From positions 898,001 to 962,000 of the forward strand of contig NZ_AP018828.1 of assembly GCF_003966695.1 (NCBI RefSeq): a stretch of DNA of 64,000 nucleotides, in the 5' to 3' direction. Source of the DNA: Asticcacaulis excentricus. GTDB lineage: Bacteria > Pseudomonadota > Alphaproteobacteria > Caulobacterales > Caulobacteraceae. Under the pieces are notes generated by a model. The model made no database searches, was not told the origin of the DNA, and was given only the letters and a program-made list of their open reading frames with translations. The stretch's first letter is position 1. Every line of letters starts with the position of its first letter. The position numbers and the translations under genes are program-made. This document shows positions 1 through 64,000 of the stretch, piece after piece.

Positions 1-531
1 TCCAAGGGGCAAAAGGGCTCATCGGCCATGCCGCATAAGCGCAACCCCGTTCTGACCGAAAACCTGACCGGTCTGGCGCGTCTGGTGCGCTCGGCCGTCG
101 TCCCGGCTATGGAAAACGTCGCCCTGTGGCACGAACGCGATATCTCGCATAGCTCCGTCGAGCGCGGCATCGCGCCGGACGCCTGTGTGCATCTGGACTT
201 TGCCCTGCGTCGTCTGGCGGGCGTCATGGAAAACCTGATGGTTTATCCGGAAAACATGCAGAAGAACCTCGACCGACTGGGCGGCCTCGTCCACTCGCAG
301 CGCGTGCTGCTGGCCCTGACGCAAAAGGGCATGTCGCGCGAAGACAGCTATTCGGCAGTTCAGCGCAACGCCATGCGCGTCTGGCGTGGCGAAGGCAACT
401 TCCTCGACTTCCTCAGCGCCGACGAGGACGTGTCGAAATTCTTCACCCGCGAAGAGCTTGAGCCCTTCTTTGACCTCGGCTACCACACCAAGCACGTCGA
501 TACGATCTTCGCCCGCGTGTTTGGGGCGTAG
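1..531 (+). CDS. purB: Adenylosuccinate lyase, C-terminal part (truncated by window start)
   Basis: Adenylosuccinate lyase acts twice in purine synthesis, splitting SAICAR to AICAR and adenylosuccinate to AMP. The reading frame is already open at base 1 and gives 176 residues to the stop. It begins inside the fumarase/aspartase superfamily signature, with GSSAMPHKRNP at residues 6-16 of the fragment, which is the flexible catalytic loop. About 250 upstream residues of a usual ~430-residue enzyme must lie outside the window. The rest is the helical C-terminal domain. It heads a stretch rich in purine genes (purC, purS, purQ, purL follow), although other genes lie between. Confidence 0.95.
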   Translation, partial: SKGQKGSSAMPHKRNPVLTENLTGLARLVRSAVVPAMENVALWHERDISHSSVERGIAPDACVHLDFALRRLAGVMENLMVYPENMQKNLDRLGGLVHSQRVLLALTQKGMSREDSYSAVQRNAMRVWRGEGNFLDFLSADEDVSKFFTREELEPFFDLGYHTKHVDTIFARVFGA

Positions 532-540
532 TTAAATCAT

Positions 541-614
541 ACCTCCCCAGCTTGCTGGGGAGGGGGACCGCACGAACCGCAAGTGAGATGCGGTGGTGGG
601 GGTCCTCACCTGTG
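541..614. repeat. Intergenic palindromic repeat behind purB
   Basis: A 10-bp perfect inverted repeat, CCTCCCCAGC/GCTGGGGAGG (542-551 and 554-563), is followed by a G-rich tract with a second weak pairing (GGACC near 565, GGTCC near 610). No T-run follows, so it is a poor intrinsic terminator. Similar C/G-rich hairpins lie at 24.07, 55.3 and 63.44 kb, suggesting a family of short interspersed repeats. Confidence 0.6.
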
Positions 615-636
615 ACTGGCATTCCAAAGGTTCCCC

Positions 637-1344
637 ATGTCCCTTTCCCTTCTGACCGACGCCTTTGATTTTGCCGGCTACCGCGACCGTTTTGCGCGCA
701 AGGGCCGCATCCGGCTCGAAGGGGCCCTGTCGCACGAAGACGCCCACGCCGTTCATCACGCGCTGGAGCAGCAGACCCTGTGGGAACTGCATCTGGTCGA
801 TAGCGAAGGCCAACCGGACATCCTGTCGCGCACCGAGCTTGAGACGCTCAATCCGTCGGAGATTCAGGACCGCCTCGCCGCCGCCGCCGAGCGCGCCCAG
901 ACGGGCTTAAGCTTCCTGCATCTGGGCTACGACCTGACCTCAAAAGAGGCGTTGGTAAACCTCGGCGAAGACCATCCGCTGTTTGCACTGGCTAAACTTT
1001 TGTGGTCTGCGGAATTTGCGGCCTTCTGCGAAAACCTGACCGGGCTGTCGGGGCTGAAACTGCAAAGCCTGATCGCCACCGGCTACCGCCCCGGCGACTT
1101 CTTCACCATGCATACGGACGCACAGGCAGCCCTGACCTTTGAATGGAACTTCACGCACGACTGGCGCTCGGACTGGGGCGGGCAGATCCTGTTCCATTCA
1201 CCATCAGGCGATATCGAAGGCGGCATCATGCCACGCCTCAACGATCTGGCGCTTTATGCCGGGGATCAGCCGCGCTCGGTGGCCTCTCTGGCCGCCTATG
1301 CCGGCGCGCCACGGTTTGCGGTCACCGGGCGATTCATCAGGTAG
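637..1344 (+). CDS. 2OG-Fe(II) oxygenase-like protein lacking the distal iron-binding His
   Basis: 235 residues. The layout resembles the Fe(II)/2-oxoglutarate oxygenase family that carries an HxD...H iron site. H159-T-D161 within FTMHTDAQ fits the first part, and a C-terminal RFAVTGRF (starting near residue 226) fits the end of the domain. In the family the distal His usually sits in a PHSV-like motif; here the aligned stretch is QPRSV, with Arg at residue 213. The protein may therefore bind iron poorly or be inactive. No signal peptide or membrane segment is seen. The start ATG at 637 has only a weak upstream AAAGG. Substrate unknown. Confidence 0.65.
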   Translation: MSLSLLTDAFDFAGYRDRFARKGRIRLEGALSHEDAHAVHHALEQQTLWELHLVDSEGQPDILSRTELETLNPSEIQDRLAAAAERAQTGLSFLHLGYDLTSKEALVNLGEDHPLFALAKLLWSAEFAAFCENLTGLSGLKLQSLIATGYRPGDFFTMHTDAQAALTFEWNFTHDWRSDWGGQILFHSPSGDIEGGIMPRLNDLALYAGDQPRSVASLAAYAGAPRFAVTGRFIR

Positions 1345-1367
1345 CGCATAATAACGGATGTTAAAGG

Positions 1368-1646
1368 CTAACGAAGCTCTCGCACCCTTTTGACCACAAG
1401 CCCAACAGCTATGACTACAAAACTGACTGCAAATACGGCCTTAGACAGCGTATTCACAATCCTGTCCTCCTGCGCATTGATGTATACGGTCCCCCCATGC
1501 GTTTCGTAGGGAATAGTATAGTCAGCGCGAGGGGAGGATATATTGCGCACCGTGACCTTTGACGCGACGGAAAACGAATAAAACATCAACCCTGCGTTAA
1601 TCAGGATGACCGCATAAAAAACGCCGCGTCCAATCCATTTCAGCAT
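1368..1646 (-). CDS. Small membrane protein of unknown function
   Basis: 92 residues from the ATG at 1646, which has GGGGG just upstream. In-frame starts further up would lie inside the terminator of the neighbouring gene. One hydrophobic helix lies near the N-terminus (after MLKWIGRG) and a second near the C-terminus (AVFAVSFVVIAVGLVV), ending in a basic tail KRVREL. The segment between is polar and probably periplasmic. I do not recognise a family. Transcription must begin in or after the terminator that separates it from the DUF1476 gene, or depend on read-through. Confidence 0.55.
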   Translation of the reverse strand: MLKWIGRGVFYAVILINAGLMFYSFSVASKVTVRNISSPRADYTIPYETHGGTVYINAQEDRIVNTLSKAVFAVSFVVIAVGLVVKRVRELR

Positions 1647-1662
1647 CCCCACCCCCAGCATT

Positions 1663-1689
1663 AAAAAACCCGGCCTTGTGAGCCGGGTT
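1663..1689 (-). terminator. Intrinsic terminator of the ATPase-inhibitor gene
   Basis: The 8-bp stem AACCCGGC/GCCGGGTT (1667-1674 and 1682-1689) has a 7-nt loop. On the minus strand a run of T (A on plus, 1663-1668) follows. It lies just past the stop codon at 1696. Confidence 0.85.
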
Positions 1690-1695
1690 CGTATT

Positions 1696-2019
1696 CTACT
1701 GCTCGTTTTTGAGAGCTTCACGGGCCTGAGCCAGAAACTCGACCACCTTGGTTCGCACCTCTGTCTCGCGCACCGGGATGTTGGAGGCGGTCAGGTCACC
1801 CAGCACCTTGCGAATCACGTCTTCCTCGCCCGGTTGCTCGAAATCGGCGCGCACCACGGCCTTGGCGTAGTTTTCGAGATTGTCGCCGGACAGGCCCATT
1901 TTTTCGCCAGCCCACAGGCCGATCATGCGGTTACGGCGCGCCACAGCCTTGAATTCAAATTCTTCGTTGTGGGCGAACTGCGCTTCGAAACCTTTGGATC
2001 GGTCATCAAACGTCGTCAT
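1696..2019 (-). CDS. F1-ATPase inhibitor zeta subunit (DUF1476 family)
   Basis: 107 residues. The start ATG at 2019 has GAGG upstream; the longer open frame to 2151 lacks family similarity. The sequence begins MTTFDDRSKGFEAQFAH and continues with AVARRNRMIGLWAGEKMG, both typical of DUF1476, the alphaproteobacterial zeta subunit. In Paracoccus this small helical protein inserts its N-terminus into F1-ATPase and blocks ATP hydrolysis. The length matches the family (about 104). It is divergent from purC, an arrangement I recall in other alphaproteobacteria. Confidence 0.88.
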   Translation of the reverse strand: MTTFDDRSKGFEAQFAHNEEFEFKAVARRNRMIGLWAGEKMGLSGDNLENYAKAVVRADFEQPGEEDVIRKVLGDLTASNIPVRETEVRTKVVEFLAQAREALKNEQ

Positions 2020-2265
2020 AGGGATAAACCTCACTTGTCCTTCTGGTTTTAATGCGCGCCATGACCCCGCGCAACACAAACCGTCATTTACATCACAAAA
2101 GTTTTTGATTATTGGCTGCACCCAATCGCATCCTTGGGATGCCTCTTTCACAGCCGTGCGTCAGACGCCCTTTTCAAACCCTCCCCGACACCCCTCACCG
2201 GCTGGCCCGGACGGTTTGACTATTCCGACGTCTGCACATGCGCTGCCCTTTCTGGAGATGGCGCC

Positions 2266-3024
2266 ATGACCACCCGCCGCAAGAAGATTTACGAAGGCAA
2301 GGCCAAGATCCTGTACGAAGGCCCTGAGCCCGGTACGCTGGTCCAATACTTCAAGGACGACGCCACCGCCTTCAACGGCGAGAAGAAGGCCCAGCTCGAA
2401 GGCAAGGGCGTCATCAACAACCGCATCAGCGAGTTCGTGATGACCCGCCTGACGCAGATCGGCGTGCAAAACCACTTCATCAAGCGCCTGAACCTGCGGG
2501 AACAACTGATCCGCGAAGTCGAGATCATCCCGTTGGAAGTCGTCTGCCGCAATGTCGTCGCCGGTTCGATGGCCAAGCGTTTCAACCTGCCCGAAGGCCA
2601 GCAGTTGCCGCGGTCCATCATCGAGTTCTACTACAAGAACGATGAGATGGGCGATCCCATGATTACGGAAGAGCACATCACGGCCTTCAACTGGGCCACG
2701 ACGCAGGAAATCGACGATATTCTGGCCATGACGCTGCGCGTCAATGACTTCCTGTGCGGCATGTTCGCCGCCGTCGGCATCACCCTGGTCGATTTCAAGA
2801 TCGAGTTCGGTCGCCTGTTCGAGGGCGAGTTCTCGCGCGTCATCCTTGCCGACGAGATCAGCCCCGATTCGTGCCGTCTGTGGGACACGCAGTCGGGCGA
2901 AAAGCTGGACAAGGACCGCTTCCGCCGCGATCTGGGCGACGTGATCGAGTCCTATACCGAGGTCGCCAAGCGCCTTGGGATCATGAAGGACATGCCCCGC
3001 GTCATTGAGGGCGGTGCGCAGTAA
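2266..3024 (+). CDS. purC: SAICAR synthetase
   Basis: 252 residues. This enzyme joins aspartate to CAIR with ATP, forming SAICAR in de novo purine synthesis. The start ATG at 2266 is set by GGAG 8 bases upstream and by the family N-terminus ([14 protein letters not shown]). Both family signatures are present: [15 protein letters not shown] and LVDFKIEFG. The motif [14 protein letters not shown] follows near the C-terminus. It is the first gene of purC-purS-purQ, spaced for one transcript that ends at the terminator at 4051-4097. Confidence 0.97.
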
Positions 3025-3090
3025 TCTCCTCCCTTAAGTCCATCGGTGACGGTGGACTTTTTTGCTTACTCTCTTAAACGAAGTGAAAAG

Positions 3091-3342
3091 ATGAAAGCCA
3101 CGGTTCATATCTTCCTCAAGGCGGGCGTTCTCGACGTTCAGGGCAAGGCGGTCGAAGGCGCGCTTAACGGGCTGGCGGGCACCTCCGGCTGGAGCGATGT
3201 CGCCAATGTCCGCGTTGGCAAGGTGCTGGAATTCGACCTGAACAGCCCGGACAAGGCCGCCGCCGAAGCCGAGGTGAAGTCCATGTGCGAAAAGCTGCTG
3301 GCCAATACGGTCATCGAATCCTACCGCATCGAGGTCGCGTAA
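3091..3342 (+). CDS. purS: FGAM synthase small subunit PurS
   Basis: 83 residues, the usual size for PurS. PurS bridges PurL and PurQ in the three-part formylglycinamidine synthase and helps carry ammonia from glutamine to FGAR. The start is the ATG at 3091 giving [18 protein letters not shown], which matches the family. The open frame extends further upstream to 3046, but that part is unlike PurS. The stop is 1 base from the purQ ATG, so translation is probably coupled. Confidence 0.95.
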
Positions 3343-3343
3343 G

Positions 3344-4015
3344 ATGAAAGCCGCCGTCCTCGTCTTTCCGGGTTCCAATTGCGACCGCGACTGCAAGGTG
3401 GCGGTCGAGGTGACGACCGGGGCCCAAGTCAGCATGGTGTGGCATCAGGACACGAGCCTCCCTGCGGGCCTCGACCTGATCGTCGTGCCGGGCGGCTTCT
3501 CCTATGGCGACTATCTGCGCTGCGGCGCGATGGCGTCGCTGTCGCCGGTCATGGCTGAGGTGGTCAAGGCGGCACAGCGCGGCGTTTCGGTCGTCGGCAT
3601 CTGCAACGGCTTCCAGATCCTGTGCGAAGCCGGTCTGCTGCCGGGCGCGCTGATGCGTAATGCCGGTCTTAAGTACGTCTGCAAACCCATTGAACTGACG
3701 ATTGAAAATCGCAATACGCGCTTTACCTCGGCCTATGGCGACAAGGCGAGCGTGTGGATGACCCAAGGCAATGGCGACGGCAACTTCTTCGCCGATGCCG
3801 AAACCCTGAAAGCCATCGAAGACAATAATCAGGTCGTGTTCCGCTACGTCGAAAACCCCAATGGCTCGGTCAACAACATCGCCGGGATCATGAATGCCGA
3901 AGGTAATGTGCTGGGCATGATGCCGCACCCGGACCGCGCCTTTGAACCGGCGCTGGGCTCGGCCGACGGCGCACCGCTGTTCCACAGCCTGATGCGCGTG
4001 CTTCAGGCCGCCTGA
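3344..4015 (+). CDS. purQ: FGAM synthase glutaminase subunit PurQ
   Basis: 223 residues, a class I glutamine amidotransferase that supplies ammonia to PurL. The nucleophile is Cys87 in [10 protein letters not shown]. The triad His is H195 in MMPHPDRA. The third triad residue, usually Glu two positions after His, is Asp197 here (HPD rather than HPE). The oxyanion region is [15 protein letters not shown]. It is coupled to purS with a 1-base gap. A strong terminator begins 35 bases after the stop. Confidence 0.96.
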
Positions 4016-4050
4016 CGCAAAGGCCGATTGACACAAACGATTGCAAATGC

Positions 4051-4097
4051 AACCCCTTACCTGTCCGTCCGGCACACGGACAGGTAAGGGGTTTTTT
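4051..4097 (+). terminator. Strong intrinsic terminator of purC-purS-purQ
   Basis: A perfect 17-bp stem (4051-4067 paired with 4077-4093) with a 9-nt loop runs into T residues up to 4097. The next gene's ATG is at 4098, directly after the T-run. A TTGACA sequence at 4028-4033 could be a -35 box for that gene, but I see no good -10. Confidence 0.93.
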
Positions 4098-5549
4098 ATG
4101 CGTATCCGGAATGGATTTTGGGTCTCAGCGATTGTGGCTTTGACGGCAGGGTGCGCCGCGGCCAGTCCCTTCCCCGACACGCCGGCGACCAGCGACCTGC
4201 CACTGGGCTATCACGCGAAAACCTGCCCCGCCGCCTACAAGACCATCGTCACAACCCGCGCCATCGAATGCGGCGACATGGTCGTCGAAGAAGCGCGCGG
4301 TAGCGGCAATGGCCGCCGCATCCGCTTTCCCGTGGTCATTGCCCGTGCCGCCACGCCGGACAAAAAACACGATCCGCTGATCTATCTGCACGGCGGCCCC
4401 GGCGGCGATATTGTCGCGGCGGCACCCTATATCGCCAAGGGTGACAAGACCGCGCTCGACCGCGATGTGATCCTGTTCGATCATCGCGGCACCGGGCAAT
4501 CGACCCCCTCGCTCGATTGCGGCGAAGCCCCCCTGTCCGACGCCGGTGTGACCAGCGCGGCGGGCGTCGAGGTGCTGAAAGCCTGCGCCCTGCACTGGCG
4601 CGCCAAGGGCGTGAACACGTCGCAATATCATTCCGCCGTTATTGCTCAGGACCTACGCGACCTGCGTCAGGCCCTGCACATCACCAGCTATAACCTGTTC
4701 GGTGGCTCCTACGGCACGCGCGTGGCCATGGCCGTCATGCAGCACGACCCCGAAGGCCTGCGCAGCGTCATCCTTTCCTCGACCTGGCCCCCGGAGGCCA
4801 ATGCCACCGCCCCCCTGCCCGGTCTGGTGTCGCGTGAAGTGCGTCAGGTACTGGCCTATTGCCGCGACGATGCCACCTGCCGTCAGCGCTTCCCCGATCT
4901 GGAGGCGCGCTTCGATGCCCGCCTGAAACAGTGGCTGGACGCGCCGGTCACCCATAACGGCCAGACCTATACGGCGGATGAAGTCGGGGCCTTCCTGCTC
5001 GATGAACTCTACAGCGATCACGGCGCGCGAAGCCTGCCGCTGACCTTGGATCGCCTGCTGAAGGGCGATTTTGCCGCGTTGGACGCCTTCAAAAAGGTAC
5101 AGGCGGGCTATACCGAGGGCCAGTTCTTCACCACCCTGTGCCGTGAGGAATTTGCCTTTGAAGACCCGGCGGCGCTTGAGGCCACCGACCGTAACGACCC
5201 GATCGCCCTGTCCGTCGCCCGCGATGCGCGGCGCTTCTTTGAGGTCTGCCCGGCCTTTGCCACAGGCCGCGCCGAGGCGGTGGAAAACCAGCCCCTGACC
5301 AGTAACATTCCGACTTTGATGCTGTCGGCGGATATCGACGCGGGTTGTCCGGCGGAGTTGTCGGATGAGGCCGTCAAGCGCCTCAGCCACGGGCGCAACT
5401 ATACCTTCGTCAACCGGATGCACACGATTCAGGGCAGCGCCTGCGCGCAAAAAATGATGGCGCAGTTTCTGCAAACCGCCAATCCCGCTGTGAACACCTC
5501 GTGCATGAAAGACGACCGCCCCAAATTTCCGTTCATTTACGAAAAATAG
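4098..5549 (+). CDS. Secreted lipoprotein alpha/beta-hydrolase, TAP/proline-iminopeptidase type
   Basis: 483 residues. The N-terminus is a lipoprotein signal (hydrophobic run then LTAGC, Cys at residue 18), so it is probably anchored in the cell envelope. The fold is shown by the oxyanion motif LHGGPGG, by DHRGTGQS, and by the nucleophile elbow FGGSYGTR. A C-terminal half with DIDAGCP (acid) and NRMHTIQG (His) resembles the TAP-like domain. This points to an exported aminopeptidase or a related hydrolase; substrate unknown. The start is odd: ATG follows the purQ terminator directly, and the only Shine-Dalgarno-like AAGGGG lies in the terminator's 3' arm. Later in-frame starts would destroy the signal peptide. 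Confidence 0.85.
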   Translation: MRIRNGFWVSAIVALTAGCAAASPFPDTPATSDLPLGYHAKTCPAAYKTIVTTRAIECGDMVVEEARGSGNGRRIRFPVVIARAATPDKKHDPLIYLHGGPGGDIVAAAPYIAKGDKTALDRDVILFDHRGTGQSTPSLDCGEAPLSDAGVTSAAGVEVLKACALHWRAKGVNTSQYHSAVIAQDLRDLRQALHITSYNLFGGSYGTRVAMAVMQHDPEGLRSVILSSTWPPEANATAPLPGLVSREVRQVLAYCRDDATCRQRFPDLEARFDARLKQWLDAPVTHNGQTYTADEVGAFLLDELYSDHGARSLPLTLDRLLKGDFAALDAFKKVQAGYTEGQFFTTLCREEFAFEDPAALEATDRNDPIALSVARDARRFFEVCPAFATGRAEAVENQPLTSNIPTLMLSADIDAGCPAELSDEAVKRLSHGRNYTFVNRMHTIQGSACAQKMMAQFLQTANPAVNTSCMKDDRPKFPFIYEK

Positions 5550-5607
5550 ACGTGGTGCCTAAAGGCCGCTTCTATCCCAATGCCCAGTTCTATCCCAGTG
5601 CAAAGGC

Positions 5608-6366
5608 TCAGGAAGCAGGGATAAACTCAACAGAGGTGAGCTTAGCGTTGTCCGAGTGGCGTGACAGGCGTATCTGCCCTCCTTTGACGGGTAAAACCGC
5701 CCGTCCTTCTGCGTCAAGCGGCAGGTCGCTTCCAAAGATCATGTAACCGTCTGAAAACCACTGCATACGTACCGCTTTTTTATTCCAGCCACCGATCCGA
5801 AGGCTCAGTTTGAAGCTGTGATCGAACGGCGTCGTCAGCGGCTCATGCTCCGGCAGACGAAAAATGGAACCGTCCGCCGTCGAGTAGGTGAAGGTCAGCG
5901 GAATGTTTGACATGGACTTCATGCGTGAAACACGGTCCTGTCGAAACGGATGCGCACCGAAGCATTGCGGTGAACTGTAATCGATCTTGTTGAAATTCGG
6001 ACGAATAAAATAACAGGAGAACCGGACCCGATCACCCGCCCACGCGGCCGCAAAACCCGTAGTGCCTGCGGGCATGACCTCGATGCCCAGCATTTCGCCC
6101 TTTATAGGCGATTTCAGGGTCACCGGACGCGTATATGTGTACGGAATTTCGATCCAGTCAGTATCTTCCTTGATGTCGCCCAACTGGACGGTCACGTCCT
6201 TCGGCAACAAGGTGATCATGGGCGGAACAAACGGTAAAAGCACCTTACTCAACGCCGCGACATCGGCAGTCGGCGCTACAGGTGTCGTCTCCTGTGCCAG
6301 CGATAGCGATGCGTTAAGCCCGCCACTCGCCAACATCATAGCTAAAACAGCAGCTAAACGTTTCAT
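5608..6366 (-). CDS. Secreted protein of unknown function
   Basis: 252 residues from the ATG at 6366, which has GGGGG upstream. It begins with a typical signal peptide (MKRLAAVLAMMLASGG, cleavage probably near SLAQ). The mature part is rich in beta-prone stretches and has two cysteines (in RVRFSCYFIRPN and SSPQCFGAH) that could form a disulfide. I do not recognise a family. It is divergent from purL, and the 113 bp between their starts must hold both promoters. Confidence 0.7.
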   Translation of the reverse strand: MKRLAAVLAMMLASGGLNASLSLAQETTPVAPTADVAALSKVLLPFVPPMITLLPKDVTVQLGDIKEDTDWIEIPYTYTRPVTLKSPIKGEMLGIEVMPAGTTGFAAAWAGDRVRFSCYFIRPNFNKIDYSSPQCFGAHPFRQDRVSRMKSMSNIPLTFTYSTADGSIFRLPEHEPLTTPFDHSFKLSLRIGGWNKKAVRMQWFSDGYMIFGSDLPLDAEGRAVLPVKGGQIRLSRHSDNAKLTSVEFIPAS

Positions 6367-6479
6367 TTTAATCCCCCGGAAATACCCCTCTTGTTTAACA
6401 TGCGACGGGGATAACGAAACCTCCTTTTTTGCCCGGCAATCGCGTGACAAGCGCACCTGAATCCGCTAAACGCGCGCCC

Positions 6480-8693
6480 ATGAGCACGACATCCTCCGCC
6501 CCCACCCAAACCCAGAAGTCCATGGCCGACTATGCGTCGGAGTTCGGACTGAAGCCCGACGAATATCAGGTCATCCTCGACCGGCTGGGGCGCGAACCCA
6601 ACTATGTTGAGCTGGGCGTGTTTTCGGTGATGTGGTCGGAGCACTGCTCGTACAAATCCTCGCGCATGCACCTGCGCAAATTCCCGGTGACGGGTGAGCG
6701 CGTCATCTGCGGACCGGGCGAAAACGCCGGGGTCATCGACATTGGCGACGGTCAGGCCTGCATCTTCAAGATGGAAAGCCATAACCACCCCTCCTATATC
6801 GAACCCTATCAGGGCGCGGCGACGGGCGTAGGCGGCATCATGCGCGACGTCTTCACCATGGGCGCGCGCCCGGTGGCGCTGCTCAACGCTCTGCGCTTCG
6901 GTGAGCCGTCTCACCCCAAAACCAAACGCATCGTCGAAGGCGTGGTCGCGGGCATCGGCGGTTACGGCAACTGCGTCGGCGTGCCGACCGTAGCCGGCGA
7001 AACCAACTTCCACGCAGGCTATAATGGCAACTGCCTTGTCAACGCCATGTGCGTGGGCCTGGCCGATGCCGACAAGATCTTCTATTCCGCCGCGCCGGAA
7101 CCCGGCCTGCCGGTCGTCTATTTCGGCTCCAAGACGGGCCGCGACGGCATCCACGGCGCGACCATGTCCTCGGCAGAGTTCTCGGAAGACTCCGAAGAAA
7201 AGCGCCCGACGGTGCAGGTGGGCGACCCCTTCGCCGAAAAGCTGCTGATCGAAGCGACGCTGGAGCTGATGGCTTCGGGTGCCGTTGCCGCCATTCAGGA
7301 CATGGGGGCTGCGGGCCTGACCTCCTCGTCGGTTGAAATGGCCGGTAAGGGCGGGCTTGGCATCACGCTCGACCTCGACAAGGTGCCGCAGCGCGAAGAG
7401 AACATGTCGGCCTATGAGATGATGCTGTCGGAGTCGCAGGAGCGGATGCTGGCCATCCTCAAGCCGGGCCGCGAAAACGACGGTTATCGTATCTTCGAAA
7501 AGTGGGGCCTCGATGCCGCCGTCATCGGCGAAACCAACACCTCGGGCCATATCGTTCTGAAGCACAAGGGCGAGGTCGTCTGCGACCTGCCGCTGGGCCC
7601 GCTGAGCGACGACGCACCGCTGTACGATCGCCCGTGGGTCGAACCCGATATGGAAGCGCCGCTCGCCTCGGTGCCGGCGGCCCCGGTCGGTGATGCCCTG
7701 CTGGCGATTCTGGCCTCGCCGGACATGGCCTCCAAGCGCTGGCTGTGGGAACAGTACGACCGCCACGTCATGGCCGACACTCTGGCCGACTCGGCGACCG
7801 GTTCGGACGCCGGCATGGTCCGCGTCCACGGCACCAAAAAGGCGCTGGCCGTCACCTCGGACTGCACGCCGCGCTACGTCAAGGCCAACCCCTATGAGGG
7901 TGGCAAGCAGGCCGTGGCCGAAGCCTGGCGCAACCTGACCGCCGTAGGGGCCGACCCTATCGCCATCACTGACAATCTGAACTTCGGCAATCCGGAACGC
8001 CCCAAGATCATGGGGCAGATCGTGCGCGCCATCGACGGCATGGCCGAAGCCTGCCGCGAACTGAACTTCCCCGTCGTGTCAGGGAATGTGTCGCTGTATA
8101 ACGAAACCAATGGCGTCGCCATCCCGCCGACCCCAACCGTGGGCGCGGTGGGCCTGCTGACCGACTACGATCAGCGAGTCGGTTTCAATACCCTGAAGGC
8201 CGGTCAGGTGCTGGTCCTCGTCGGCGAGACCGTGGGTGAACTGGGCTCGTCTCTCTACCTGCGCGAAGTGCACGGCATCGAAGCCGGGGCGCCGCCGAAG
8301 GTCGATCTGAGCGTCGAAAAGCGCAATGGCGACTTTGTGCGCGACCTGATCCGCTCCAAAACCGCCAAGGCTGTGCACGACCTGTCGGACGGCGGCCTGC
8401 TGCCCGCGGCCTTTGACATGGCCTCAGCCTCAGGCGTCGGCATCGAGCTGAAAAACCCCACCGATCTCGAAGACCACATCTTTGCCTTTGCCGAAGATCA
8501 GGCGCGCTACCTGATCGCGGTGGACGAAGCCTCGGCGCATCTGGTGCTGGCCAAGGCCGCGGAAGCGGGTGTCCCGGCCCTGGCCATCGGCGTGGCGGGC
8601 GGCTCTGACCTCAGCCTGACCGGTACGATGTCGCTGTCCTTAAGCGAACTGAAAACCGCCAATGAGCGCTGGCTGCCGGAATTTATGGGGTAA
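6480..8693 (+). CDS. purL: FGAM synthase large subunit PurL
   Basis: 737 residues, the small-type PurL that works with PurS and PurQ to convert FGAR to FGAM using ATP and ammonia. Diagnostic motifs include the ATP/Mg region [53 protein letters not shown] and [12 protein letters not shown] chose the ATG at 6480; no clear Shine-Dalgarno is visible there, and the ATG at 6522 (MADYASEFG) is a possible alternative. It is separated from purSQ by two unrelated genes. Confidence 0.95.
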
Positions 8694-8701
8694 AGAACAA
8701 G

Positions 8702-8727
8702 TCCCTCCCTTGGTGTCGGGGGAGGGA
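8702..8727. terminator. Weak hairpin between convergent purL and the Sel1 gene
   Basis: TCCCTCCC (8702-8709) pairs with GGGAGGGA (8720-8727) around a 10-nt loop. There is only a poor T-rich tail on either side, so termination is plausible rather than strong. Confidence 0.45.
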
Positions 8728-8732
8728 ACTTA

Positions 8733-9500
8733 TTAAAACTTCACCTGATTTTGCCCCGGTCGCACCCGCTCCGGTCGGCGTTCGGTAAAGCGCGTTTCCG
8801 CCTCGGAAAGCTGTGCCTTGGTCATCAACGGCGTCAATCGTTGCAGATCAGCCGATACCGGTGGCGGGTTTTGCTGCCAGGTGCGTCCTTCGTGCGCCAG
8901 TGCATAGAAAACATAGGCCTCAGTCAGGTCTTTGCTCACGCCCTCGCCTGCCTCCAGCCGCCGCGCCCATTCGCTCTGCGCTTCGGGCAAGCCAGCTTCG
9001 GCGGCCTTGCGGATCAGGTCGATCCCACGCGTACAGTTCGCCTCGACACCCCGCCCCTCGCACAGCATCTGCCCCGTCAGCAGCAGCCCCTGCGGATAGT
9101 CCTTGAAGGCCGAGCGCTGCACCCAGACAAAGGCCTCCTTTTCGTCTTTTGCAATCCCCTCGCCGCTGAGATAGTGGCGCCCTAACTGATACTGCGCCTC
9201 GGCATGGCTCTGGGCTGCCGCTTTTTTGTACCATTCCACAGCCTTGACCGGGTCCTTCTCGACCTGAAAGCCGTTATCATAGGCCTGTGCCACATAGACC
9301 TGTGACTTCAGCACACCGATTTCGGCATAGGCCAACTCGTAGTCAAAAGCCGTCTTGTAGATTTTGACGCCGCGCCAGCGCTCATTCTCCTGCCACATCC
9401 ACAGCCCGGCAATGACCAGCGGCACCACAAAGGCCAGCACCTGCACCCAGCGCACCCACAGCTTAGGCTTGGGGTTGCGGATATCCGTCAAATTGGTCAT
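8733..9500 (-). CDS. Membrane-anchored Sel1-repeat protein
   Basis: 255 residues from the ATG at 9500. A single transmembrane helix (WVQVLAFVVPLVIAGLWMW) near residues 16-35 anchors it, with the bulk outside the cytoplasm. After residue ~80, Sel1-like repeats of about 36 residues are visible, for example DPVKAVEWYKKAAAQSHAEA, DEKEAFVWVQRSAFKDYPQG and IDLIRKAAEAGLPEAQSEWA. Sel1 repeats form helical solenoids that bind proteins. No specific role can be read from the neighbourhood. Confidence 0.8.
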   Translation of the reverse strand: MTNLTDIRNPKPKLWVRWVQVLAFVVPLVIAGLWMWQENERWRGVKIYKTAFDYELAYAEIGVLKSQVYVAQAYDNGFQVEKDPVKAVEWYKKAAAQSHAEAQYQLGRHYLSGEGIAKDEKEAFVWVQRSAFKDYPQGLLLTGQMLCEGRGVEANCTRGIDLIRKAAEAGLPEAQSEWARRLEAGEGVSKDLTEAYVFYALAHEGRTWQQNPPPVSADLQRLTPLMTKAQLSEAETRFTERRPERVRPGQNQVKF

Positions 9501-9625
9501 GCGGCGGTCCGTAAATAAGGTAAAGCCATGCCCGCAAAGGCGGACGATTGCCACTTGTTAACCCATTTTGTGATAGTTCCAAGCCCATTGTGTTTGTTAA
9601 TCGAGTCGTTCACAAGGCCCTCCCC

Positions 9626-9856
9626 ATGCCCATTGCGCAATCCGATCTCGAAGCCCGTCTGAAAACCGCCTTTCCCGACGCCGAGATTGTCGTGGAAGAT
9701 CTGGCCGGGGACGGCGATCACTACAAAGCCTATATTACCGACGCCGGTTTCGCCGGGATGCCGCGCGTGCGTCAACATCAGAAGGTCTATGCGGCGCTGT
9801 CCGACCTGATGAGCGGGCCGTTGCACGCGCTGGCCCTCGAAACCCGCGTCCCCTGA
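9626..9856 (+). CDS. bolA: BolA family protein
   Basis: 76 residues, starting at the ATG at 9626 (MPIAQSDLEARLKTAFPD). The BolA core is present: D-G-D-H-Y-K-A-Y in the first half, and the conserved segment RVRQHQKVYAALSDLM followed by LHALALET. BolA proteins pair with CGFS monothiol glutaredoxins and share a [2Fe-2S] cluster; a CGFS glutaredoxin is encoded two genes downstream. It begins a probable bolA-AKR-grxD operon (gap of 14 bp to the next gene). The purL-bolA-grxD order is frequent in alphaproteobacteria. Confidence 0.9.
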   Translation: MPIAQSDLEARLKTAFPDAEIVVEDLAGDGDHYKAYITDAGFAGMPRVRQHQKVYAALSDLMSGPLHALALETRVP

Positions 9857-9870
9857 AGGCAGGCCCGCCG

Positions 9871-10797
9871 ATGCGCTATCGCCCCTTCGGACGTTCCGGT
9901 CAGGCCCTTTCCGCCCTGGGCCTTAATGTCTCATGGGCAAAGCTGGGCCGCAGCCGTCACGCGGTGGCGCGCCTGCTGAATACGGCGCTGGAAAACGGCA
10001 TCAATACGTTTCACCTGACCTCGGCCCATCCGGAGCTGCTGGCCACAGCGGCCGATACGCTGGCGATTGTGGACCGTCGCGTTCTGTTCATCTCGCTGAG
10101 CGCCGAAGAAGAGGGCGGCAGCGATCCCGCCGATGAATACCGGCTTGAGCCCCTGCGTGAGCGTCTGCGCGGCGTCATCAAATCGTCAGGTCTGCAATGG
10201 ATCGACCTCCTCGTCTTTCATGCCAATGGCTTCGACCGGATACCCGAGCGTAGCTGGACCTTTATCAACGCTTTACGCGAAGCCGGGATGCTGAAATTTA
10301 CCGGGGCAACGGCCAATGATGACCTGATCAAGGTCGCGGTGGATGACGGGCGTTTCAACATTCTCAAGACCGTGTTCGACATCGACACCTCGTGGAACAA
10401 ACGCCACCTGCTCGACTACGCACTGGCGCAGGGTATGGCCGTGTTCGGACACGACTTCTTCCCGGCGCAGTACCGTAAACCCGAAGCCGTTGTGCCGAAA
10501 AAGGGTTGGCTCGGCCTGTTCGGTGGTCAATCCATCGACCCTTTGGCTGGACGCGGCACCTACGCCTTCCTGCATCAGACACCCGACTGGACCGCCGAAG
10601 AACTGTGCCTGTCCTACGCCCTGACCCAGCCCAATCTTTCGACGCTTTTTGTCAACGCCGACGACCCGGAGCACCTGGACTCACTGGTCGCCGTGGTCGA
10701 ACGCGCCATGCCGACCTCGGTGCCGGCGCAGATCGAGATGGCCCGCTTTTCGGCTCAGGCCGATGAGCTGGCGAAGAGGCGCAAGAAACAGGCCTGA
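9871..10797 (+). CDS. Aldo/keto reductase-fold protein lacking most catalytic residues
   Basis: 308 residues. The N-terminus (MRYRPFGRSGQALSALGL) and barrel layout are those of aldo/keto reductases, NADPH-dependent carbonyl reductases with an Asp-Tyr-Lys-His tetrad. Aligned by motif, Asp is His48 (INTFHL), Tyr is His53, Lys is Ser77 (FISLS), and only the last residue, His117 (IDLLVFHANG), is kept. This suggests a non-enzymatic paralogue, perhaps a binding or scaffold protein. It sits between bolA and grxD, 14 bp from bolA. The substitutions are my motif alignment, not a computed one. Confidence 0.75.
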   Translation: MRYRPFGRSGQALSALGLNVSWAKLGRSRHAVARLLNTALENGINTFHLTSAHPELLATAADTLAIVDRRVLFISLSAEEEGGSDPADEYRLEPLRERLRGVIKSSGLQWIDLLVFHANGFDRIPERSWTFINALREAGMLKFTGATANDDLIKVAVDDGRFNILKTVFDIDTSWNKRHLLDYALAQGMAVFGHDFFPAQYRKPEAVVPKKGWLGLFGGQSIDPLAGRGTYAFLHQTPDWTAEELCLSYALTQPNLSTLFVNADDPEHLDSLVAVVERAMPTSVPAQIEMARFSAQADELAKRRKKQA

Positions 10798-10865
10798 TCC
10801 ACTGGATTTTATGCCACTCTGTGCCTATATCGGTCCCATAAATCCCCTTTGCCGGAGTGCCCGCC

Positions 10866-11207
10866 GTGAGCGCCGATATCCATACCGAAGTGCATCAGTT
10901 CATTGATGGCACCATCAAGAACAACCCCGTCGTCCTGTTCATGAAGGGCACGCCTGATCAGCCGCGCTGCGGCTTCTCTTCGCTGGTGGTGCAGGTCCTG
11001 GACCATCTGGGTGTTGAGTTCGCCGGGGTGGACGTCTTGCAGGACAACGATCTGCGCGAAGGCATCAAGGTTTATTCCGACTGGCCGACCATCCCGCAGC
11101 TCTATGTGAAAGAAGAGTTCATCGGCGGCGCCGACATCGTACGGGAGCTTTTCCAGAACGGCGAGCTGAAAACGCTTCTGGCCGAAAAAGGCGTGATCGA
11201 GGCCTGA
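10866..11207 (+). CDS. grxD: Monothiol glutaredoxin, Grx4 family
   Basis: 113 residues. The CGFS active site is at residues 35-38 (QPRCGFSSLV), followed by WPTIPQLYVKEEFIGG for glutathione binding. These proteins carry a [2Fe-2S] cluster bound by the Cys and glutathione, and pass clusters on with BolA partners. I choose the GTG at 10866 because GGAG at 10853-10856 is correctly spaced for it; the GTG at 10857 would overlap that site. A terminator lies 30 bp after the stop. Confidence 0.94.
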   Translation: MSADIHTEVHQFIDGTIKNNPVVLFMKGTPDQPRCGFSSLVVQVLDHLGVEFAGVDVLQDNDLREGIKVYSDWPTIPQLYVKEEFIGGADIVRELFQNGELKTLLAEKGVIEA

Positions 11208-11236
11208 TTTCGCTTTTTCTTTCATACGCCTGACAC

Positions 11237-11267
11237 ACGCCCTGCCCTGTTTGGTCAGGGCGTTTTT
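11237..11267 (+). terminator. Terminator of the bolA-grxD operon
   Basis: ACGCCCTG (11237-11244) pairs with CAGGGCGT (11256-11263), followed by TTTTT to 11267. Confidence 0.88.
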
Positions 11268-11336
11268 GTTGGCGATGCGGTCAGATGCTACGCAGGTTTT
11301 GCCAAAAATTGTGTGAAACCAAAGCCAATAACAAAA

Positions 11337-11366
11337 AACCCCGGAAGGCGAACCTTCCAGGGTTTT
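11337..11366. terminator. Second hairpin, bidirectional terminator-like
   Basis: Arms 11337-11348 and 11353-11363 pair around a CGAA tetraloop with one C/A mismatch. There is TTTT on the plus side and TTTTTT when read on the minus strand. It may back up both grxD and the far end of the rpsD transcript. Confidence 0.65.
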
Positions 11367-11384
11367 GTACGTCTGATCTCTACT

Positions 11385-11482
11385 AGAGCATTCGTCGGCT
11401 CAGATGAGCCGCCGAATAGCTCTAATTATTTCTAACGCCTCATGTTTTTCCGAAAAGTGGTGTCCACTTTTCGGCATGAGGC
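11385..11482. repeat. Two-hairpin REP-like element
   Basis: The first hairpin runs 11385-11423 (AGAGC...GCTCT with an inner CGGCTC/GAGCCG stem). The second runs 11437-11482: GCCTCATG pairs with CATGAGGC and, inside it, CCGAAAAGTGG pairs with CCACTTTTCGG across a TGT loop. The CCGAAAAGTGG...CCACTTTTCGG core is, from memory, common between genes of alphaproteobacteria. No ORF is credible between 11208 and 11601; the stretch holds this element and three terminator hairpins. Confidence 0.7.
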
Positions 11483-11566
11483 TCTAAGCCGTAATGACGC
11501 GGCGAAAATGTCTGGCTTTTGAGCACCCGAAGCGATGTGTACGAGAGTACATGAGCAAGGGCGCGC

Positions 11567-11592
11567 AAAAAGACGGGCATTTGCAGCCCGTC
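11567..11592 (-). terminator. rpsD terminator
   Basis: On the minus strand GACGGGC (11592-11586) pairs with GCCCGTC (11578-11572), loop 7 nt, followed by TTTTT (11571-11567). It begins 10 bp after the rpsD stop. Confidence 0.9.
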
Positions 11593-11601
11593 AGGACGCG
11601 C

Positions 11602-12219
11602 TTAGGACGAGTAATATTCGACGATCAGGTTCGGCTCCATCTTGACCGGATACGGAACTTCCGACAGTTCCGGCAGGCGCAGATAGGTGGCCTTCATCGC
11701 CTTGGCGTCCAGTTCGATATAGTCCGGCACGTCGCGCTCAGGCGATTGCAGGGCTTCGAGCACCAGAGCCATGTTGCGCGAACGCTCGCGGACCTCGATC
11801 ACGTCGCCGACCTTCACGCGGTAAGAGGCGATGTTCACCTTCTTGCCGTTGACCAGCACGTGGCCGTGGTTGACGAACTGACGGGCCGCCCACACGGTCG
11901 GCACGAACTTGCAGCGATAGACGATGGCGTCCAGACGCGACTCCAGCAGCGCGATCAGGTTCTCGGAGGTGTTGCCCTTGCGGCGATCGGCCTCTTCGTA
12001 GATCTTCGAGAATTGCTTCTCGGTGATGTTGCCGTAGTAGCCCTTCAGCTTTTGCTTGGCGCGCAGTTGCAGGCCGAAGTCCGAAACCTTGGACTTGCGA
12101 CGCTGACCGTGCTGGCCGGGGCCGTAGGAGCGCTTGTTGACGGGGGACTTGGGACGGCCCCACAGGTTTTCACCCATGGCGCGGTCGAGCTTGTACTTGG
12201 CGCTGTGGCGCTTCGACAT
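11602..12219 (-). CDS. rpsD: 30S ribosomal protein S4
   Basis: 205 residues. S4 binds 16S rRNA early in small-subunit assembly. The sequence starts [20 protein letters not shown], has [11 protein letters not shown] and the S4 RNA-binding domain ([20 protein letters not shown], then [20 protein letters not shown]). The start ATG at 12219 has AAGG upstream. It is a single-gene unit with its own terminator. In enteric bacteria S4 represses the alpha operon; no such link is visible here. Confidence 0.97.
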
Positions 12220-12392
12220 AGTCTTACCTTTATATAACCCTGTCCGGCGTCCCGCGAGAGTGCGAGACAGCGATTTCAACGGCGGTTCAGGATCAACCCG
12301 TAATAGCCCGCCTACCGAAGGGTAAGCAGGAGAAGCGGCGCTTATGGCGTCATCGGCGCGCAGAGTCAAGCCGCTGCCGTGCCGAACCCGGC

Positions 12393-13739
12393 CTATTCCT
12401 CGTCCGCCTCGTCCTTTTCAGGCTTGCGGATGGGGGTGAACAACAGCTTGTCGATGCGGCGTTCGTCCATGTCGATCACCTCGACGCGATGATGGCCCAG
12501 GGTCAGGATTTCGCCCTCCTTGGGGAAGCGGCCCAGACGGTGCAGGACCAGACCCGCCGCCGTGTGATAACCGGTGCCGGGCTCATAGGCCTCATCCAGC
12601 GCTTCCGACAGCTCAAACAGGTCAGCACGCCCATCGACCAGACACGAGCCGTCCTCACGATGCAGGATCATCGGCTGTTCGTCGTCGTGCTCCTCGTTGA
12701 AGTCACCGGCGATCATTTCCAGCAGGTCGGTGGGGGTCAGCACGCCTTCGATGGTGCCGAACTCATTGACGACAAAGGCGATATGCAGCTTCGACGCCTT
12801 GAACATGTCGAGCGCCTGAAGAAGCGAGGTGGTATCCGGGATATAGATCGGCTCGGCGATCAGCTTTTGCAGGTCGAGCGGCTCACCGCTCAAGAGCGTG
12901 TCGGCGACGTCGCGCTTGTGCAGGATGCCAATGGGGTTTTCCATGTCCTGCCCGCGCACCACAACAATACGCGAATAGGGACAGGCACGGATGTCGTTGC
13001 GGATGACCTTCTCTTCGTCATCAATGGAAATCCAGTACACTTCGGGGCGCGGCGTCATGGCCACGCGCGCCGGACGGTCGCCCAGGCGCATCACTTCGGT
13101 CATCATGGCCTGTTCCGCCGGCTCGATCAGGCCCGCGCCCATGCCTTCGGCCAGAGCGGTTTCCACCTCTTCCTGGGTGATGGTCTCGCCCTTTTCGTCG
13201 CGGATGCCCAGAAGACGCAGGACCAGCGTGGTCGAGCCGGTCAACAGCGTCACAAACGGCCCCATGGCCATGGCTAGAAACGACAGCGGGCGCGACACGA
13301 AACCGGCGATGGTTTCCGGGAAGATCAGCGCCACGCGCTTTGGAACCAGTTCGCCGACGATCAGCGACAGATAGGTGAGCAGCACGACGACGATGCCGGT
13401 GGCCAGCGCCTCGCTATAGGCCGCCAGCGCCGGGAAGTTGTGTTCCAGCAGGTGATCCAGCTCACTGGCGATCGTGGCCTGACCATAGGCACCGGCCAGA
13501 ATACCGATCAAGGTAATCCCCACCTGCACCGCCGACAGGAACCGCGTCGGGTCCTGCGACAGCTTCAGCGCCTGTTGCGCCCCCTTGTCCCCCTTGTCGG
13601 CACGGCTTTGCAGCTTGGCACGGCGAGACGACACCACGGCCAGTTCGGACATGGCAAATATGCCGTTCAGCACCACCAGAAGGAGGACGACGGCACAGGC
13701 AAGCAGTAACATTGGGGGGAAGATCCGGAACGAAGCCAT
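12393..13739 (-). CDS. CNNM/CorC-family membrane protein (hemolysin C-like)
   Basis: 448 residues. The N-terminal CNNM (DUF21) domain has about four membrane segments: residues ~10-32 including [19 protein letters not shown], then helices near 70-90, 105-125 and 135-160. A pair of CBS domains spans ~215-340 ([16 protein letters not shown], then the second CBS ending [17 protein letters not shown]). A C-terminal CorC/HlyC domain (~355-435) follows, then an acidic tail. Such proteins are linked to magnesium or other divalent cation export. The start ATG at 13739 has GGAG upstream. Confidence 0.88.
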
Positions 13740-13887
13740 CCTGCGGCTCCACGGCTTATGCTAGTCACTAAACTGAGCGGGCGCAATATTTTAGGCGTGC
13801 GCTTTGCCGATTATACCTTAACAGTTTCGTTATTCGATCCGTAAGCGTGGCTTGAGCGTACCCCTTATACTTCACAGGAAAACCTCA

Positions 13888-14445
13888 ATGAAACGCAATG
13901 CTGCGCTGGGCTCCGGCCTACTTTTATGTCTGGCCTCAGCGGCCCACGCCGCCGACCTCACCCCGCAACAGGCCCTGCTCAGTCTTGAAGGCGAGTGGAC
14001 CGGGGCGCTGGAATACCGCGACTATCAGAGCGATAAATGGTTCGCTCTCCCCGTCAGCCGCACGGTAAAGGTGCTTGAGGACAAGACAACGGTTCTGGAA
14101 ACCTCACGCTATGATGACGGACCCAAGACCGGCATTGTCTATATCTATGGCCTCTCCGCCTTTGAACCGGATGGCAAGACACTGGCCAGCGCCAGCTTCC
14201 GCAAGGGCAAACCGGCCTCGGAAGACCGCGAAACGGCGAGCCTCGCCAAGGGGGCGACGGCGGAAAACTGGACCCTCTATTTCGACAGCACCGCCACGGA
14301 CGACAACCGCCCGGCGCGTATCCGCATTACGATGGCGTATAAGGACAATGCCTATACGACGCTGAAAGAAATAGATTTTACCGACGATGCCACGGAAACC
14401 TGGATCACACGCAATCGCTCACACCTAAAACGGGTTAAGCCTTAA
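13888..14445 (+). CDS. Periplasmic protein of unknown function, lipocalin-like
   Basis: 185 residues. A clear signal peptide ends near SAAHA; the ATG at 13888 has AGGAA upstream. The mature part begins with a GEWTG motif (LLSLEGEWTGALEYRDY) and alternates beta-prone segments with turns, which recalls small lipocalin-like barrels of the DUF1579 sort, but I cannot assign a family. Its last 11 bases overlap the convergent fghA gene. Confidence 0.65.
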   Translation: MKRNAALGSGLLLCLASAAHAADLTPQQALLSLEGEWTGALEYRDYQSDKWFALPVSRTVKVLEDKTTVLETSRYDDGPKTGIVYIYGLSAFEPDGKTLASASFRKGKPASEDRETASLAKGATAENWTLYFDSTATDDNRPARIRITMAYKDNAYTTLKEIDFTDDATETWITRNRSHLKRVKP

Positions 14446-15268
14446 GCCGCCGGGCGTGAAAGTCGAGGTGGTCGTCGATGAAGCTGGCGATGAAATAGTA
14501 GCTGTGGTCATAGCCTTCGTGACGGCGCAGGGTTAGCTTTTGCCCGACCATCCCGGCGGCCTGTTCCAGCAGATGCGGCATCAGTTGCGTCTCGAGGAAA
14601 GGATCGGCCAAGCCCTGATCGACCAGAATCTCATCAAACGGCAGGGCCTTGCCCTTGGCCAGACGTAAGGCCGCGTCGTATGTTTCCCACGCCTCATGCG
14701 ACGGGCCAAGATAGGCCTGCATCGCCTTTTGCCCCCACGGACAGTGGACGGGCGAGGCGATGGGCGCGAAGGCCGAAACCGATTTGAACAGGTGCGAATA
14801 GTTCATGGCCAGAGTCAGCGCGCCGTGCCCGCCCATCGAATGGCCGGACAGACCAACGCGGCTCATATCCGCCGGAAATTCCGCCGCGATCAGCGCCAGC
14901 AGGTCGTGCGTGACATAGCTTTCCATCTGAAAATGCGCCGCCCACGGGCTTTGCGTGGCATTGACGTAGAAGCCCGCCCCCTGCCCCAGATCATAGGCCT
15001 CATCATTGGCAACCCCCTCTCCGCGCGGTGAGGTGTCCGGTGCCACGATCATCAGGCCCAGTTCGGCCGCGCGTTTATAGGCCCCGGCCTTTTCGGTGAA
15101 ATTATTGGCGGTGCAGGTCAGGCCCGACAGCCAGATCAGCACCGGGAACGGCCCCTCACCTTTGGGCACGAAGACGCTGAGCGCCATCGACGTCTGGGTC
15201 GCGGCTGAGTCGTGCTTCACAAAGCTCAGCGTGCCCCCGAACAGGCGGTGTTGCGCAGTAATGTCCAT
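14435..15268 (-). CDS. fghA: S-formylglutathione hydrolase
   Basis: 277 residues, an esterase-D family alpha/beta hydrolase that splits S-formylglutathione to formate and glutathione, the last step of glutathione-dependent formaldehyde oxidation. The nucleophile elbow is SGHSMGGHGALTLA; the catalytic acid is in LVDQGLADPFL and the His in EGYDHSYYF. It lies 10 bp behind the GNAT gene and is the third gene of the frmA-GNAT-fghA operon. Confidence 0.94.
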   Translation of the reverse strand: MDITAQHRLFGGTLSFVKHDSAATQTSMALSVFVPKGEGPFPVLIWLSGLTCTANNFTEKAGAYKRAAELGLMIVAPDTSPRGEGVANDEAYDLGQGAGFYVNATQSPWAAHFQMESYVTHDLLALIAAEFPADMSRVGLSGHSMGGHGALTLAMNYSHLFKSVSAFAPIASPVHCPWGQKAMQAYLGPSHEAWETYDAALRLAKGKALPFDEILVDQGLADPFLETQLMPHLLEQAAGMVGQKLTLRRHEGYDHSYYFIASFIDDHLDFHARRLKA

Positions 15269-15278
15269 GATTAAACCC

Positions 15279-16040
15279 TCAGATCAGTCGGCGCAGCAGG
15301 ATACCGGGCAGGATGACGCCCTCCGCCATGTGAATTTCAATCAGATTTTCGCGCTTGAAGCCCAGCGTCCGGTAAAAACCTTCGGCGTTGAGCCCGGAAT
15401 AGCAGACAAATTCGCGCAGGCCCGCCGCCTTGGCCTCCTTGAGGCAGTGCTGGAACAGGCGGCTGCCCACGCCGAACCCGGCAAAGTCCGGATGGGTGGC
15501 AAAGTGGCGGATATGGGCGACGCCTTCGATAACTTCGCCCGAACCGGGGGCTTCGCGGGTGAACCCCCCGCACGCCGCGATCTGCCCGTCCATATCGGCC
15601 ATGACGTAGAAGGTACCGCAGGTCAGCAGCGCCGGGTCCAGCACGGTCAGGAACGGCAGCACCTCCTCGACCAGATCAGAGCCGTAGGACCGGTGCAGGC
15701 CTTCTTCATAGGCCAGACCCAGCATGTCCTCGATATCGGCGCGGTCTTCGGGACGTGCGACCGTCAGCGCCAGCGATTCGGCATAGTCGCGATCATCGCC
15801 TGTATCGACCCCGAACAGCACATGCGGCTCCCACGGCCACGACCCGTGCCAGTTTTTTTGCAGGCACGCGGAATGGCACCAGAAGTCCTGCGCCAGAGGC
15901 GAAAACTTGGCGGCGCGCCAGTGCGGCATCCACGTCGCGGTCAGGGTCACGGCGGCGTTTTCGTCCTCGATCGGCTCGGAACAGAAGACGCAGCTATAGG
16001 GTTCGACGTGCTCGATCTCGAAATCGTCGTCCTCGTCCAT
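15279..16040 (-). CDS. GNAT acetyltransferase with N-terminal zinc-binding motif
   Basis: 253 residues. The N-terminal ~60 residues contain a CxxC pair (Cys17, Cys20 in YSCVFCSE) and Cys55-His56-x2-Cys59 (FWCHSACL), a plausible zinc ribbon. A GNAT domain follows (~95-245), with the acetyl-CoA loop seen in IRHFATHPDFAGFGVGSRLF and the C-terminal GLNAEGFYRTLGF. Its ATG overlaps the frmA stop (TGATG), and fghA starts 10 bp after it, so it belongs to the formaldehyde operon. It could modify an operon enzyme, glutathione or a small adduct; the substrate is unknown. Confidence 0.85.
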   Translation of the reverse strand: MDEDDDFEIEHVEPYSCVFCSEPIEDENAAVTLTATWMPHWRAAKFSPLAQDFWCHSACLQKNWHGSWPWEPHVLFGVDTGDDRDYAESLALTVARPEDRADIEDMLGLAYEEGLHRSYGSDLVEEVLPFLTVLDPALLTCGTFYVMADMDGQIAACGGFTREAPGSGEVIEGVAHIRHFATHPDFAGFGVGSRLFQHCLKEAKAAGLREFVCYSGLNAEGFYRTLGFKRENLIEIHMAEGVILPGILLRRLI

Positions 16041-17149
16041 CAGAATACGATCACACTCCGGATGCTTTCGCCGGCGTGCATCAGGTCAAAGGCCTCATTG
16101 ATGCGCTCAAGCGGCAAGGTATGGGTGATCATCGGATCGATCTCGATCTTGCCGTCCATGTACCAATCGACGATCTTCGGCACGTCGGTGCGGCCGCGCG
16201 CCCCACCAAAGGCCGAGCCCTTCCACACGCGCCCGGTGACGAGCTGGAACGGACGGGTTTTGATCTCCGCCCCGGCAGGTGCCACGCCGATAATGATGCT
16301 TTCGCCCCACCCGCGGTGGCAGGCCTCCAGCGCCTGACGCATGACCTCGACATTGCCGGTGCAGTCGAACGTGTAGTCCGCCCCGCCGCCGGTAAGCTCG
16401 ACCAGATGCGCGACGATGTCACCCGACACCTTTTTTGGATTGACGAAGTGGGTCATGCCAAAGCGACGGCCCCACTCTTCCTTGGAGTCGTTGATATCGA
16501 CGCCGACGATCTTGTCCGCCCCGACCAGCTTCAGGCCCTGAATGACGTTCAGGCCGATACCGCCCAGCCCAAAGACCACAGCATTGGCCCCCGGCTCGAC
16601 CTGCGCCGTGTGAATCACTGCGCCGACGCCGGTCGTCACGCCGCAGCCAATATAGCAGGCCTTATCGAACGGCGCGTCGGGGCGAATCTTGGCCAGCGCG
16701 ATCTCCGGCAGGACCGTGTGATTGGCGAAGGTCGAACAGCCCATATAGTGATGGATGGCCTGCCCCTTATAAGAAAAGCGCGACGTGCCGTCCGGCATCA
16801 GCCCCTTGCCCTGCGTGCCGCGAATGGCGGTACACAGGTTGGTCTTGCGGCTGAGGCAGGATTTGCACTGACGGCATTCCGGCGTGTAGAGCGGGATAAC
16901 GTGGTCGCCGGGCTTCAGCGAGGTGACGCCGGGACCGACCTCCAGCACGACGCCCGCCCCTTCGTGGCCGAGAATGGAGGGAAACAGCCCCTCGGAATCG
17001 AGCCCATCCAGCGTATAGGCGTCGGTATGGCACACACCCGTCGCCTTGATCTCAACCAGCACTTCGCCGTGACGCGGCCCCTCCAGATCGACCTCGACAA
17101 TTTCGAGGGGCTTTTTGGCTTCAAACGCGACGGCGGCACGGGTCTTCAT
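16040..17149 (-). CDS. frmA: S-(hydroxymethyl)glutathione dehydrogenase (class III alcohol dehydrogenase)
   Basis: 369 residues. It oxidises the formaldehyde-glutathione adduct to S-formylglutathione with NAD. The catalytic zinc Cys is C40 in [10 protein letters not shown] and the zinc His is in LGHEGAGVV. The structural zinc loop is [15 protein letters not shown]. The Rossmann motif is [10 protein letters not shown]. The start ATG at 17149 has GGGAGA upstream and fits the family N-terminus ([20 protein letters not shown]). First gene of the frmA-GNAT-fghA operon, with a 1-base stop/start overlap to the GNAT gene. Confidence 0.96.
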
Positions 17150-17452
17150 GGCGGTCTCCCTAAATCTGCTGCCAAACCTAAGACCCCGCTGGATGCGGGG
17201 CAAGCCCTAACCGACGGTTACCCCCTATAAAAGCCGCCCTGCGCTCAGGTCCCCCCCCGCCGCATAAGGTAAACAGAAACCATAAGTATCATGTTGTATT
17301 ACAAAACAAAATTTTGTGATCTCATTTTTCCGGTCAGAAAGCCTTAAGACTCTGAGCCTAGATTGTAACCCTGTTATTGAACGGGGACGTGCGCCGTCCG
17401 GGTTTACACGCGGGCGGCCACATCTTCGGATCAAAGTTCGGGGTAAGAAAAG
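17150..17452. promoter_or_regulatory. Divergent promoter region between frmA and the chemoreceptor
   Basis: 303 bp without a gene. It contains a hairpin CCCCGC/GCGGGG around 17182-17199, a perfect 12-bp palindrome ACAAAATTTTGT (17306-17317) in an AT-rich tract that could be an operator, and a GACTC site near 17348 that fits the CcrM methylation target GANTC. I cannot assign -35/-10 boxes with confidence. Confidence 0.4.
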
Positions 17453-19126
17453 ATGAGTATCAAGTTCAAGATTCTGGCGCTGGTCGCCGCCTTCGCCATC
17501 ATCGCTTCGGCCATTACCGGTCTGGGGTTGGCCACCATCGGCGACTACAACAAAATCCTGGCCAGCTACGGCAATGCCAACCAGAACGCCTATAACGGCG
17601 AAAAGCTCAACCGCCTCGTGACGCTTGTGGTGATGGAATCGCGCGGCGTCTACATGGCCGAAAGCACCGAAAAGGCCAAGAAGTTCGCCGATGGCGTCGA
17701 TAAGGGCCTCGACGATATGCAGGCGCTTTTGACCTCGTGGAAGGCCACGCTTGAACCCAACGAACTGCCGGCCTTTGCCGCCGTCGAAGCCAAGGCGCAG
17801 CAATTCATCACCTTCCGCCGCGAAATCGCCCGCGTTGGCCGTGATGTCTCTCCAGAAGAGGCCAACACGTTAGGCAATAACGAAGCCAACCGCGCCAACC
17901 GCTCGGGCTTCCAGAAAGACATCGACGCGATGGTCACCACCATCCGCGCCGATCTGGAAAAATCGCAGGCCGAGGTGGCTGGCTATAGTCAGACGCGCTC
18001 CAACCTCTTCCTGCTGATGGCCGTCACCGGCATTCTGGCCCTGCTGGCCGTCTCTCTCTGGGTCGCCATCAAGGTCATTTCGCGCCCGATCCAGAATATC
18101 GACCGCAGCGTGACGCGTATCTCCGAAGGCGCCTATGACACGCCGATCCCGGAGCATACGGCCAAGGACGAGATCGGCAGCCTGTGGCGTTCGATCCGCG
18201 TCCTGCGCGACCGCGCCGCCGAAGCCGAGCAGCTCAAGGTCGAGCAGCAGATGGCCGAAAAGCGCGCCTATCAGGAGCTGATGGCCGAACGTAACCGCAT
18301 CGCGGCCGAGTTTGAAAAGCACATGGGCGAACTGGCCACGCGCTTTATCTCCTCGTCGCGTACCGTTGCCGAAGCCGCCCGCGGCCTTAACGAAACGGCC
18401 GAAGACACCTCAACCCGCGCCGCCTCGGTGTCGCAGGCCGCTATCGACGCCGCTAACAACGTGCAAAACGTGGCTGCGGCCACCGAAGAACTGTCGGCCA
18501 GCGTCGGTGAAATCAACCATCAGGTCGTGCGGACCGCCGAGGTGACGCAAAGCGCCGTCGAAGAAGCCAAGAAGACCGAAGAGGCCATTCAGACGCTCTC
18601 GACCGCCGCTCAGCAGATCGGCGAGGTCATCAACCTCATTCAGGCCATCGCCGCTCAGACCAACCTGCTGGCGCTCAATGCCACCATCGAATCGGCGCGC
18701 GCCGGGGAAGCCGGTAAGGGCTTTGCCGTCGTCGCCTCCGAAGTGAAGCAACTGGCGCAGCAAACCGCCAAGGCCACGGACGACATCCGCTCTAAGATTT
18801 CGGAAATCCAGTCGGCGACAGCGGTTACGGTGGGTTCCATCGACGCCATCGTGCGGACGATCGAAACCATCGGCGGCCTGACCGGCTCGATTGCGGCCTC
18901 GGTCGAACAACAAGGTGCGGCGACGAATGAAATCGCCGCCAATACCAACCGCGCCGCCACCGGCACGCGCGATGTGACCGGCCACATTACAGGTGTCGAT
19001 CAGGCGGCCCAGATGACCGGCCACGCCGCGCAGCAACTGCTGGGTCTGTCGTCGGAACTGGAAGAACGCTCCGCCGACCTGCAAGGCGAGGTCGTGGCCT
19101 TCGTGCAGCGCCTGCGCGCCGCATAA
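17453..19126 (+). CDS. Methyl-accepting chemotaxis protein
   Basis: 557 residues. Transmembrane helix 1 lies at about 7-28, a ~155-residue periplasmic helical sensor follows, helix 2 is at about 186-206 ([21 protein letters not shown]), then a HAMP segment ([20 protein letters not shown]). The signalling tip ([37 protein letters not shown]) is typical of chemoreceptors that bind CheA and CheW. There is no C-terminal receptor-tethering pentapeptide. It is a single gene with its own terminator. The ligand cannot be inferred. Confidence 0.95.
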
Positions 19127-19159
19127 CACGCTTAAGACAAAGCGTTTCCGATAAAATCT

Positions 19160-19193
19160 CCCCGCCGGTGCGTGCCTCCGGCGGGGTTTTTTT
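19160..19193 (+). terminator. Chemoreceptor gene terminator
   Basis: CCCCGCCGG (19160-19168) pairs with CCGGCGGGG (19178-19186), followed by seven T. The T-run reaches into the stop codon of the convergent ung gene. Confidence 0.93.
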
Positions 19194-19905
19194 ATGCGTC
19201 CAGAGGATTGTCCGGCAGCTTCCAGTCGATAGGCGTCACGCCCTGCGCCTTCAGCCAGTCATTGGCTTTCGAAAAGGGCCGGCTGCCCAGAAAGCCGTTG
19301 TGCGCCGACAAAGGCGACGGGTGCGCCGATTTCAGCACCAGATGGCGCGACGCATCGACAAAGGCGGCTTTTTTCTGCGCATAGGCACCCCACAGGATGA
19401 AGACGACGGGTTGCGGTAAATCATTGACGCGGGCAATCACCGCGTCGGTGAACTTTTCCCAGCCGCGTCCCTGATGCGCCGCCGCCTTGCCCTCCTCGAC
19501 CGTCAACACGCTGTTGAGCAGCAGCACACCCTGCTTGGCCCAGTGTTCCAGAAAGCCATGTCGCGCGGGCGGAATGCCGAGATCGCTTTGCATCTCCTTG
19601 TATATATTGACCAAAGACGGCGGGATGCGCACGCCCGGCCGCACGCTGAAACACAGGCCGTGCGCCTGACCTTCGCCGTGATAGGGGTCCTGCCCCAGAA
19701 TGACGACCTTGACCTTATCGAGCGGCGTCAGGTCCAGCGCCCGGAAATACTCGCTGCCCCTGGGGAAGATGCGCTTGCCGTGGGCCTTTTCCTCTTTGAG
19801 GAAGGCTTTGAGCGATTGCATGTACGGGCTGTGGAATTCCGACGTCAGCGCCGCCTTCCAACCGGGTTCGAGGCTGATGCCGTCCGTGGTGGGGGTGGCT
19901 GTCAT
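19192..19905 (-). CDS. ung: Uracil-DNA glycosylase, family 1
   Basis: 237 residues. It removes uracil from DNA as the first step of base-excision repair. The water-activating loop [14 protein letters not shown] and the minor-groove His loop [19 protein letters not shown] are both intact. The start ATG at 19905 has GAGGA upstream; the open frame runs on to 20121 without family similarity. Its stop is adjacent to the chemoreceptor terminator. Confidence 0.96.
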
Positions 19906-20075
19906 ACGATATATCCTCTTGCACGGTAGAATGGCCCGAACGGACACCGACTCTGCGAAAGCGTCAAGCCGACGGATCATGTCCCTGTCCGCGTAAAACC
20001 CCACAGACCAATTGATAACCGTTCGCAAGCGTGAGAGACTACGGGTGGGCGGGACTGATGAGAGAAGGACATTCC

Positions 20076-20594
20076 ATGCGCACATTCGCATTCGCCGCAG
20101 CCCTGATCGTCGCTGCCACACCGGTCTTTGCCGCCCCGGCGACGTCAGACCTGATCGGCAATGATGGCAAGACCATCGGCACGGTCACCGTCACCCCGGC
20201 CCCCAAGGGCGTCATCCTGCGCATCGAAGCGACGGGCCTCAGCGAAGGCTGGCACGGCGTGCACTTCCACGCCAAGGGCGACTGCGGCGACACCGCCAAA
20301 TTCCAGAATTCCGGCGGCCACGTCCATGACGCCAGCCACGGCGCGCTGGTGCACGGCCTGCTGAACCCTGCCGCCAATGACGATGGCGACCTGACCAATA
20401 TCTATGCCGGTAAAGACGGCGTGGCCAAGGCCGAAATCTTTTCGTCACTGGTCAGCTATGCGCCCACCGCCGGTAAGTCGGCCTTGAAAGACGCCGACGG
20501 CGCGGCGGTCGTGGTTCACGCTTCGCCCGACGACTATTCGAGCCAGCCCATCGGGGGTGCCGGGGCGCGTGTCGCCTGTGCGGTGGTGAAATAG
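20076..20594 (+). CDS. sodC: Periplasmic Cu/Zn superoxide dismutase
   Basis: 172 residues with a signal peptide ending near PVFA. Copper ligands are seen in VHFHAKGDC (two His), GGHVHD and [10 protein letters not shown]. The zinc-site region [15 protein letters not shown] and Asp in DDGDL follow, and the disulfide partners are the Cys in GDCGD and in RVACAVV. It would disproportionate superoxide in the periplasm. GAAGGA lies upstream of the ATG at 20076. No plus-strand terminator with a T-run is visible after it. Confidence 0.93.
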
Positions 20595-20599
20595 CCCAT

Positions 20600-20631
20600 A
20601 AAAAAGCCCCTTCCGGGAGGCCGGAAGGGGC
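20600..20631 (-). terminator. Terminator downstream of the RluA-type gene
   Basis: An 11-bp perfect stem, GCCCCTTCCGG/CCGGAAGGGGC (20606-20616 and 20621-20631), has a GAGG loop. The T-run is on the minus strand (A at 20600-20605). It is 135 bp past the minus-strand gene and 11 bp past the sodC stop, so it may serve both. Confidence 0.82.
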
Positions 20632-20766
20632 AGTGGCTCAGGGAAGTCACCCAGAAAAGACTTCCCAGAAAAGACTTCAATGAGAACTCTCACCCCATCA
20701 CTATGACGCGACACGCATAGCGATCCCATCGGGGAAGCGCGCCCGCCCGTAAGAAACCGGTAAGTT

Positions 20767-21384
20767 TCAAAACGCGGGTGCGGCGGTAATCTCGATCCTG
20801 CGCCCGTCGGCCGGATGCGGAAATGCCAGATATTCGGCATGGAGCCGCAATCGCGGGCTGAGCGCACGCACCGCATCCGGCGCATAAAACTCATCGCCCA
20901 GAATAGGATGGCCCAGCGCCATCATATGCACCCGGAGTTGATGCGAGCGCCCTGTGACGGGCTCCAGCGCCACGCGGGTACGCCCCGCCTCTCGCGCCAG
21001 AACCGTATATCGGGTCAGGGAGGGTTTTCCGACCTCATGATCGACCTTCTGACGCGGGCGATTGGGCCAGTCGCAGATCAGCGGCAGATCAACCTCCCCC
21101 TGCTCGGCGGCCACCTCTCCGGCGACCTCTGCCACATAGCGCTTGGTGACCTGTCGTTCCGCAAAGGCGATGGACAGGGCGCGATGCGCCTCAGCCCCCC
21201 GCGCCATCAGGATCAGGCCGGAGGTCGCCATATCCAGCCGATGCACGATCAGGGCGTCCGGCCACAGGGCCTGCACGCGCAGGGCCAGCGAATCCTTGTT
21301 CTCCGGCAAACGTCCCGGCACAGACAGCAGGCCCGCCGGCTTGTCGAAGACCAGCACGCTGTCGTCGGCATACAGCGGCGTCAT
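20767..21384 (-). CDS. RluA-family pseudouridine synthase
   Basis: 205 residues. The catalytic Asp is in the motif VHRLDMATSGL, and TGRSHQLRVHMMALGHPILGD is the second family block. There is no S4 domain, and the size fits the short RluA/RluE-like members that modify 23S rRNA or tRNA; the target base is not readable. The ATG at 21384 overlaps the stop of the M23 peptidase gene (TGATG), so the two are translationally coupled. Confidence 0.9.
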   Translation of the reverse strand: MTPLYADDSVLVFDKPAGLLSVPGRLPENKDSLALRVQALWPDALIVHRLDMATSGLILMARGAEAHRALSIAFAERQVTKRYVAEVAGEVAAEQGEVDLPLICDWPNRPRQKVDHEVGKPSLTRYTVLAREAGRTRVALEPVTGRSHQLRVHMMALGHPILGDEFYAPDAVRALSPRLRLHAEYLAFPHPADGRRIEITAAPAF

Positions 21385-22070
21385 CACAGGTGCGTCAGCC
21401 CCAAGAGCGGCCTGGGGTCGGGGCAAACCTGTGTCCACGGGTCGCGCTCGGAGCGTTTAAAGACGCCGGGAAAGTCGCCCGACCGGCCGCCCAGGTCGAG
21501 AATAACCTGAAAATGCAGGTGCGGCGACCAGCCGCCATTGACGCGGTCATCGCCCAGACGCGCCAGCCTGTCGCCCGCGTTGAACACCTTGCCCGCAAAC
21601 AGACCGTCGAGGCTATCGCGGCTGAGATGCCCGTACAGCGTCCAGAAGGTCAGGCCGGGCCGTGGTTCATGTTGTACAATAACCGTCGGGCCGTAGTCTT
21701 TGATATTATTGTTGTCCTGAAATGAATGCACATATCCGGACAAAGGCGCGAACACCTCTGTGCCCGCCGGAGCGAACAGGTCGATCCCCAGATGCAGGGT
21801 GCGCCGTTCGCCGCCGTCTCCGGCAAAGACGTCGCTGTCGTAAATCCCGCGATCCTCGTCATAGCCCCCGATACGCAGCGGTTCACCGGCCTGCACGGCC
21901 CAGCCGCGCGGCATATCGCCCTCCCAGCCTTCGGCCCTCAGCCCCTCGACATCGAGGCGGATCGGACGGGCGGTTTCAAGCCCCGCCATAATCCCGGCAC
22001 TGGGTTCGGGGCGCGCAGCCAGCCACAGATGATAGGCGGCCAGCCGTTCAGAAGCAGTCACAGACATCAT
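21384..22070 (-). CDS. M23-family (LytM) peptidase without signal peptide
   Basis: 228 residues. The zinc-site pattern of M23 peptidases is present: HLGIDLFAPAGTEVFAPLSG (HxxxD) and, near the C-terminus, GWSPHLHFQ (HxH), with LYGHLSRDSL between. M23 enzymes usually cut peptidoglycan cross-links in the periplasm, yet no signal peptide or membrane helix is visible at the ATG at 22070. It may act in the cytoplasm, or the true start may differ. It is coupled to the pseudouridine synthase gene. Confidence 0.85.
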   Translation of the reverse strand: MMSVTASERLAAYHLWLAARPEPSAGIMAGLETARPIRLDVEGLRAEGWEGDMPRGWAVQAGEPLRIGGYDEDRGIYDSDVFAGDGGERRTLHLGIDLFAPAGTEVFAPLSGYVHSFQDNNNIKDYGPTVIVQHEPRPGLTFWTLYGHLSRDSLDGLFAGKVFNAGDRLARLGDDRVNGGWSPHLHFQVILDLGGRSGDFPGVFKRSERDPWTQVCPDPRPLLGLTHL

Positions 22071-22175
22071 GGCGGCACTTTAGCGATAATAGCTGCGCGA
22101 CCCTACCCCTTTTTCATACTGACAGCGCCTGTCCATTCGCCGTAGATAGTGGCCCGACCCTAAACGGAGGCAGGC

Positions 22176-22973
22176 ATGAGCATCTATATCGGTATCGGCG
22201 GCTGGAACTTCGAGCCGTGGCGCGGCACCTTCTATCCCGATGGCCTGTCGCAAAAGAAAGAGCTGGACTATGCCAGCCGCAAATTGACCTCCATCGAGAT
22301 CAATTCGACCTATTACGGCGCGCAGAAACCGGAAACCTTTGCCAAATGGCGTGACGAGACGCTGGAAGGGTTCATCTTCTGCGTCAAGGGCTCGCGCTAT
22401 ACCACCAATCGTCGCGTGCTGGCCGAGGCCGGCGAGTCGATTGAAAAATTCATCACCTCCGGCGTCACCGAACTGAAGGACAAGCTGGGGCCGATCAACT
22501 GGCAGTTCATGGCCACCAAAAAGTTCGACGCTGAGGATTTCGAGGCTTTTCTGAAACTTCTGCCCACTTCCTACGACGGGGTGAGCCTGCGCCACGCGGT
22601 CGAAGTGCGCAGCCCGACCTTTCAGACGCCGGAATTTATCGACATGGCGCGCCACTACAAGGTCGCCGTGGTCAATGCCTTTGACGAAGACTTCCCGCAG
22701 ATCGGCGATCAGACGGCGGACTTCGCCTATCTGCGCCTGCTGGGCACCGAGGAAAACGAGCCGATCGGCTATGCGCAAGCGGCACTCGATGAATGGTCCG
22801 GGCGGCTGAAAGCCATCGAAACAGGCACGGTGCCAGAGGATATTGCCTGCGTCGGCGAAAGAAACCGTCACGAAAACGGCACTAAAAAGCGCGACGTCTT
22901 TGCCTATGTCATCAGCGGGGACAAGGTGAAGAACCCGCACGCCGCCATGGCCCTGATCGAGAGAGTGAAATGA
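22176..22973 (+). CDS. DUF72 family protein
   Basis: 265 residues with the DUF72 hallmarks: GIGGWNFEPWRGTFYP at the N-terminus, then IEINSTYYG and FCVKGSRYTTNRR. DUF72 proteins adopt a TIM-barrel-like fold of unknown function. The start ATG at 22176 has GGAGG upstream. Its last bases overlap the next ATG by 4 (ATGA), so it is coupled to the secreted HD-motif protein behind it. Confidence 0.92.
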   Translation: MSIYIGIGGWNFEPWRGTFYPDGLSQKKELDYASRKLTSIEINSTYYGAQKPETFAKWRDETLEGFIFCVKGSRYTTNRRVLAEAGESIEKFITSGVTELKDKLGPINWQFMATKKFDAEDFEAFLKLLPTSYDGVSLRHAVEVRSPTFQTPEFIDMARHYKVAVVNAFDEDFPQIGDQTADFAYLRLLGTEENEPIGYAQAALDEWSGRLKAIETGTVPEDIACVGERNRHENGTKKRDVFAYVISGDKVKNPHAAMALIERVK

Positions 22974-24064
22974 AGCGTATCGCCCTGAGCCTCGTCCTTT
23001 TGAGCACGACATCAGTCATGGCCGCCGAACCCCACGTGGCCGAGGGCGCACGCAAGGATTACAACAGCTTGCAGCAAACCGCTCAGGGGCTGACGGACCC
23101 GCAAATCCGCGCGGCAACGGTTGACGCCCTGTCGCCCGGCACCTGTGTGCGCCATCGCGCCGGACTGACCGCCGAAGGCAAGTCGGTCATCGTGACGCGG
23201 CTGGCGGCGCGCGGCTTCGTCGCCGATACCGGCCCGCAAACCACCTCCGGGGTCTTCCCACCGGTGACCGCCGACGGCAGCGCCTGCCCCACCCTCGCTC
23301 AGCCCTTTGTGGCGGCCCCCGGCGGTCCCGTCCATTCGCACCACGGCTGGCCCGGCGGGTTGCCGGAGCACGAACGCTTCAATCAGCGCTCCGGCGCGGC
23401 CCTGTCGGCGCTTTACAGTGAAAGCGCGGGCCTGCCGGTGGACGCCAGCCTCGTTTCGGCCGCCGCCCTGTGGCACGACTGGGCCAAGGCGCTGGTTTTT
23501 CAATGGCAGGCCGACGGCACCACCCTGCCCGAACTGCGCATCGGCGGGGCCAATGCCACGGGCGCACACCATGTGCTCGGCCTGTCTGAGAGCATGGCAC
23601 GTGAGCTGTCGCCGCGTCTGGTGATCACGCAGGCCTGCGCCCACACGGCACCGGTCGGTGACGGCGCCGCAAAGGTCGCCACCTGGCTGGAGGCCGCCGC
23701 CATCATCGCCCGCGTCGATCCGGTCAAGGCTGGATATCTGCGCGAAGGCCCGAACGGTCTGGAGATCAACTGGGGCAACGGGGCGAGCGGCGAAACCGGC
23801 GTCTGGCGTGAATGCTTCATCCATAACGAATCCGACGCCGGGTATATCCATTCCGGTGCCGCCGAAAAGACCGCCGACACTGTGCTGGAAAGGCTGGCCC
23901 CGCGCTTTGGCTATGACCCCAAGGTCAGCGGCTATCTGATGAAATTCCGCCACGTCGTGCTGGCCGAACTGGGGGCCGACCGCATTCAGGTCCTCGTCAG
24001 CGCGGGCGACGAAGCGGCGCTGGTGAAAGCGATCGAAGCGCTTAAGACTAAGGGCTTGCTGTAA
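22970..24064 (+). CDS. Secreted HD-domain-like protein
   Basis: 364 residues with a signal peptide (MKRIALSLVLLSTTSVMAAE). The mature part has an HD-type pattern: His122-Ser-His124-His125 (HSHHGWPGG), His169-Asp170 (LWHDWAKAL), His200-His201 (GAHHVLG) and His225 (ACAHTAP). This order resembles the metal-binding site of HD phosphohydrolases, which are mostly cytoplasmic. Four Cys could form disulfides. Function unknown; it may be an envelope hydrolase. It is coupled to the DUF72 gene. Confidence 0.75.
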   Translation: MKRIALSLVLLSTTSVMAAEPHVAEGARKDYNSLQQTAQGLTDPQIRAATVDALSPGTCVRHRAGLTAEGKSVIVTRLAARGFVADTGPQTTSGVFPPVTADGSACPTLAQPFVAAPGGPVHSHHGWPGGLPEHERFNQRSGAALSALYSESAGLPVDASLVSAAALWHDWAKALVFQWQADGTTLPELRIGGANATGAHHVLGLSESMARELSPRLVITQACAHTAPVGDGAAKVATWLEAAAIIARVDPVKAGYLREGPNGLEINWGNGASGETGVWRECFIHNESDAGYIHSGAAEKTADTVLERLAPRFGYDPKVSGYLMKFRHVVLAELGADRIQVLVSAGDEAALVKAIEALKTKGLL

Positions 24065-24067
24065 ATA

Positions 24068-24205
24068 CCTCCTCCCCTGTAGCGAAGCGGACGGGGAAGG
24101 TGGCAGCGAATGGAATGAGCTGACGGAGGGGGCCAAAACGACGGCTATGCCCCCTCTGCCTCGACAGGCTCGGCACCTCTCCTGCTAACGCAGAGGGAGG
24201 ATGTT
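24068..24205. repeat. Composite GC-rich intergenic repeat
   Basis: The stretch carries two modules: a CTCCCC...GGGGA hairpin around 24071-24097 and a CCCCTCTGCC...CAGAGGGAGG pairing around 24150-24200. It lies between convergent genes. It resembles the short repeats at 541-614, 55271-55371 and 63443-63473 in composition but not base for base. Confidence 0.5.
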
Positions 24206-24208
24206 CCT

Positions 24209-26134
24209 TTACTCCCCCAAAAGCGTCTTCTGCCAGAACATCAGACTGGTCCAGAACTGATAGTCCTGATTGGCTTTTTTGGCGAAGCCATGCCCTTCGT
24301 CCATGCCGACCAGATGCCAGGCCAGACCGCCGCGGGCGCGCACGGCTTCGACGATCTGATCGGCTTCCGACTTGGGGACACGCGGATCATTGGCCCCTGT
24401 GACCACCATCAGCGGTACCCGCAGCTCGCTGACCCGCGTCATCGGCGAAATCTCCAGCAGCTTGGCCTTTTGTTTCGGGTCACGCTCGTCGCCATATTCG
24501 ACGCGGCGCAGGTCACGCCGATAGCTTTGGGTGTTTTCGAGGAAGGTGACGAAGTTGGAAATGGCCACCACGCAGTTGGCGCCTTTCAGACGTGCGCCAT
24601 AGCGGATGCCCACGGCGTAGCACATATAGCCTCCGTAGGAGCCGCCGGTGACCGCAAACTTCGTGGCATCAAGGCCGGCATCCGTCTCAAGAACGTCGAG
24701 GAAGGCCCCGATATCCTTCACAGAATCCTCGCGCTTGAACGGCCCGTTATCGAGCGAGACGAAGCGCTTGCCAAAGCCGGTCGAGCCGCGCACGTTCGGA
24801 TAGAAGATGGCGATGCCCAGCTCATTAAGCAGGTAATTGTTGCGCCCCAGGAAACCGGTCGTCGATTGCCCTTCCGGGCCGCCGTGAATATTGATGATCA
24901 ATGGCCGCTTACCGGGGAATTTTTTGGGGTCCGGGCGATAGAGGAAGCCCGACACCTTTTCCTTATCGAACGAGGTGACCTCGACAAATTCCGGCTCGGC
25001 ATTGACATTGGGGTCAAGCCCACCCGTCTCCGACTGCGTCCAGCGCTTTACCGCCATGGTTTTGGGATCAATCGAATAGGCATCCGACGCCGCCTTGGCC
25101 GAAGCGACCGTGACGCCAATCTCGCCCCAGGGCGCAATATCAAACCCACCGACCGTGCCTTTCGGTAGTGATGTGACCGGTGTGGATGTGCCCGTCTTCG
25201 GGTCCAGTAGTTTCAGGCGGTAGACACCGGCTTCATTGACCGAATAGGCGATGAAACTACCGTCATCGGCGATGTCGAAACTTTCGACATCCCATTTGGG
25301 ATCGGGGGATTTAGGCGTGAACTTGCCCGTCTTTATATCCAGCGTCCCCAGCCGCTGAAAATCAGAGCCGATATCCGACGTCACCCACAATGTACCGTCC
25401 GGCGCGAACTGCACCCCGCCCCAGGCGATATCCGTCTTGTGGTCGCCGATGGGGGTCATCTGCCCCGACTGGAGGTCCAGCAGATAAAGGTTTGACTTGG
25501 TGACCGAAATATATTGCGCGACCACCGCCGTCTTCTTGTCCGGCGCGAAGTCCGCGAACCCCCAGCCGCCGCCACTGACCTGTGCCACCATACGGTCGGT
25601 CTTCGGATCACGCGGGTTCATCACGTAAAGGTCAGTATCGGTGCCGTTGCGGCGGGTCGAGCTATAGGCGATCAACTCGCCATCCTTGGAAAAGCCCTGA
25701 AAATTATTACGGCTCTTGCCGTCGGTCAGCAGGCTCAGACGGCCGTCTTTAAGCGTATAGAGCTGAAAAAACTCATTGCCGCCCGTGTCTTTGGACACCA
25801 GCAGCACGTCGCCTTTCGGAGACAAGGTGCCGCTGACCGGTTCGGCTTCAAACGATATCTGGGTGCGTGCCCCCATCGGCATCCGGACGCTGTGCAGTTG
25901 TGCCGTATTGCCAAAGCGCGTCGAAATCAGCATCGAGCGGTCGGTCGGGTCCCAGCCGCGGAAGCTGGCGGTACGAAATTCCATATAGGGCCGCGTGGCG
26001 GCGACAATGCTGTCCGGAACCGCCGGGATACCATCGGCGATCAGATTGGCCGGCTTTTCGGCATCGGCCACAGCCATCATCGGCATGAGCGACACGCCCG
26101 CCGCCAGAGCCAGAGTCAACAGGGATGTACGCAT
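24209..26134 (-). CDS. Secreted S9-family prolyl oligopeptidase
   Basis: 641 residues. The signal peptide ends near AVADA. An N-terminal beta-propeller (~40-380; repeats such as KDGRLSLLTDGKSRNNFQG) limits access to the C-terminal alpha/beta-hydrolase domain. The catalytic Ser is about residue 499 in TGGSYGGYMC, the Asp is in TGANDPRVP and the His in GMDEGHGF. It should cleave peptides in the periplasm. GGGAGG lies upstream of the ATG. It is monocistronic, with its promoter in the long gap that follows. Confidence 0.93.
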   Translation of the reverse strand: MRTSLLTLALAAGVSLMPMMAVADAEKPANLIADGIPAVPDSIVAATRPYMEFRTASFRGWDPTDRSMLISTRFGNTAQLHSVRMPMGARTQISFEAEPVSGTLSPKGDVLLVSKDTGGNEFFQLYTLKDGRLSLLTDGKSRNNFQGFSKDGELIAYSSTRRNGTDTDLYVMNPRDPKTDRMVAQVSGGGWGFADFAPDKKTAVVAQYISVTKSNLYLLDLQSGQMTPIGDHKTDIAWGGVQFAPDGTLWVTSDIGSDFQRLGTLDIKTGKFTPKSPDPKWDVESFDIADDGSFIAYSVNEAGVYRLKLLDPKTGTSTPVTSLPKGTVGGFDIAPWGEIGVTVASAKAASDAYSIDPKTMAVKRWTQSETGGLDPNVNAEPEFVEVTSFDKEKVSGFLYRPDPKKFPGKRPLIINIHGGPEGQSTTGFLGRNNYLLNELGIAIFYPNVRGSTGFGKRFVSLDNGPFKREDSVKDIGAFLDVLETDAGLDATKFAVTGGSYGGYMCYAVGIRYGARLKGANCVVAISNFVTFLENTQSYRRDLRRVEYGDERDPKQKAKLLEISPMTRVSELRVPLMVVTGANDPRVPKSEADQIVEAVRARGGLAWHLVGMDEGHGFAKKANQDYQFWTSLMFWQKTLLGE

Positions 26135-26687
26135 AATAAGAGCCTCCCATCTGAGAATGAGGACCGACTAAATCACACTCCCGGTACATCTGAAACGACT
26201 TTTATGCCCCGCTCAGGGGGGCCTCACCAGGCGTAATGCGGGAATTTACCGTCACCTTATCACGGTTAACGCGTCGCCCATGTCATTCTTATCGCGTTCA
26301 ACGCTAAGTCTGCAAAATAGACGAACATGCCGATCACGGATCAACAGATCGCAAAAAGCGCCCCAATCCGAACGGTTTAACGCCACGATTGCGCCGGAAA
26401 GTCGGCGCATCTTCTCTGTGAACGCTCAATGGCCGAACGCCATGCCTCTGGATCATTATGATTTCTGGTCGAAACATAATGATCCAGATTTTGTTTAGCC
26501 CCTCGCCGGGCGGTGGCTTGCGCCACCTTGGCCGCCGCCTCAATGGCGGCTTGAGCGGAATGATTCCAGTAAAAATCATTCCGCTATACATCACGATGGT
26601 CAGGGCTAACGGACGGCTGATGAACAGACGCCGGCGGCCCTCTTCAAAAAGCAGACACTGTATCGTTTTTCATAAGGGGAGAGGTTC
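26135..26687. other. Long intergenic region between the S9 peptidase and DUF4142-like genes
   Basis: 553 bp without a convincing gene. Short open frames inside it lack Shine-Dalgarno sites and have repeat-derived composition. It holds the promoter of the minus-strand S9 gene, the structured repeat at 26450-26585, and the promoter of the plus-strand gene starting at 26688, which has a strong AGGGGAGAGG site. Confidence 0.7.
26450..26585 (+). repeat. Four-hairpin interspersed repeat, copy A
   Basis: Four consecutive hairpins: GGATCATTATG/CATAATGATCC (26450-26485, 14-nt loop), GGTGGC/GCCACC (26512-26527), GCCGCC/GGCGGC (26534-26550) and AGCGGAATGATT/AATCATTCCGCT (26554-26585). A second copy in the same orientation lies at 39745-39879. 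Stems are kept in both copies, with paired changes at the outer end of the first stem. Confidence 0.85.
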
Positions 26688-27230
26688 ATGACCCCGCAAC
26701 TACTGTCTGCCCGTCGCCCAAACCACGCCTTGCCGCTTCGCCGGGCCCCGCGCTCTACCCTGTCCGCGGCGTCTGTGCCGAACATTGTCGATATATTTGT
26801 AGGCCTCGTCTCGCGCCTGAACGCCGTCGCCATTCAGGTCCACCGCACGGCCTCCCTGCGTTCAGAATGCGCCGATATTCGCGCCTATGCCCGCCATATG
26901 GGCGAAAGCCACGTGTGGCTGAACGAGGCCCTGCTGACGGCGCTTGAAAAGGCCGGGTCGTCGCTGACGCCCGACTACCTGCCCTCACCCGAACAGCAGG
27001 ACGAGATCGACGCCCTGCAACTGAGCGAGGCCGCGCATTTCGATATCGACTATATCCAGTTCCAGAACCGGCTCTATCTCGATATGCTGAACCTGTGTGA
27101 GCGCTTCCTGCGCACGCGCACGCCGATGGCCAATCTCAACATCTACGCCCTGACCCTGTGCGACTATCTGAAATACCACCTGAGCCAGTTTGCGCCGACA
27201 CTCTCGACGGCGCGGGCCTCGGCCGCGTAG
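26688..27230 (+). CDS. DUF4142-like helical protein
   Basis: 180 residues. The segment QDEIDALQLSEAAHFDIDYI (residues ~102-121) resembles the core of DUF4142, in which an FDxxY motif lies in a four-helix bundle. Unlike most DUF4142 proteins there is no signal peptide; the N-terminus is basic (RRPNHALPLRRAPRS). A strong Shine-Dalgarno site (AGGGGAGAGG) supports the ATG at 26688. Function unknown. Structured repeat copy A ends 102 bp upstream. Confidence 0.65.
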   Translation: MTPQLLSARRPNHALPLRRAPRSTLSAASVPNIVDIFVGLVSRLNAVAIQVHRTASLRSECADIRAYARHMGESHVWLNEALLTALEKAGSSLTPDYLPSPEQQDEIDALQLSEAAHFDIDYIQFQNRLYLDMLNLCERFLRTRTPMANLNIYALTLCDYLKYHLSQFAPTLSTARASAA

Positions 27231-27317
27231 GACGCGCTCAACGGTCTGTGATCAAGTTGGATTTTCGTTTGCATGGCCAGAGGGATCGCCTATCCTTCTC
27301 AATATATGGAGGATTTG

Positions 27318-27860
27318 ATGGGCGCACTGTACGATATCCCGTTGAAGCGGATTGATGGGACGCAAACGTCGCTGGGTGACTATGCCGGTAAGGTGTTGCT
27401 GGTCGTCAATGTCGCCTCGAAATGCGGCCTGACCCCGCAATACGAGGCGCTGGAGGCTCTCTATCGAGACAAGCAGGCGCAGGGTCTGGAAATCCTCGGC
27501 TTTCCCGCCAACAACTTCATGGGGCAGGAGCCGGGCACGGATCAGGAGATCGCCAGCTTTTGCCAGACGGCCTTCGACGTGTCCTTCCCGCTGTTCTCCA
27601 AGATCAGTGTGGCCGGGCCGGACAAACACCCGCTCTATGCGGCCCTCACCGAGGCTTTACCCGACGCCGCCGGCGCCGAACTGATGCGCGAAAAGTTTGC
27701 CGGTTATGGCTTCCCGCCGACCCCGCGCGGCGAAATCCTGTGGAATTTTGAGAAGTTCGTCGTGGGCCGTGACGGCAAGGTCGTGGCGCGCTTTTCTCCG
27801 GACGTTGCCCCGGACGATGTGCGCTTGGTCGATGTTCTCAACAAGGCGCTGGCGGCTTAA
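27318..27860 (+). CDS. Glutathione peroxidase, Cys type
   Basis: 180 residues. The active-site Cys36 is in NVASKCGLTPQY, with the Gln/Trp partners in the family segments LGFPANNFMGQEPG and WNFEKFVVGRDG. It reduces hydrogen or lipid peroxides using glutathione or thioredoxin. The ATG at 27318 is set by GGAGG 6 bases upstream; earlier in-frame ATGs precede that site. No signal peptide. Confidence 0.94.
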   Translation: MGALYDIPLKRIDGTQTSLGDYAGKVLLVVNVASKCGLTPQYEALEALYRDKQAQGLEILGFPANNFMGQEPGTDQEIASFCQTAFDVSFPLFSKISVAGPDKHPLYAALTEALPDAAGAELMREKFAGYGFPPTPRGEILWNFEKFVVGRDGKVVARFSPDVAPDDVRLVDVLNKALAA

Positions 27861-27883
27861 ACCCCACTTTTTCGAATCCAACG

Positions 27884-28255
27884 TCAGGCAAACGCCCGCG
27901 CCGCCAGCAAAAGCGTGTGCAGTTGCGCGCGGCTGAGGCGGCGCAGTTCCGGCAACAATCGCGGCTGCGCCAGATGCACGATCTGCGCGTCGCGATACAA
28001 GGGCGTATCCGTCAGCGGATGCGCTACGCCATTTACCGGCGGCAATATATCCATCGGGTGCGCGCCCAACTGCTCGCAAATGCGGATCAGCATGGAGCAA
28101 CTGACTCGGTTGGCGGCCTTTTCGTACTTCTGTAGCTGCTGAAAGGTGACGCCCAGACCCGCCGCCAGATTTTCCTGCGTCAGGCCACGCGCCTTGCGGA
28201 TCAGGCGGATGTTCTGGCCCACTGCTACATCAACCGGATGACCTGTCTCGCGCAT
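27884..28255 (-). CDS. XRE-family transcription regulator
   Basis: 123 residues from the ATG at 28255, with AGGGGAAAG upstream. The helix-turn-helix is in IRLIRKARGLTQENLAAGLG, then VTFQQLQKYEKAANRVS, the usual pattern of small alphaproteobacterial XRE repressors. The C-terminal part (RLSRAQLHTLLLAARAFA) is probably a dimerisation helix. It lies 78 bp from a second XRE-type gene on the same strand; target unknown. Confidence 0.9.
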   Translation of the reverse strand: MRETGHPVDVAVGQNIRLIRKARGLTQENLAAGLGVTFQQLQKYEKAANRVSCSMLIRICEQLGAHPMDILPPVNGVAHPLTDTPLYRDAQIVHLAQPRLLPELRRLSRAQLHTLLLAARAFA

Positions 28256-28332
28256 AATCTTTCCCCTCTTGCAAGAGAGAGAATGCCGACACACGCCCAG
28301 ATTGTCAATTCATTTTATGCATTTGATGCAAT

Positions 28333-28953
28333 TCAATCAGGCTCGCCGCGCAGAACAATAGGGTAAACCCCTGTAATATCAACCATATTCAGGCCTTGCG
28401 TCACCCGCCGGTGCGCATCACCTTCGGCCACCCAATATTCCACCCACAGCTCAGCCGCCTGCCGCAGATAAAAGCGCGGCAAATAACGCCCATCGCGCAG
28501 GCGGATGATCACCCCCTCCCCCGGCAGCGGTAAACGCTCGGTGTCATAGATGGCGAGGCTGCCCGCACGCAGATAAGGGCTCAGTTCGTCCGTCTGGATA
28601 CGCACCTGTTGCAGACCGGGCCGATGAAACGCCGCCAGATCAACGCCCCCCGAAGCCGAAAGACCGGCCGAAAGTCCCGCCGCCCCCCCCTGCGTCCCCT
28701 CGTGGGTCGCGTAAGGCATATCGGTCGCCAGCAATTCCGCCTCGGCCTCCAGATCGCGCAGCGTAAAGCCCAGAGCCCTCACGACTTTCGCGCGCACGGC
28801 CAGACGGTCGAGAAAAGCCCGGCTGTCGCCGCTTTCATAGCGCGCCCAGGTAGGTTGCGACGTACCGGCGGCCTCCGCCGCCTTGTCCTGCGACAGGCGC
28901 GCGCGCATCCGTAGCTGCGCCAGAGCCTGTCCGTAGATGAGCGCCTTGTCCAA
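28333..28953 (-). CDS. CI-like repressor with degenerate S24 peptidase domain
   Basis: 206 residues from the TTG at 28953, chosen because GGGAGG sits 6 bases upstream; a TTG at 29001 lacks a site. N-terminal HTH: LRMRARLSQDKAAEAAGTSQ then PTWARYESGDSRAF. The C-terminal ~90 residues have the LexA/CI-like fold pattern (TDELSPYLRAGSLAIYDTER), but the Ser of the GDSM-type motif and the catalytic Lys are replaced (DEL; LPRFY). It is therefore unlikely to self-cleave and may sense a ligand instead. Confidence 0.75.
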   Translation of the reverse strand: MDKALIYGQALAQLRMRARLSQDKAAEAAGTSQPTWARYESGDSRAFLDRLAVRAKVVRALGFTLRDLEAEAELLATDMPYATHEGTQGGAAGLSAGLSASGGVDLAAFHRPGLQQVRIQTDELSPYLRAGSLAIYDTERLPLPGEGVIIRLRDGRYLPRFYLRQAAELWVEYWVAEGDAHRRVTQGLNMVDITGVYPIVLRGEPD

Positions 28954-29128
28954 ATCTCGCCTCCCGCTTGCAGCATACTGCCGCAAGCGAGCGCCGGACA
29001 ACAGCCCTAATTCAAGGCCTAAGTTGCAATCTTAGCAACGAAGCGTTTTCAATTCACCCTCTATGCGCAACGCTTCAGGCACCTATATTGACGCTCAACA
29101 ACACCCTTTATTGCGAAAGGCCTACGCC

Positions 29129-29827
29129 ATGATCCAGCATCGCCCCTTTGAAAAGCTCTATAACGCCAAACACGGCTGGCTGAACGCCCGTCACCACTTT
29201 TCGTTTGCCGACTATTACGACCCCAACAACATGGGGTGGGGGTCGATCCGCGTGTGGAATGACGACGAAATCGACTCGAAGTCAGGCTTTCCGCCGCACC
29301 CCCACGCCGACATGGAAATCATCACCTATGTTCGCGAAGGCGCCATCACCCACGAAGACAATCTGGGCAATCGCGGCCGCACCGAAGCCGGCGATGTGCA
29401 GGTGATGTCGGCCGGAACCGGCATCCGTCACGCCGAATATAATGTCGAGGACGTGCTGACCAAGATCTTCCAGATCTGGGTCATCCCCGACAAACGCGGT
29501 CACGCCCCGCGCTGGGGGGCCAAGCCCTTCCCGAAAAGCGACCGGGCGGGCAAGTTCGTGGCGCTGGCATCGGGTTTTGATGACGATGCCGAGGCGCTGA
29601 AGATCAATACCCCGGCCCGTCTTCTGGGGGCGACGCTCCTCAGCGGTCAGTCGGAAACCTACGCGCCGCAAAAAGGCCGTCATGTTTACGTGGTCTTAGC
29701 CGCCGGACGTGCTAAGCTTAACGGCCTTGAGCTGAACGCGCGCGACGGGGCGGCCATCATCGACGAAGATGAGCTGACCTTCGAAGCGTTCGAAGACGCC
29801 GAAATTCTTCTTTTGGATGCTGCCTAG
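29129..29827 (+). CDS. Pirin family protein (YhaK/quercetinase type)
   Basis: 232 residues from the ATG at 29129. All four metal ligands of bicupin pirins are at their usual positions: His57 and His59 (FPPHPHADME), His101 and Glu103 (GIRHAEYN). Some members have quercetin dioxygenase activity. The stop codon is directly followed by the ATG of a small lipoprotein gene, so these and the next gene probably form a three-gene operon ending at 30529. Confidence 0.93.
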   Translation: MIQHRPFEKLYNAKHGWLNARHHFSFADYYDPNNMGWGSIRVWNDDEIDSKSGFPPHPHADMEIITYVREGAITHEDNLGNRGRTEAGDVQVMSAGTGIRHAEYNVEDVLTKIFQIWVIPDKRGHAPRWGAKPFPKSDRAGKFVALASGFDDDAEALKINTPARLLGATLLSGQSETYAPQKGRHVYVVLAAGRAKLNGLELNARDGAAIIDEDELTFEAFEDAEILLLDAA

Positions 29828-30052
29828 ATGCGCTTGAAACCGCTCCTTACCCTCACGGCCCTGATCGGGTTTCCCCTTTTTCTTCAGGGCTGTACAGCCG
29901 TAGCCGTCACCGGCGCGGCGGTCGGCACCGCCGTGGGGGTAACGGGAGCGGTCATCGGCACCACGGGGAAGGTCGTGGGCGCGGCCATCCCTGACGGCGA
30001 CGACAAAAAGAAGGATAAAAAAGACAAGAAGAACAAGAAGGACGAGGACTGA
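29828..30052 (+). CDS. Small lipoprotein with Lys/Asp-rich tail
   Basis: 74 residues. The lipoprotein signal ends in FLQGC (Cys22). A Gly/Ala/Val-rich segment (TGAAVGTAVGVTGAVIGTTG) follows, then a charged tail from residue ~57 made of Lys and Asp. The ATG directly follows the pirin stop with no gap. The next gene starts in its stop codon (TGATG). I do not recognise a function; the tail may contact cell wall or nucleic acid. Confidence 0.8.
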   Translation: MRLKPLLTLTALIGFPLFLQGCTAVAVTGAAVGTAVGVTGAVIGTTGKVVGAAIPDGDDKKKDKKDKKNKKDED

Positions 30053-30495
30053 TGCGGCTGTCTGCCCTGCGCCCGGTCGCGCTTCTGCCCCTGCTTGCCC
30101 TCGCCGCCTGTGGGCCAAAGATCGAAAAGCCCCCCGAGCCAGAATCGACCCAGGTCGATTCTCTGGCCGGCGTCGATCTCAATGCGCCGCTGAGCGTGAT
30201 CGGCACCGAGCCCTTCTGGTCGCTCAGCCTGACCGAACGCGATGTCACCTTTGAACGCCCCGGCGACGACGCGCAGGTCTTTCCGCGCCATCTGTTTGAG
30301 ATCAACAAGGACAAGAGCGGGCCCAAGCGGGCTGAGTTACTGTCGAATGAAATCAGCCTGACCCTGATCGCCCAGACCTGTTCGGACGGCATGAGCGACC
30401 GCGTCTATCCGCTGACCGCCGAAGTCAATTTCGGAGACGAAGTGCTCAAGGGCTGCGCCACCCCGACGGCCAAGCTGGAAAGCGAGAAGCCTTAA
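30052..30495 (+). CDS. Lipoprotein with COG3650-like domain
   Basis: 147 residues. The lipoprotein signal ends LALAACG. The domain is marked by SVIGTEPFWSLSLTERDVTF and ends with TCSDGMSDRVYPLTAEVNFG and KGCATP; the two later Cys may form a disulfide. This pattern is shared by small envelope proteins of the COG3650 type with unknown function. Coupled to the previous gene by a 1-base overlap. Confidence 0.75.
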   Translation: MRLSALRPVALLPLLALAACGPKIEKPPEPESTQVDSLAGVDLNAPLSVIGTEPFWSLSLTERDVTFERPGDDAQVFPRHLFEINKDKSGPKRAELLSNEISLTLIAQTCSDGMSDRVYPLTAEVNFGDEVLKGCATPTAKLESEKP

Positions 30496-30499
30496 GAAT

Positions 30500-30529
30500 A
30501 AAAAGGCCTCCCGGAGAGGAGGCCTTTTT
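30500..30529. terminator. Bidirectional terminator
   Basis: AAAAAGGCCTCC (30500-30511) pairs with GGAGGCCTTTTT (30518-30529), giving T-runs in both directions between convergent genes. Confidence 0.92.
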
Positions 30530-30549
30530 ATTTCAATATGTTATGCGGT

Positions 30550-31383
30550 TTAGTTCACCTTGACCGGAACCGGCACATCGCAGCCGGTAAGGCCTGCGGG
30601 ACTGGCCTTGCGTTTGGCTTCGACCAGGGCGGCAAATTCAGACGAATGGGTGTCCATCACCTCAACCTTCGGGCGCTCGGCTTCGGGCATGTCGGCCAGT
30701 ATCTGCACCTTGGTCATCACATCGGGGTCAACCGGCGGCTCACCCAGCTTCAGCTTGCGCACCACATCCAGCCCCACCAGCGTCATGCCAAAGGCCGTAT
30801 ATTTGCGCTCCAGTGCGTCCGTATAGGAGCGCATCAGAAAGAACTGGCTGTTGGCCGAATTGGGGTCTCCGGCGCGCGCCATGCCGAGCGTCCCTGAGCA
30901 ATAGAGCCCCCAGGTTTCGACCTTGCTGTCCTTGGTAATCGCCATCAGGTCATTGACCTGCGACTGCACCGGCAGGGCCTTGACGTAACCGGTCAGGATA
31001 CCACGCTCGGTCGTCAATGGCGTGATGTCGAGTGTGGTATCGCGGCGAATGATGAATTCACCCGGCACATTCGGCAATTCGGAATTGCCCTCACCCGTGC
31101 CCTTGGGGTCGCCGGTCTGCGCCATAAAGCCTTCGATGACGCGGTGGAATTTCAGCCCGTTGTAGAAGCCCTGCCGCGTCAGCGTCTTCATGCGCTCAAC
31201 GTGCTGCGGAGCCAGTTCGGGATACATTTCAACGATGACACGGCCTTTGTTCGTGTCGATCACCAGCGTATTATCGGCATCGACCGGACGATAGCCCGGC
31301 GTCGCCGCCACCGCAGTACCGGCCAGAAGCGTTGCGGCGATTGCCAGACCTGCCGCGCGCGCAGCCCCCATCTTAAACGTCAT
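30550..31383 (-). CDS. Periplasmic cyclophilin-type peptidyl-prolyl isomerase
   Basis: 277 residues with a signal peptide ending GTAVAA. Cyclophilin motifs are present: FYNGLKFHRVIEGFMAQTGD, GMARAGDPNSANSQFFLM and YTAFGMTLVGLDVV. It is longer than a minimal cyclophilin by insertions in the middle and a ~50-residue C-terminal extension. It should catalyse proline isomerisation during folding of exported proteins. Its ATG overlaps the coaD stop (TAATG), so it is coupled to coaD. Confidence 0.93.
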   Translation of the reverse strand: MTFKMGAARAAGLAIAATLLAGTAVAATPGYRPVDADNTLVIDTNKGRVIVEMYPELAPQHVERMKTLTRQGFYNGLKFHRVIEGFMAQTGDPKGTGEGNSELPNVPGEFIIRRDTTLDITPLTTERGILTGYVKALPVQSQVNDLMAITKDSKVETWGLYCSGTLGMARAGDPNSANSQFFLMRSYTDALERKYTAFGMTLVGLDVVRKLKLGEPPVDPDVMTKVQILADMPEAERPKVEVMDTHSSEFAALVEAKRKASPAGLTGCDVPVPVKVN

Positions 31384-31874
31384 TACTCTTTTCCAACCTT
31401 AGCCAAGAGCCGCTCAGCGACGCTTTTTGAAACGAACGGCGCGATATTGCCGCCCAATTGGGCTATTTCTTTGACCAATCGGGACGCAATCGCCTGATGC
31501 CGGGGATCGGCCATCAGAAACACCGTCTCGATCTCACGGTTCATCTGCTGGTTCATCGCCGTCATCTGAAACTCGTATTCGAAATCGGCCACCGCGCGCA
31601 AGCCGCGAATGATGACAGACGCCCCAAGTTCCTCGGCAAAGTGCATCAAAAGGCTGTCGAAGGGCAAGACCTCGACGCGATCGGCGAACAGAGCGCAGCT
31701 TTCGCGCAACATCTCGACCCGCTCATCCAGCGTGAAGACCGGTGCCTTGCCCGTATTGCGTGCCACACCGATCACCAGATGATCGACCAGCTTAACGGCC
31801 CGGCCGATAATGTCCGAGTGTCCGTTGGTGATCGGGTCGAAGGTTCCGGGGTAGAGCCCTATCCTTTTGGCCAT
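31383..31874 (-). CDS. coaD: Phosphopantetheine adenylyltransferase
   Basis: 163 residues. It makes dephospho-CoA from 4'-phosphopantetheine and ATP. Nucleotidyl-transferase motifs: YPGTFDPITNGHSDII (T/HxGH-type site), IIRGLRAVADFEYEFQM and SRLVKEIAQLGGN. The ATG at 31874 is set by AAGGAG and the family start MAKRIGLYPG. It lies 34 bp behind gyrA and is coupled to the PPIase gene. Confidence 0.96.
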   Translation of the reverse strand: MAKRIGLYPGTFDPITNGHSDIIGRAVKLVDHLVIGVARNTGKAPVFTLDERVEMLRESCALFADRVEVLPFDSLLMHFAEELGASVIIRGLRAVADFEYEFQMTAMNQQMNREIETVFLMADPRHQAIASRLVKEIAQLGGNIAPFVSKSVAERLLAKVGKE

Positions 31875-31908
31875 CTGACGTGGCTCCTTATTCAGTAATG
31901 GGTCAGCC

Positions 31909-34665
31909 TTATCCGGCATCGCCCCCGCTGGCAAGCTCAGCCTCGTCCGGGCCGTCCTCTTCGGCGGTTTCGGCCAGGCGCTCGACCGAGACGACCTTCT
32001 CACCTGAGGTACGGAAGATGGTCACGCCCTGCGTATTGCGGCCCGCCACACGGATCTGCGACACCGGCGTGCGGATCAGTTGCCCGCCATCGGTGACCAG
32101 CAGAAGCTGATCGGTGTCTTCGACCGGGAAGGAGGCGACCAGCTTGCCGCCGCGCTTCGACAGGTCGATGGCGACAATACCCTGACCGCCGCGACCGGTG
32201 CGGCGATAGTCGTAGGACGAAGTCCGCTTGCCAAAGCCCGTATCGGCAATGGTCAGGATGAACTCTTCGGCCGCGCCCAGTTCGGCAATGCGCTCGACGC
32301 TCAGCGACGCATCTTCCGCGCCCTCTTCGGCCTCGTCTTCGACCGCCGCCGGCGTGTCTTCGCCTTCGCCCGTCACCGCCGCACGCAGCGAAGCCGCGTG
32401 CTTCAGATAGGCGGCGCGTTCGGCTGGCGTGGCCTCAACGCGGCGCAGTATGGCCATGGAGATAACTGTGTCGTCCTCACCCAGACGCACGCCGCGCACG
32501 CCGGTCGAGTCGCGGCCCTTGAATACGCGCACCTCATCGACGGCGAAGCGGATCGAGCGGCCCGATGCCGTGGACAAGAGCACGTCCTGATCCTCGGTGC
32601 ACAGGGCCACGCCAACAATGGCGTCACCGTCTTCGAGCTTCATGGCGATCTTGCCGGCGCGGTTGACGTTGACGAAGTCCGACAGCTTGTTGCGGCGCAC
32701 GTCGCCGGAGCGCGTGGCAAACACGATATCCAGACGATCCCAGGTGGCTTCATCCTCTGGCAGGGTCAGGATGTTGGTCACTGTCTCGTGCTTGTCCAGC
32801 GGCAGCAGGTTGACGAAGGCCTTGCCCTTGGACTGCGGATTACCGAGGGGCAGACGCCACACCTTCAGCTTATAGGCCTTACCCGTTGAGGAGAAGAACA
32901 GCATCGGCTGGTGCGTCGAGGCCGCATAGATGCCGGTGATGGCGTCCTCATCCTTCATCGCCATGCCCGAACGGCCCTTACCACCGCGGTGCTGGGTGCG
33001 GTAGGCGCTGAGCGGGGTGCGCTTGACGTAGCCCGAATGGGTCACGGTCACCACCATGTCCTCACGCGGGATCAGGTCTTCGTCCTCGATATCGGCTTCG
33101 CCATCGACGATGAGGCTGCGGCGCGGCTCCGCATAGAGGGCCTTCACCTCTTCCAGCTCCTCGCGCACGATGCTGAGGATGCGTTCACGCGACGACAGGA
33201 TGGCGAGATATTCGGCGATAGAGGCCGCCAGGGTGCGGGCTTCACCGAAGATTTCATCACGGCCCAGACCGGTCAGACGCGACAGGGTCAGGGCCAGAAT
33301 GGCGCGCGCCTGTTCTTCGGTCAGCCGCACCTCGCCGCCTTCAAAGACGATCGAGCGCGGATCAGCGATCAGTTCGATCAGCGGCGACATGTCCCCGGCG
33401 GGCCAGTTGCGCGCCGTCAGGCGTTCGCGGGCTTCGGTCGGATCGACCGAGGAACGGATGATGTGGATGATTTCGTCGATATTGGCCACGGCAATGGCCA
33501 GACCGACCAGCACGTGGCCCCGGTCACGCGCCTTGTTCAGTTCAAAGCGGGTACGGCGGACCACCACCTCTTCGCGGAAATCGAGGAAGATTTCCAGCAA
33601 CTTACGCAAGCCCATCTGCTGCGGGCGGCCATGGTTGAGCGCCAGCATATTGACGCCGAAGCTCGTTTGCAGGGCCGAATAGCGATAAAGCTGATTCAGA
33701 ATGACATCGCCGGAGGCGTCGCGCTTCAGTTCGACCACCACGCGCATCCCCTGACGGTCCGATTCGTCGCGGATGTCGGAGATGCCTTCGATGCGCTTTT
33801 CGCGCACCATTTCCGCAATATGCTCGATCAGGGTCGCCTTATTCACCTGATACGGCAATTCGGTGATGATGATGGCTTCGCGGTCCTTGCGGATGGTTTC
33901 GACCGAGGCCTTGCCGCGCATAATGACCGAACCGCGGCCGGTCAGCAGCGCCTGACGCGCGCCGGAACGGCCAAGGATTTCACCACCCGTCGGAAAGTCC
34001 GGACCGGGCACGATGCCCAGCAGGGTTTCGGCGCTCACCTGCGGGTCATCGAGCATGGCCAGACAGGCCTCGATGATTTCGCCCAGATTGTGCGGCGGGA
34101 TATTGGTCGCCATACCGACCGCGATGCCGCCGGCCCCATTGACCAGCAGGTTCGGGATGCGCGACGGCAGAACCGACGGTTCTTGGCGCGCACCGTCGTA
34201 GTTGTCGTTAAAATCGACCGTGTTTTTGTCGATATCGGCAATCAGCGACTCCGCCGCGCGCGTCATGCGGCTTTCGGTGTAACGCATGGCCGCCGGCGGG
34301 TCGCCATCGACCGAGCCGAAATTGCCCTGACCATCGACCAGCAGCAGGCGCATCGAAAACGGCTGCGCCATCCGCACCAGCGCGTCATAGATGGCACCAT
34401 CGCCGTGCGGATGGTAGCGACCCATCACGTCGCCGACGATATTGGCCGACTTGACGTACTTCTTGTCGTGGGTACGGCCCTCTTCGTACATGGCATAGAC
34501 GATGCGCCGGTGCACGGGCTTCAGGCCGTCGCGCGCATCGGGCAGGGCGCGCGAAACGATCACGCTCATGGCGTAGTCGAGATAGGAACGCTTGAGTTCA
34601 TCCTCGATGGTGACGTGCGAAATGCCGTGCGGCGTCGGCAGGCCGGTAGCAGGAGTATCGGTCAT
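31909..34665 (-). CDS. gyrA: DNA gyrase subunit A
   Basis: 918 residues. It cuts and rejoins DNA in the gyrase A2B2 complex. The catalytic Tyr is Y129 ([10 protein letters not shown]). The quinolone pocket reads [18 protein letters not shown]: the residue matching E. coli Ser83 is Gly90, and the one matching Asp87 is Asp94. The C-terminal beta-pinwheel contains the GyrA-box-like [10 protein letters not shown]. An acidic insert ([12 protein letters not shown]) interrupts the C-terminal domain. gyrA-coaD-PPIase look like one transcript. Confidence 0.97.
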
Positions 34666-34942
34666 GAAGCCCGTTTCATTGCATAGTCAAGATTGGGTTT
34701 CGTTCAGGTTGAATCGAACCCCAATCTAACATTTTGTTTGGTCGCGCATGTGAGCCCAAAAACCGTTTCACACTTTTTGGTATGCGCTCCAGGCGCTCGA
34801 CGGGAATCACACGTCGGCGCACTGGTTAACGCGCACCGTAGCACTTTTGCGACTAATCCCCAAATCCGGAAGGCGTTTTAGGGGAATTCAGAGCCCGCCT
34901 GTTAACATTTATTTTGCGTGCGGACCGGCCTGAAACGCCCAC
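34666..34942. promoter_or_regulatory. gyrA upstream region with imperfect inverted repeat
   Basis: 277 bp with no convincing gene. Immediately upstream of gyrA, an imperfect inverted repeat runs 34689-34728 (GATTGGGTTTCG paired with CGAACCCCAATC, one mismatch). It may be an operator or a leader hairpin of the gyrA transcript. The rest is less GC-rich and should hold the gyrA promoter, which I cannot pin down. Confidence 0.45.
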
Positions 34943-34969
34943 AAAAAAGCCTGCGGTTTGACCGCAGGC
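34943..34969 (-). terminator. ssb terminator
   Basis: GCCTGCGGT/ACCGCAGGC (34949-34957 and 34961-34969) with a 3-nt loop, then TTTTTT on the minus strand. It lies 24 bp after the ssb stop. Confidence 0.92.
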
Positions 34970-34992
34970 CTTGGGTTCGAATCGCGCCCGAT

Positions 34993-35511
34993 TTAAAACG
35001 GAATTTCGTCGTCCAGATCGAAGTTCTGCTTGGGGCCGGAGCCTTGCGCCTTCGGGCCCGAAGAGGCCGGGGCCCCGTAGCCGCCATCATCAAAACCGCC
35101 GCCATAGCCGCCGCCCTGATCATAGCCGCCCGAAGAGGACGACCCGCCGCCGCTGTCGCCACGGCCGCCCAGCAGCGTCAGATTGCCGTTGAAGCGTTGC
35201 AGCACGATTTCGGTGGTGTACTTTTCGACACCCTGCTGATCGGTCCACTTGCGGGTTTGCAGCGAACCTTCGAGATAGACGGTCGAGCCCTTGCGCAGGT
35301 ACTGCTCGGCGATCTTGGCCAGGTTGTCATTGAAGATAACGACGCGGTGCCACTCTGTCTTTTCCTTGCGCTCGCCCGTCATCTTGTCGCGCCACTGTTC
35401 CGAAGTGGCCACCGTCAGATTGGCGACGCGCTCCCCCGAATTGAGCGTGCGGATTTCCGGGTCCTTGCCCAGATTGCCGATAATGATGACCTTGTTGACC
35501 GAGCCCGCCAT
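34993..35511 (-). CDS. ssb: Single-stranded DNA-binding protein
   Basis: 172 residues from the ATG at 35511 (AAGG upstream). The OB-fold domain is residues 1-110 ([20 protein letters not shown], then [20 protein letters not shown]). A Gly/Ser-rich linker follows, and the acidic tip DLDDEIPF, which recruits repair and replication proteins, closes the sequence. The frame runs on upstream to 35550 without family similarity. Single-gene unit with its own terminator. Confidence 0.97.
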
Positions 35512-35645
35512 GCGCTGCGCCTTCCGTTCTGCCCGCGATTCGGCGGACACATTAATTGCTAAGGTCTGAGCATAGGCGGCAAAACGCCGCTTGCCAAGTC
35601 GATGTTAACGTTTTGTTCACATCTTTTCGCGCTGCGCGGGAGCCC

Positions 35646-36092
35646 TTATTTCTTTTCAGGCAGATTGTCCGGGAGGGTCTGCGGCTCCGAGAAATTGCGA
35701 TCGCGCGGCACCTCAAAGGCGCTGGGGATGACCAGACGCCCGTCAGGGGCCTTGGTCAGGAAAGGCATAGCCGGGCCTTCAAAATGCTTGGAAATGCGAA
35801 TGCCGCGCGGCGTGGACCACAGGAAGGTGCCGTTATAGACCCCGACAATCTCCTTGCGCGGCGACCCTATGCTGAGGAACTTGATGCGCAGGGCGTCGAG
35901 ATGCGCCGCGCAATATTCCAGCGATGGCACGTCTTTTTTGATGACGTTGAACTTCGGCGGCTGATCCTTTGGAAAGCCGATGTGGAAGCAGACATTCTTC
36001 GCATCGGGCGCTTCGACGGCCGTCTTTTCGCACCCGGCCAGCGCCAGACAGGCGGCCCCGGCGACAAGCCACAGAACAGGTTTCATCGCCAT
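35646..36092 (-). CDS. Lipoprotein of unknown function
   Basis: 148 residues; GGAG precedes the ATG at 36092. The lipoprotein signal ends LALAGCE. Two Cys (KNVCFHIG and LEYCAAHL) could pair. The motif VGVYNGTFLWSTPRGI is distinctive, but I do not recognise the family. It lies 10 bp behind the TM-anchored gene upstream and is probably co-transcribed with it. Confidence 0.75.
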   Translation of the reverse strand: MAMKPVLWLVAGAACLALAGCEKTAVEAPDAKNVCFHIGFPKDQPPKFNVIKKDVPSLEYCAAHLDALRIKFLSIGSPRKEIVGVYNGTFLWSTPRGIRISKHFEGPAMPFLTKAPDGRLVIPSAFEVPRDRNFSEPQTLPDNLPEKK

Positions 36093-36102
36093 GAGTGGCT
36101 CC

Positions 36103-36753
36103 TTACTTTACTGAGCAGCCCTGACCCTGTTCGAGCAGGGTACGGAAGGTCTTGTTATCATCCGAAATTTCAACGCGCTTGGGCACCAGGCGCAGAGTCT
36201 GACTGCCCCAGCGGCCATAGGAGGCCGAACCCGGACGTTCGCAGCGACCGTCAAACAGCAGGGTCGCGCAGGCGTTCAGCGAAATACCGTCCGACAGACG
36301 CGTCCACTCGTTACCGGCAAAGCGCAGACAGGCCCCGGACGGCCCCGTGGTCGGGGCGGTTGCGGCCACGGGCTCACCCGAATCGACGACCACGGGCGCC
36401 ACCTTGTCGGCCGAAATGACCGGCGGCGGAGCCAGAGAGGCGGTCGGGGCAGCGGTCATTTCGCCGCTTTCATCGACGCCGACATCAAGCGCATTGGCGG
36501 CCACGCCGTTCTTTTTGGCGCAGTCGGCGATGGTCAGTTGCCCCACAAATTCCCCATTGACGAAACAGCGCAGCGTCTTCTTGGCGTCGAGGGTCGGCGC
36601 ATCGTCGATGTCGAGGACAAGGCCCGGACCTTCGGTATTCATGCGCGGCGATTCTTTTTGCGAACTGGAGATCGCCCATCCGATCAGCACCGCCAGCAAC
36701 AGGGCCCCGCCTGCACCCGCCAGCCAGATCGTCTGCTTTCGATTCAGCGCCAT
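36103..36753 (-). CDS. Membrane-anchored envelope protein of unknown function
   Basis: 216 residues from the ATG at 36753, with AGGGG upstream. One N-terminal transmembrane helix (TIWLAGAGGALLLAVLIGWA) anchors a periplasmic domain. A Cys-containing segment near 60-80 (LRCFVNGEFVGQLTIADCAK) is followed by a Pro/Ala/Thr-rich linker and a C-terminal domain with four Cys (GACLRFAG, LNACATLLFDGRCERPG, GQGCSVK). Disulfides are likely. Family not recognised. Confidence 0.7.
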   Translation of the reverse strand: MALNRKQTIWLAGAGGALLLAVLIGWAISSSQKESPRMNTEGPGLVLDIDDAPTLDAKKTLRCFVNGEFVGQLTIADCAKKNGVAANALDVGVDESGEMTAAPTASLAPPPVISADKVAPVVVDSGEPVAATAPTTGPSGACLRFAGNEWTRLSDGISLNACATLLFDGRCERPGSASYGRWGSQTLRLVPKRVEISDDNKTFRTLLEQGQGCSVK

Positions 36754-36798
36754 AATCCATCCCCTCGGAGGTGAGTTCATCTCCCCCTAAAGGCCTGT

Positions 36799-39699
36799 TT
36801 ATGCGCCGCCTGTCAAGCGGGAGAGCGCCGCAGAATAGTTGGAAGCCTGGGCATTCCAGTAGGCGGCCGAACCGGCTGAACTGGTCTTCTTCTTGCTGTC
36901 GTCCGATGAGGTTGTATCTTCGCCATAGCGCAGGTAACGATAGGCGGAACGGACGTTTTTCAGGGCATCGTCCAGCGTCTTGATCGCCGCCGTGATGCTT
37001 TCCTCCGAGTTCAGATTGACGTCGGCATTGAACTTCAGGCCAAACAGCTTTTCTGTATCCGTTTTTGTCTTCTTCGAGGAAGACGAAGCGGAGGTGTCCT
37101 CCGCCGTGCGGACCAGACCTTCGGTCAGCCCCAGCCCTTCGAGGGCATCCTTGCCCGCCGGACCTTTGACGATTTCCATCTGGCTGGTCTTGTTCTGCGG
37201 CTCGATAACCAGTTGCGACTCGGCCTTGCCGGTCACCTTAGCCACCGTCACCTTGAGCTTGTACCCCGCCGCGCGCTGGATCTTCTTGGCCAGCGTGTCC
37301 AACGTGTCATTGGCCTCGATCATGATCTTTTTCTGCGAGCCACCGGCATCGCGCAGATAGAAGGAGTCCCCGGCGCGCACCGAAGTCCCTGAGGTCAGAA
37401 GCGTCGAATCCTTATACTCGATGGTGCCGCTGGGCAGGCCCAGCCTGTCCAGCACCGAGGCCCCATTGGTCGTGACGGCCATGGCCTGCGGATCGACCTC
37501 GCCGTCCTTGCCCGAATAGCGCTGGCTCCATTCAACCGTGCCGCTGGCCACGTCCATGCGCGCCAGATAGGCGTCGGCTTCGCCGATCTTGGTCGTACCG
37601 TCGATCTCGCCTTCGGTCTGCCCGGCGAAATAGACCTTGCCATCGGTGAACTGCACCTTGACGTTCTTTTCTTCCCCTGCCCCGCCATAATAGACGACCT
37701 TATCGCCAGCGGTGGAGGCGAAATCGGTAGAGACTGTGGCGGCAAAGGCGTCGGAATGCCCGTGGAAGGCGGTGGCACCCGATCCGCCGCCCAGAATACT
37801 GTCATTGCCGGTCGAGCCACCGACATAGACCTTACCATTATAGACGTCGATGGCGCCGATCTGCCCGCCCCCCAGACCGCCCAGATTGCGGGTGCCCGTC
37901 AGGGTTGGTTTGGCCGGGTCGCTGATGTCATAGGCGCGAAGGACGATATTGCCGTCTTCCACACCGGCGGCGTAGAGCGTATTACCATCGACCTTGACCG
38001 CGCTGGTCTGATCGGTGCCGGAGGTGCCATATTGCACCGTGGCGGTCGCTTTTCCGGTCGAGTCAAAACTGCGGATATAGGCGTCCCAGCCGCCCGCCGA
38101 ACCGACTCCGCCCTGCATGACGCTGCGCGTCTTGCCGGCCACCTGAACCGAGCCATCCGACCCGAAGGTCACCGCCAGAGCGGCATCTTCATCGGTGGAC
38201 CCAAAGCGCTTGGTCCACATTTCCTGACCGGCAGAATCAAACACGGTGACAAAACTGTCGGCAACCGTCTTGTTGGTGCCGGACGTCCCGCTGTCTTCCT
38301 TGGTCGAGGTCGTGGTGAAGGTCTTGCCATCCACCGTGTAGCTTGAGGTCGTGGTGGTAACGGTCGAAAGCGTACCGGTCACCGACCCGGCAATGGCGAC
38401 CTTGCCATCATCGCCGACGCTCAGCGCGTAGCCGGTGGCACTGTCGGCCGCGCCCAGGGTGCGGGCATAGACGACATTACCGGCCGAATCGTACTTGATG
38501 AGGGCGACGTCCTGCGTGCCCTTGATCGTCTGACCCTCTGTGGTGCCATCGACATCGGCCAGCACATAGACCGAGCCATCCGGCCCGGAAACCGTCTGAT
38601 GCACGGTCTTGATCGCGCCTTCAAGGTCGTTCTGGACGCTGCGGCCCGCCGTCCAGAAGGTATCGCCGGGCGCCGACACCGTATCGCCACCCGTGCTGAA
38701 CTTCACCATGCCGGTGGTTTGCTTGGGCGTGACGGTCTCGAACTTTTTGGTTTCCTTGTTGTATTTCGTCGTCTTGTCGGTATCGCCCGTCTTCTGCACG
38801 ACAAAAACCGAGTCCCCGGTGGGCGCGGCACTAAAGGTGAGGGCCTCTGTCGAATCGCCCTGTATCTTCAAGGAAAACGTATCGGGATTGGTGCCAACCT
38901 TGACGGTCTTGCCATTCACCTCAACCGTCTTGTCGCCGCCCGCCGTCCGCTGCACGGCGAACTTGGTCGAAAGCCCCGCCGCTTTGAGCTTGTCGTTGAT
39001 ATAGCTGACGACGCTCGACATCGAACGGGTTTCACTGCCCATTTCCGCAAGGTCGATGTGAACACTGATCGGGTCCGTCGTCCCCGTCCGCTTGACCGAA
39101 ATGTCAAAGGCCACATCGCCCTTGAAGGCCTCAACCTCACTGGTCGCCGTGCCCGAATGGATGTCCTTGGCGAAATAGGCCGTATCGGTGCGGGCGATGC
39201 CCACGCTCGATTTCAGCTTGTCGGTAATGGTCCCCTGCACAAGGTCCAGATGCTCGTAATCCGCATCCTTGACGTAGGTGCTGACCTCGCCGATGCCGGA
39301 ATCAAACCGACGGCGCAGCGTATTGAGTTCCGTCTTGTTGCTGATCGAGTCGGGATTGCTCCCCGTCAGAATCGACTGCGCCTTGGCCGCCACGGCGCGC
39401 AAGGAGTTCAGTCCGGTATAGAGGGTGTAGAGCTTTTTGTAGTCGTTCGACGCGCCAGCCAGATCGAGATTGACCGCCGATTCGCGAATAAAGCTTTTTC
39501 CTGAGAGGATATTCTTGACCAGCGTATCTTCCGGCGTGCCGCCCTTTTCCCACGGCGCGGTTGGCGCGCGGGTGGTGCCCGTAGGGCTGGTCGCCGTCGT
39601 TGGCGCAGCCGTATTGGCCGTACCGGAAGTGGCACGGGTCTTCGAGTTGAAATAACTCGTCAACAGGCTGGTATCGAACGACACGGTCATGAGGGTCAT
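36799..39699 (-). CDS. FlaEY-like flagellar protein with beta-propeller repeats
   Basis: About 966 residues. No Shine-Dalgarno decides between the ATGs at 39699 and 39690. There is no signal peptide. The N-terminal ~150 residues are helical. The middle (~350-730) has repeated propeller-like blades, such as DVALIKYDSAGNVVYARTLG, FVTVFDSAGQEMWTKRFG and AYLARMDVASGTVEWSQRYS. A helical C-terminus ends AAYWNAQASNYSAALSRLTG. The place beside flagellin, flaF, flbT and flmG genes and the size point to Caulobacter FlaEY, needed for filament formation. That is inferred from context and memory, not from an alignment. Confidence 0.65.
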   Translation of the reverse strand: MTLMTVSFDTSLLTSYFNSKTRATSGTANTAAPTTATSPTGTTRAPTAPWEKGGTPEDTLVKNILSGKSFIRESAVNLDLAGASNDYKKLYTLYTGLNSLRAVAAKAQSILTGSNPDSISNKTELNTLRRRFDSGIGEVSTYVKDADYEHLDLVQGTITDKLKSSVGIARTDTAYFAKDIHSGTATSEVEAFKGDVAFDISVKRTGTTDPISVHIDLAEMGSETRSMSSVVSYINDKLKAAGLSTKFAVQRTAGGDKTVEVNGKTVKVGTNPDTFSLKIQGDSTEALTFSAAPTGDSVFVVQKTGDTDKTTKYNKETKKFETVTPKQTTGMVKFSTGGDTVSAPGDTFWTAGRSVQNDLEGAIKTVHQTVSGPDGSVYVLADVDGTTEGQTIKGTQDVALIKYDSAGNVVYARTLGAADSATGYALSVGDDGKVAIAGSVTGTLSTVTTTTSSYTVDGKTFTTTSTKEDSGTSGTNKTVADSFVTVFDSAGQEMWTKRFGSTDEDAALAVTFGSDGSVQVAGKTRSVMQGGVGSAGGWDAYIRSFDSTGKATATVQYGTSGTDQTSAVKVDGNTLYAAGVEDGNIVLRAYDISDPAKPTLTGTRNLGGLGGGQIGAIDVYNGKVYVGGSTGNDSILGGGSGATAFHGHSDAFAATVSTDFASTAGDKVVYYGGAGEEKNVKVQFTDGKVYFAGQTEGEIDGTTKIGEADAYLARMDVASGTVEWSQRYSGKDGEVDPQAMAVTTNGASVLDRLGLPSGTIEYKDSTLLTSGTSVRAGDSFYLRDAGGSQKKIMIEANDTLDTLAKKIQRAAGYKLKVTVAKVTGKAESQLVIEPQNKTSQMEIVKGPAGKDALEGLGLTEGLVRTAEDTSASSSSKKTKTDTEKLFGLKFNADVNLNSEESITAAIKTLDDALKNVRSAYRYLRYGEDTTSSDDSKKKTSSAGSAAYWNAQASNYSAALSRLTGGA

Positions 39700-39731
39700 T
39701 GTCACAGATCAAAGCTTAAGAAGCGTTAACC

Positions 39732-39748
39732 CGCGGCAAAAAGGGCGA
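39732..39748. promoter_or_regulatory. FlbD (ftr)-like box upstream of the FlaEY-like gene
   Basis: The plus strand reads CGCGGCAAAAAGGGCGA. It fits the Caulobacter ftr pattern C-CGGC--AAA--GC-G, as I recall it, at 10 of 11 fixed positions. It lies about 33-50 bp upstream of the ATG. No sigma-54 promoter is evident beside it, so this is tentative. Confidence 0.35.
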
Positions 39749-39879
39749 GATCATTATGATTTCTCATAGAAACATAATGATCTCGCTTTTTGTTTCGCCC
39801 CTCGCCGGCCGGTGGCTTCGCCACCTTGGCCGCCGCCTCAATGGCGGCTTGAGCGGAATGATTACAGAAATCATTCCGC
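39745..39879 (+). repeat. Four-hairpin interspersed repeat, copy B
   Basis: The first stem is a perfect 14 bp, GCGAGATCATTATG/CATAATGATCTCGC (39745-39758 and 39773-39786), with a 14-nt loop. Then come GGTGGC/GCCACC, GCCGCC/GGCGGC and GCGGAATGATT/AATCATTCCGC (39853-39863 and 39869-39879). The middle third is almost identical to copy A at 26450. It lies between flagellin A and the FlaEY-like gene, upstream of the latter. Confidence 0.85.
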
Positions 39880-39934
39880 CCAAAAATATCAACGGCCGAA
39901 GATGCTTGAGCGCACCTGGCCAATGATGACAAAG

Positions 39935-39960
39935 AAAAAACCCGCCGGATGCCGGCGGGT
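39935..39960 (-). terminator. Flagellin A terminator
   Basis: ACCCGCCGG/CCGGCGGGT (39940-39948 and 39952-39960), 3-nt loop, then a T-run on the minus strand. It begins 26 bp after the flagellin A stop. Confidence 0.92.
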
Positions 39961-39986
39961 TTGCTCAGGCTGCGTAAAGTAAGCGC

Positions 39987-40820
39987 CTACTGGAAGAGTC
40001 GGAGGATGGCCTGCGGCGACTGGTTGGCAATCGACAGGGCCTGCGTGCCCAATTGTTGCTGCACCTGAAGGGCCTGCAAGCGGGCGCTTTCCTTGGCCAG
40101 ATCGGCGTCAACCAGGTTGCCGATGCCGACTTCGATAGCGCCGGAGAGTTTGGCGACGAAGTTTTGACGCCCCTCGATCTGCTTGGCTTCCGAACCCAGC
40201 GCAGCAAGGCTGGCATTAACGTTGTTGATCGAGGCATCCAGACGGGCCAGAGCCGACGTCGCCCGGGTCAGGGTCAGCACATTGGCCGCCGCCGACAGCG
40301 TGATAATCGTGCCCCCCAGACTGAAATTGCGCGACGACAGGGTTACAACCGAACTACCATCGGCGTTATCGATAAATTTAATGCCGTTCGTGATCGTGCC
40401 GTTAAGCAGGTTGGTGCCATCGAAAGACGAATTGGCTACGGCATGGCTGATCTGACGGAGAAGTTCGCGGAAATCACCATTCAGAGCGTTTCGCGAGGCC
40501 GTTGAAAGCGACGGGTCCATGGCCGAAACGACCTTGTCGCGCATCTGTACCAGAAGGTCGGAGACCGACTCCCCGGCCGCCAGCGTCACGTCAGCGACCG
40601 ATGTCGCCCGGTTAAGCGAGTTTTTCACCGCACTGAGCGAGCTGAGGTCAGCGCGCTGCCCCTGCGCGATCGAATACAGGGCCGCATTGTCCTTAGCGCT
40701 GGACACCTCAAGGCCTGTGGAGATCTTGGTTTGCGTCGATTCCAGTTTGCGGGTCGTTGCATTCAGATTTTGCAACGCCGTCATGGCAGTCTTGTTGGTA
40801 TTGACGCTTACCGTCGGCAT
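39987..40820 (-). CDS. Flagellin A (divergent paralogue)
   Basis: 277 residues with intact flagellin ends: VSVNTNKTAMTALQNLNATT at the N-terminus and [20 protein letters not shown] at the C-terminus, the D0/D1 helices that build the filament core. The central domain is short, as in other Caulobacterales flagellins. It is clearly further from B and C than they are from each other, for example TTRKLESTQTKISTG against [15 protein letters not shown]. It could be the FljJ-like specialised paralogue. GGAGA lies 9 bases before the ATG. No sigma-54 box is visible upstream, so it may be transcribed with flaG. Confidence 0.93.
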   Translation of the reverse strand: MPTVSVNTNKTAMTALQNLNATTRKLESTQTKISTGLEVSSAKDNAALYSIAQGQRADLSSLSAVKNSLNRATSVADVTLAAGESVSDLLVQMRDKVVSAMDPSLSTASRNALNGDFRELLRQISHAVANSSFDGTNLLNGTITNGIKFIDNADGSSVVTLSSRNFSLGGTIITLSAAANVLTLTRATSALARLDASINNVNASLAALGSEAKQIEGRQNFVAKLSGAIEVGIGNLVDADLAKESARLQALQVQQQLGTQALSIANQSPQAILRLFQ

Positions 40821-40957
40821 GAGGATTCTCCATATACGCTACGACTCAGAAGTCTTAACGAACATGGTAACCAAAAGGTTAATTCATGCAAACGCCTTTA
40901 TCCGCGACCTTGGCAGGTACGCGGTAAATATAACAGCTCACAATCCGGAAAAAGACG

Positions 40958-41287
40958 TCAGATATCGGTCCTGACGATGCTTCCCGCTTTGTAACTTCTC
41001 GATTTTTGCATTTCCAGCAGCTCCTTTTGCGGGAACTGGCGGACCACCTCGCCGGTATAGCGGTCAATCGCGCGATAGATGAACTCACCACTGTCGGGGT
41101 CCTTATCTATCGTCAGTTTGAGCATATAGGCCGGTTGAGATTGCGCCCGGTCATGATTCGACAGACCGTTTTCCGTCTGGTTGCCCGAGGTTGCCGGAGC
41201 GACTTCCTGAACAGGCTTGACCGGCTCCACGGGCTTAACCTGAGTGGGGTCGGTGACGGCGGGCGGGGTTACAGCATTCGTAAACAT
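40958..41287 (-). CDS. flaG: FlaG family flagellar protein
   Basis: 109 residues. A disordered Pro/Val-rich N-terminal half is followed by the FlaG domain: LTIDKDPDSGEFIYRAIDRY then TGEVVRQFPQKELLEMQ. FlaG proteins affect filament length or flagellin export. GGAG directly abuts the ATG at 41287 with no spacer, which would make initiation inefficient. It lies between flagellins A and B. Confidence 0.85.
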   Translation of the reverse strand: MFTNAVTPPAVTDPTQVKPVEPVKPVQEVAPATSGNQTENGLSNHDRAQSQPAYMLKLTIDKDPDSGEFIYRAIDRYTGEVVRQFPQKELLEMQKSRSYKAGSIVRTDI

Positions 41288-41370
41288 CTCCTGTATTACG
41301 CACGGCGACTTACGCCGATGCGCCCTCTGTTTATGATCGTGATGCCGAGCCAGACATCAGATCAGAGAAA

Positions 41371-41398
41371 AAGGGGGCGGACGTCGAAACGCCGCCCC
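41371..41398 (-). terminator. Flagellin B terminator
   Basis: GGGGGCGG (41372-41379) pairs with CCGCCCCC (about 41391-41398), followed on the minus strand by a T-run. It starts about 10 bp after the flagellin B stop. Confidence 0.88.
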
Positions 41399-41407
41399 CG
41401 TCATTCC

Positions 41408-42226
41408 TTAACGGAACAGGCTCAGAACCGTCGAAGTCGATTGGTTCGCAATCGACAGGGCCTGAACGCCAAGCTGTTGCTTGGTTTGCAGGGCCTGCAG
41501 CTTCGCGCTTTCCTTCGCCAGGTCGGCATCCACAAGGTTGCCGATCCCGTTTTCGATCGAGTCAGACAGCTTGCTGATGAAGTTGGCGTGGTTAGCCAGC
41601 GACTTCGAAGACGTACCGAGCTTCGCCAGCTTGGCCGAAACGTCGTCGATCTTGGTCGCGAGGGTCGCAACCGCCGCCGAAGCCGTAGCCTTGGTGCCGA
41701 TCGTCGTCGCGTTGATACCCAGACCCGTCAGAGACAGGTTTTGAGCCGCAACGGTCAGCGTACCACCGGAGTCGTTGGCCAGAGCCGAGAGGGCCGAGCC
41801 ACCTTGCTTGATGATGTTGATGCCGTTGAACGTCGCGTTGTTGACGGTCTTGCCGATCTGGTCGCGGATCGCCTTGAAATCTTCGTTCAGAGCGGTGCGG
41901 CTGGCCGTGCTCAAGCTGGAGTCAGACGCTGCGAGGGCCTTTTCCTTCAACTGCGAGAGCATGTCGGAAACGGATTCGCCGGCCGAGATGGCCACATCGA
42001 CGACAGATTGGTTACGGGAGAGCGATTCCTGAACCGCGTTGAGCGAGGAAACCTGAGCGCGCTGCCCTTGGGCGATGGCGAAGACGGCGCCGTTGTCCTT
42101 GGCGCTGGCGACCTTCTGGCCCGTGTTGATACGGGTTTGGGTCGTTTGCAGGTCGGCGTTGGTCTTGTTCAGGTTTTGCAGAGCAATCATAGCTCCGCTG
42201 TTGGTATTCACGCTATTGAGCGCCAT
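41408..42226 (-). CDS. Flagellin B
   Basis: 272 residues: [20 protein letters not shown] at the start, [20 protein letters not shown], and [20 protein letters not shown] with [11 protein letters not shown] at the end. It is a filament subunit, exported by the flagellar apparatus without a signal peptide. It has its own sigma-54-like promoter, three ftr boxes and a terminator. The Shine-Dalgarno AAGGA lies in the loop of a small hairpin in the leader, a likely point of translational control (FlbT in Caulobacter acts on flagellin mRNA leaders). Confidence 0.96.
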   Translation of the reverse strand: MALNSVNTNSGAMIALQNLNKTNADLQTTQTRINTGQKVASAKDNGAVFAIAQGQRAQVSSLNAVQESLSRNQSVVDVAISAGESVSDMLSQLKEKALAASDSSLSTASRTALNEDFKAIRDQIGKTVNNATFNGINIIKQGGSALSALANDSGGTLTVAAQNLSLTGLGINATTIGTKATASAAVATLATKIDDVSAKLAKLGTSSKSLANHANFISKLSDSIENGIGNLVDADLAKESAKLQALQTKQQLGVQALSIANQSTSTVLSLFR

Positions 42227-42229
42227 AGG

Positions 42230-42247
42230 TCTAGTCCTTCTTCTAGA
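42230..42247 (-). promoter_or_regulatory. Hairpin presenting the flagellin B Shine-Dalgarno site
   Basis: On the minus strand TCTAG (42247-42243) pairs with CTAGA (42234-42230) around the loop AAGAAGGA, which holds the AAGGA site (42239-42235). The ATG is at 42226. The stem is only 5 bp, so it would need a bound protein or further contacts to matter. Confidence 0.45.
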
Positions 42248-42297
42248 TGAACCGGAGACATTTTGTCGTCCGGCGGCATTTTGCCTGACCCTTTGGC

Positions 42298-42313
42298 TGC
42301 AAGCGGCGGGCCA
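42298..42313 (-). promoter_or_regulatory. Sigma-54 (-24/-12) promoter of flagellin B
   Basis: The minus strand reads TGGCCC-N5-TTGCA, against the consensus TGGCAC-N5-TTGCW. The predicted transcript starts near 42287, leaving a ~60-nt leader. A CGGCATTTTGCC box (42274-42285, plus strand) lies at the predicted start site and resembles half an ftr site. Confidence 0.75.
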
Positions 42314-42388
42314 AACCTCCGCTTACGGAAAATCACCGTATGCAATTGAAATATAAGCGTTATACATGCCTTAACCACACCCCTGAGC

Positions 42389-42443
42389 CGGCAGTTTTTG
42401 CCGCTTATCGGCAGTTTTTGCCTGGTCCGGCAGTTTTTGCCGC
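42389..42443 (-). promoter_or_regulatory. Three tandem FlbD (ftr)-like boxes
   Basis: CGGCAGTTTTTGCC occurs at 42389-42402, 42409-42422 and 42428-42441, spaced 20 and 19 bp, so nearly on one face of the helix. On the minus strand the third reads CGCGGCAAAAACTGCCG, matching every fixed position of the ftr pattern C-CGGC--AAA--GC-G as I recall it. The boxes lie about 75-145 bp upstream of the flagellin B promoter, a normal enhancer distance. Confidence 0.75.
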
Positions 42444-42456
42444 GCGCGTTTTGGGC

Positions 42457-42501
42457 AAAAAGAAAGCCGGAGCCGGGACCGCCTGGACCCGCAACTCCGG
42501 C
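42457..42501 (-). terminator. Flagellin C terminator
   Basis: On the minus strand GCCGGAG (42501-42495) pairs with CTCCGGC (42472-42466) around a 22-nt loop, followed by TTTCTTTTT. It begins 12 bp after the stop. Confidence 0.75.
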
Positions 42502-42512
42502 CTTTAAAGACC

Positions 42513-43343
42513 TTACTGGAACAGCCGGGTAACGACACCCGGAGCCTGATTGGCGATAGACAAGGCCTGCACACCCAACTGCTGCTTGGTTTGCAAGGCC
42601 TGAAGCTTCGCACTTTCCTTGGCCAGATCGGCGTCCACAAGGTTGCCGATCCCCGATTCCATCGAGTCGACCAACTTCGAAACAAACTGTGCGTGCGCAT
42701 CCAGCGACTTCGATGACGTCCCCAGACGGCCAAGCGCCGCAGACACATTGGCAATCGACACATCTACGGCATCGGCAATGGTCTTTGCCTGCGCCGCCGA
42801 AGTAAAGGCCGAACCCGCCGAAAGCGTGATCGTGCTGCCCGTCAGGCTGAGGTCCTGCGCCGCCACGGTCAGCTTTGACGAGCCGTCCGCATTAGCCAGG
42901 GGAGCAATCGCCGTGGCGCCGTTTTTGATCAGGTTGACCCCGTTGAACGTCGCATTGTTCACCGTTTTCGAAATCTGATCGCGCAGCGCCTTGAAATCTT
43001 CGTTCAACGCCTGACGACTGACCGTGGTCAGGGACGTATCCGAAGCCGCGAGTGCCTTCTCCTTCATCTGGGTCAACATATCCGCAACGCTTTCGCCGGC
43101 GGAGATCGCTACATCGACGGCCGATTTAGCCCGATCAAGCGAGTCCGTCACCGCACCAAGGGAAGATACATCCGAGCGCTGGCGGGTGGCGATGGCGTAA
43201 ACCGCCCCGTTATCCTTGGCGCTCGCAACCCTCAACCCTGTATTGATGCGGGTTTGCGTGGTTTGCAGTTCGTTGTTGGTTTTGTTCAGGTTTTGCAGGG
43301 CGATCATCGCACCCGCATTGGTATTGATCGACATATTCGGCAT
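42513..43343 (-). CDS. Flagellin C
   Basis: 276 residues from the ATG at 43343 (AAAGGA upstream): [20 protein letters not shown], and [20 protein letters not shown] at the C-terminus. It is a close paralogue of flagellin B: the N- and C-terminal thirds are nearly the same, the middle differs. It has its own sigma-54-like promoter and an upstream ftr-like box. The open frame upstream of 43343 is not flagellin-like. Confidence 0.96.
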
Positions 43344-43421
43344 CGATAACGTCCTTTCCATTCTGGTCGGGGATTTGACCGGCAATTTTGCCGCAAAGCC
43401 ATTTTGGCCTGCCCGTTACCT

Positions 43422-43437
43422 AGCAATGGAAATGCCA
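43422..43437 (-). promoter_or_regulatory. Sigma-54 (-24/-12) promoter of flagellin C
   Basis: The minus strand reads TGGCAT-N5-TTGCT, one mismatch from consensus. Predicted transcript start near 43411, giving a ~67-nt leader. A palindromic CGGCAATTTTGCCG (43380-43393) lies in the leader region, comparable to the box at the flagellin B start site. Confidence 0.78.
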
Positions 43438-43540
43438 GCCCGTAAGATCGCGTTAAATATTTTTATCGTTGTTTTTAATGGATATTTTTAAATTGAAAAA
43501 GGCAGGAATCAGTGACTCCCGCCCTTACCCTCCGGCCCTG

Positions 43541-43557
43541 CCCGGCAAAATCTGCAT
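43541..43557. promoter_or_regulatory. FlbD (ftr)-like box upstream of flagellin C
   Basis: The plus strand reads CCCGGCAAAATCTGCAT, close to the ftr pattern with mismatches at the 3' end. It lies ~105-120 bp upstream of the flagellin C promoter, just past the flaF stop. Confidence 0.5.
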
Positions 43558-43569
43558 CAGGGTGAATTT

Positions 43570-43980
43570 TTAACCGAGTGACGCCCGCACCGTGCCAACA
43601 AAGGCCGGATCGGCAGCCGGCGCCGCGTCCTGACGCGGCATCAGGCCCTGCATGATCAGGCGATTGACCTCGATCAGCGGCGCAATTTCTTCCTGACCGC
43701 GCATGACGGCCGAGGTATGACGGTTGACCCAGATTGACAGGGACACGATCTGCGCGCGCAGGGTTTCAGGCAGGCCATTGCCCGGCAGGGCGCAATCCGT
43801 CCCCAGAACCGACCACAGACGGCGGTTCCAGTCGAGCGCATCCATGCGACGGGAAACCTCGCTCCGGTCGAGCTCGGCCGCTTCCATCAGCGCGCGGGTA
43901 ACCTGACCGAACAGACGATACTCCGTCTGGCGCGGATCTTCACTCCGCTGAGCCGTCTTCTGATAGGCCTGTAGAGACAT
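43570..43980 (-). CDS. flaF: Flagellar biosynthesis regulator FlaF
   Basis: 136 residues from the ATG at 43980 ([20 protein letters not shown]); an upstream TTG in frame has no support. The family core is [18 protein letters not shown] and [20 protein letters not shown]. In Caulobacter FlaF promotes flagellin secretion and opposes FlbT. It overlaps the 3' end of flbT by 41 bases, so the two are probably coupled. No flagellin promoter elements interrupt the pair. Confidence 0.93.
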
Positions 43981-44365
43981 GTCCAAGTCTTTCGTCTTCG
44001 TACTCGATAAGCTTACGGCAGCCCATCAGGGCCTTGTAATATTCGCGCCCCATGATGGCTTTGGAGATCACCACACATTCCGCCAGAATGGCCGGATTGG
44101 CGATGACGCTCATGAATTCGGTCATGCGCGTCAGGAATTCGTCGTAGTATTTTTCCGCCCCCGCCTCATCGAGGTACATCATCATCACCGGGAAGTAGAT
44201 GTGACGCGACGGAGAGGTGACCTCGCTGGCCTGCATGATGTCTTTTTCACGCAGCACCGAGGCCTTGTTCTGGAGCACAAGCGAACACCGGCGGTCACCG
44301 TTCTGCACGACGGCACCGTTGAGAACAAATTTTTCACCCGGCTTGAGCGACAGTTTGAGCGGCAT
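43940..44365 (-). CDS. flbT: Flagellin translation regulator FlbT
   Basis: 141 residues, matching the family length. It starts [20 protein letters not shown] and has [16 protein letters not shown] and [20 protein letters not shown], all typical of FlbT. In Caulobacter FlbT binds flagellin mRNA leaders and blocks translation until the hook is finished. AAAGGA lies upstream of the ATG at 44365. It overlaps flaF and is divergent from the flmG-like gene. Confidence 0.95.
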
Positions 44366-44393
44366 GTGAGTCCTTTTGGCCAGCAGCTTAGGC

Positions 44394-44423
44394 TTCGCAC
44401 GGTTAATATCCGGTTTCGCACGG
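44394..44423. promoter_or_regulatory. Direct repeats between flbT and the flmG-like gene
   Basis: TTCGCACGG occurs at 44394-44402 and 44415-44423, 21 bp (two helical turns) apart, in the 208-bp divergent region. GGTTAATATC lies between. This is a candidate operator for flbT-flaF or flmG; I recognise no known binding site. Confidence 0.4.
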
Positions 44424-44573
44424 CCGCAAATATAACGGGCGTAACGCTATCCTGATCTTAATCGAATCATCGCATAAGATTGCACGTTCATGACCATCTG
44501 TCCTCACCTTCGGTCAAATGCCCCATACAGAAAGCGGCACGAGCGTGGGGCACAGACGGGTGCGGAGAGTCCA

Positions 44574-47500
44574 ATGCCCAAAAAAACGTGGCCAATCAAA
44601 CATCAGGCTGTTGAAACCGCGGCCGCAGAGGCCCTTGAGATACGCCCGGCAAAGGTTCTCGCCACGCCCGATACGGTCAGCTCTATCGCGATGAACGCCG
44701 CCGCCACGCCTCCGGGTAAGGACGTTCTGGCCGATCTGGCCTCAACGATTCTTGGGGATTCCGGGTCTTCGGCCGCCCTCGACGCACTGATGGAGGCCAC
44801 ACGCTACATCAGCGAGGTGCGTCTGCTCACGCTTTTGAAGGACTCGCTGCTGCTCGTCCAGAAATCCGACTATGAGGGGGCGACGCAAAAGGCGCTGGAA
44901 GCGCTGCGCGTCAATGAAAAGTGCGGCACGGCCTGGCATATTCTGGCCGTATGCCGCGAAAAGGCCGGCGACATCAAAAGCGCCTTCACCTGTTTCGAAG
45001 CCGCCCTGCAACTCGAAGAAGACAATACCGGCATCGCCAATGATCTGGGCCGTCTGGCCTATCAACTGGACATGCACACGCAGGCTGAAAAGCTGTTCCG
45101 CTATGTCCTCGGCAAAAACCCGGACGATTTTGAGGTCGCCAACAACCTCGCCTCGTGCCTGCGCGAAGTCAGCCGCTTTGAAGAGGCGATTGCGCTCCTG
45201 ACGCCGTTTCTGGAGAAGGACCCGTCCAACGGCACGCTGTGGAACACGCTGGGCACGGTGGTCAATGCCAAGGGTGACCTGCCGACCGCCCTCCTCTTCT
45301 TCGACGAAGCCGTAAAATTCGTCCCGGATGACCCCAAGCCCTGGCACAATCGCGGCCTGATCCTCGGCGCTCTGGGCGAGATTGACGCGGCGATCCACAG
45401 CCTTGAGGCCGGCATCAAGCGCATGGTCTCGCCCGCCCAGATCGAGGCGGCGGAATTGGCCATGGCCTTCTGCTATTTCTGCAAGGGCGATCTGATGCCC
45501 GGCTATCGTTACTATGCGGCGCGCAAAGGCCTGCATAGCCTTGAAGGCATGAAGTATATTACCGACGTCCCGGCGCTGGATCTGTCGCAGTCCCTGACGG
45601 GCAAGTCGGTGTTCGTCACCACCGAGCAGGGGCTGGGCGACGAGATTCTGTTTGGCACGGTGCTACCCGACCTTCTGGCCGAAATGGGCCCGGAGGGGCA
45701 CCTGACTCTGGCCGTGGAAAGACGCCTTGTCCCCCTCTATGCGCGCAGCTTCCCGCAGGCGACGGTGATCGCCCACGGCACGGGCAAGATCAATGGCATT
45801 ACGGTGCGTCACTTCCCCGGAATGGACACCACACGCGCCTATGACGGCTTTGTCATGCTGGGCGACCTGCTGCCGCGCTACCGGCCCAATGCGCAGGCCT
45901 TTCCGCGGCAAAAAAGCTTCCTCACCCCCGATCCTGCGCGCGTCGCCCACTGGAAGGCCGAGCTGGACAAGCTGGGGCCTGAGCCCAAGATCGGCCTTTT
46001 GTGGAAAAGCCTGGTCCAGCATTCACGCCGCGACCGCTACTATTCCCCCTTTGAAAGCTGGGCCCCCATCCTGCGCACGCCCGGCGCCGTTTTTGTCAAT
46101 CTTCAGTACGGCGATGTCAGTGAAGAACTGCGTCAGGCCGAACGCGAAGGCCTGAGCATCTGGAACCCGCCGGGCATCGACCTGAAGCAGGATCTGGATG
46201 ATCTGGCCGCCCTGTGCGCCGCCATGGACCTGATCATGGGGCCTTCAAACGCCACCAGCAATATCGCGGCCAGCGTCGGCACCCCTATCTGGATACTCTC
46301 CCCGTCCAATAGCTGGCCCACGATGGGCACCGACTATTACCCGTGGTACGGCAGCGCCCGAATATTCCTGACGCCCACCCCCGGCGAGTGGACGCCTGCG
46401 CTAGAGGACATGCGTCAGGCCCTGATCCGTGAGGTCGCCGCCCCGGTGCAGGCCCTATCCAGTGACGATATACGCCGTCAGTTTCAGGGTGTTGAGCGCG
46501 CCCTTCTGATGCGCGACTGGGCCGAGGCCGAAACGCAGGCCCGCGCCCTTTTACGTCACGTGCCCGACCATATCGGTGCCTGGCAGGCGCTGGCCACCGC
46601 GCTTGACCGGCAGGACCGCATTCCGCAGGCCCTCGACGCCTATCAAACGGCTCTGAAGCATCAGCCGGACTCGCTCGATATCGCCGCCGATCTGGCGCAA
46701 CTGGCCTTCCGCATCGGCCTTTATGACATGGCCGAACGCTTTTACGGCCTGATCGTTCAGCGCGATCCCGGTCACCTGATGGCCGTCAACTATTACGCTG
46801 CGGCGCTGCGCGAACAGTCGAAGTTCGATCAGGCCATCACGCTTCTTCAGGCCTATCTGAGCGACTATCCGAAGCAAAGCGCCCTGTGGGATACGCTCGG
46901 CACCATCCTGCTGGCGCAGGGCGATGCCGACACGGCGCTGATCTTCTTCAACGAAGCCATCTCGCTGGACAACAGCCTGCCGGCGCGCTTCAACCGCGCC
47001 TGCCTGTGGATCGAGAAAGGTCTGCTGGCCGAGGCCCTGCCGGAGCTGGAACTGTGTCTGGATCGTTTCTCCGAGCCCGGCAATCTGCGTTCGGTCGAAC
47101 TGAGCATGGCCTATGCCCATCTGGGCCTTGGCAATCTCCAGGCCGGGTGGCAGGCCTATGCGGCGCGCCATATGACCGGCACGCCGAAAGAGGTGCATTT
47201 CGACCTGCCCACAGGCCCGCTCAAGCCCGAAGAGATTGCCGGCAAGCGTCTGTTATTGCTGGCCGAACAGGGGCTGGGCGACGAGGTCATGTTCGGGACT
47301 CTGGTGCCCGATATTATCGAAAAGCTGGGCAACGGGGTTTTGACCTTAGCCGTTGAAAAGCGCCTCGTGCCGCTGTTTGCCCGCGCCTTCCCCAAGGCCC
47401 GCGTTCTGCCGCATCACACCGAAAGCCGTGACGGCGTCATTACCCGCAGCGTGCCGGGCCTGTCGGGCGACAGCGTGGACGGCTGGGCGCTGATGGGGGA

Positions 47501-48059
47501 TTTCCTGCCGCTGTTGCGCGGCGATCTGGAGGCCTTTGCCAATAAAGCGCCGGTGTTCGTGCCTGACCCGGCGCGCGTCGCTTTCTGGAAAGGCGAACTG
47601 GCCAGACAGGGCAGCGGCCCGAAGGTTGGCCTGCTATGGAAAAGCCTGATCAGCCATTCCCGTCGCGACCGCTTCTATCCGCCTTTTGAGTCCCTCGCAC
47701 CGCTGCTGGGGCGCAAGGACCTCGTCCTCGTCAACCTGCAATATGGCGAGACGGTCAGCGAACAGATCGCCGCCAAGGCGCAAGGCGCGCGCTTCTACAC
47801 CCCGCCCATCGACCTGCTGAACGATCTGGGTGAGCTGAGTGCCCTGTGCGCGGCGCTGGACGTGGTCATCGGCCCCGCCAATGCAAGCACGCAGATCGCC
47901 GCGGCGACCGGTGTGCCGACCTGGTTCGTCATGACGCCCGGCTCGTGGACCCAATTGGGGAGCGACCATTGCCCGTGGTACGCCAATGCCCGCGTCTTCG
48001 TCACCGAGGAGGGGCAGTGGGGGTCGCTCATGCAACGGGTGTCGGAAGAGATCAAATAA
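44574..48059 (+). CDS. flmG: FlmG/FlbA-like flagellin glycosyltransferase, internally duplicated (TPR-GT-TPR-GT)
   Basis: 1161 residues from the ATG at 44574 (GGAGAG upstream). Two colinear halves, offset by about 547 residues, each have TPR helices followed by a GT-B-like domain. GT domain 1 starts GKSVFVTTEQGLGDEILFGT (Gly343) and domain 2 GKRLLLLAEQGLGDEVMFGT (Gly890). Both have a GLLWKSL..HSRRDR motif and the C-terminal MGPSNATSNIAASVGTP or IGPANASTQIAAATGVP. In Caulobacter a single TPR-GT protein, FlmG, binds flagellins by its TPRs and glycosylates them. The gene's place beside flbT and the flagellins supports that role. Both GT copies look intact. Confidence 0.85.
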   Translation: MPKKTWPIKHQAVETAAAEALEIRPAKVLATPDTVSSIAMNAAATPPGKDVLADLASTILGDSGSSAALDALMEATRYISEVRLLTLLKDSLLLVQKSDYEGATQKALEALRVNEKCGTAWHILAVCREKAGDIKSAFTCFEAALQLEEDNTGIANDLGRLAYQLDMHTQAEKLFRYVLGKNPDDFEVANNLASCLREVSRFEEAIALLTPFLEKDPSNGTLWNTLGTVVNAKGDLPTALLFFDEAVKFVPDDPKPWHNRGLILGALGEIDAAIHSLEAGIKRMVSPAQIEAAELAMAFCYFCKGDLMPGYRYYAARKGLHSLEGMKYITDVPALDLSQSLTGKSVFVTTEQGLGDEILFGTVLPDLLAEMGPEGHLTLAVERRLVPLYARSFPQATVIAHGTGKINGITVRHFPGMDTTRAYDGFVMLGDLLPRYRPNAQAFPRQKSFLTPDPARVAHWKAELDKLGPEPKIGLLWKSLVQHSRRDRYYSPFESWAPILRTPGAVFVNLQYGDVSEELRQAEREGLSIWNPPGIDLKQDLDDLAALCAAMDLIMGPSNATSNIAASVGTPIWILSPSNSWPTMGTDYYPWYGSARIFLTPTPGEWTPALEDMRQALIREVAAPVQALSSDDIRRQFQGVERALLMRDWAEAETQARALLRHVPDHIGAWQALATALDRQDRIPQALDAYQTALKHQPDSLDIAADLAQLAFRIGLYDMAERFYGLIVQRDPGHLMAVNYYAAALREQSKFDQAITLLQAYLSDYPKQSALWDTLGTILLAQGDADTALIFFNEAISLDNSLPARFNRACLWIEKGLLAEALPELELCLDRFSEPGNLRSVELSMAYAHLGLGNLQAGWQAYAARHMTGTPKEVHFDLPTGPLKPEEIAGKRLLLLAEQGLGDEVMFGTLVPDIIEKLGNGVLTLAVEKRLVPLFARAFPKARVLPHHTESRDGVITRSVPGLSGDSVDGWALMGDFLPLLRGDLEAFANKAPVFVPDPARVAFWKGELARQGSGPKVGLLWKSLISHSRRDRFYPPFESLAPLLGRKDLVLVNLQYGETVSEQIAAKAQGARFYTPPIDLLNDLGELSALCAALDVVIGPANASTQIAAATGVPTWFVMTPGSWTQLGSDHCPWYANARVFVTEEGQWGSLMQRVSEEIK

Positions 48060-48088
48060 AAAAGGCGGCGGAATTTCCGCCGCCTTTT
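48060..48088. terminator. Bidirectional terminator after the flmG-like gene
   Basis: AAAAGGCGGCGGAA (48060-48073) and TTCCGCCGCCTTTT (48075-48088) form a near-perfect palindrome ending in T-runs in both directions, between convergent genes. Confidence 0.92.
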
Positions 48089-48108
48089 CATTATCTTCGG
48101 CGCTAAAA

Positions 48109-48945
48109 TTAATGCGCCATATACAGGTTCAGATTGGTGTTGTGCAACAGCGCGCGCGTCGTGCCGCCAAAGGCGAACTCACGCAGCCGCGACCGCCCGA
48201 AGGCCCCGGCGACCATATACTGCGCCTGATGCCGCTGATTGGCCTCGACCAGCGTGCTGATCAGGTCGTTACTTTTGGGCAGGATATCAACCTCGACATT
48301 GAGGCCGTGCAGCATGTAGTAGCGCGCCAGCTTGCCCAGATCGGCCGGATTTTCCCCGACCGGAGCCCCGGCCACCACCACCTTCGACGCTTTTTTCAGC
48401 AGAGGCACGGCGCGACGCGCGGCGCGTGACGACGGCTCCTTGCCGTCCCACGCCACCAGAGCCGTCCCCCCCACCGCAAAGGGCTGACGGGCGATAAATA
48501 CCCCGGCGCGTTCTTCCATCAGTACCTGCTGAAACGCCTCGGACAACAGGCCACGCCCGCGCGCGCTTTCATCGCCGAAGACCACAATGTCCGACAGGCG
48601 CGTTTCCGTCGCCAGACACTGCCACACCGGCGATTTCAACGGCAGGAACAGTTTGTGTTCATAGGCGGTGTCGTTATAGGCGTCGCGCGCCACGGCTTCG
48701 GCCTCTTCGGCGGCGGATTTCAGCCCGTCCATGGCCGCCATCTGCACCGTGCCCATAAAGCCTTCGCCCAGCCACGGGGCCAGTTCGGCCGGATCGGGCG
48801 GCGCAAACAGGAAACTCAGTTGCCCGCCAAAGGCACGGGCAATATCGGCGGCAATGGCAATCGCCGTCTCTTCCGAGGTGGCACCCGATACCGGCACCGA
48901 TACGCGCGCCCACGCGCCACCGGCAGTGAGGGGGGAGTCAGTCAT
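48109..48945 (-). CDS. Universal stress protein, tandem UspA domains
   Basis: 278 residues made of two Usp-like halves. The second has the ATP-binding motif GAFGRSRLREFAFGGTTRAL (G-2x-G-9x-G-T); the first is degenerate but keeps DIVVFGDESARG. Usp proteins bind nucleotides and respond to stress; no target is evident. AAGGAGG lies upstream of the ATG at 48945. Monocistronic. Confidence 0.92.
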   Translation of the reverse strand: MTDSPLTAGGAWARVSVPVSGATSEETAIAIAADIARAFGGQLSFLFAPPDPAELAPWLGEGFMGTVQMAAMDGLKSAAEEAEAVARDAYNDTAYEHKLFLPLKSPVWQCLATETRLSDIVVFGDESARGRGLLSEAFQQVLMEERAGVFIARQPFAVGGTALVAWDGKEPSSRAARRAVPLLKKASKVVVAGAPVGENPADLGKLARYYMLHGLNVEVDILPKSNDLISTLVEANQRHQAQYMVAGAFGRSRLREFAFGGTTRALLHNTNLNLYMAH

Positions 48946-49093
48946 CAGAGGGGCCTCCTTTTTTGTGCATGGTCAGCATTTAACCACGACGCAACGCGCC
49001 TTATGACTGTAAGTATAGGCCTCGCACCGTGGATTGGACACGCGGCATATGGCCCCAATACACAAGTATCCCGTCAACACTTTGTGAAACCCG

Positions 49094-49717
49094 ATGGCCC
49101 CTCGCACCCCACCGTCCCGACGCCCTGCCAGCGATCCGGCCCCGCGCGCCTGGCAGCGTATGCTCTCCGGGCGTCGCCTCGACCTGCTCGATCCGTCGGC
49201 CATGGATATTGAGATTGACGACATTGCGCTCGGCCTGTCGCGCGTCGCCCGCTGGAACGGACAAACCACGGGCGAACATGGCTTTTCGGTCGCCCAGCAT
49301 TCCTTGATCGTCGAAGACATCTGCGCCCATCTGAAGCCGGGGCTCGACACGCAGTGGCGGCTGGTGGCCCTGTTGCACGATGCGCCGGAATACGTCATTG
49401 GCGACATGATTTCGCCGTTCAAGGCGGCGCTGGGCCTCGATTACAAGCGTTTTGAGCATCATCTGGAACAGGCCATCCATATCCGCTTTGGCCTCCCCGC
49501 CGCGGTGCCACCGGAGGTCAAGGCCCTGATCAAGCGCGCCGATCACGCCTGCGCCTATTTCGAAGCGACGCAACTGGTCGGCTTTTCCGACGCCGAAGCC
49601 CGCACCTTTTTCGGCACCCCGCCCGAAGGCTACGACCTCAGCCTGACCGCCCTGTCGGGCCCCGAAGTCCGTGCGCAGTTCGTTGACAGGTTCTACGCCC
49701 TGAGCCAAAACCTGTAA
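49094..49717 (+). CDS. YfbR-like HD-domain nucleotidase
   Basis: 207 residues. The HD metal site is seen as GEHGFSVAQHSL (His), LLHDAPEYVIGD (His-Asp) and IKRADHACAYFEA (Asp). The pattern and length match YfbR-like 5'-deoxynucleotidases, which remove phosphate from deoxyribonucleoside monophosphates. The basic N-terminal ~20 residues are Pro-rich. No good Shine-Dalgarno lies before the ATG at 49094. It is followed 13 bp later by the NrtR-like gene and probably shares a transcript with it. Confidence 0.87.
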   Translation: MAPRTPPSRRPASDPAPRAWQRMLSGRRLDLLDPSAMDIEIDDIALGLSRVARWNGQTTGEHGFSVAQHSLIVEDICAHLKPGLDTQWRLVALLHDAPEYVIGDMISPFKAALGLDYKRFEHHLEQAIHIRFGLPAAVPPEVKALIKRADHACAYFEATQLVGFSDAEARTFFGTPPEGYDLSLTALSGPEVRAQFVDRFYALSQNL

Positions 49718-49730
49718 GGAGGAGTTGCCT

Positions 49731-50660
49731 GTGCCGGTCAGCCTGACGATCGAACTGTCCGCCGTGGTTATGGCGATCAAGGACAATGAGGCGATGGTCC
49801 TGTGCCTGACCCTGCCTGACGGCACGGCCCTGCCCTCCGGCCCATTTCGCCCGGAGGCGCACCGCACCTTCGATCTCGCCGTGCGGGCCTTTGTCACCGA
49901 ACAGACCGGCTTTTCGGCGGGCTATGTCGAACAGCTTTATTCGTTTGGCGACGAAGGGCGTCAGGGCGTGAGTTCGCTGGCCCCCGGCGGCAGCGATCAG
50001 CGCGTTATTTCGCTGGGCTATCTGGCCCTCACCGCCGACAGCGCCTTCCAGTCGCAATTATCGGCCCAATGGAAGCCCTATTCCGCCTTCTTTCCGTGGG
50101 AAGACTGGCGGCGCGGCGAACCGGCCGCGGTCGCGCCTCTGCGTCGGCGTCTGCGCGACTGGTGCAACGCCGCTCCGCACGCACAGAGCGCCGCCGAGCG
50201 GCGCGGGCGCGTCGAAACCCTGTTCCCCGAAGACAGCGACCTGTGGAACGAAGAACGGGTGCTGGATCGCTATGAACTGCTCTACAGCGCCTGCCTGATC
50301 CATGAATCGCGTTGCGCCGAAGCCTCCAGCGGCAGCGGCACGGCCATGCTGTCGGACCACCGCCGCATCCTGGCCACGGGCCTGTCGCGACTGAGGGGCA
50401 AGCTGAAGTACCGCCCGGTGATCTTTGAGCTGATGCCCGAACGCTTTACCCTGCTGGAATTGCAGCGCTCGCTGGAAGCCATCAGCGGCCTGCCCCTGCA
50501 CAAGCAGAATTTCCGCCGCGCGCTGGAACGCACCGGCTTTGTGCGCCCGACAGGCATCATGCGCGACGATACGGGCGGCCGCCCGGCAGAGCTTTACGCC
50601 TATGACCGCGACCGTTTCCGCTTCAGCCCGTCTCTGGGGTTGAGTTTGCCGAGAGGGTAG
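49731..50660 (+). CDS. Nudix-fold regulator with winged-helix domain (NrtR/COG4111-like)
   Basis: 309 residues. The N-terminal ~145 residues are Nudix-like, but the catalytic box is degenerate: where GX5EX7REUXEEXGU is expected there is GPFRPEAHRTFDLAVRAFV then TEQTGF. The C-terminal part (~220-300) reads RPVIFELMPERFTLLELQRS, then LPLHKQNFRRALERTGFV, the winged-helix domain of NrtR regulators of NAD metabolism. So it is likely a ligand-sensing repressor. The GTG at 49731 is set by AGGAGGAG 6 bases upstream; the TTG at 49725 is too close to that site. Confidence 0.85.
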   Translation: MPVSLTIELSAVVMAIKDNEAMVLCLTLPDGTALPSGPFRPEAHRTFDLAVRAFVTEQTGFSAGYVEQLYSFGDEGRQGVSSLAPGGSDQRVISLGYLALTADSAFQSQLSAQWKPYSAFFPWEDWRRGEPAAVAPLRRRLRDWCNAAPHAQSAAERRGRVETLFPEDSDLWNEERVLDRYELLYSACLIHESRCAEASSGSGTAMLSDHRRILATGLSRLRGKLKYRPVIFELMPERFTLLELQRSLEAISGLPLHKQNFRRALERTGFVRPTGIMRDDTGGRPAELYAYDRDRFRFSPSLGLSLPRG

Positions 50661-50667
50661 GGTTTTA

Positions 50668-50786
50668 GCCACGAAAAACACGAAAAGCACAAAAAAGCTG
50701 TAGGCGGATATTTCGGCGCGTAGCGCCTGTTCAACACGCCCTCCGGCCAGGACGTCATTTTTTGTGCTTTTCGTGTTTTTCGTGGC
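50668..50786. repeat. 119-bp palindromic element with perfect 29-bp arms
   Basis: The arms (50668-50696 and 50758-50786) are perfect inverted repeats beginning GCCACGAAAAACACG. The 61-bp spacer contains the hairpin GGCGC-GTA-GCGCC. There is no ORF. The element at 60519-60628 has a spacer of similar length with the related core GGCGCGCAGCGCC. Confidence 0.88.
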
Positions 50787-50790
50787 CAAT

Positions 50791-50820
50791 AAAAAAGCCG
50801 GCGGGTAACCCACCGGCTTT
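50791..50820 (-). terminator. Terminator of the HHH-domain gene
   Basis: AAAGCCGGCGGG and CCCACCGGCTTT (50794-50805 and 50809-50820) pair with one C/A mismatch around a TAA loop. On the minus strand the stem is followed by TTTTTT. Confidence 0.82.
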
Positions 50821-50841
50821 CCTCTATTGCCGAGCGCCAGC

Positions 50842-51660
50842 TTACGCCGCGCGGCCCGCCAGACGCGCTGCCTGCGCCATCCAGTTTTCGCGCACGATGC
50901 GCGGCGCCGAATGGACGCGCGCCGACAGCCAGGCCACGTGTTCCGGCGTCCAGCTTGCCACCTGCCAGTAGTGGTAGATACCCAGCATATTCAGTTCGCG
51001 CTCATTATCGGCACCGATGCCCGAAATCAGCGTCAGGTCGTCGGGATAGCCTTCGGGCGCGCTGAGGCGATGCGGCTCAAGGCCGGTGCCCGCCTGCTCC
51101 ACCGCCGCACGCACGCTTTCCGGCGTCATGGACGACAGCAGCGAGGCCTTGGGGCGTGAGGTGCGATCGAGCAGCTCCGTCACCGGCTCCGCCTTGACCG
51201 CCAGGGCGGGGGCGGCCACGGCCGGCGCTTCGGTCCGCTCGATCCCGGCCATGATGGCGGGTTCCAGCTCGGTGGAGACGCCCACAGGTGCGGGCTGCGG
51301 AGCGGCCGGTTGAGCGACGGGCGCTCCTGCGATTGGGGCAGCCGCGACCGGTCGCAGCGGGATGATGTCCGCCGACGGACGCGGGGCGTCTGCCTGTGCG
51401 GCGGGCGTTTGAACGGCCTGACGCGAGGCATTGAGCGCCTGAGCGGCGGCGACCATCGGGTCAGCCACGGGGCGTTCAACCGCCGGAGCGTTCAGCGGTG
51501 CGTCAAAGGTGGAGTCGAGGATAGGGGCCGGGGCCTCATCAAAGATCGAGATACGGCGCGCGGCGCGCTTCGGCTTGGGCGACAGATGCCAGCCTACAAA
51601 GCCGCTGAACAGGAAGACCGCCAGAAGCAGGGCCGCCGATTGTGCGATCAGCAAGTACAT
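50842..51660 (-). CDS. Membrane-anchored protein with C-terminal helix-hairpin-helix-like domain
   Basis: 272 residues; AGGGGAAA lies before the ATG at 51660. An N-terminal transmembrane helix (LIAQSAALLLAVFLFSGFVG) precedes a long Ala/Pro-rich region (~50-190). The last ~65 residues read DDLTLISGIGADNERELNML, then GIYHYWQVASWTPEHVAWLS, a helix-hairpin-helix-like fold of the kind also found in some respiratory-chain and ribosomal-protein extensions. Function unknown. Probably co-transcribed with the two small genes upstream. Confidence 0.75.
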   Translation of the reverse strand: MYLLIAQSAALLLAVFLFSGFVGWHLSPKPKRAARRISIFDEAPAPILDSTFDAPLNAPAVERPVADPMVAAAQALNASRQAVQTPAAQADAPRPSADIIPLRPVAAAPIAGAPVAQPAAPQPAPVGVSTELEPAIMAGIERTEAPAVAAPALAVKAEPVTELLDRTSRPKASLLSSMTPESVRAAVEQAGTGLEPHRLSAPEGYPDDLTLISGIGADNERELNMLGIYHYWQVASWTPEHVAWLSARVHSAPRIVRENWMAQAARLAGRAA

Positions 51661-51669
51661 ATGTTTCCC

Positions 51670-51762
51670 CTACCCTGCACGACGCGCGAGAAAGCCCGTA
51701 CACAGGCCCAGCGCCGCCGCACCCAGCAGCAGCCAGCGCAGCTCAAAGATCAGATAAAGCAT
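51670..51762 (-). CDS. 30-residue membrane micro-protein
   Basis: A short ORF: ATG at 51762, stop TAG at 51672-51670. GGGGAAG is 8 bases upstream of the ATG. It encodes one hydrophobic helix (MLYLIFELRWLLLGAAALGL) and a basic end (FLARRAG). It overlaps the 3' end of the upstream gene by 20 bases, and the next gene starts 9 bp after its stop, so it fits exactly into the operon. Function unknown. Confidence 0.6.
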   Translation of the reverse strand: MLYLIFELRWLLLGAAALGLCTGFLARRAG

Positions 51763-52162
51763 GATCGGTCTTCCCCATAGACACCCGCATCGGCGTTTCG
51801 CTTGTGTCGGTCAGCACTTGCAGCGCCGGCCCGTACAGATACCCCTCGCCCTTCGGGACATAGATTTCGATTTCCGGCGGCAGTTCCGGTTGCAGGCTGC
51901 GCACGGCGGCGGCGGCCTGTATCAGACGCGCCTTGCGCTCATCAGCGGTGACGCCGGGACGAAAATCCTGCGTTTTAAAGCTAAGGCGGACATTGAGGCC
52001 ATCGACCTCATAGGCGATATCGCCCAGCCCCTCGGCCTTGAGCGCGTCGGCGACCCGCGCTTCCAGCGCCTGCGGCATGGCCGGAAGCTGTTTATAAAGC
52101 CCCACCCCTGCCCCGGCGGTCAGAAGCAGCAGTCCCAGTCCCCATACTGTTTTGGACGACAT
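51743..52162 (-). CDS. Small membrane-anchored protein, BON-like
   Basis: 139 residues from the ATG at 52162 (GGGAA upstream). One N-terminal helix (VWGLGLLLLTAGAGVGLY) is followed by a domain with the alternating pattern ALEARVADALKAEGLGDIAY then EVDGLNVRLSFKTQDF, which recalls BON or OmpA-adjacent domains that bind lipid or cell wall. The frame continues upstream to 52447 without supporting signals. First of three overlapping or closely spaced small envelope genes. Confidence 0.65.
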   Translation of the reverse strand: MSSKTVWGLGLLLLTAGAGVGLYKQLPAMPQALEARVADALKAEGLGDIAYEVDGLNVRLSFKTQDFRPGVTADERKARLIQAAAAVRSLQPELPPEIEIYVPKGEGYLYGPALQVLTDTSETPMRVSMGKTDHALSDL

Positions 52163-52328
52163 GCCAAGTTCCCGGAAAATCGAAATTCTGAAAGTGTTAA
52201 CAACTAAAGCCCAAATCCCGACACCTGACAATAGGCCGCAGCGTGCCGGAGACCGATAAGTTAGACGCCACGTGTGACAGCGCCAAGACATACGCCTGAG
52301 AGGGGAAATGCGATCCCTTTCCGCCACG

Positions 52329-52355
52329 AAAAAAGCCCGGCGGGGGGCCGGGCTT
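52329..52355 (-). terminator. ppdK terminator
   Basis: AAGCCCGGC/GCCGGGCTT (52333-52341 and 52347-52355), GGGGG loop, then a T-run on the minus strand. It begins 26 bp after the ppdK stop. Confidence 0.9.
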
Positions 52356-52380
52356 CTTCCAGTCGGGTGTTGCAATTGAC

Positions 52381-55044
52381 TTACTTTGCCGAAATGGCGG
52401 CTTGCGCGGCGGCAAGACGCGCCACCGGCACGCGGTAGGGCGAGCACGACACGTAGTCGAGCCCGACCTTTTGACAGAAAGCAATCGAGGCCGGATCGCC
52501 GCCATGTTCGCCGCAGATGCCGAGCTTGATGTCCGGGCGCGTCGTGCGGCCCTTGGTGCGGGCGATGTCGATCAGTTGCCCCACGCCGTCCGGATCGAGG
52601 CTGACGAAGGGGTCCTTCTCGAAAATACCCTTTTCGATATAGGGGTTGAGGAAGCGGCCCGAGTCGTCACGGCTGATGCCGTAGGTGGTCTGGGTCAGAT
52701 CGTTGGTACCAAACGAGAAGAATTCCGCCGTCTCGGCCAGCTTGTCGGCCAGCAGTGCAGCACGCGGCAGCTCGATCATGGTGCCGACCTTATAGGCTAC
52801 CTCGGCCCCGCGCGCCTTGAGCACGCCTTCGGCAATGGCCTTGGTCATGGCGACCAGCTTGGCCATTTCTTCCTTCGTGGCCACCAGCGGGTGCATGATG
52901 TCCGGCTGCGGGTCAAAGCCTTCGGCCTTCACGTCGCAGGCAGCTTCAAAAATCGCCGTCACCTGCATTTCGTAGATTTCCGGGAAGGTGATGCCCAGAC
53001 GGCAGCCGCGCCAGCCCAGCATGGGGTTGGTTTCCGACAGTTCCTTGGTGCGCTTCAGGAGTTTTTCCTCCGGCACTTCCGCGGCTTCGGCCACCAGCTT
53101 GATGTCTTCCGGCGTGTGCGGCAGGAACTCATGCAGCGGCGGATCGAGCAGGCGGATGGTCACCGGCAGGCCGTTCATGATCTTGAACAGCTCAACAAAA
53201 TCGGCCTTCTGCATGGGCAGGATTTTGGCCAAAGCCTTGCGGCGACCGGCTTCGTCATCGGCGAGGATCATTTCACGCACGGCGCTGATACGGTCTTCGT
53301 CGAAGAACATATGCTCGGTACGACACAGCCCGATGCCTTCGGCGCCGAAGCCGATGGCGGTCCGCGCATCCGCCGGGGTTTCAGCATTGGTCAGCACCTT
53401 CAGCGTGCGGAATTTGTCGGCCCAACTCATAATCTGATGGAAGTCGTCCGAGAATTCCGGCTCGATCATGCGGATGGAGCCTTTGAATACTTCGCCGCTG
53501 GAGCCATCGAGCGTCACAATGTCCCCGAAGCGGAAGGTCTGACCGCGCGCGCTGAATTCGCCGCGCTCGGTCGAAATGACCATTTCCCCGGCCCCGGATA
53601 CGCAGGGACGGCCCATGCCGCGCGCCACAACGGCGGCGTGCGAGGTCATACCGCCGCGCGCCGTGATAATCGCCTTGGCCGCGTGCATACCGTGGATGTC
53701 TTCGGGCGAGGTTTCATCGCGCACCAGAATGACGTCGTCGCCCGCCGCCGCCAGACGCACGGCGTCATCGGCGGTGAAGACGATCTTGCCGCAGGCCGCG
53801 CCCGGCGAGGCCGGCAGGCCGCGCGCGATCAGGGTGCGCTCGGCCTTGGGGTCCAGCATGGGGTGCAGAAGCTGATCCAGCGCGCCGGGATCGAGGCGCA
53901 TCAGCGCTTCCTGCGGCGTGATCAGACCTTCCTTGGCCATATCGACGGCGATTTTCAGCGCCGCGCGCGAGGTGCGCTTGGCATTGCGGGTTTGCAGCAT
54001 GAACAGCTTGCCCTGTTCGACCGTGAACTCCACATCCTGCACATCGCGGTAATGCTTTTCGAGCGTCTCAACGGTTGAGCGGAACTGCGCGAAGACCTCC
54101 GGCAGGGCCTCTTCCATCGAGGGGTTGCGCTCGCCCATCTCTTCGCGGGCTTTTTTTGTCAGGGTCTGCGGCGTGCGGATGCCCGCCACCACGTCTTCGC
54201 CCTGCGCATTGAGCAGGAATTCGCCGTAAAGGTTGTTGTCACCCGTCGAAGGGTTGCGCGTAAAGGCGACGCCGGTGGCCGAGGTGTCGCCCATATTGCC
54301 GAACACCATCGACTGAATATTGACAGCCGTGCCCCAGTCTTCGGGGATGTCGTGCATTTTGCGGTAGAATTTGGCGCGGTCGTTCATCCACGAACCGAAC
54401 ACGGCCTTGACTGCGCCCCACAACTGATCCTGTGGGTCCTGCGGGAAGTCGTGGCCCAGATCGGTCTTCACCTTGGCCTTATAGTCGGCGATGACGCGCT
54501 CCCAGTCCTTGGCCGTGATGTCGGTGTCCACCGTGACGCCCAGACGGTCCTTATGGTCGTCCAGAATGTCCTCAAAGCCGTGGTGGCTGACGCCCAGCAC
54601 GACGTTCGAGTACATGGTGATGAACCGGCGGTAGCAGTCGAGCGCGAAGCGGCGGTCACCCGTCAGGGCGGCAAGCCCTTCGACCGTCTGATCATTGAGG
54701 CCCAGATTGAGGACCGTATCCATCATGCCCGGCATCGACGCGCGCGCCCCCGAACGCACAGAAACCAGCAGCGGGTTTTCGACCGAGCCAAAGCCCTTGC
54801 CCGTCACGGCCTCCAGATTGGCCAGAGCGGTCTGCGCTTGCGCTTCCAGCCCGGCGGGGAAGGTCTTGTCGTTCTGATAGTAATGGACGCAGGCCTCGGT
54901 GGTGATGGTGAAACCCGCCGGCACCGGCAGGCCCAGGGACGACATTTCGGCCAGATTGGCCCCCTTGCCGCCCAGCAGGTTCTTCATCGAGGCATCGCCA
55001 TCGGCCTTACCGGCGGCAAATGCGTAAACCCATGACTTCGACAT
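52381..55044 (-). CDS. ppdK: Pyruvate, phosphate dikinase
   Basis: 887 residues, full length. It interconverts pyruvate, ATP and phosphate with phosphoenolpyruvate, AMP and pyrophosphate. The nucleotide-binding domain starts YAFAAGKADGDASMKNLLGG, then KGANLAEMSSLGLPVPAGFT. The phosphorylated His is in ARGGMTSHAAVVARGMGRPC. The C-terminal PEP/pyruvate barrel has GTNDLTQTTYGISRDD and LGICGEHGGDP. AGAGGG lies 7 bases before the ATG at 55044. Single-gene unit. Confidence 0.97.
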   Translation of the reverse strand: MSKSWVYAFAAGKADGDASMKNLLGGKGANLAEMSSLGLPVPAGFTITTEACVHYYQNDKTFPAGLEAQAQTALANLEAVTGKGFGSVENPLLVSVRSGARASMPGMMDTVLNLGLNDQTVEGLAALTGDRRFALDCYRRFITMYSNVVLGVSHHGFEDILDDHKDRLGVTVDTDITAKDWERVIADYKAKVKTDLGHDFPQDPQDQLWGAVKAVFGSWMNDRAKFYRKMHDIPEDWGTAVNIQSMVFGNMGDTSATGVAFTRNPSTGDNNLYGEFLLNAQGEDVVAGIRTPQTLTKKAREEMGERNPSMEEALPEVFAQFRSTVETLEKHYRDVQDVEFTVEQGKLFMLQTRNAKRTSRAALKIAVDMAKEGLITPQEALMRLDPGALDQLLHPMLDPKAERTLIARGLPASPGAACGKIVFTADDAVRLAAAGDDVILVRDETSPEDIHGMHAAKAIITARGGMTSHAAVVARGMGRPCVSGAGEMVISTERGEFSARGQTFRFGDIVTLDGSSGEVFKGSIRMIEPEFSDDFHQIMSWADKFRTLKVLTNAETPADARTAIGFGAEGIGLCRTEHMFFDEDRISAVREMILADDEAGRRKALAKILPMQKADFVELFKIMNGLPVTIRLLDPPLHEFLPHTPEDIKLVAEAAEVPEEKLLKRTKELSETNPMLGWRGCRLGITFPEIYEMQVTAIFEAACDVKAEGFDPQPDIMHPLVATKEEMAKLVAMTKAIAEGVLKARGAEVAYKVGTMIELPRAALLADKLAETAEFFSFGTNDLTQTTYGISRDDSGRFLNPYIEKGIFEKDPFVSLDPDGVGQLIDIARTKGRTTRPDIKLGICGEHGGDPASIAFCQKVGLDYVSCSPYRVPVARLAAAQAAISAK

Positions 55045-55373
55045 CGAAAATCCCTCTTTCCTCAATCAGATAGGCGTATCTGTTCACCCGACTGGCACGG
55101 CCGGATGCCAGAGCGATATGTCGAAAAGTGTGAGCGGTTTTCGACAAAAATATCGCGATAAAACAAAAATTTAAAGCGGGATGACGCTTCCATCCCGCTC
55201 TGAGGCCAAAGGTACACGCGCGCGCGAACTTTGCGGAATAAGTTTTTATGTAATTCGAAATGCAAAGCACCTCCCCTGATTTCAGGTGGGGTGGATTTTT
55301 GCCTGAAAGGCAAAAAGACGGTGGGGTTTAAAAACCCCTCCCCATCGCTGCGCGACAGGGAGGAGGATTAAAC
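55045..55373. other. Intergenic region upstream of ppdK with repeat cluster
   Basis: 329 bp without a credible gene. The part next to ppdK (55045-55260) is AT-richer and should hold its promoter; I cannot fix the boxes. At 55271-55371 lies a repeat cluster: CACCTCCCCTGA/TCAGGTGGGG, the perfect hairpin TTTTTGCC/GGCAAAAA (55292-55312), GGGGTTT/AAACCCC, and CCTCCCC...GGGAGG. The cluster sits just past the glyS stop and may end that transcript. Confidence 0.6.
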
Positions 55374-57683
55374 CTACGCCAGCTTCGACAGGTCGCCGAC
55401 ACCGTCAAACAGACACCGCAAGGCCGACAGCAGGCTCAGGCGGTTTTCGCGCTCAGCCGCCACGTCGGAATTGACCAGCACCCCGTCGAGGAAGGCATCG
55501 ACCGCCCCGCGCAAACCCGCCAGCTTGCCCAGCGCCTCTTCGAACTGTTCGGCGTCGATCAGCCGCTCCAGCACCGGCGTTAGGGCGATCACCTGCTGCG
55601 TCAGGACCGTTTCGACCTCCGGGGCACCGTTGAGCAGCTTGGGCTCAGCCGTCGGCAGAGCGCCCTTCTTCGCCTCGGCATTGAGGATATTGGCCACGCG
55701 CGTATAGGCGGCCTGAAGCTCAGCCCCCGCCGGCGTCGCCAGCACGCTTTCCAGCGCCTTGATGCGCGCCACGGTGCGCACCATGTCGTCGTCCTTGACC
55801 GCAAACCCGGCCTCAACCACGTCAAAACGCACGCCTTCATCCTTCAGCATGACCTTCAGGCGATCGGCGAAGAAGTCGGCAAACTCCGCCGACACCGCGC
55901 GGAAATCGCGGAAGGTGAGCAGAGCGTTATCGACCTTGGGCGTGTTGGTGACATGCTCGAATTGCAGGTCCAGATCGTAGTCGCGGTCGGTCGGGATGAC
56001 AAAGACCGGGCTTTCGAGCAGACCGGCGCGGAAATCGCGCAGATAGTTGTCATAGACCTCGGTTTCACCCTCGGCCCAGCGCGGGCCGGCCGAACCGCGC
56101 CAGTTATCCGTATCGACATAGACCGCGCGGCCTTCGCCCGCATAGATCAGCAGCGACTGATACCAGGCGGCGACCAGTTCCGACAGAGAGGCGCGCACAT
56201 TGTGCTGACGCAGGATGCGCAAAATCCCCAGAGCGGCACGACGCAGGGCATAGGGGTCTTTGGAACCGGTGGGCTTTTCGTCGATGGCAAAGAAACCGAC
56301 CAGCGTGTCGATCTTGTCGGCCAGAGCCACGGCCGCTGACACCGCGCCTTCGGGCACCGAGTCCGAGGGGCCCTGCGGCTTATAATGTTCGCGGATGGCT
56401 TCGGCCACATCGCCGGGCAGCCTGGCCGCTTCGGCGTAATAACCGCCCATAACCCCTTGAAGCTCCGGGAATTCCCCGACCATGTAGGAGGCCAGATCGG
56501 CCTTGGCCAGATGCGCGGCTTGCGTGGCCAGCGACACGTCGGCCTTGACCAGAGGCGCAATGACTTGCGCCAGCGCTTCGATGCGCGCCACGCGCTGCGC
56601 CATCGTGCCCAGTTTGGCGTGGAAGGTCACGCCGTTCAGCTTTTGCAGCCAGGCGTCAAAATTACCTTTGCGATTGTCTTCGGACCAGAAGAAGACGCCG
56701 TCCGACAGACGCGCCGACAACACCTTGGCATTGCCGCGGCGGATTTCTGCCCCGCCGTCGCTGGCCACCTGATTGGCGACGATGACGAACTTCGCCGCCA
56801 TCTTTCCGGTCGAAAGATCGCGCACGGCGAAGTATTTCTGGTGCGTGCGCATCGAGGTCTTGATGACCTCCGGCGGCAGGCTGAGGAATTTCGGGTCCAT
56901 ATCGCCCAGCAGCGGCGTCGGCCATTCATTGAGGCCGGCCACCTCTTCCAGCAGGCCATGATCGTCCATCAGGGCGCAGCCCGCGGTGGCGCAGGCTTCA
57001 TTGGCCTTATCCAGAATCAAGGATTGACGCTCAATGTGGTCGAGGATGACGAAGTTATCACGCAGCTTCTGCTGATAATCGGCGAAGTCCTTGACGGCAA
57101 GGGCTTCTCCGGAGGACAGGACGCGATGGCCTTGCGTCAGGTCGCCCGATGTGACGCCACCGACGCTCAGCGGAATGACCTGACCATCGAACAGGAACAG
57201 GATGCGCTTTAACGGGCGCACCCAGCGGAAGCTCGACGTGCCTGAGCGCATCGACTTGGGCCACGGGAAGTTGAGGATGACGTCCTCAAGAATGCCGGGG
57301 AGTAGTTCTGCCGTTTTAAGCGCGTCTTTGCGTTTTATGGCAACCCAGACACCATTGACATCCATCAATTCGTCTTGGGTCATTCCGACTTTGCGAAGGA
57401 AACCATCTATTGCCTGTTGAGGAGCACCAACCTTGGGACCTTTAATTTCCTCTGTTGTCGCAACGGTTTCAGTGGCAAGCCCATCAACAACCAAGGCTAA
57501 GCGCCGCGGTCCGACATAAGTGCGAATTTCGTATGTCTTATTTTGAGCGACATCAAAGCTCGCATCATCCAAGCCAGCCTTATAAAGGCCCTGTTGGAAC
57601 AGGCGTTCAAAATCACGCGCGGCCTGAAGCTGCATGCGCGCCGGGATTTCTTCTGAAAAAAGTTCGATAAGTAACTGAGCCAT
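55374..57683 (-). CDS. glyS: Glycyl-tRNA synthetase beta subunit
   Basis: 769 residues, nearly 10% longer than the ~690-residue enterobacterial form. It starts MAQLLIELFSEEIPARMQLQ, and has GWPTPL-like family blocks (LNEWPTPLLGDMDPKFLSLP, MRTHQKYFAVRD) and a C-terminal anticodon-binding helical domain. With GlyQ it charges tRNA-Gly. The ATG lies 5 bp after glyQ with no Shine-Dalgarno, so it is translated by coupling. The first ~125 codons (57301-57660) are about 50% GC by my count, against about 62% just after. Confidence 0.95.
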   Translation of the reverse strand: MAQLLIELFSEEIPARMQLQAARDFERLFQQGLYKAGLDDASFDVAQNKTYEIRTYVGPRRLALVVDGLATETVATTEEIKGPKVGAPQQAIDGFLRKVGMTQDELMDVNGVWVAIKRKDALKTAELLPGILEDVILNFPWPKSMRSGTSSFRWVRPLKRILFLFDGQVIPLSVGGVTSGDLTQGHRVLSSGEALAVKDFADYQQKLRDNFVILDHIERQSLILDKANEACATAGCALMDDHGLLEEVAGLNEWPTPLLGDMDPKFLSLPPEVIKTSMRTHQKYFAVRDLSTGKMAAKFVIVANQVASDGGAEIRRGNAKVLSARLSDGVFFWSEDNRKGNFDAWLQKLNGVTFHAKLGTMAQRVARIEALAQVIAPLVKADVSLATQAAHLAKADLASYMVGEFPELQGVMGGYYAEAARLPGDVAEAIREHYKPQGPSDSVPEGAVSAAVALADKIDTLVGFFAIDEKPTGSKDPYALRRAALGILRILRQHNVRASLSELVAAWYQSLLIYAGEGRAVYVDTDNWRGSAGPRWAEGETEVYDNYLRDFRAGLLESPVFVIPTDRDYDLDLQFEHVTNTPKVDNALLTFRDFRAVSAEFADFFADRLKVMLKDEGVRFDVVEAGFAVKDDDMVRTVARIKALESVLATPAGAELQAAYTRVANILNAEAKKGALPTAEPKLLNGAPEVETVLTQQVIALTPVLERLIDAEQFEEALGKLAGLRGAVDAFLDGVLVNSDVAAERENRLSLLSALRCLFDGVGDLSKLA

Positions 57684-57688
57684 TTGTG

Positions 57689-58573
57689 TTATCTAGCTTC
57701 TTCTTGTGCGGCCCATTCAAGCGCGCAGGCCTTACAGAGGTCGCGGATGCGGCCGATATAGGATTGCCGTTCGGCCACCGCGATGGCGCCGCGCGCATCC
57801 ATCAGGTTGAACAGGTGCGAGGCCTTCAGCACGTGGTCGTAGGCCGGCAGGACCAGCTTATAGCCCAGACTGTTTTCGGTATTGAGGATGCGCAGAACGT
57901 TGCGCTCCATGTCCTCAAACTGGCGCTTAAGCGTCGCCACATCGGACGCTTCAAAGTTGAAGGCCGAAAACTGACGCTCCTGCTCCTTGAACACGTCGCC
58001 GTACTTCACGCCGTCAGTGTTGAATTTCAGATCATAGACATTATCGACGTTCTGAAGATACATGGCCAGACGCTCCAGCCCGTAGGTGAGTTCGCCCGAC
58101 ACCACATCGACTTCGATGCCGCCGACGCCCTGGAAATAGGTGTATTGCGTGACTTCCATGCCGTCGCACCACACTTCCCAGCCGAGGCCCCACGCGCCCA
58201 CGGTCGGGTTTTCCCAGTCGTCTTCGACGAAGCGGATGTCGTGCAGGGCGGTGTCGAGCCCGATGGCTTTCAGCGAGCCGAGATACAGTTCCTGAAGATT
58301 GTCCGGGTTCGGTTTCAGGATCACCTGATACTGATAATAGTGCTGAAGGCGGTTGGGGTTTTCGCCATAGCGGCCATCGACCGGACGGCGCGACGGCTGC
58401 ACATAGGCGGCCCTCCACGGCTTCTTGCCCAGCGCGCGCAGGACGGTGGCCGGATGCAGGGTGCCTGCGCCGACTTCGACGTCATAGGGCTGAAGGATCA
58501 CGCAGCCCTGCTGGCTCCAGTAATGGTGCAGGGTCAGGATAAGGTCCTGAAAGGACAGGGGCTCTTTGGTCAT
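57689..58573 (-). CDS. glyQ: Glycyl-tRNA synthetase alpha subunit
   Basis: 294 residues from the ATG at 58573 ([20 protein letters not shown]). The class II catalytic core is plain: [40 protein letters not shown] and [20 protein letters not shown]. It forms an alpha2beta2 enzyme with GlyS, encoded 5 bp downstream. The open frame continues upstream to 58630 but is unlike the family. Confidence 0.97.
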
Positions 58574-58724
58574 GTTCGAAAATGCCGGACTCCAGAATGG
58601 CCGCGAACATAGAGAGGTGCGTCCGGCCAAGCAAGGTTTGCACGGAAAGAAAACCTGTTCAGACGGCGGAGAATCGCTTTTTCTGTGCGTCTCCCCGCGA
58701 CTGGGGAGAGCGGGTTAAAGCCAA

Positions 58725-60029
58725 ATGTCCTCTGCCGATAAGCCCACCTTCCGCGACATCCTCCGCGCCCTGAAAACGCCCAATGCCTGGCTGCTGCTGG
58801 TGCTGGGCTTTTCGGCGGGCCTGCCCTTCCTGATGACCGGCGCGACGCTCGGCTTCTGGATGCGCGAGGAAGGGACAAGCCTGACCGTCATCGGCTATAT
58901 GGGCTGGATCAGCCTGTTTTACGGCTTCAAGGTCGTGTGGGCCCCGTGGATGGACAAGGTGCGCCTGCCGCTCCTGCACGCGCGGCTGGGGCAAAGGCGG
59001 TCCTTCATGCTGCTGGCACAGGGCGGGGTGATCCTCAGCCTGATCGGCATGGCCGCCATCGGCCCCACGGGGAATATCTGGGCCTTTGTCGCCGTGACCC
59101 TGCTGCTGGCCTTAAGCGCCGCCTCGCAGGAAATCGCCATCCACGCCTGGCGCATCGAGCAGACCGAGGGACAGGCACAGGAGGCGCTCAATCCGACAAT
59201 TTATTCCCTCGGCTATAAGGTCGCGGCCATCGTCTCCGGTTCGCTGATCCTTATTCCCGCAGACCAATTCGGCTGGCCGGCCACGGTAACCGGGCTGGCG
59301 GCGCTGATGCTGGTCGGTGTGGCCGCAACCCTAATTGCGCGGCCGTCGCGCGCCGAGGCCCTTACGCCGCCGGTGCCCTACAGCTTCGACACCTATGTCG
59401 TCGTGCCACTGAAAAGCTTTTTTCAGGAACATGCGGGACTGGCGTGGTGGGTGCTGGCGACCGTGGCGCTCTATCGCCTGCCCGACTATCTGATCGGGCC
59501 AGTGGCCGGGCCATTGTATAGCGACACCGGCCTCAGCAATGCCGATATCGCCTATGTGCGTTCGACCATCGGGCTGGCGGCCTCGTTCGCCGGGGTGGCG
59601 CTGGGCGGGGCGTGTCTTCTGTGGCTGGGGGTTGAGCGCGCCTTCTGGCTGGGGGCGGTGACCGGGCCTTTGTCCAATATCTGCTTTGCCCTGATGGCCG
59701 CGCATCCGGGGGATGTCACCGTGTTCGGCGGCACGCTGATCATCGACAACATCGCCAATGGCGTAGCCGAAACGGCCTTTATCGCCTTTCTAACGCGCCT
59801 TACGGTGAAGGAACACACCCTCACCCACTTTGCCCTGATGTATTCGGCGGCCGACCTGACCGGCAAGCTGCTGAAAGGCTTTTCGGGGCAGATCGTTGAT
59901 GGCCTGACGGCGACGCACGGCCTGTTCGGGGCCTATCAAATCTTCTTTATCGGCACGGCAGTGGCCGGGCTTCCCGCACTGAGTCTTTGCCTGATCCTGC
60001 GGCAGCGTGGCCTCTTCAAGACGGCCTGA
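58725..60029 (+). CDS. ampG: AmpG-like major facilitator permease
   Basis: 434 residues with about 12 membrane segments. The N-terminus (NAWLLLVLGFSAGLPFLMTG, FYGFKVVWAPWMDKVRLPLL, LGQRRSFMLLAQ) is the AmpG pattern. The segments LSAASQEIAIHAWRIEQTEG and FGGTLIIDNIANGVAETAFI are also typical. AmpG imports anhydromuropeptides for cell-wall recycling. No beta-lactamase or ampR gene is nearby. The ATG at 58725 lacks a strong Shine-Dalgarno. Confidence 0.88.
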   Translation: MSSADKPTFRDILRALKTPNAWLLLVLGFSAGLPFLMTGATLGFWMREEGTSLTVIGYMGWISLFYGFKVVWAPWMDKVRLPLLHARLGQRRSFMLLAQGGVILSLIGMAAIGPTGNIWAFVAVTLLLALSAASQEIAIHAWRIEQTEGQAQEALNPTIYSLGYKVAAIVSGSLILIPADQFGWPATVTGLAALMLVGVAATLIARPSRAEALTPPVPYSFDTYVVVPLKSFFQEHAGLAWWVLATVALYRLPDYLIGPVAGPLYSDTGLSNADIAYVRSTIGLAASFAGVALGGACLLWLGVERAFWLGAVTGPLSNICFALMAAHPGDVTVFGGTLIIDNIANGVAETAFIAFLTRLTVKEHTLTHFALMYSAADLTGKLLKGFSGQIVDGLTATHGLFGAYQIFFIGTAVAGLPALSLCLILRQRGLFKTA

Positions 60030-60078
60030 GACAGGCGTATACTCACTGTCCCAAAGGTCGCGACACAGGGACGACGCC

Positions 60079-60486
60079 ATGATCCGCAACACCTTCATCG
60101 CCATCGCCGAAGACTCGAAACACCGCATGGGGCTCGAACCGCCCCGCCGTGACGGCCCGCCGACCCTGGCGCGGTTGCATTATGAGCTGTTGTCGGAACA
60201 TCCCTACGAACTGACTCTGGATGATCTGAACTTTACCGTCCATTGCCTGAAATACGGCCTTGATACAGCGGATCAGCAGGCGCGCGCGACGTTTCTCTCC
60301 AAAGGGCACCCGTGTATGCGCGCCTCGCCCCTGACCAGGACCTATGGCTTCGGGGCGCATTATAATCACGCGGGCAAGATCGCGCTTTATCCTGCGGATT
60401 CTGTCGCTTATCGGAAATTTCTCAAAGACCCGGAGGTCCGCGTCGAAAAAGCCATGCGCAGCAAACGCGCGGTGGAGATGGTTTAA
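60079..60486 (+). CDS. DUF6157 family protein
   Basis: 135 residues from the ATG at 60079. The family pattern is present: NTFIAIAEDSKHRMGLEPP, TLARLHYELLSEHPYELT, FLSKGHPCMRASPLTRTYGF and GKIALYPADS. Function unknown; the Cys in GHPCMRASPL is well placed to be catalytic or metal-binding. It starts 49 bp after ampG and may be read with it. Confidence 0.82.
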   Translation: MIRNTFIAIAEDSKHRMGLEPPRRDGPPTLARLHYELLSEHPYELTLDDLNFTVHCLKYGLDTADQQARATFLSKGHPCMRASPLTRTYGFGAHYNHAGKIALYPADSVAYRKFLKDPEVRVEKAMRSKRAVEMV

Positions 60487-60518
60487 GCCCTCTTCACAGA
60501 TGGCCACAGTTTAGAAGA

Positions 60519-60628
60519 AACCACAGGTTACACAGATTTCACGGATTATCCGTTTTCAGCGTCTGAGTGCGGAGGCCACGCAAACCGGCGCGCAGCGCCC
60601 CTCTGTGAAATCTGTGGAATCTGTGGTT
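60519..60628. repeat. 110-bp palindromic element with 24-bp arms
   Basis: The arms (60519-60542 and 60605-60628) pair at 22 of 24 positions; they are built of CACAGATTTCAC and CTGTGG words. The 62-bp spacer includes GGCGCGCAGCGCC, close to the core GGCGCGTAGCGCC of the element at 50668-50786. No ORF. The region from 60487 to 60697 holds nothing else I can name, apart from further ATCTGTGG words around 60500 and 60680. Confidence 0.75.
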
Positions 60629-60697
60629 CCCAAAACCCGGTCCTCCCCACGGGATGACATGGCATTGACCAGATGTCATCTGTGGCTATCTGTGGGC

Positions 60698-61543
60698 TCA
60701 CTTCAGCGTACAGGCCCGCACCCACGCCTTTGGCCAGTCGGCGCGCAGTCGAGCCGCCAGGGTTTCGGCCTCGCTCAAGGTCTCGCACAGGGCAAAACAG
60801 GTCGCCCCCGATCCCGACATGCGGGCAAAGCGTGTCTCAGGCTGCGCGCGTAAAGACGCCAGCACTTCACCGATCACCGGCACCAGACGGATGGCGGGCG
60901 CTTCCAGATCGTTACGGGTGGTAGCGAGGTCGTCGATCAGGTCGTATCCCCGCCACTGCGTGTCAACAGGGGCAAATTCCGCTGCCGCATCATAGGCCTT
61001 GAAAACCGCCGGTGTCGGACACTCGACTCCCGGATTGATCAGCACAGCGGGCAAGGGCGGCAATGTGACCGGCGTCAATCGCTCGCCATAACCTTCGGCA
61101 ATCGACGCCTGAGCCCGCAGGCACATCACGCCGTCAGCCCCTGTCTCCGCCGCCATGAAGGACAGGGCGTCGTCAGTCACCTCCGGCGCGCAGGCTTCGC
61201 GCAACAGGTGCAACACCGCCCCGGCATCAGCGCTGCCCCCGCCCACGCCTGAGGCTAAAGGGAGGTTTTTGGTCAGGTAGAAATCGTGGTTATCCACGCG
61301 CACGCCCGTTGCCGCCTCAAACCGCCGGACGGCCTTGAGAACCAGATTGTCCTCGCCCGTGCTCAAACCCTGCCCGAACGGCCCGTCGATGAACAGCCGC
61401 CCCTCACCCGGCGTCAGGCTTACCTCATCGCCATAGTCGGCAAAGACCACCAGACTGCGCAGGGGATGATAGCCCCGGTGATCCGGGGCGGCGACGTGCA
61501 GATAGAGATTGACCTTGGCCGGGGCCAGCCGCGACCGCTTCAT
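60698..61543 (-). CDS. ispE: 4-diphosphocytidyl-2-C-methyl-D-erythritol kinase
   Basis: 281 residues, a GHMP kinase of the MEP isoprenoid pathway. Motif 1 is LAPAKVNLYLHVAAPDHRGYHPL (shown here in part: APAKVNLYLHV), the ATP loop LPLASGVGGGSADAGAVLHL, and motif 3 ARMSGSGATCFAL. Its ATG overlaps the stop of the upstream TPR gene by 4 bases (ATGA), so it is translated by coupling. Confidence 0.95.
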   Translation of the reverse strand: MKRSRLAPAKVNLYLHVAAPDHRGYHPLRSLVVFADYGDEVSLTPGEGRLFIDGPFGQGLSTGEDNLVLKAVRRFEAATGVRVDNHDFYLTKNLPLASGVGGGSADAGAVLHLLREACAPEVTDDALSFMAAETGADGVMCLRAQASIAEGYGERLTPVTLPPLPAVLINPGVECPTPAVFKAYDAAAEFAPVDTQWRGYDLIDDLATTRNDLEAPAIRLVPVIGEVLASLRAQPETRFARMSGSGATCFALCETLSEAETLAARLRADWPKAWVRACTLK

Positions 61544-63330
61544 TTGCGCGTTTTAGCCGGTGTCTTGACCGGGGCTTTGGGCTTGGTCGTCTCAGGCACC
61601 GGCATCGTTTCGGCCTCGGCCACGGCCTTGACGTCGGGCACCGCGACCGTATCCAGCTTGGCCTGCACGGCGGCCTTCTGCTTGTCGTCGGCCTCCAGCG
61701 TCAGGACGCGCGCCCACTGGTAGCGCGCTTCGATGGTGCGCCCCAGCTTGTGATAGACGTCGCCCAGATGGTCGGTGATTTCCGGATCAGCCGGTTCGGC
61801 GGCGATGGCCTTTTCGATCCATTCCAGCGCCTCGGCATACTGCCCCTGCTGGTAATAGCCCCAGCCGAGCGAATCCATGATCGCCCCTGAGCGCGGCGTC
61901 TTTTCGAGCGCCTTGCGGATCATCGCCATGCCTTCGGTCACATTCTCCTTGCGCTCGATCAGGCCATAGCCCAGCAGGTTGAGCAGTTCGGAACTGTCCG
62001 GTTGCAGGGTCAGGCCCTTTTGCGCCGCCGCCTTAGACTTGTCCCAGTCGCCAGCGGCCTGATACAGCACCGCCACGGTGAACCAGGTTTCCCAGCCGAA
62101 ATCCGCGTCGCCATAGGCGGCCTGATAAGCTTCCATCAGCTTGAGCGCCCCGGCCGTATCATCCTTTTGCCACAGAAGGCGCGCCCGCTCGACCGTCAGG
62201 CCGATGTCCTTCGGGTCGGCGGCGCTCAGTTCGGTAAACAGGGCCTCGGCCCCGTCGAGATCACCGGCTTCCTTGAGGCTCCAGGCGGCGCGCACCTGCG
62301 CCTCACGGTAAAAGGGCGAGTCGGGCTCAATCGACGCCCACTCGGTCTGCGCCGCCTGCACGTCCTTCATGCGCATCAGCACCTGCCCGGCCAGAAGCCG
62401 CGTGCGGTCAAGCGTCGGCGTGGCAACCGCGGTTTCCGGGGCGGCGTATTGCGCCAGCCTCAGCGTCGCCAGCGCCATTTCCGACTGCTGCTCCGAGGCA
62501 TAAAGCGTGCCGGACAGGAACAGGCTGTCGGCCAGAATAAGCCGCACATCGGGTGATTTCGGCTTGCGATAGTCTTTGGCATCGAGCCCGTCGAGGCGCT
62601 GACGCACCAGCCGGTCCTCGGACACGCCCAGAATGTCAGTATAGAGCTTGCGCGCCTCGTCCTTGCGGCCACGGCCTTCCAGAAATGCGCCGTAATAGGG
62701 GCCGAACAGCACGCTGGCCGGACCGGGCTGACAGATGATTTTGAAGATGGCCTCGGCCTCGGCATGACGGCCCTTCATCTCCAAAAGACGCGCCTGATTG
62801 GCGGCCTGAAGAAACAGGACCAGCCGGTCGCGATTCGGCGTCGTCCCGGCGTTGAGCTGACTTTCCAGCGTCGGGTCGATGGCCTTGTCCCACTGACGCG
62901 CCGCCGCGTAGGATAACGGCTTGAGCAAAACCGTGGCCCGGTCGCTGGCGCCGGCCTTTTGCGAGGCTTCGATGACGGCCGCAGCGGCCTTGCCCTTGCC
63001 CTCGCGGATCAGCGCGATGGCCTGCACCTGAGCGGCGACCGTGCGCGACAAACGCCCGCCGTTTTCGGGCACGTGGCTGCGGGCAAAGCTCATATCGCCG
63101 CTGAGCACCGCCGCCAGAAAGGCCCGTTCGCGCAAGGACGCATTGGCAGGGTCAGCGTCCGCCGCCGCCATCAGGGCCCGCGCGGCCGTCTCCGTATCGC
63201 CCTGTGCCGCCGCCAGACGCCCGACCAGAAAGTCGCCATAGGCGCTGGAATAGGCCTTATCGGCGGCCATGACCGGCGTGGTCAGGCACACAAGGGCGGC
63301 GAAGGCGGCAGAGGCAAGAACAGGCTTCAT
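61540..63330 (-). CDS. Exported tetratricopeptide-repeat protein
   Basis: 596 residues. The signal peptide ends TTPVMAA. TPR-like helical repeats cover most of the length, clearest toward the C-terminus: DWDKSKAAAQKGLTLQPDSS, AIMDSLGWGYYQQGQYAEAL and EITDHLGDVYHKLGRTIEAR. The last ~40 residues are Lys/Pro/Thr-rich and probably disordered. Such proteins scaffold envelope complexes; no partner can be named. Coupled to ispE. Confidence 0.88.
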   Translation of the reverse strand: MKPVLASAAFAALVCLTTPVMAADKAYSSAYGDFLVGRLAAAQGDTETAARALMAAADADPANASLRERAFLAAVLSGDMSFARSHVPENGGRLSRTVAAQVQAIALIREGKGKAAAAVIEASQKAGASDRATVLLKPLSYAAARQWDKAIDPTLESQLNAGTTPNRDRLVLFLQAANQARLLEMKGRHAEAEAIFKIICQPGPASVLFGPYYGAFLEGRGRKDEARKLYTDILGVSEDRLVRQRLDGLDAKDYRKPKSPDVRLILADSLFLSGTLYASEQQSEMALATLRLAQYAAPETAVATPTLDRTRLLAGQVLMRMKDVQAAQTEWASIEPDSPFYREAQVRAAWSLKEAGDLDGAEALFTELSAADPKDIGLTVERARLLWQKDDTAGALKLMEAYQAAYGDADFGWETWFTVAVLYQAAGDWDKSKAAAQKGLTLQPDSSELLNLLGYGLIERKENVTEGMAMIRKALEKTPRSGAIMDSLGWGYYQQGQYAEALEWIEKAIAAEPADPEITDHLGDVYHKLGRTIEARYQWARVLTLEADDKQKAAVQAKLDTVAVPDVKAVAEAETMPVPETTKPKAPVKTPAKTRK

Positions 63331-63442
63331 CAGGGGCGTCTCTCGATTACCGGCACAGTGAACGCAGTAAATCCGGCAGGATCAAGTCCTTATCGAAGGA
63401 CACCCCTTTCAAAAACGTCAAATTCTAGGGAAAAGCCCTACC

Positions 63443-63473
63443 CTCCTCCCTACAGCTTTGCCGTAGGGAGGAG
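63443..63473. terminator. Hairpin after the ETF-QO gene
   Basis: CTCCTCCCTAC (63443-63453) and GTAGGGAGGAG (63463-63473) form an 11-bp perfect stem. The minus-strand tail is only weakly T-rich. It may be both a terminator and a member of the C/G-rich short-repeat family. Confidence 0.6.
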
Positions 63474-63478
63474 AGACA

Positions 63479-64000
63479 TCACATATTCGGATAGTTGGGG
63501 CCGCCGCCGCCTTCGGGTGTGGTCCACACGATGTTCTGCGTCGGGTCCTTGATATCGCAGGTCTTGCAGTGGACGCAGTTCTGGGCGTTGATCTGGAAGC
63601 GTGGCTTGCCGTTATCGTCCACCACCTCATAGACCCCGGCCGGGCAGTACCGCTGCGCCGGTTCGGCATATTTGGGCAGGTTGATGGCGATGGGCACCTC
63701 CGGGTCCTTAAGGCGCAGATGGACCGGCTGGTCCTCTTCGTGGTTGGTGTTGGAGATGAACACCGAAGACAGCTTGTCGAAGCTGATCTGGCCATCGGGC
63801 TTCGGATAGGCGATCGGCTTGAATTCCGCAGCGGGTCTGAGCGACTGCGCATCGGTCTTGCCATGCTTCAGCGTGCCCCAGGGCGACCAGCCGCCGGTGA
63901 GATTGCCCACCGTCATGTCGAGACCACCCAGCACCATGCCCAGCGTCGTGCCATAGCGGCTGAGCAGGGGTTTGACGTTACGCACGAGTTTCAGTTCTTT
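63479..64000 (-). CDS. Electron-transfer flavoprotein-ubiquinone oxidoreductase, C-terminal part (truncated by window end)
   Basis: 174 residues are present; the frame is open to base 64000. The C-terminal ferredoxin-like domain binds a [4Fe-4S] cluster through [10 protein letters not shown] and [17 protein letters not shown], and ends [10 protein letters not shown]. The enzyme passes electrons from ETF (fed by fatty-acid and amino-acid dehydrogenases) to ubiquinone at the inner membrane. The FAD-binding N-terminal ~380 residues lie outside the window. Confidence 0.95.

Follow-up and report, generated by a model that had tools for sequence, protein, structure and literature searches.

The analysed window, 64,000 nucleotides of the Asticcacaulis excentricus contig NZ_AP018828.1, contains a flagellin locus with an unusually built glycosyltransferase gene. 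This gene (window positions 44574..48059, plus strand) encodes a protein of 1161 aa with the layout TPR-GT-TPR-GT, and is read here as a fused flmG1-flmG2 gene; the mechanically longest ORF starts at 44490, 28 codons upstream of 44574. Its divergent neighbour is flbT (PF07378; 43940..44365), followed on the same minus strand by flaF (PF07309; 43570..43986) and by three flagellin genes, flagellin 1 (PF00669/PF00700; 42513..43385), flagellin 2 (41408..42226) and flagellin 3 (39987..40820), whose products are the likely substrates. The genome has four flagellins, the fourth being located on contig C1. In Caulobacter, FlaF is described as a flagellin secretion chaperone (PMC7591256). No full CtrA box was found in the region 44201-44700, and a GTTAA half site is present there at 44402.

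The protein begins with a helical array, TPR1 (residues 66-318; 44769..45527), and continues with GT1 (residues 345-600; 45606..46373), a domain with a GT9-like GT-B fold. At the junction (residues ~606-660; 46389..46553) the tail of unit 1 runs into the head of unit 2, and its length of 54 aa is identical across 8/8 fused genomes compared. A second helical array, TPR2 (residues 630-866; 46461..47171), leads into GT2 (residues 892-1143; 47247..48002), within which a loop (residues 1074-1112; 47793..47909) has sequence changes relative to GT1; all of these segments are on the plus strand. An earlier note on this DNA described two colinear halves offset by about 547 residues. This holds, since the best long diagonals of a self-comparison lie at offsets 544-549, and pairwise BLASTP aligns residues 99-600 with residues 647-1144 at 203/503 identical positions (40%, E = 5e-133), which shows the halves to be homologous. 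Both halves also carry the motifs that had been named: the GT start (GLGDEILFGT and GLGDEVMFGT), GLLWKSL..HSRRDR, and the PSNAT and PANAS loops. The AlphaFold model (mean pLDDT 85.7) contains two TPR arrays and two GT domains with a confident fold for each half, but at its pTM of 0.52 it gives no dependable arrangement of the domains with respect to one another.

A TPR domain followed by a GT-B domain is the mark of FlmG-type proteins, and this order is encountered twice, in the TPR matches as well as in the model. FlmG of Caulobacter crescentus (CCNA_01524) has 596 aa and one TPR-GT unit, in agreement with the note; its TPR domain is reported to bind flagellin, with bacterial two-hybrid assays as a method, and its GT domain to modify it (PMC7591256). 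The single unit of ~600 aa is the typical form and not a condition of membership, and the 1161-aa protein with its two units departs from it. Caulobacter sp. BP25 has a single 598-aa FlmG beside flbT-flaF that is 45.6% identical to the N unit. Together with the common locus in other genera, this identifies the protein as a probable orthologue of Caulobacter FlmG, in line with the FlmG-like label it was first given. N-terminal TPR and C-terminal GT-B domains, pseudaminic acid genes and a flagellin locus are shared with C. crescentus FlmG, whereas two units per chain, a changed GT2 loop and a crossed pattern of constraint are not.

In a structure search, the GT1 domain alone matches GT-B folds of family GT9. 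The GT1 sequence scores 15.3 bits, below the cut-off of 22 bits for PF01075 (GT9), and GT2 has no match to this Pfam family; the kinship with GT9 is one of fold resemblance only. The GT9 heptosyltransferases WaaC, WaaF and TibC, which use heptose and not pseudaminic acid, are 11-19% identical in sequence and lack TPRs. The top match to the whole model is the eukaryotic O-GlcNAc transferase (OGT), a member of family GT41, which likewise combines a TPR superhelix with GT-B but has a single GT unit; with an rmsd of 37.8 over 621 residues, the whole chains of the model and OGT are not superposable. The stereoisomer specificity of FlmG enzymes is reportedly the topic of a paper, and no double or multi-unit FlmG was found in the titles and abstract openings searched.

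The organisation of the flmG locus varies within the genus. Among 25 Asticcacaulis genomes, eight have the fused gene, 15 have intact adjacent pairs (one of them away from the usual locus), one has a pair whose second gene is broken, and one has a single gene. Given that the full-length form is present in 8/25 genomes, it is not an assembly accident. The unfused pairs occupy the same locus as two genes, which as longest ORFs overlap in 12/15 intact pairs, in five of these by 4 bases. In other Caulobacteraceae genera, 17/22 genomes examined carry a single gene beside flbT-flaF, so the double form is not universal among orthologues. The multi-copy loci examined outside Asticcacaulis (G051, G084, G098, G123) contain separate tandem genes. 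Among the matches listed by E-value, only the eight from Asticcacaulis span both halves. Three additional loci, of which two have long stop-to-stop frames, were considered as possible cases of fusion beyond Asticcacaulis, and each contains one gene of 596-599 aa. Asticcacaulis thus offers a natural series of single, paired and fused FlmG at one locus, which bears on how cytoplasmic flagellin glycosyltransferases pick their sites.

The protein had been regarded as an internal tandem duplication. The repeated TPR-GT layout stands, but the gene more probably arose by fusion of tandem, often overlapping paralogues. In a tree of individual units, the N half clusters with the first genes of the pairs, the C half with their second genes. 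Judged from the trees, the duplication preceded the parting of fused and paired Asticcacaulis lineages, and the fused genes make up one clade. In a tree of the neighbouring genes, both branches of the deepest split contain pairs (node support 83/86), which suggests that the pair is older than the fused form and hence that tandem paralogues fused, rather than that one gene was freshly duplicated within itself. The reverse history, in which an in-frame internal duplication produced the double form as the older state and the pairs are later fissions, is unlikely. The unit tree alone has fused and paired lineages as sisters and leaves the direction open, but the position of the pairs in the neighbour-gene tree and the separate tandem genes in multi-copy loci outside the genus both speak against fission. 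In a quick tree restricted to the GT domains, the C halves and second genes are not united in a single group (2 changes). G075, a single-copy genome with a long branch, joins the fused clade in the neighbour-gene tree, whereas the unit tree places it with the first genes of pairs. The broken gene 2 of G109 was excluded from trees and rates, G149 and G150 are absent from the unit tree, G109 was coded as a pair and G150 as single in the neighbour-gene tree, and G098_2, an ORF extended at its start, was trimmed to its last 591 residues.

The modules of the fused protein differ in their rates of evolution. GT1 and TPR2 evolve slowly, TPR2 being the slowest segment, while TPR1 and GT2 are faster. 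In the unfused Asticcacaulis pairs (13 compared), by contrast, gene 2 is faster than gene 1 in both domains. This reversal is absent in the closest pairs, e.g., G000-G129, and counts as one evolutionary event, since the fused taxa compared form one clade. Estimates of dN/dS (0.08-0.26 for GT2) show purifying selection on all four modules, and the low values in all segments rule out a second half that is plainly degenerating as a pseudogene. That the front catalytic half and the rear docking half are best kept hints that the two copies divided labour, although TPR2 may also be slow on account of packing between GT1 and GT2 instead of flagellin binding.

The second GT domain retains most of its conserved positions. 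The GT2 unit keeps 65/82 near-invariant family columns in all eight fused genomes, and the equivalents of E351, D356, E382, R384, H401, R437, K478, R486, Q511 and D540 are kept in 8/8. The loop, in contrast, has lost the K538 equivalent (residue 1082) in 12/12 fused rows and the N563 equivalent (residue 1107, a glutamine here) in 10/12, the change being N563 to Q, so that the claim of two intact GT domains is correct for most invariants but not for these two. Unfused GT2 orthologues keep both residues (13/13 rows counted for each). The loop also lacks one residue, corresponding to G534 of GT1; this deletion was dismissed as a mark of fused C units and carries little weight, because 3/15 singles of other genera lack the glycine too. 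The altered loop, together with the faster evolution of GT2, would suit a pseudo-transferase of little or no activity, with a scaffolding or regulatory role, while TPR2 is retained for docking. Such a role is improbable in view of the low dN/dS of GT2 and its ten retained residues; moreover, in other genera 5/10 units of multi-copy genomes lack K538 too, and its loss alone is therefore no sign of a dead GT.

The genome probably encodes a pseudaminic acid pathway, with PseB, PseC and PseI above their cut-offs; PseG, PseH and PseF would carry out its later steps. PseI is the product of the one NeuB-family gene and the sole nonulosonate synthase, which makes two different sialic-type (nonulosonic) sugars for the two GT domains unlikely; this argument applies to 7/8 fused genomes, as G099 has three NeuB-family matches. 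Of the proposal that two sugars are added in sequence, a version in which the second sugar is of another class is conceivable. GT2 would then take a donor other than de novo nonulosonic acid and extend or cap the sugar set by GT1. The GT2 changes are clustered in sequence, in a stretch that presumably faces the donor, by homology to heptosyltransferases, and G075 joins K538T to a NeuB-family enzyme scoring below the cut-offs for both PseI and NnaB; position 538 may thus follow the donor sugar (n = 1). Since the unfused gene 2 keeps K538 and N563, a change of donor would have to be confined to the fused clade, and with a single NeuB-family gene as well, this is the least probable of the alternatives.

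The explanation that best covers these observations, at a probability of roughly 0.55, is that the protein is a cytoplasmic flagellin O-glycosyltransferase of the FlmG family, formed when the ancient tandem paralogues flmG1 and flmG2 were joined into one polypeptide, whose modules partly divided labour. Its donor would be activated pseudaminic acid and its targets Ser/Thr residues of the flagellins from the adjoining locus, with transfer probably preceding FlaF-assisted export. The split of labour after fusion is less certain: GT1, with its site unchanged, might do most of the transfer, TPR2, which fusion has placed between GT1 and GT2, might be the main flagellin dock, and GT2, with its altered loop, might act on other sites, perform a second step or act weakly. 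Tentatively, partners may have been swapped, such that the front GT1 (and GT2) receives flagellin from the rear TPR2, and TPR1 and GT2 are freed for other sites or another step. If true, two paralogous enzymes would have exchanged partner modules inside a single chain. A more doubtful alternative is that of two equal, independent TPR-GT units, each with its own sites or flagellins and the same sugar, where fusion only fixes their ratio. The retained columns of GT2, purifying selection on both units, the four flagellins, and the intact adjacent genes in 15/25 Asticcacaulis genomes would all agree with equal units, but constraint is crossed rather than equal, and the loop changes are absent from unfused orthologues. 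As a single chain holds GT1, GT2, TPR1 and TPR2, and the reversal of constraint is specific to the clade, the question of which module docks and which transfers is directly testable.

The double form had also been called the most novel architecture of the window, and this does not stand, as independent relatives have two and three units. The best 120 of 258 homologues, a list biased by its length window of 0.55 to 1.75 x 1161 aa, comprise 40 proteins with one GT unit, 62 with two and 18 with three, where some second GT domains matched as two fragments and were joined by rule; on these counts the double architecture is not unique. Seven of the 120 are full-length doubles (P0001-P0007; 50-95% identical), some of them near copies of the eight fused Asticcacaulis genomes. 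Azospirillum TPR-GT proteins with two and three units per chain (P0008, P0031; L113, L114) are ~28-33% identical to the 1161-aa protein, and are encoded near flagellin and flbT in 2/2 plasmid loci examined. Their units form a clade of their own in a quick tree (SH-aLRT 100), which indicates an independent origin of the multi-unit form and suggests that stacked TPR-GT units are a recurring solution.

The fused flmG1-flmG2 gene of Asticcacaulis excentricus (44574..48059, forward strand) encodes 1161 residues arranged as TPR1-GT1-TPR2-GT2. To its left, on the opposite strand, lie the genes for FlbT, FlaF, three flagellins and a FlaG-like protein; to its right are those for a Usp protein and a nucleotidase-like protein (YfbR-like, labelled HD). 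The genome has four flagellin loci. PseB, PseC and PseI are encoded on another contig of the same genome, each above its NCBIfam cut-off, and no NeuB-family gene other than PseI was found there. The MAG Asticcacaulis sp. isolate W46 carries a copy 98% identical to the double gene. The sequences show the architecture, ancestry and constraint of the double protein and three genes of the pseudaminic acid pathway. By analogy with Caulobacter FlmG, the double protein would be cytoplasmic and would transfer pseudaminic acid to flagellin before export.

Matches at E 1e-30 are present in 120 of 149 Caulobacteraceae genomes; all 25 Asticcacaulis genomes compared have one. Reading of the Asticcacaulis loci revealed the fused form in eight (G000, G129, G099, G104, G094, G085, G029 and G137) and two intact adjacent genes in 15. 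The longest open frames of these pairs overlap in 12 of the 15 (by 4 bases in five of them) and are 403-809 bases apart in three. The second gene of a further pair, in G109, is split over three ORFs (L031 3627-5163), reflecting either recent loss or a sequencing error, and G075 is the sole member of the genus with a single copy. In one paired genome, G150 (L117 3335-5218; L116 4396-7726), the two adjacent genes sit on a contig stretch lacking flbT and flaF, and an extra single flmG lies at the usual flbT-flaF locus, where FlbT was matched in two ORFs. This may reflect either a second locus or a mixed bin.

Outside Asticcacaulis, 97 genomes have a match, and 38 of these have two to four, some of which may be pieces. 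Loci were read in 22 of the 97, four of them picked for their side-by-side matches. In 17 the flbT-flaF locus holds a single flmG (lying 2.7 kb off in G053), and one of these, G146, has a second copy elsewhere; G131 has one flmG, and flbT is absent from the stretch read. Tandem copies (L053 1963-7146, L051, L052 and L054) occur in G051 (three) and in G084, G098 and G123 (two each). In Caulobacter sp. BP25, a lone flmG of 598 aa adjoins flbT.

In an IQ-TREE phylogeny of 69 units, every Asticcacaulis unit falls in one group (100/100). Second genes of pairs are joined by the fused C halves (100/99), and first genes and G075 by the fused N halves (92/61), so a duplication predates the split between fused and paired lineages. 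When GT domains were analysed by themselves in a quick tree, the first units stayed together (94) and the second units were not recovered as a single group. In the unit phylogeny, G098 and G123 contribute four rows that make up a single clade, divided into copies 1 and copies 2, and G051/G084 make up a second clade, indicating duplications separate from that in Asticcacaulis.

Fused N and fused C units each form their own group (100/100 apiece), and the junction is 54 residues long in all eight fused genomes, reading as the end of gene 1 running into the start of gene 2. In a tree of the neighbouring genes (FlbT, FlaF, Usp and HD; 31 rows), the fused genomes are a single clade (100/99) whose sister is the long-branched G075 (96/93), and the deepest split within the genus (83/86) has paired genomes on either side. 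Given this distribution of pairs and the one fused clade, a single fusion of tandem genes would be simpler than repeated fission, and is preferred here.

The modules of the fused protein are under crossed constraint. On one fixed topology of eight fused proteins (the window's, four from other loci, P0004, P0006 and P0007), tree lengths with 5-95% ranges from 40 bootstraps were 2.89 (2.45-3.26) for TPR1, 2.01 (1.82-2.37) for GT1, 1.80 (1.56-2.02) for TPR2 and 2.77 (2.55-3.09) for GT2; the eight fused genomes alone gave 1.31, 0.93, 0.71 and 1.39. When homologous columns of the two units were paired, unit 1 had more steps in 110 TPR columns and unit 2 in 61 (p = 0.0003), the GT counts being 52 and 114 (p = 1.4e-5). 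Four fused genomes on their own gave p = 0.0006 (TPR) and 0.03 (GT). In 13 unfused pairs the lengths were 3.11, 2.48, 4.83 and 3.63, unit 2 outpacing unit 1 in TPR (p = 0.003) as well as GT (p = 7e-8, 13 genomes). All these p-values serve as guides only, because columns do not vary independently and the fused clade represents a single event. Purifying selection acts on every segment (dN/dS 0.02-0.34; nine pairs, four segments each), and the crossing is not seen in the closest pairs. From this constraint, GT1 would be the main transferase and TPR2 the main dock, with an altered loop in GT2. The chief rival is that the chain holds two equal TPR-GT units. The slow TPR2 could also stem from packing between two GT domains.

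Conservation of at least 95% across fused N units, first genes (G075 included) and 15 single-copy units from other genera defines 82 columns. All eight fused C units keep 65 of them, and all 13 second genes keep 51. At the equivalent of K538 (GT1 numbering), the C unit has L, M, R, Q or T in 12/12 fused rows; these rows are not independent, as several P entries nearly copy the genomes compared. This lysine is present in 13/13 second genes, 15/15 singles, 14/15 first genes and 11/12 fused N units (R in P0006). The N563 equivalent, which by homology would correspond to a donor-side histidine of heptosyltransferases, is Q in 10/12 fused C units; P0006 and P0007, like all other Caulobacteraceae units counted, have N. 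Gly 534 is absent from the C unit of all 12 fused rows and from 3/15 singles, which leaves this deletion little weight. Other rival readings would make GT2 a pseudo-transferase or a second-sugar enzyme. The loss of K538 in fused C units should not be over-read, since it is lost in extra copies elsewhere too: in 5/10 units of non-Asticcacaulis genomes with several copies (the second copies of G051, G084, G098 and G123, plus G146b). Both the K538 and the N563 position vary in more distant multi-unit proteins. The tendency of extra copies to lose K538 would fit a role change common to them.

Multi-unit TPR-GT proteins occur beyond Asticcacaulis: among 120 homologues listed, two GT units are present in 62 and three in 18. 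On plasmids of Azospirillum brasilense and A. lipoferum, flagellin and flbT (BLASTP matches at ~30% identity) are directly followed by a three-unit gene (1994 or 2007 aa), with a two-unit gene convergent to it in both (L113 8914-12606, 13079-19063; L114 8860-12549, 13787-19810). The sampled Azospirillum units cluster together, apart from those of Asticcacaulis, in the quick GT tree (SH-aLRT 100), and therefore have a separate origin. The literature on FlmG and flagellin glycosyltransferases, covering few subscription journals, yielded no account of a multi-unit FlmG, which is weak evidence of absence. The present gene is filed as a variant within the FlmG kind.

Nonulosonate genes vary among the relatives. 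G075 has a NeuB-family enzyme under both the PseI and NnaB cut-offs (L106 8189-9304) and a further, weaker match; its FlmG (L045 5034-6872) has T where other first genes have K538. Together these make a donor change possible in this one genome. The fused genome G099 has a LegC-like aminotransferase near an NnaB-type synthase (L107 2065-7102), maybe a second nonulosonate pathway serving a surface polysaccharide. The paired genomes G060, G052, G068 and G089 have a second, weaker NeuB-family match in a 571-aa open frame (L100-L103).
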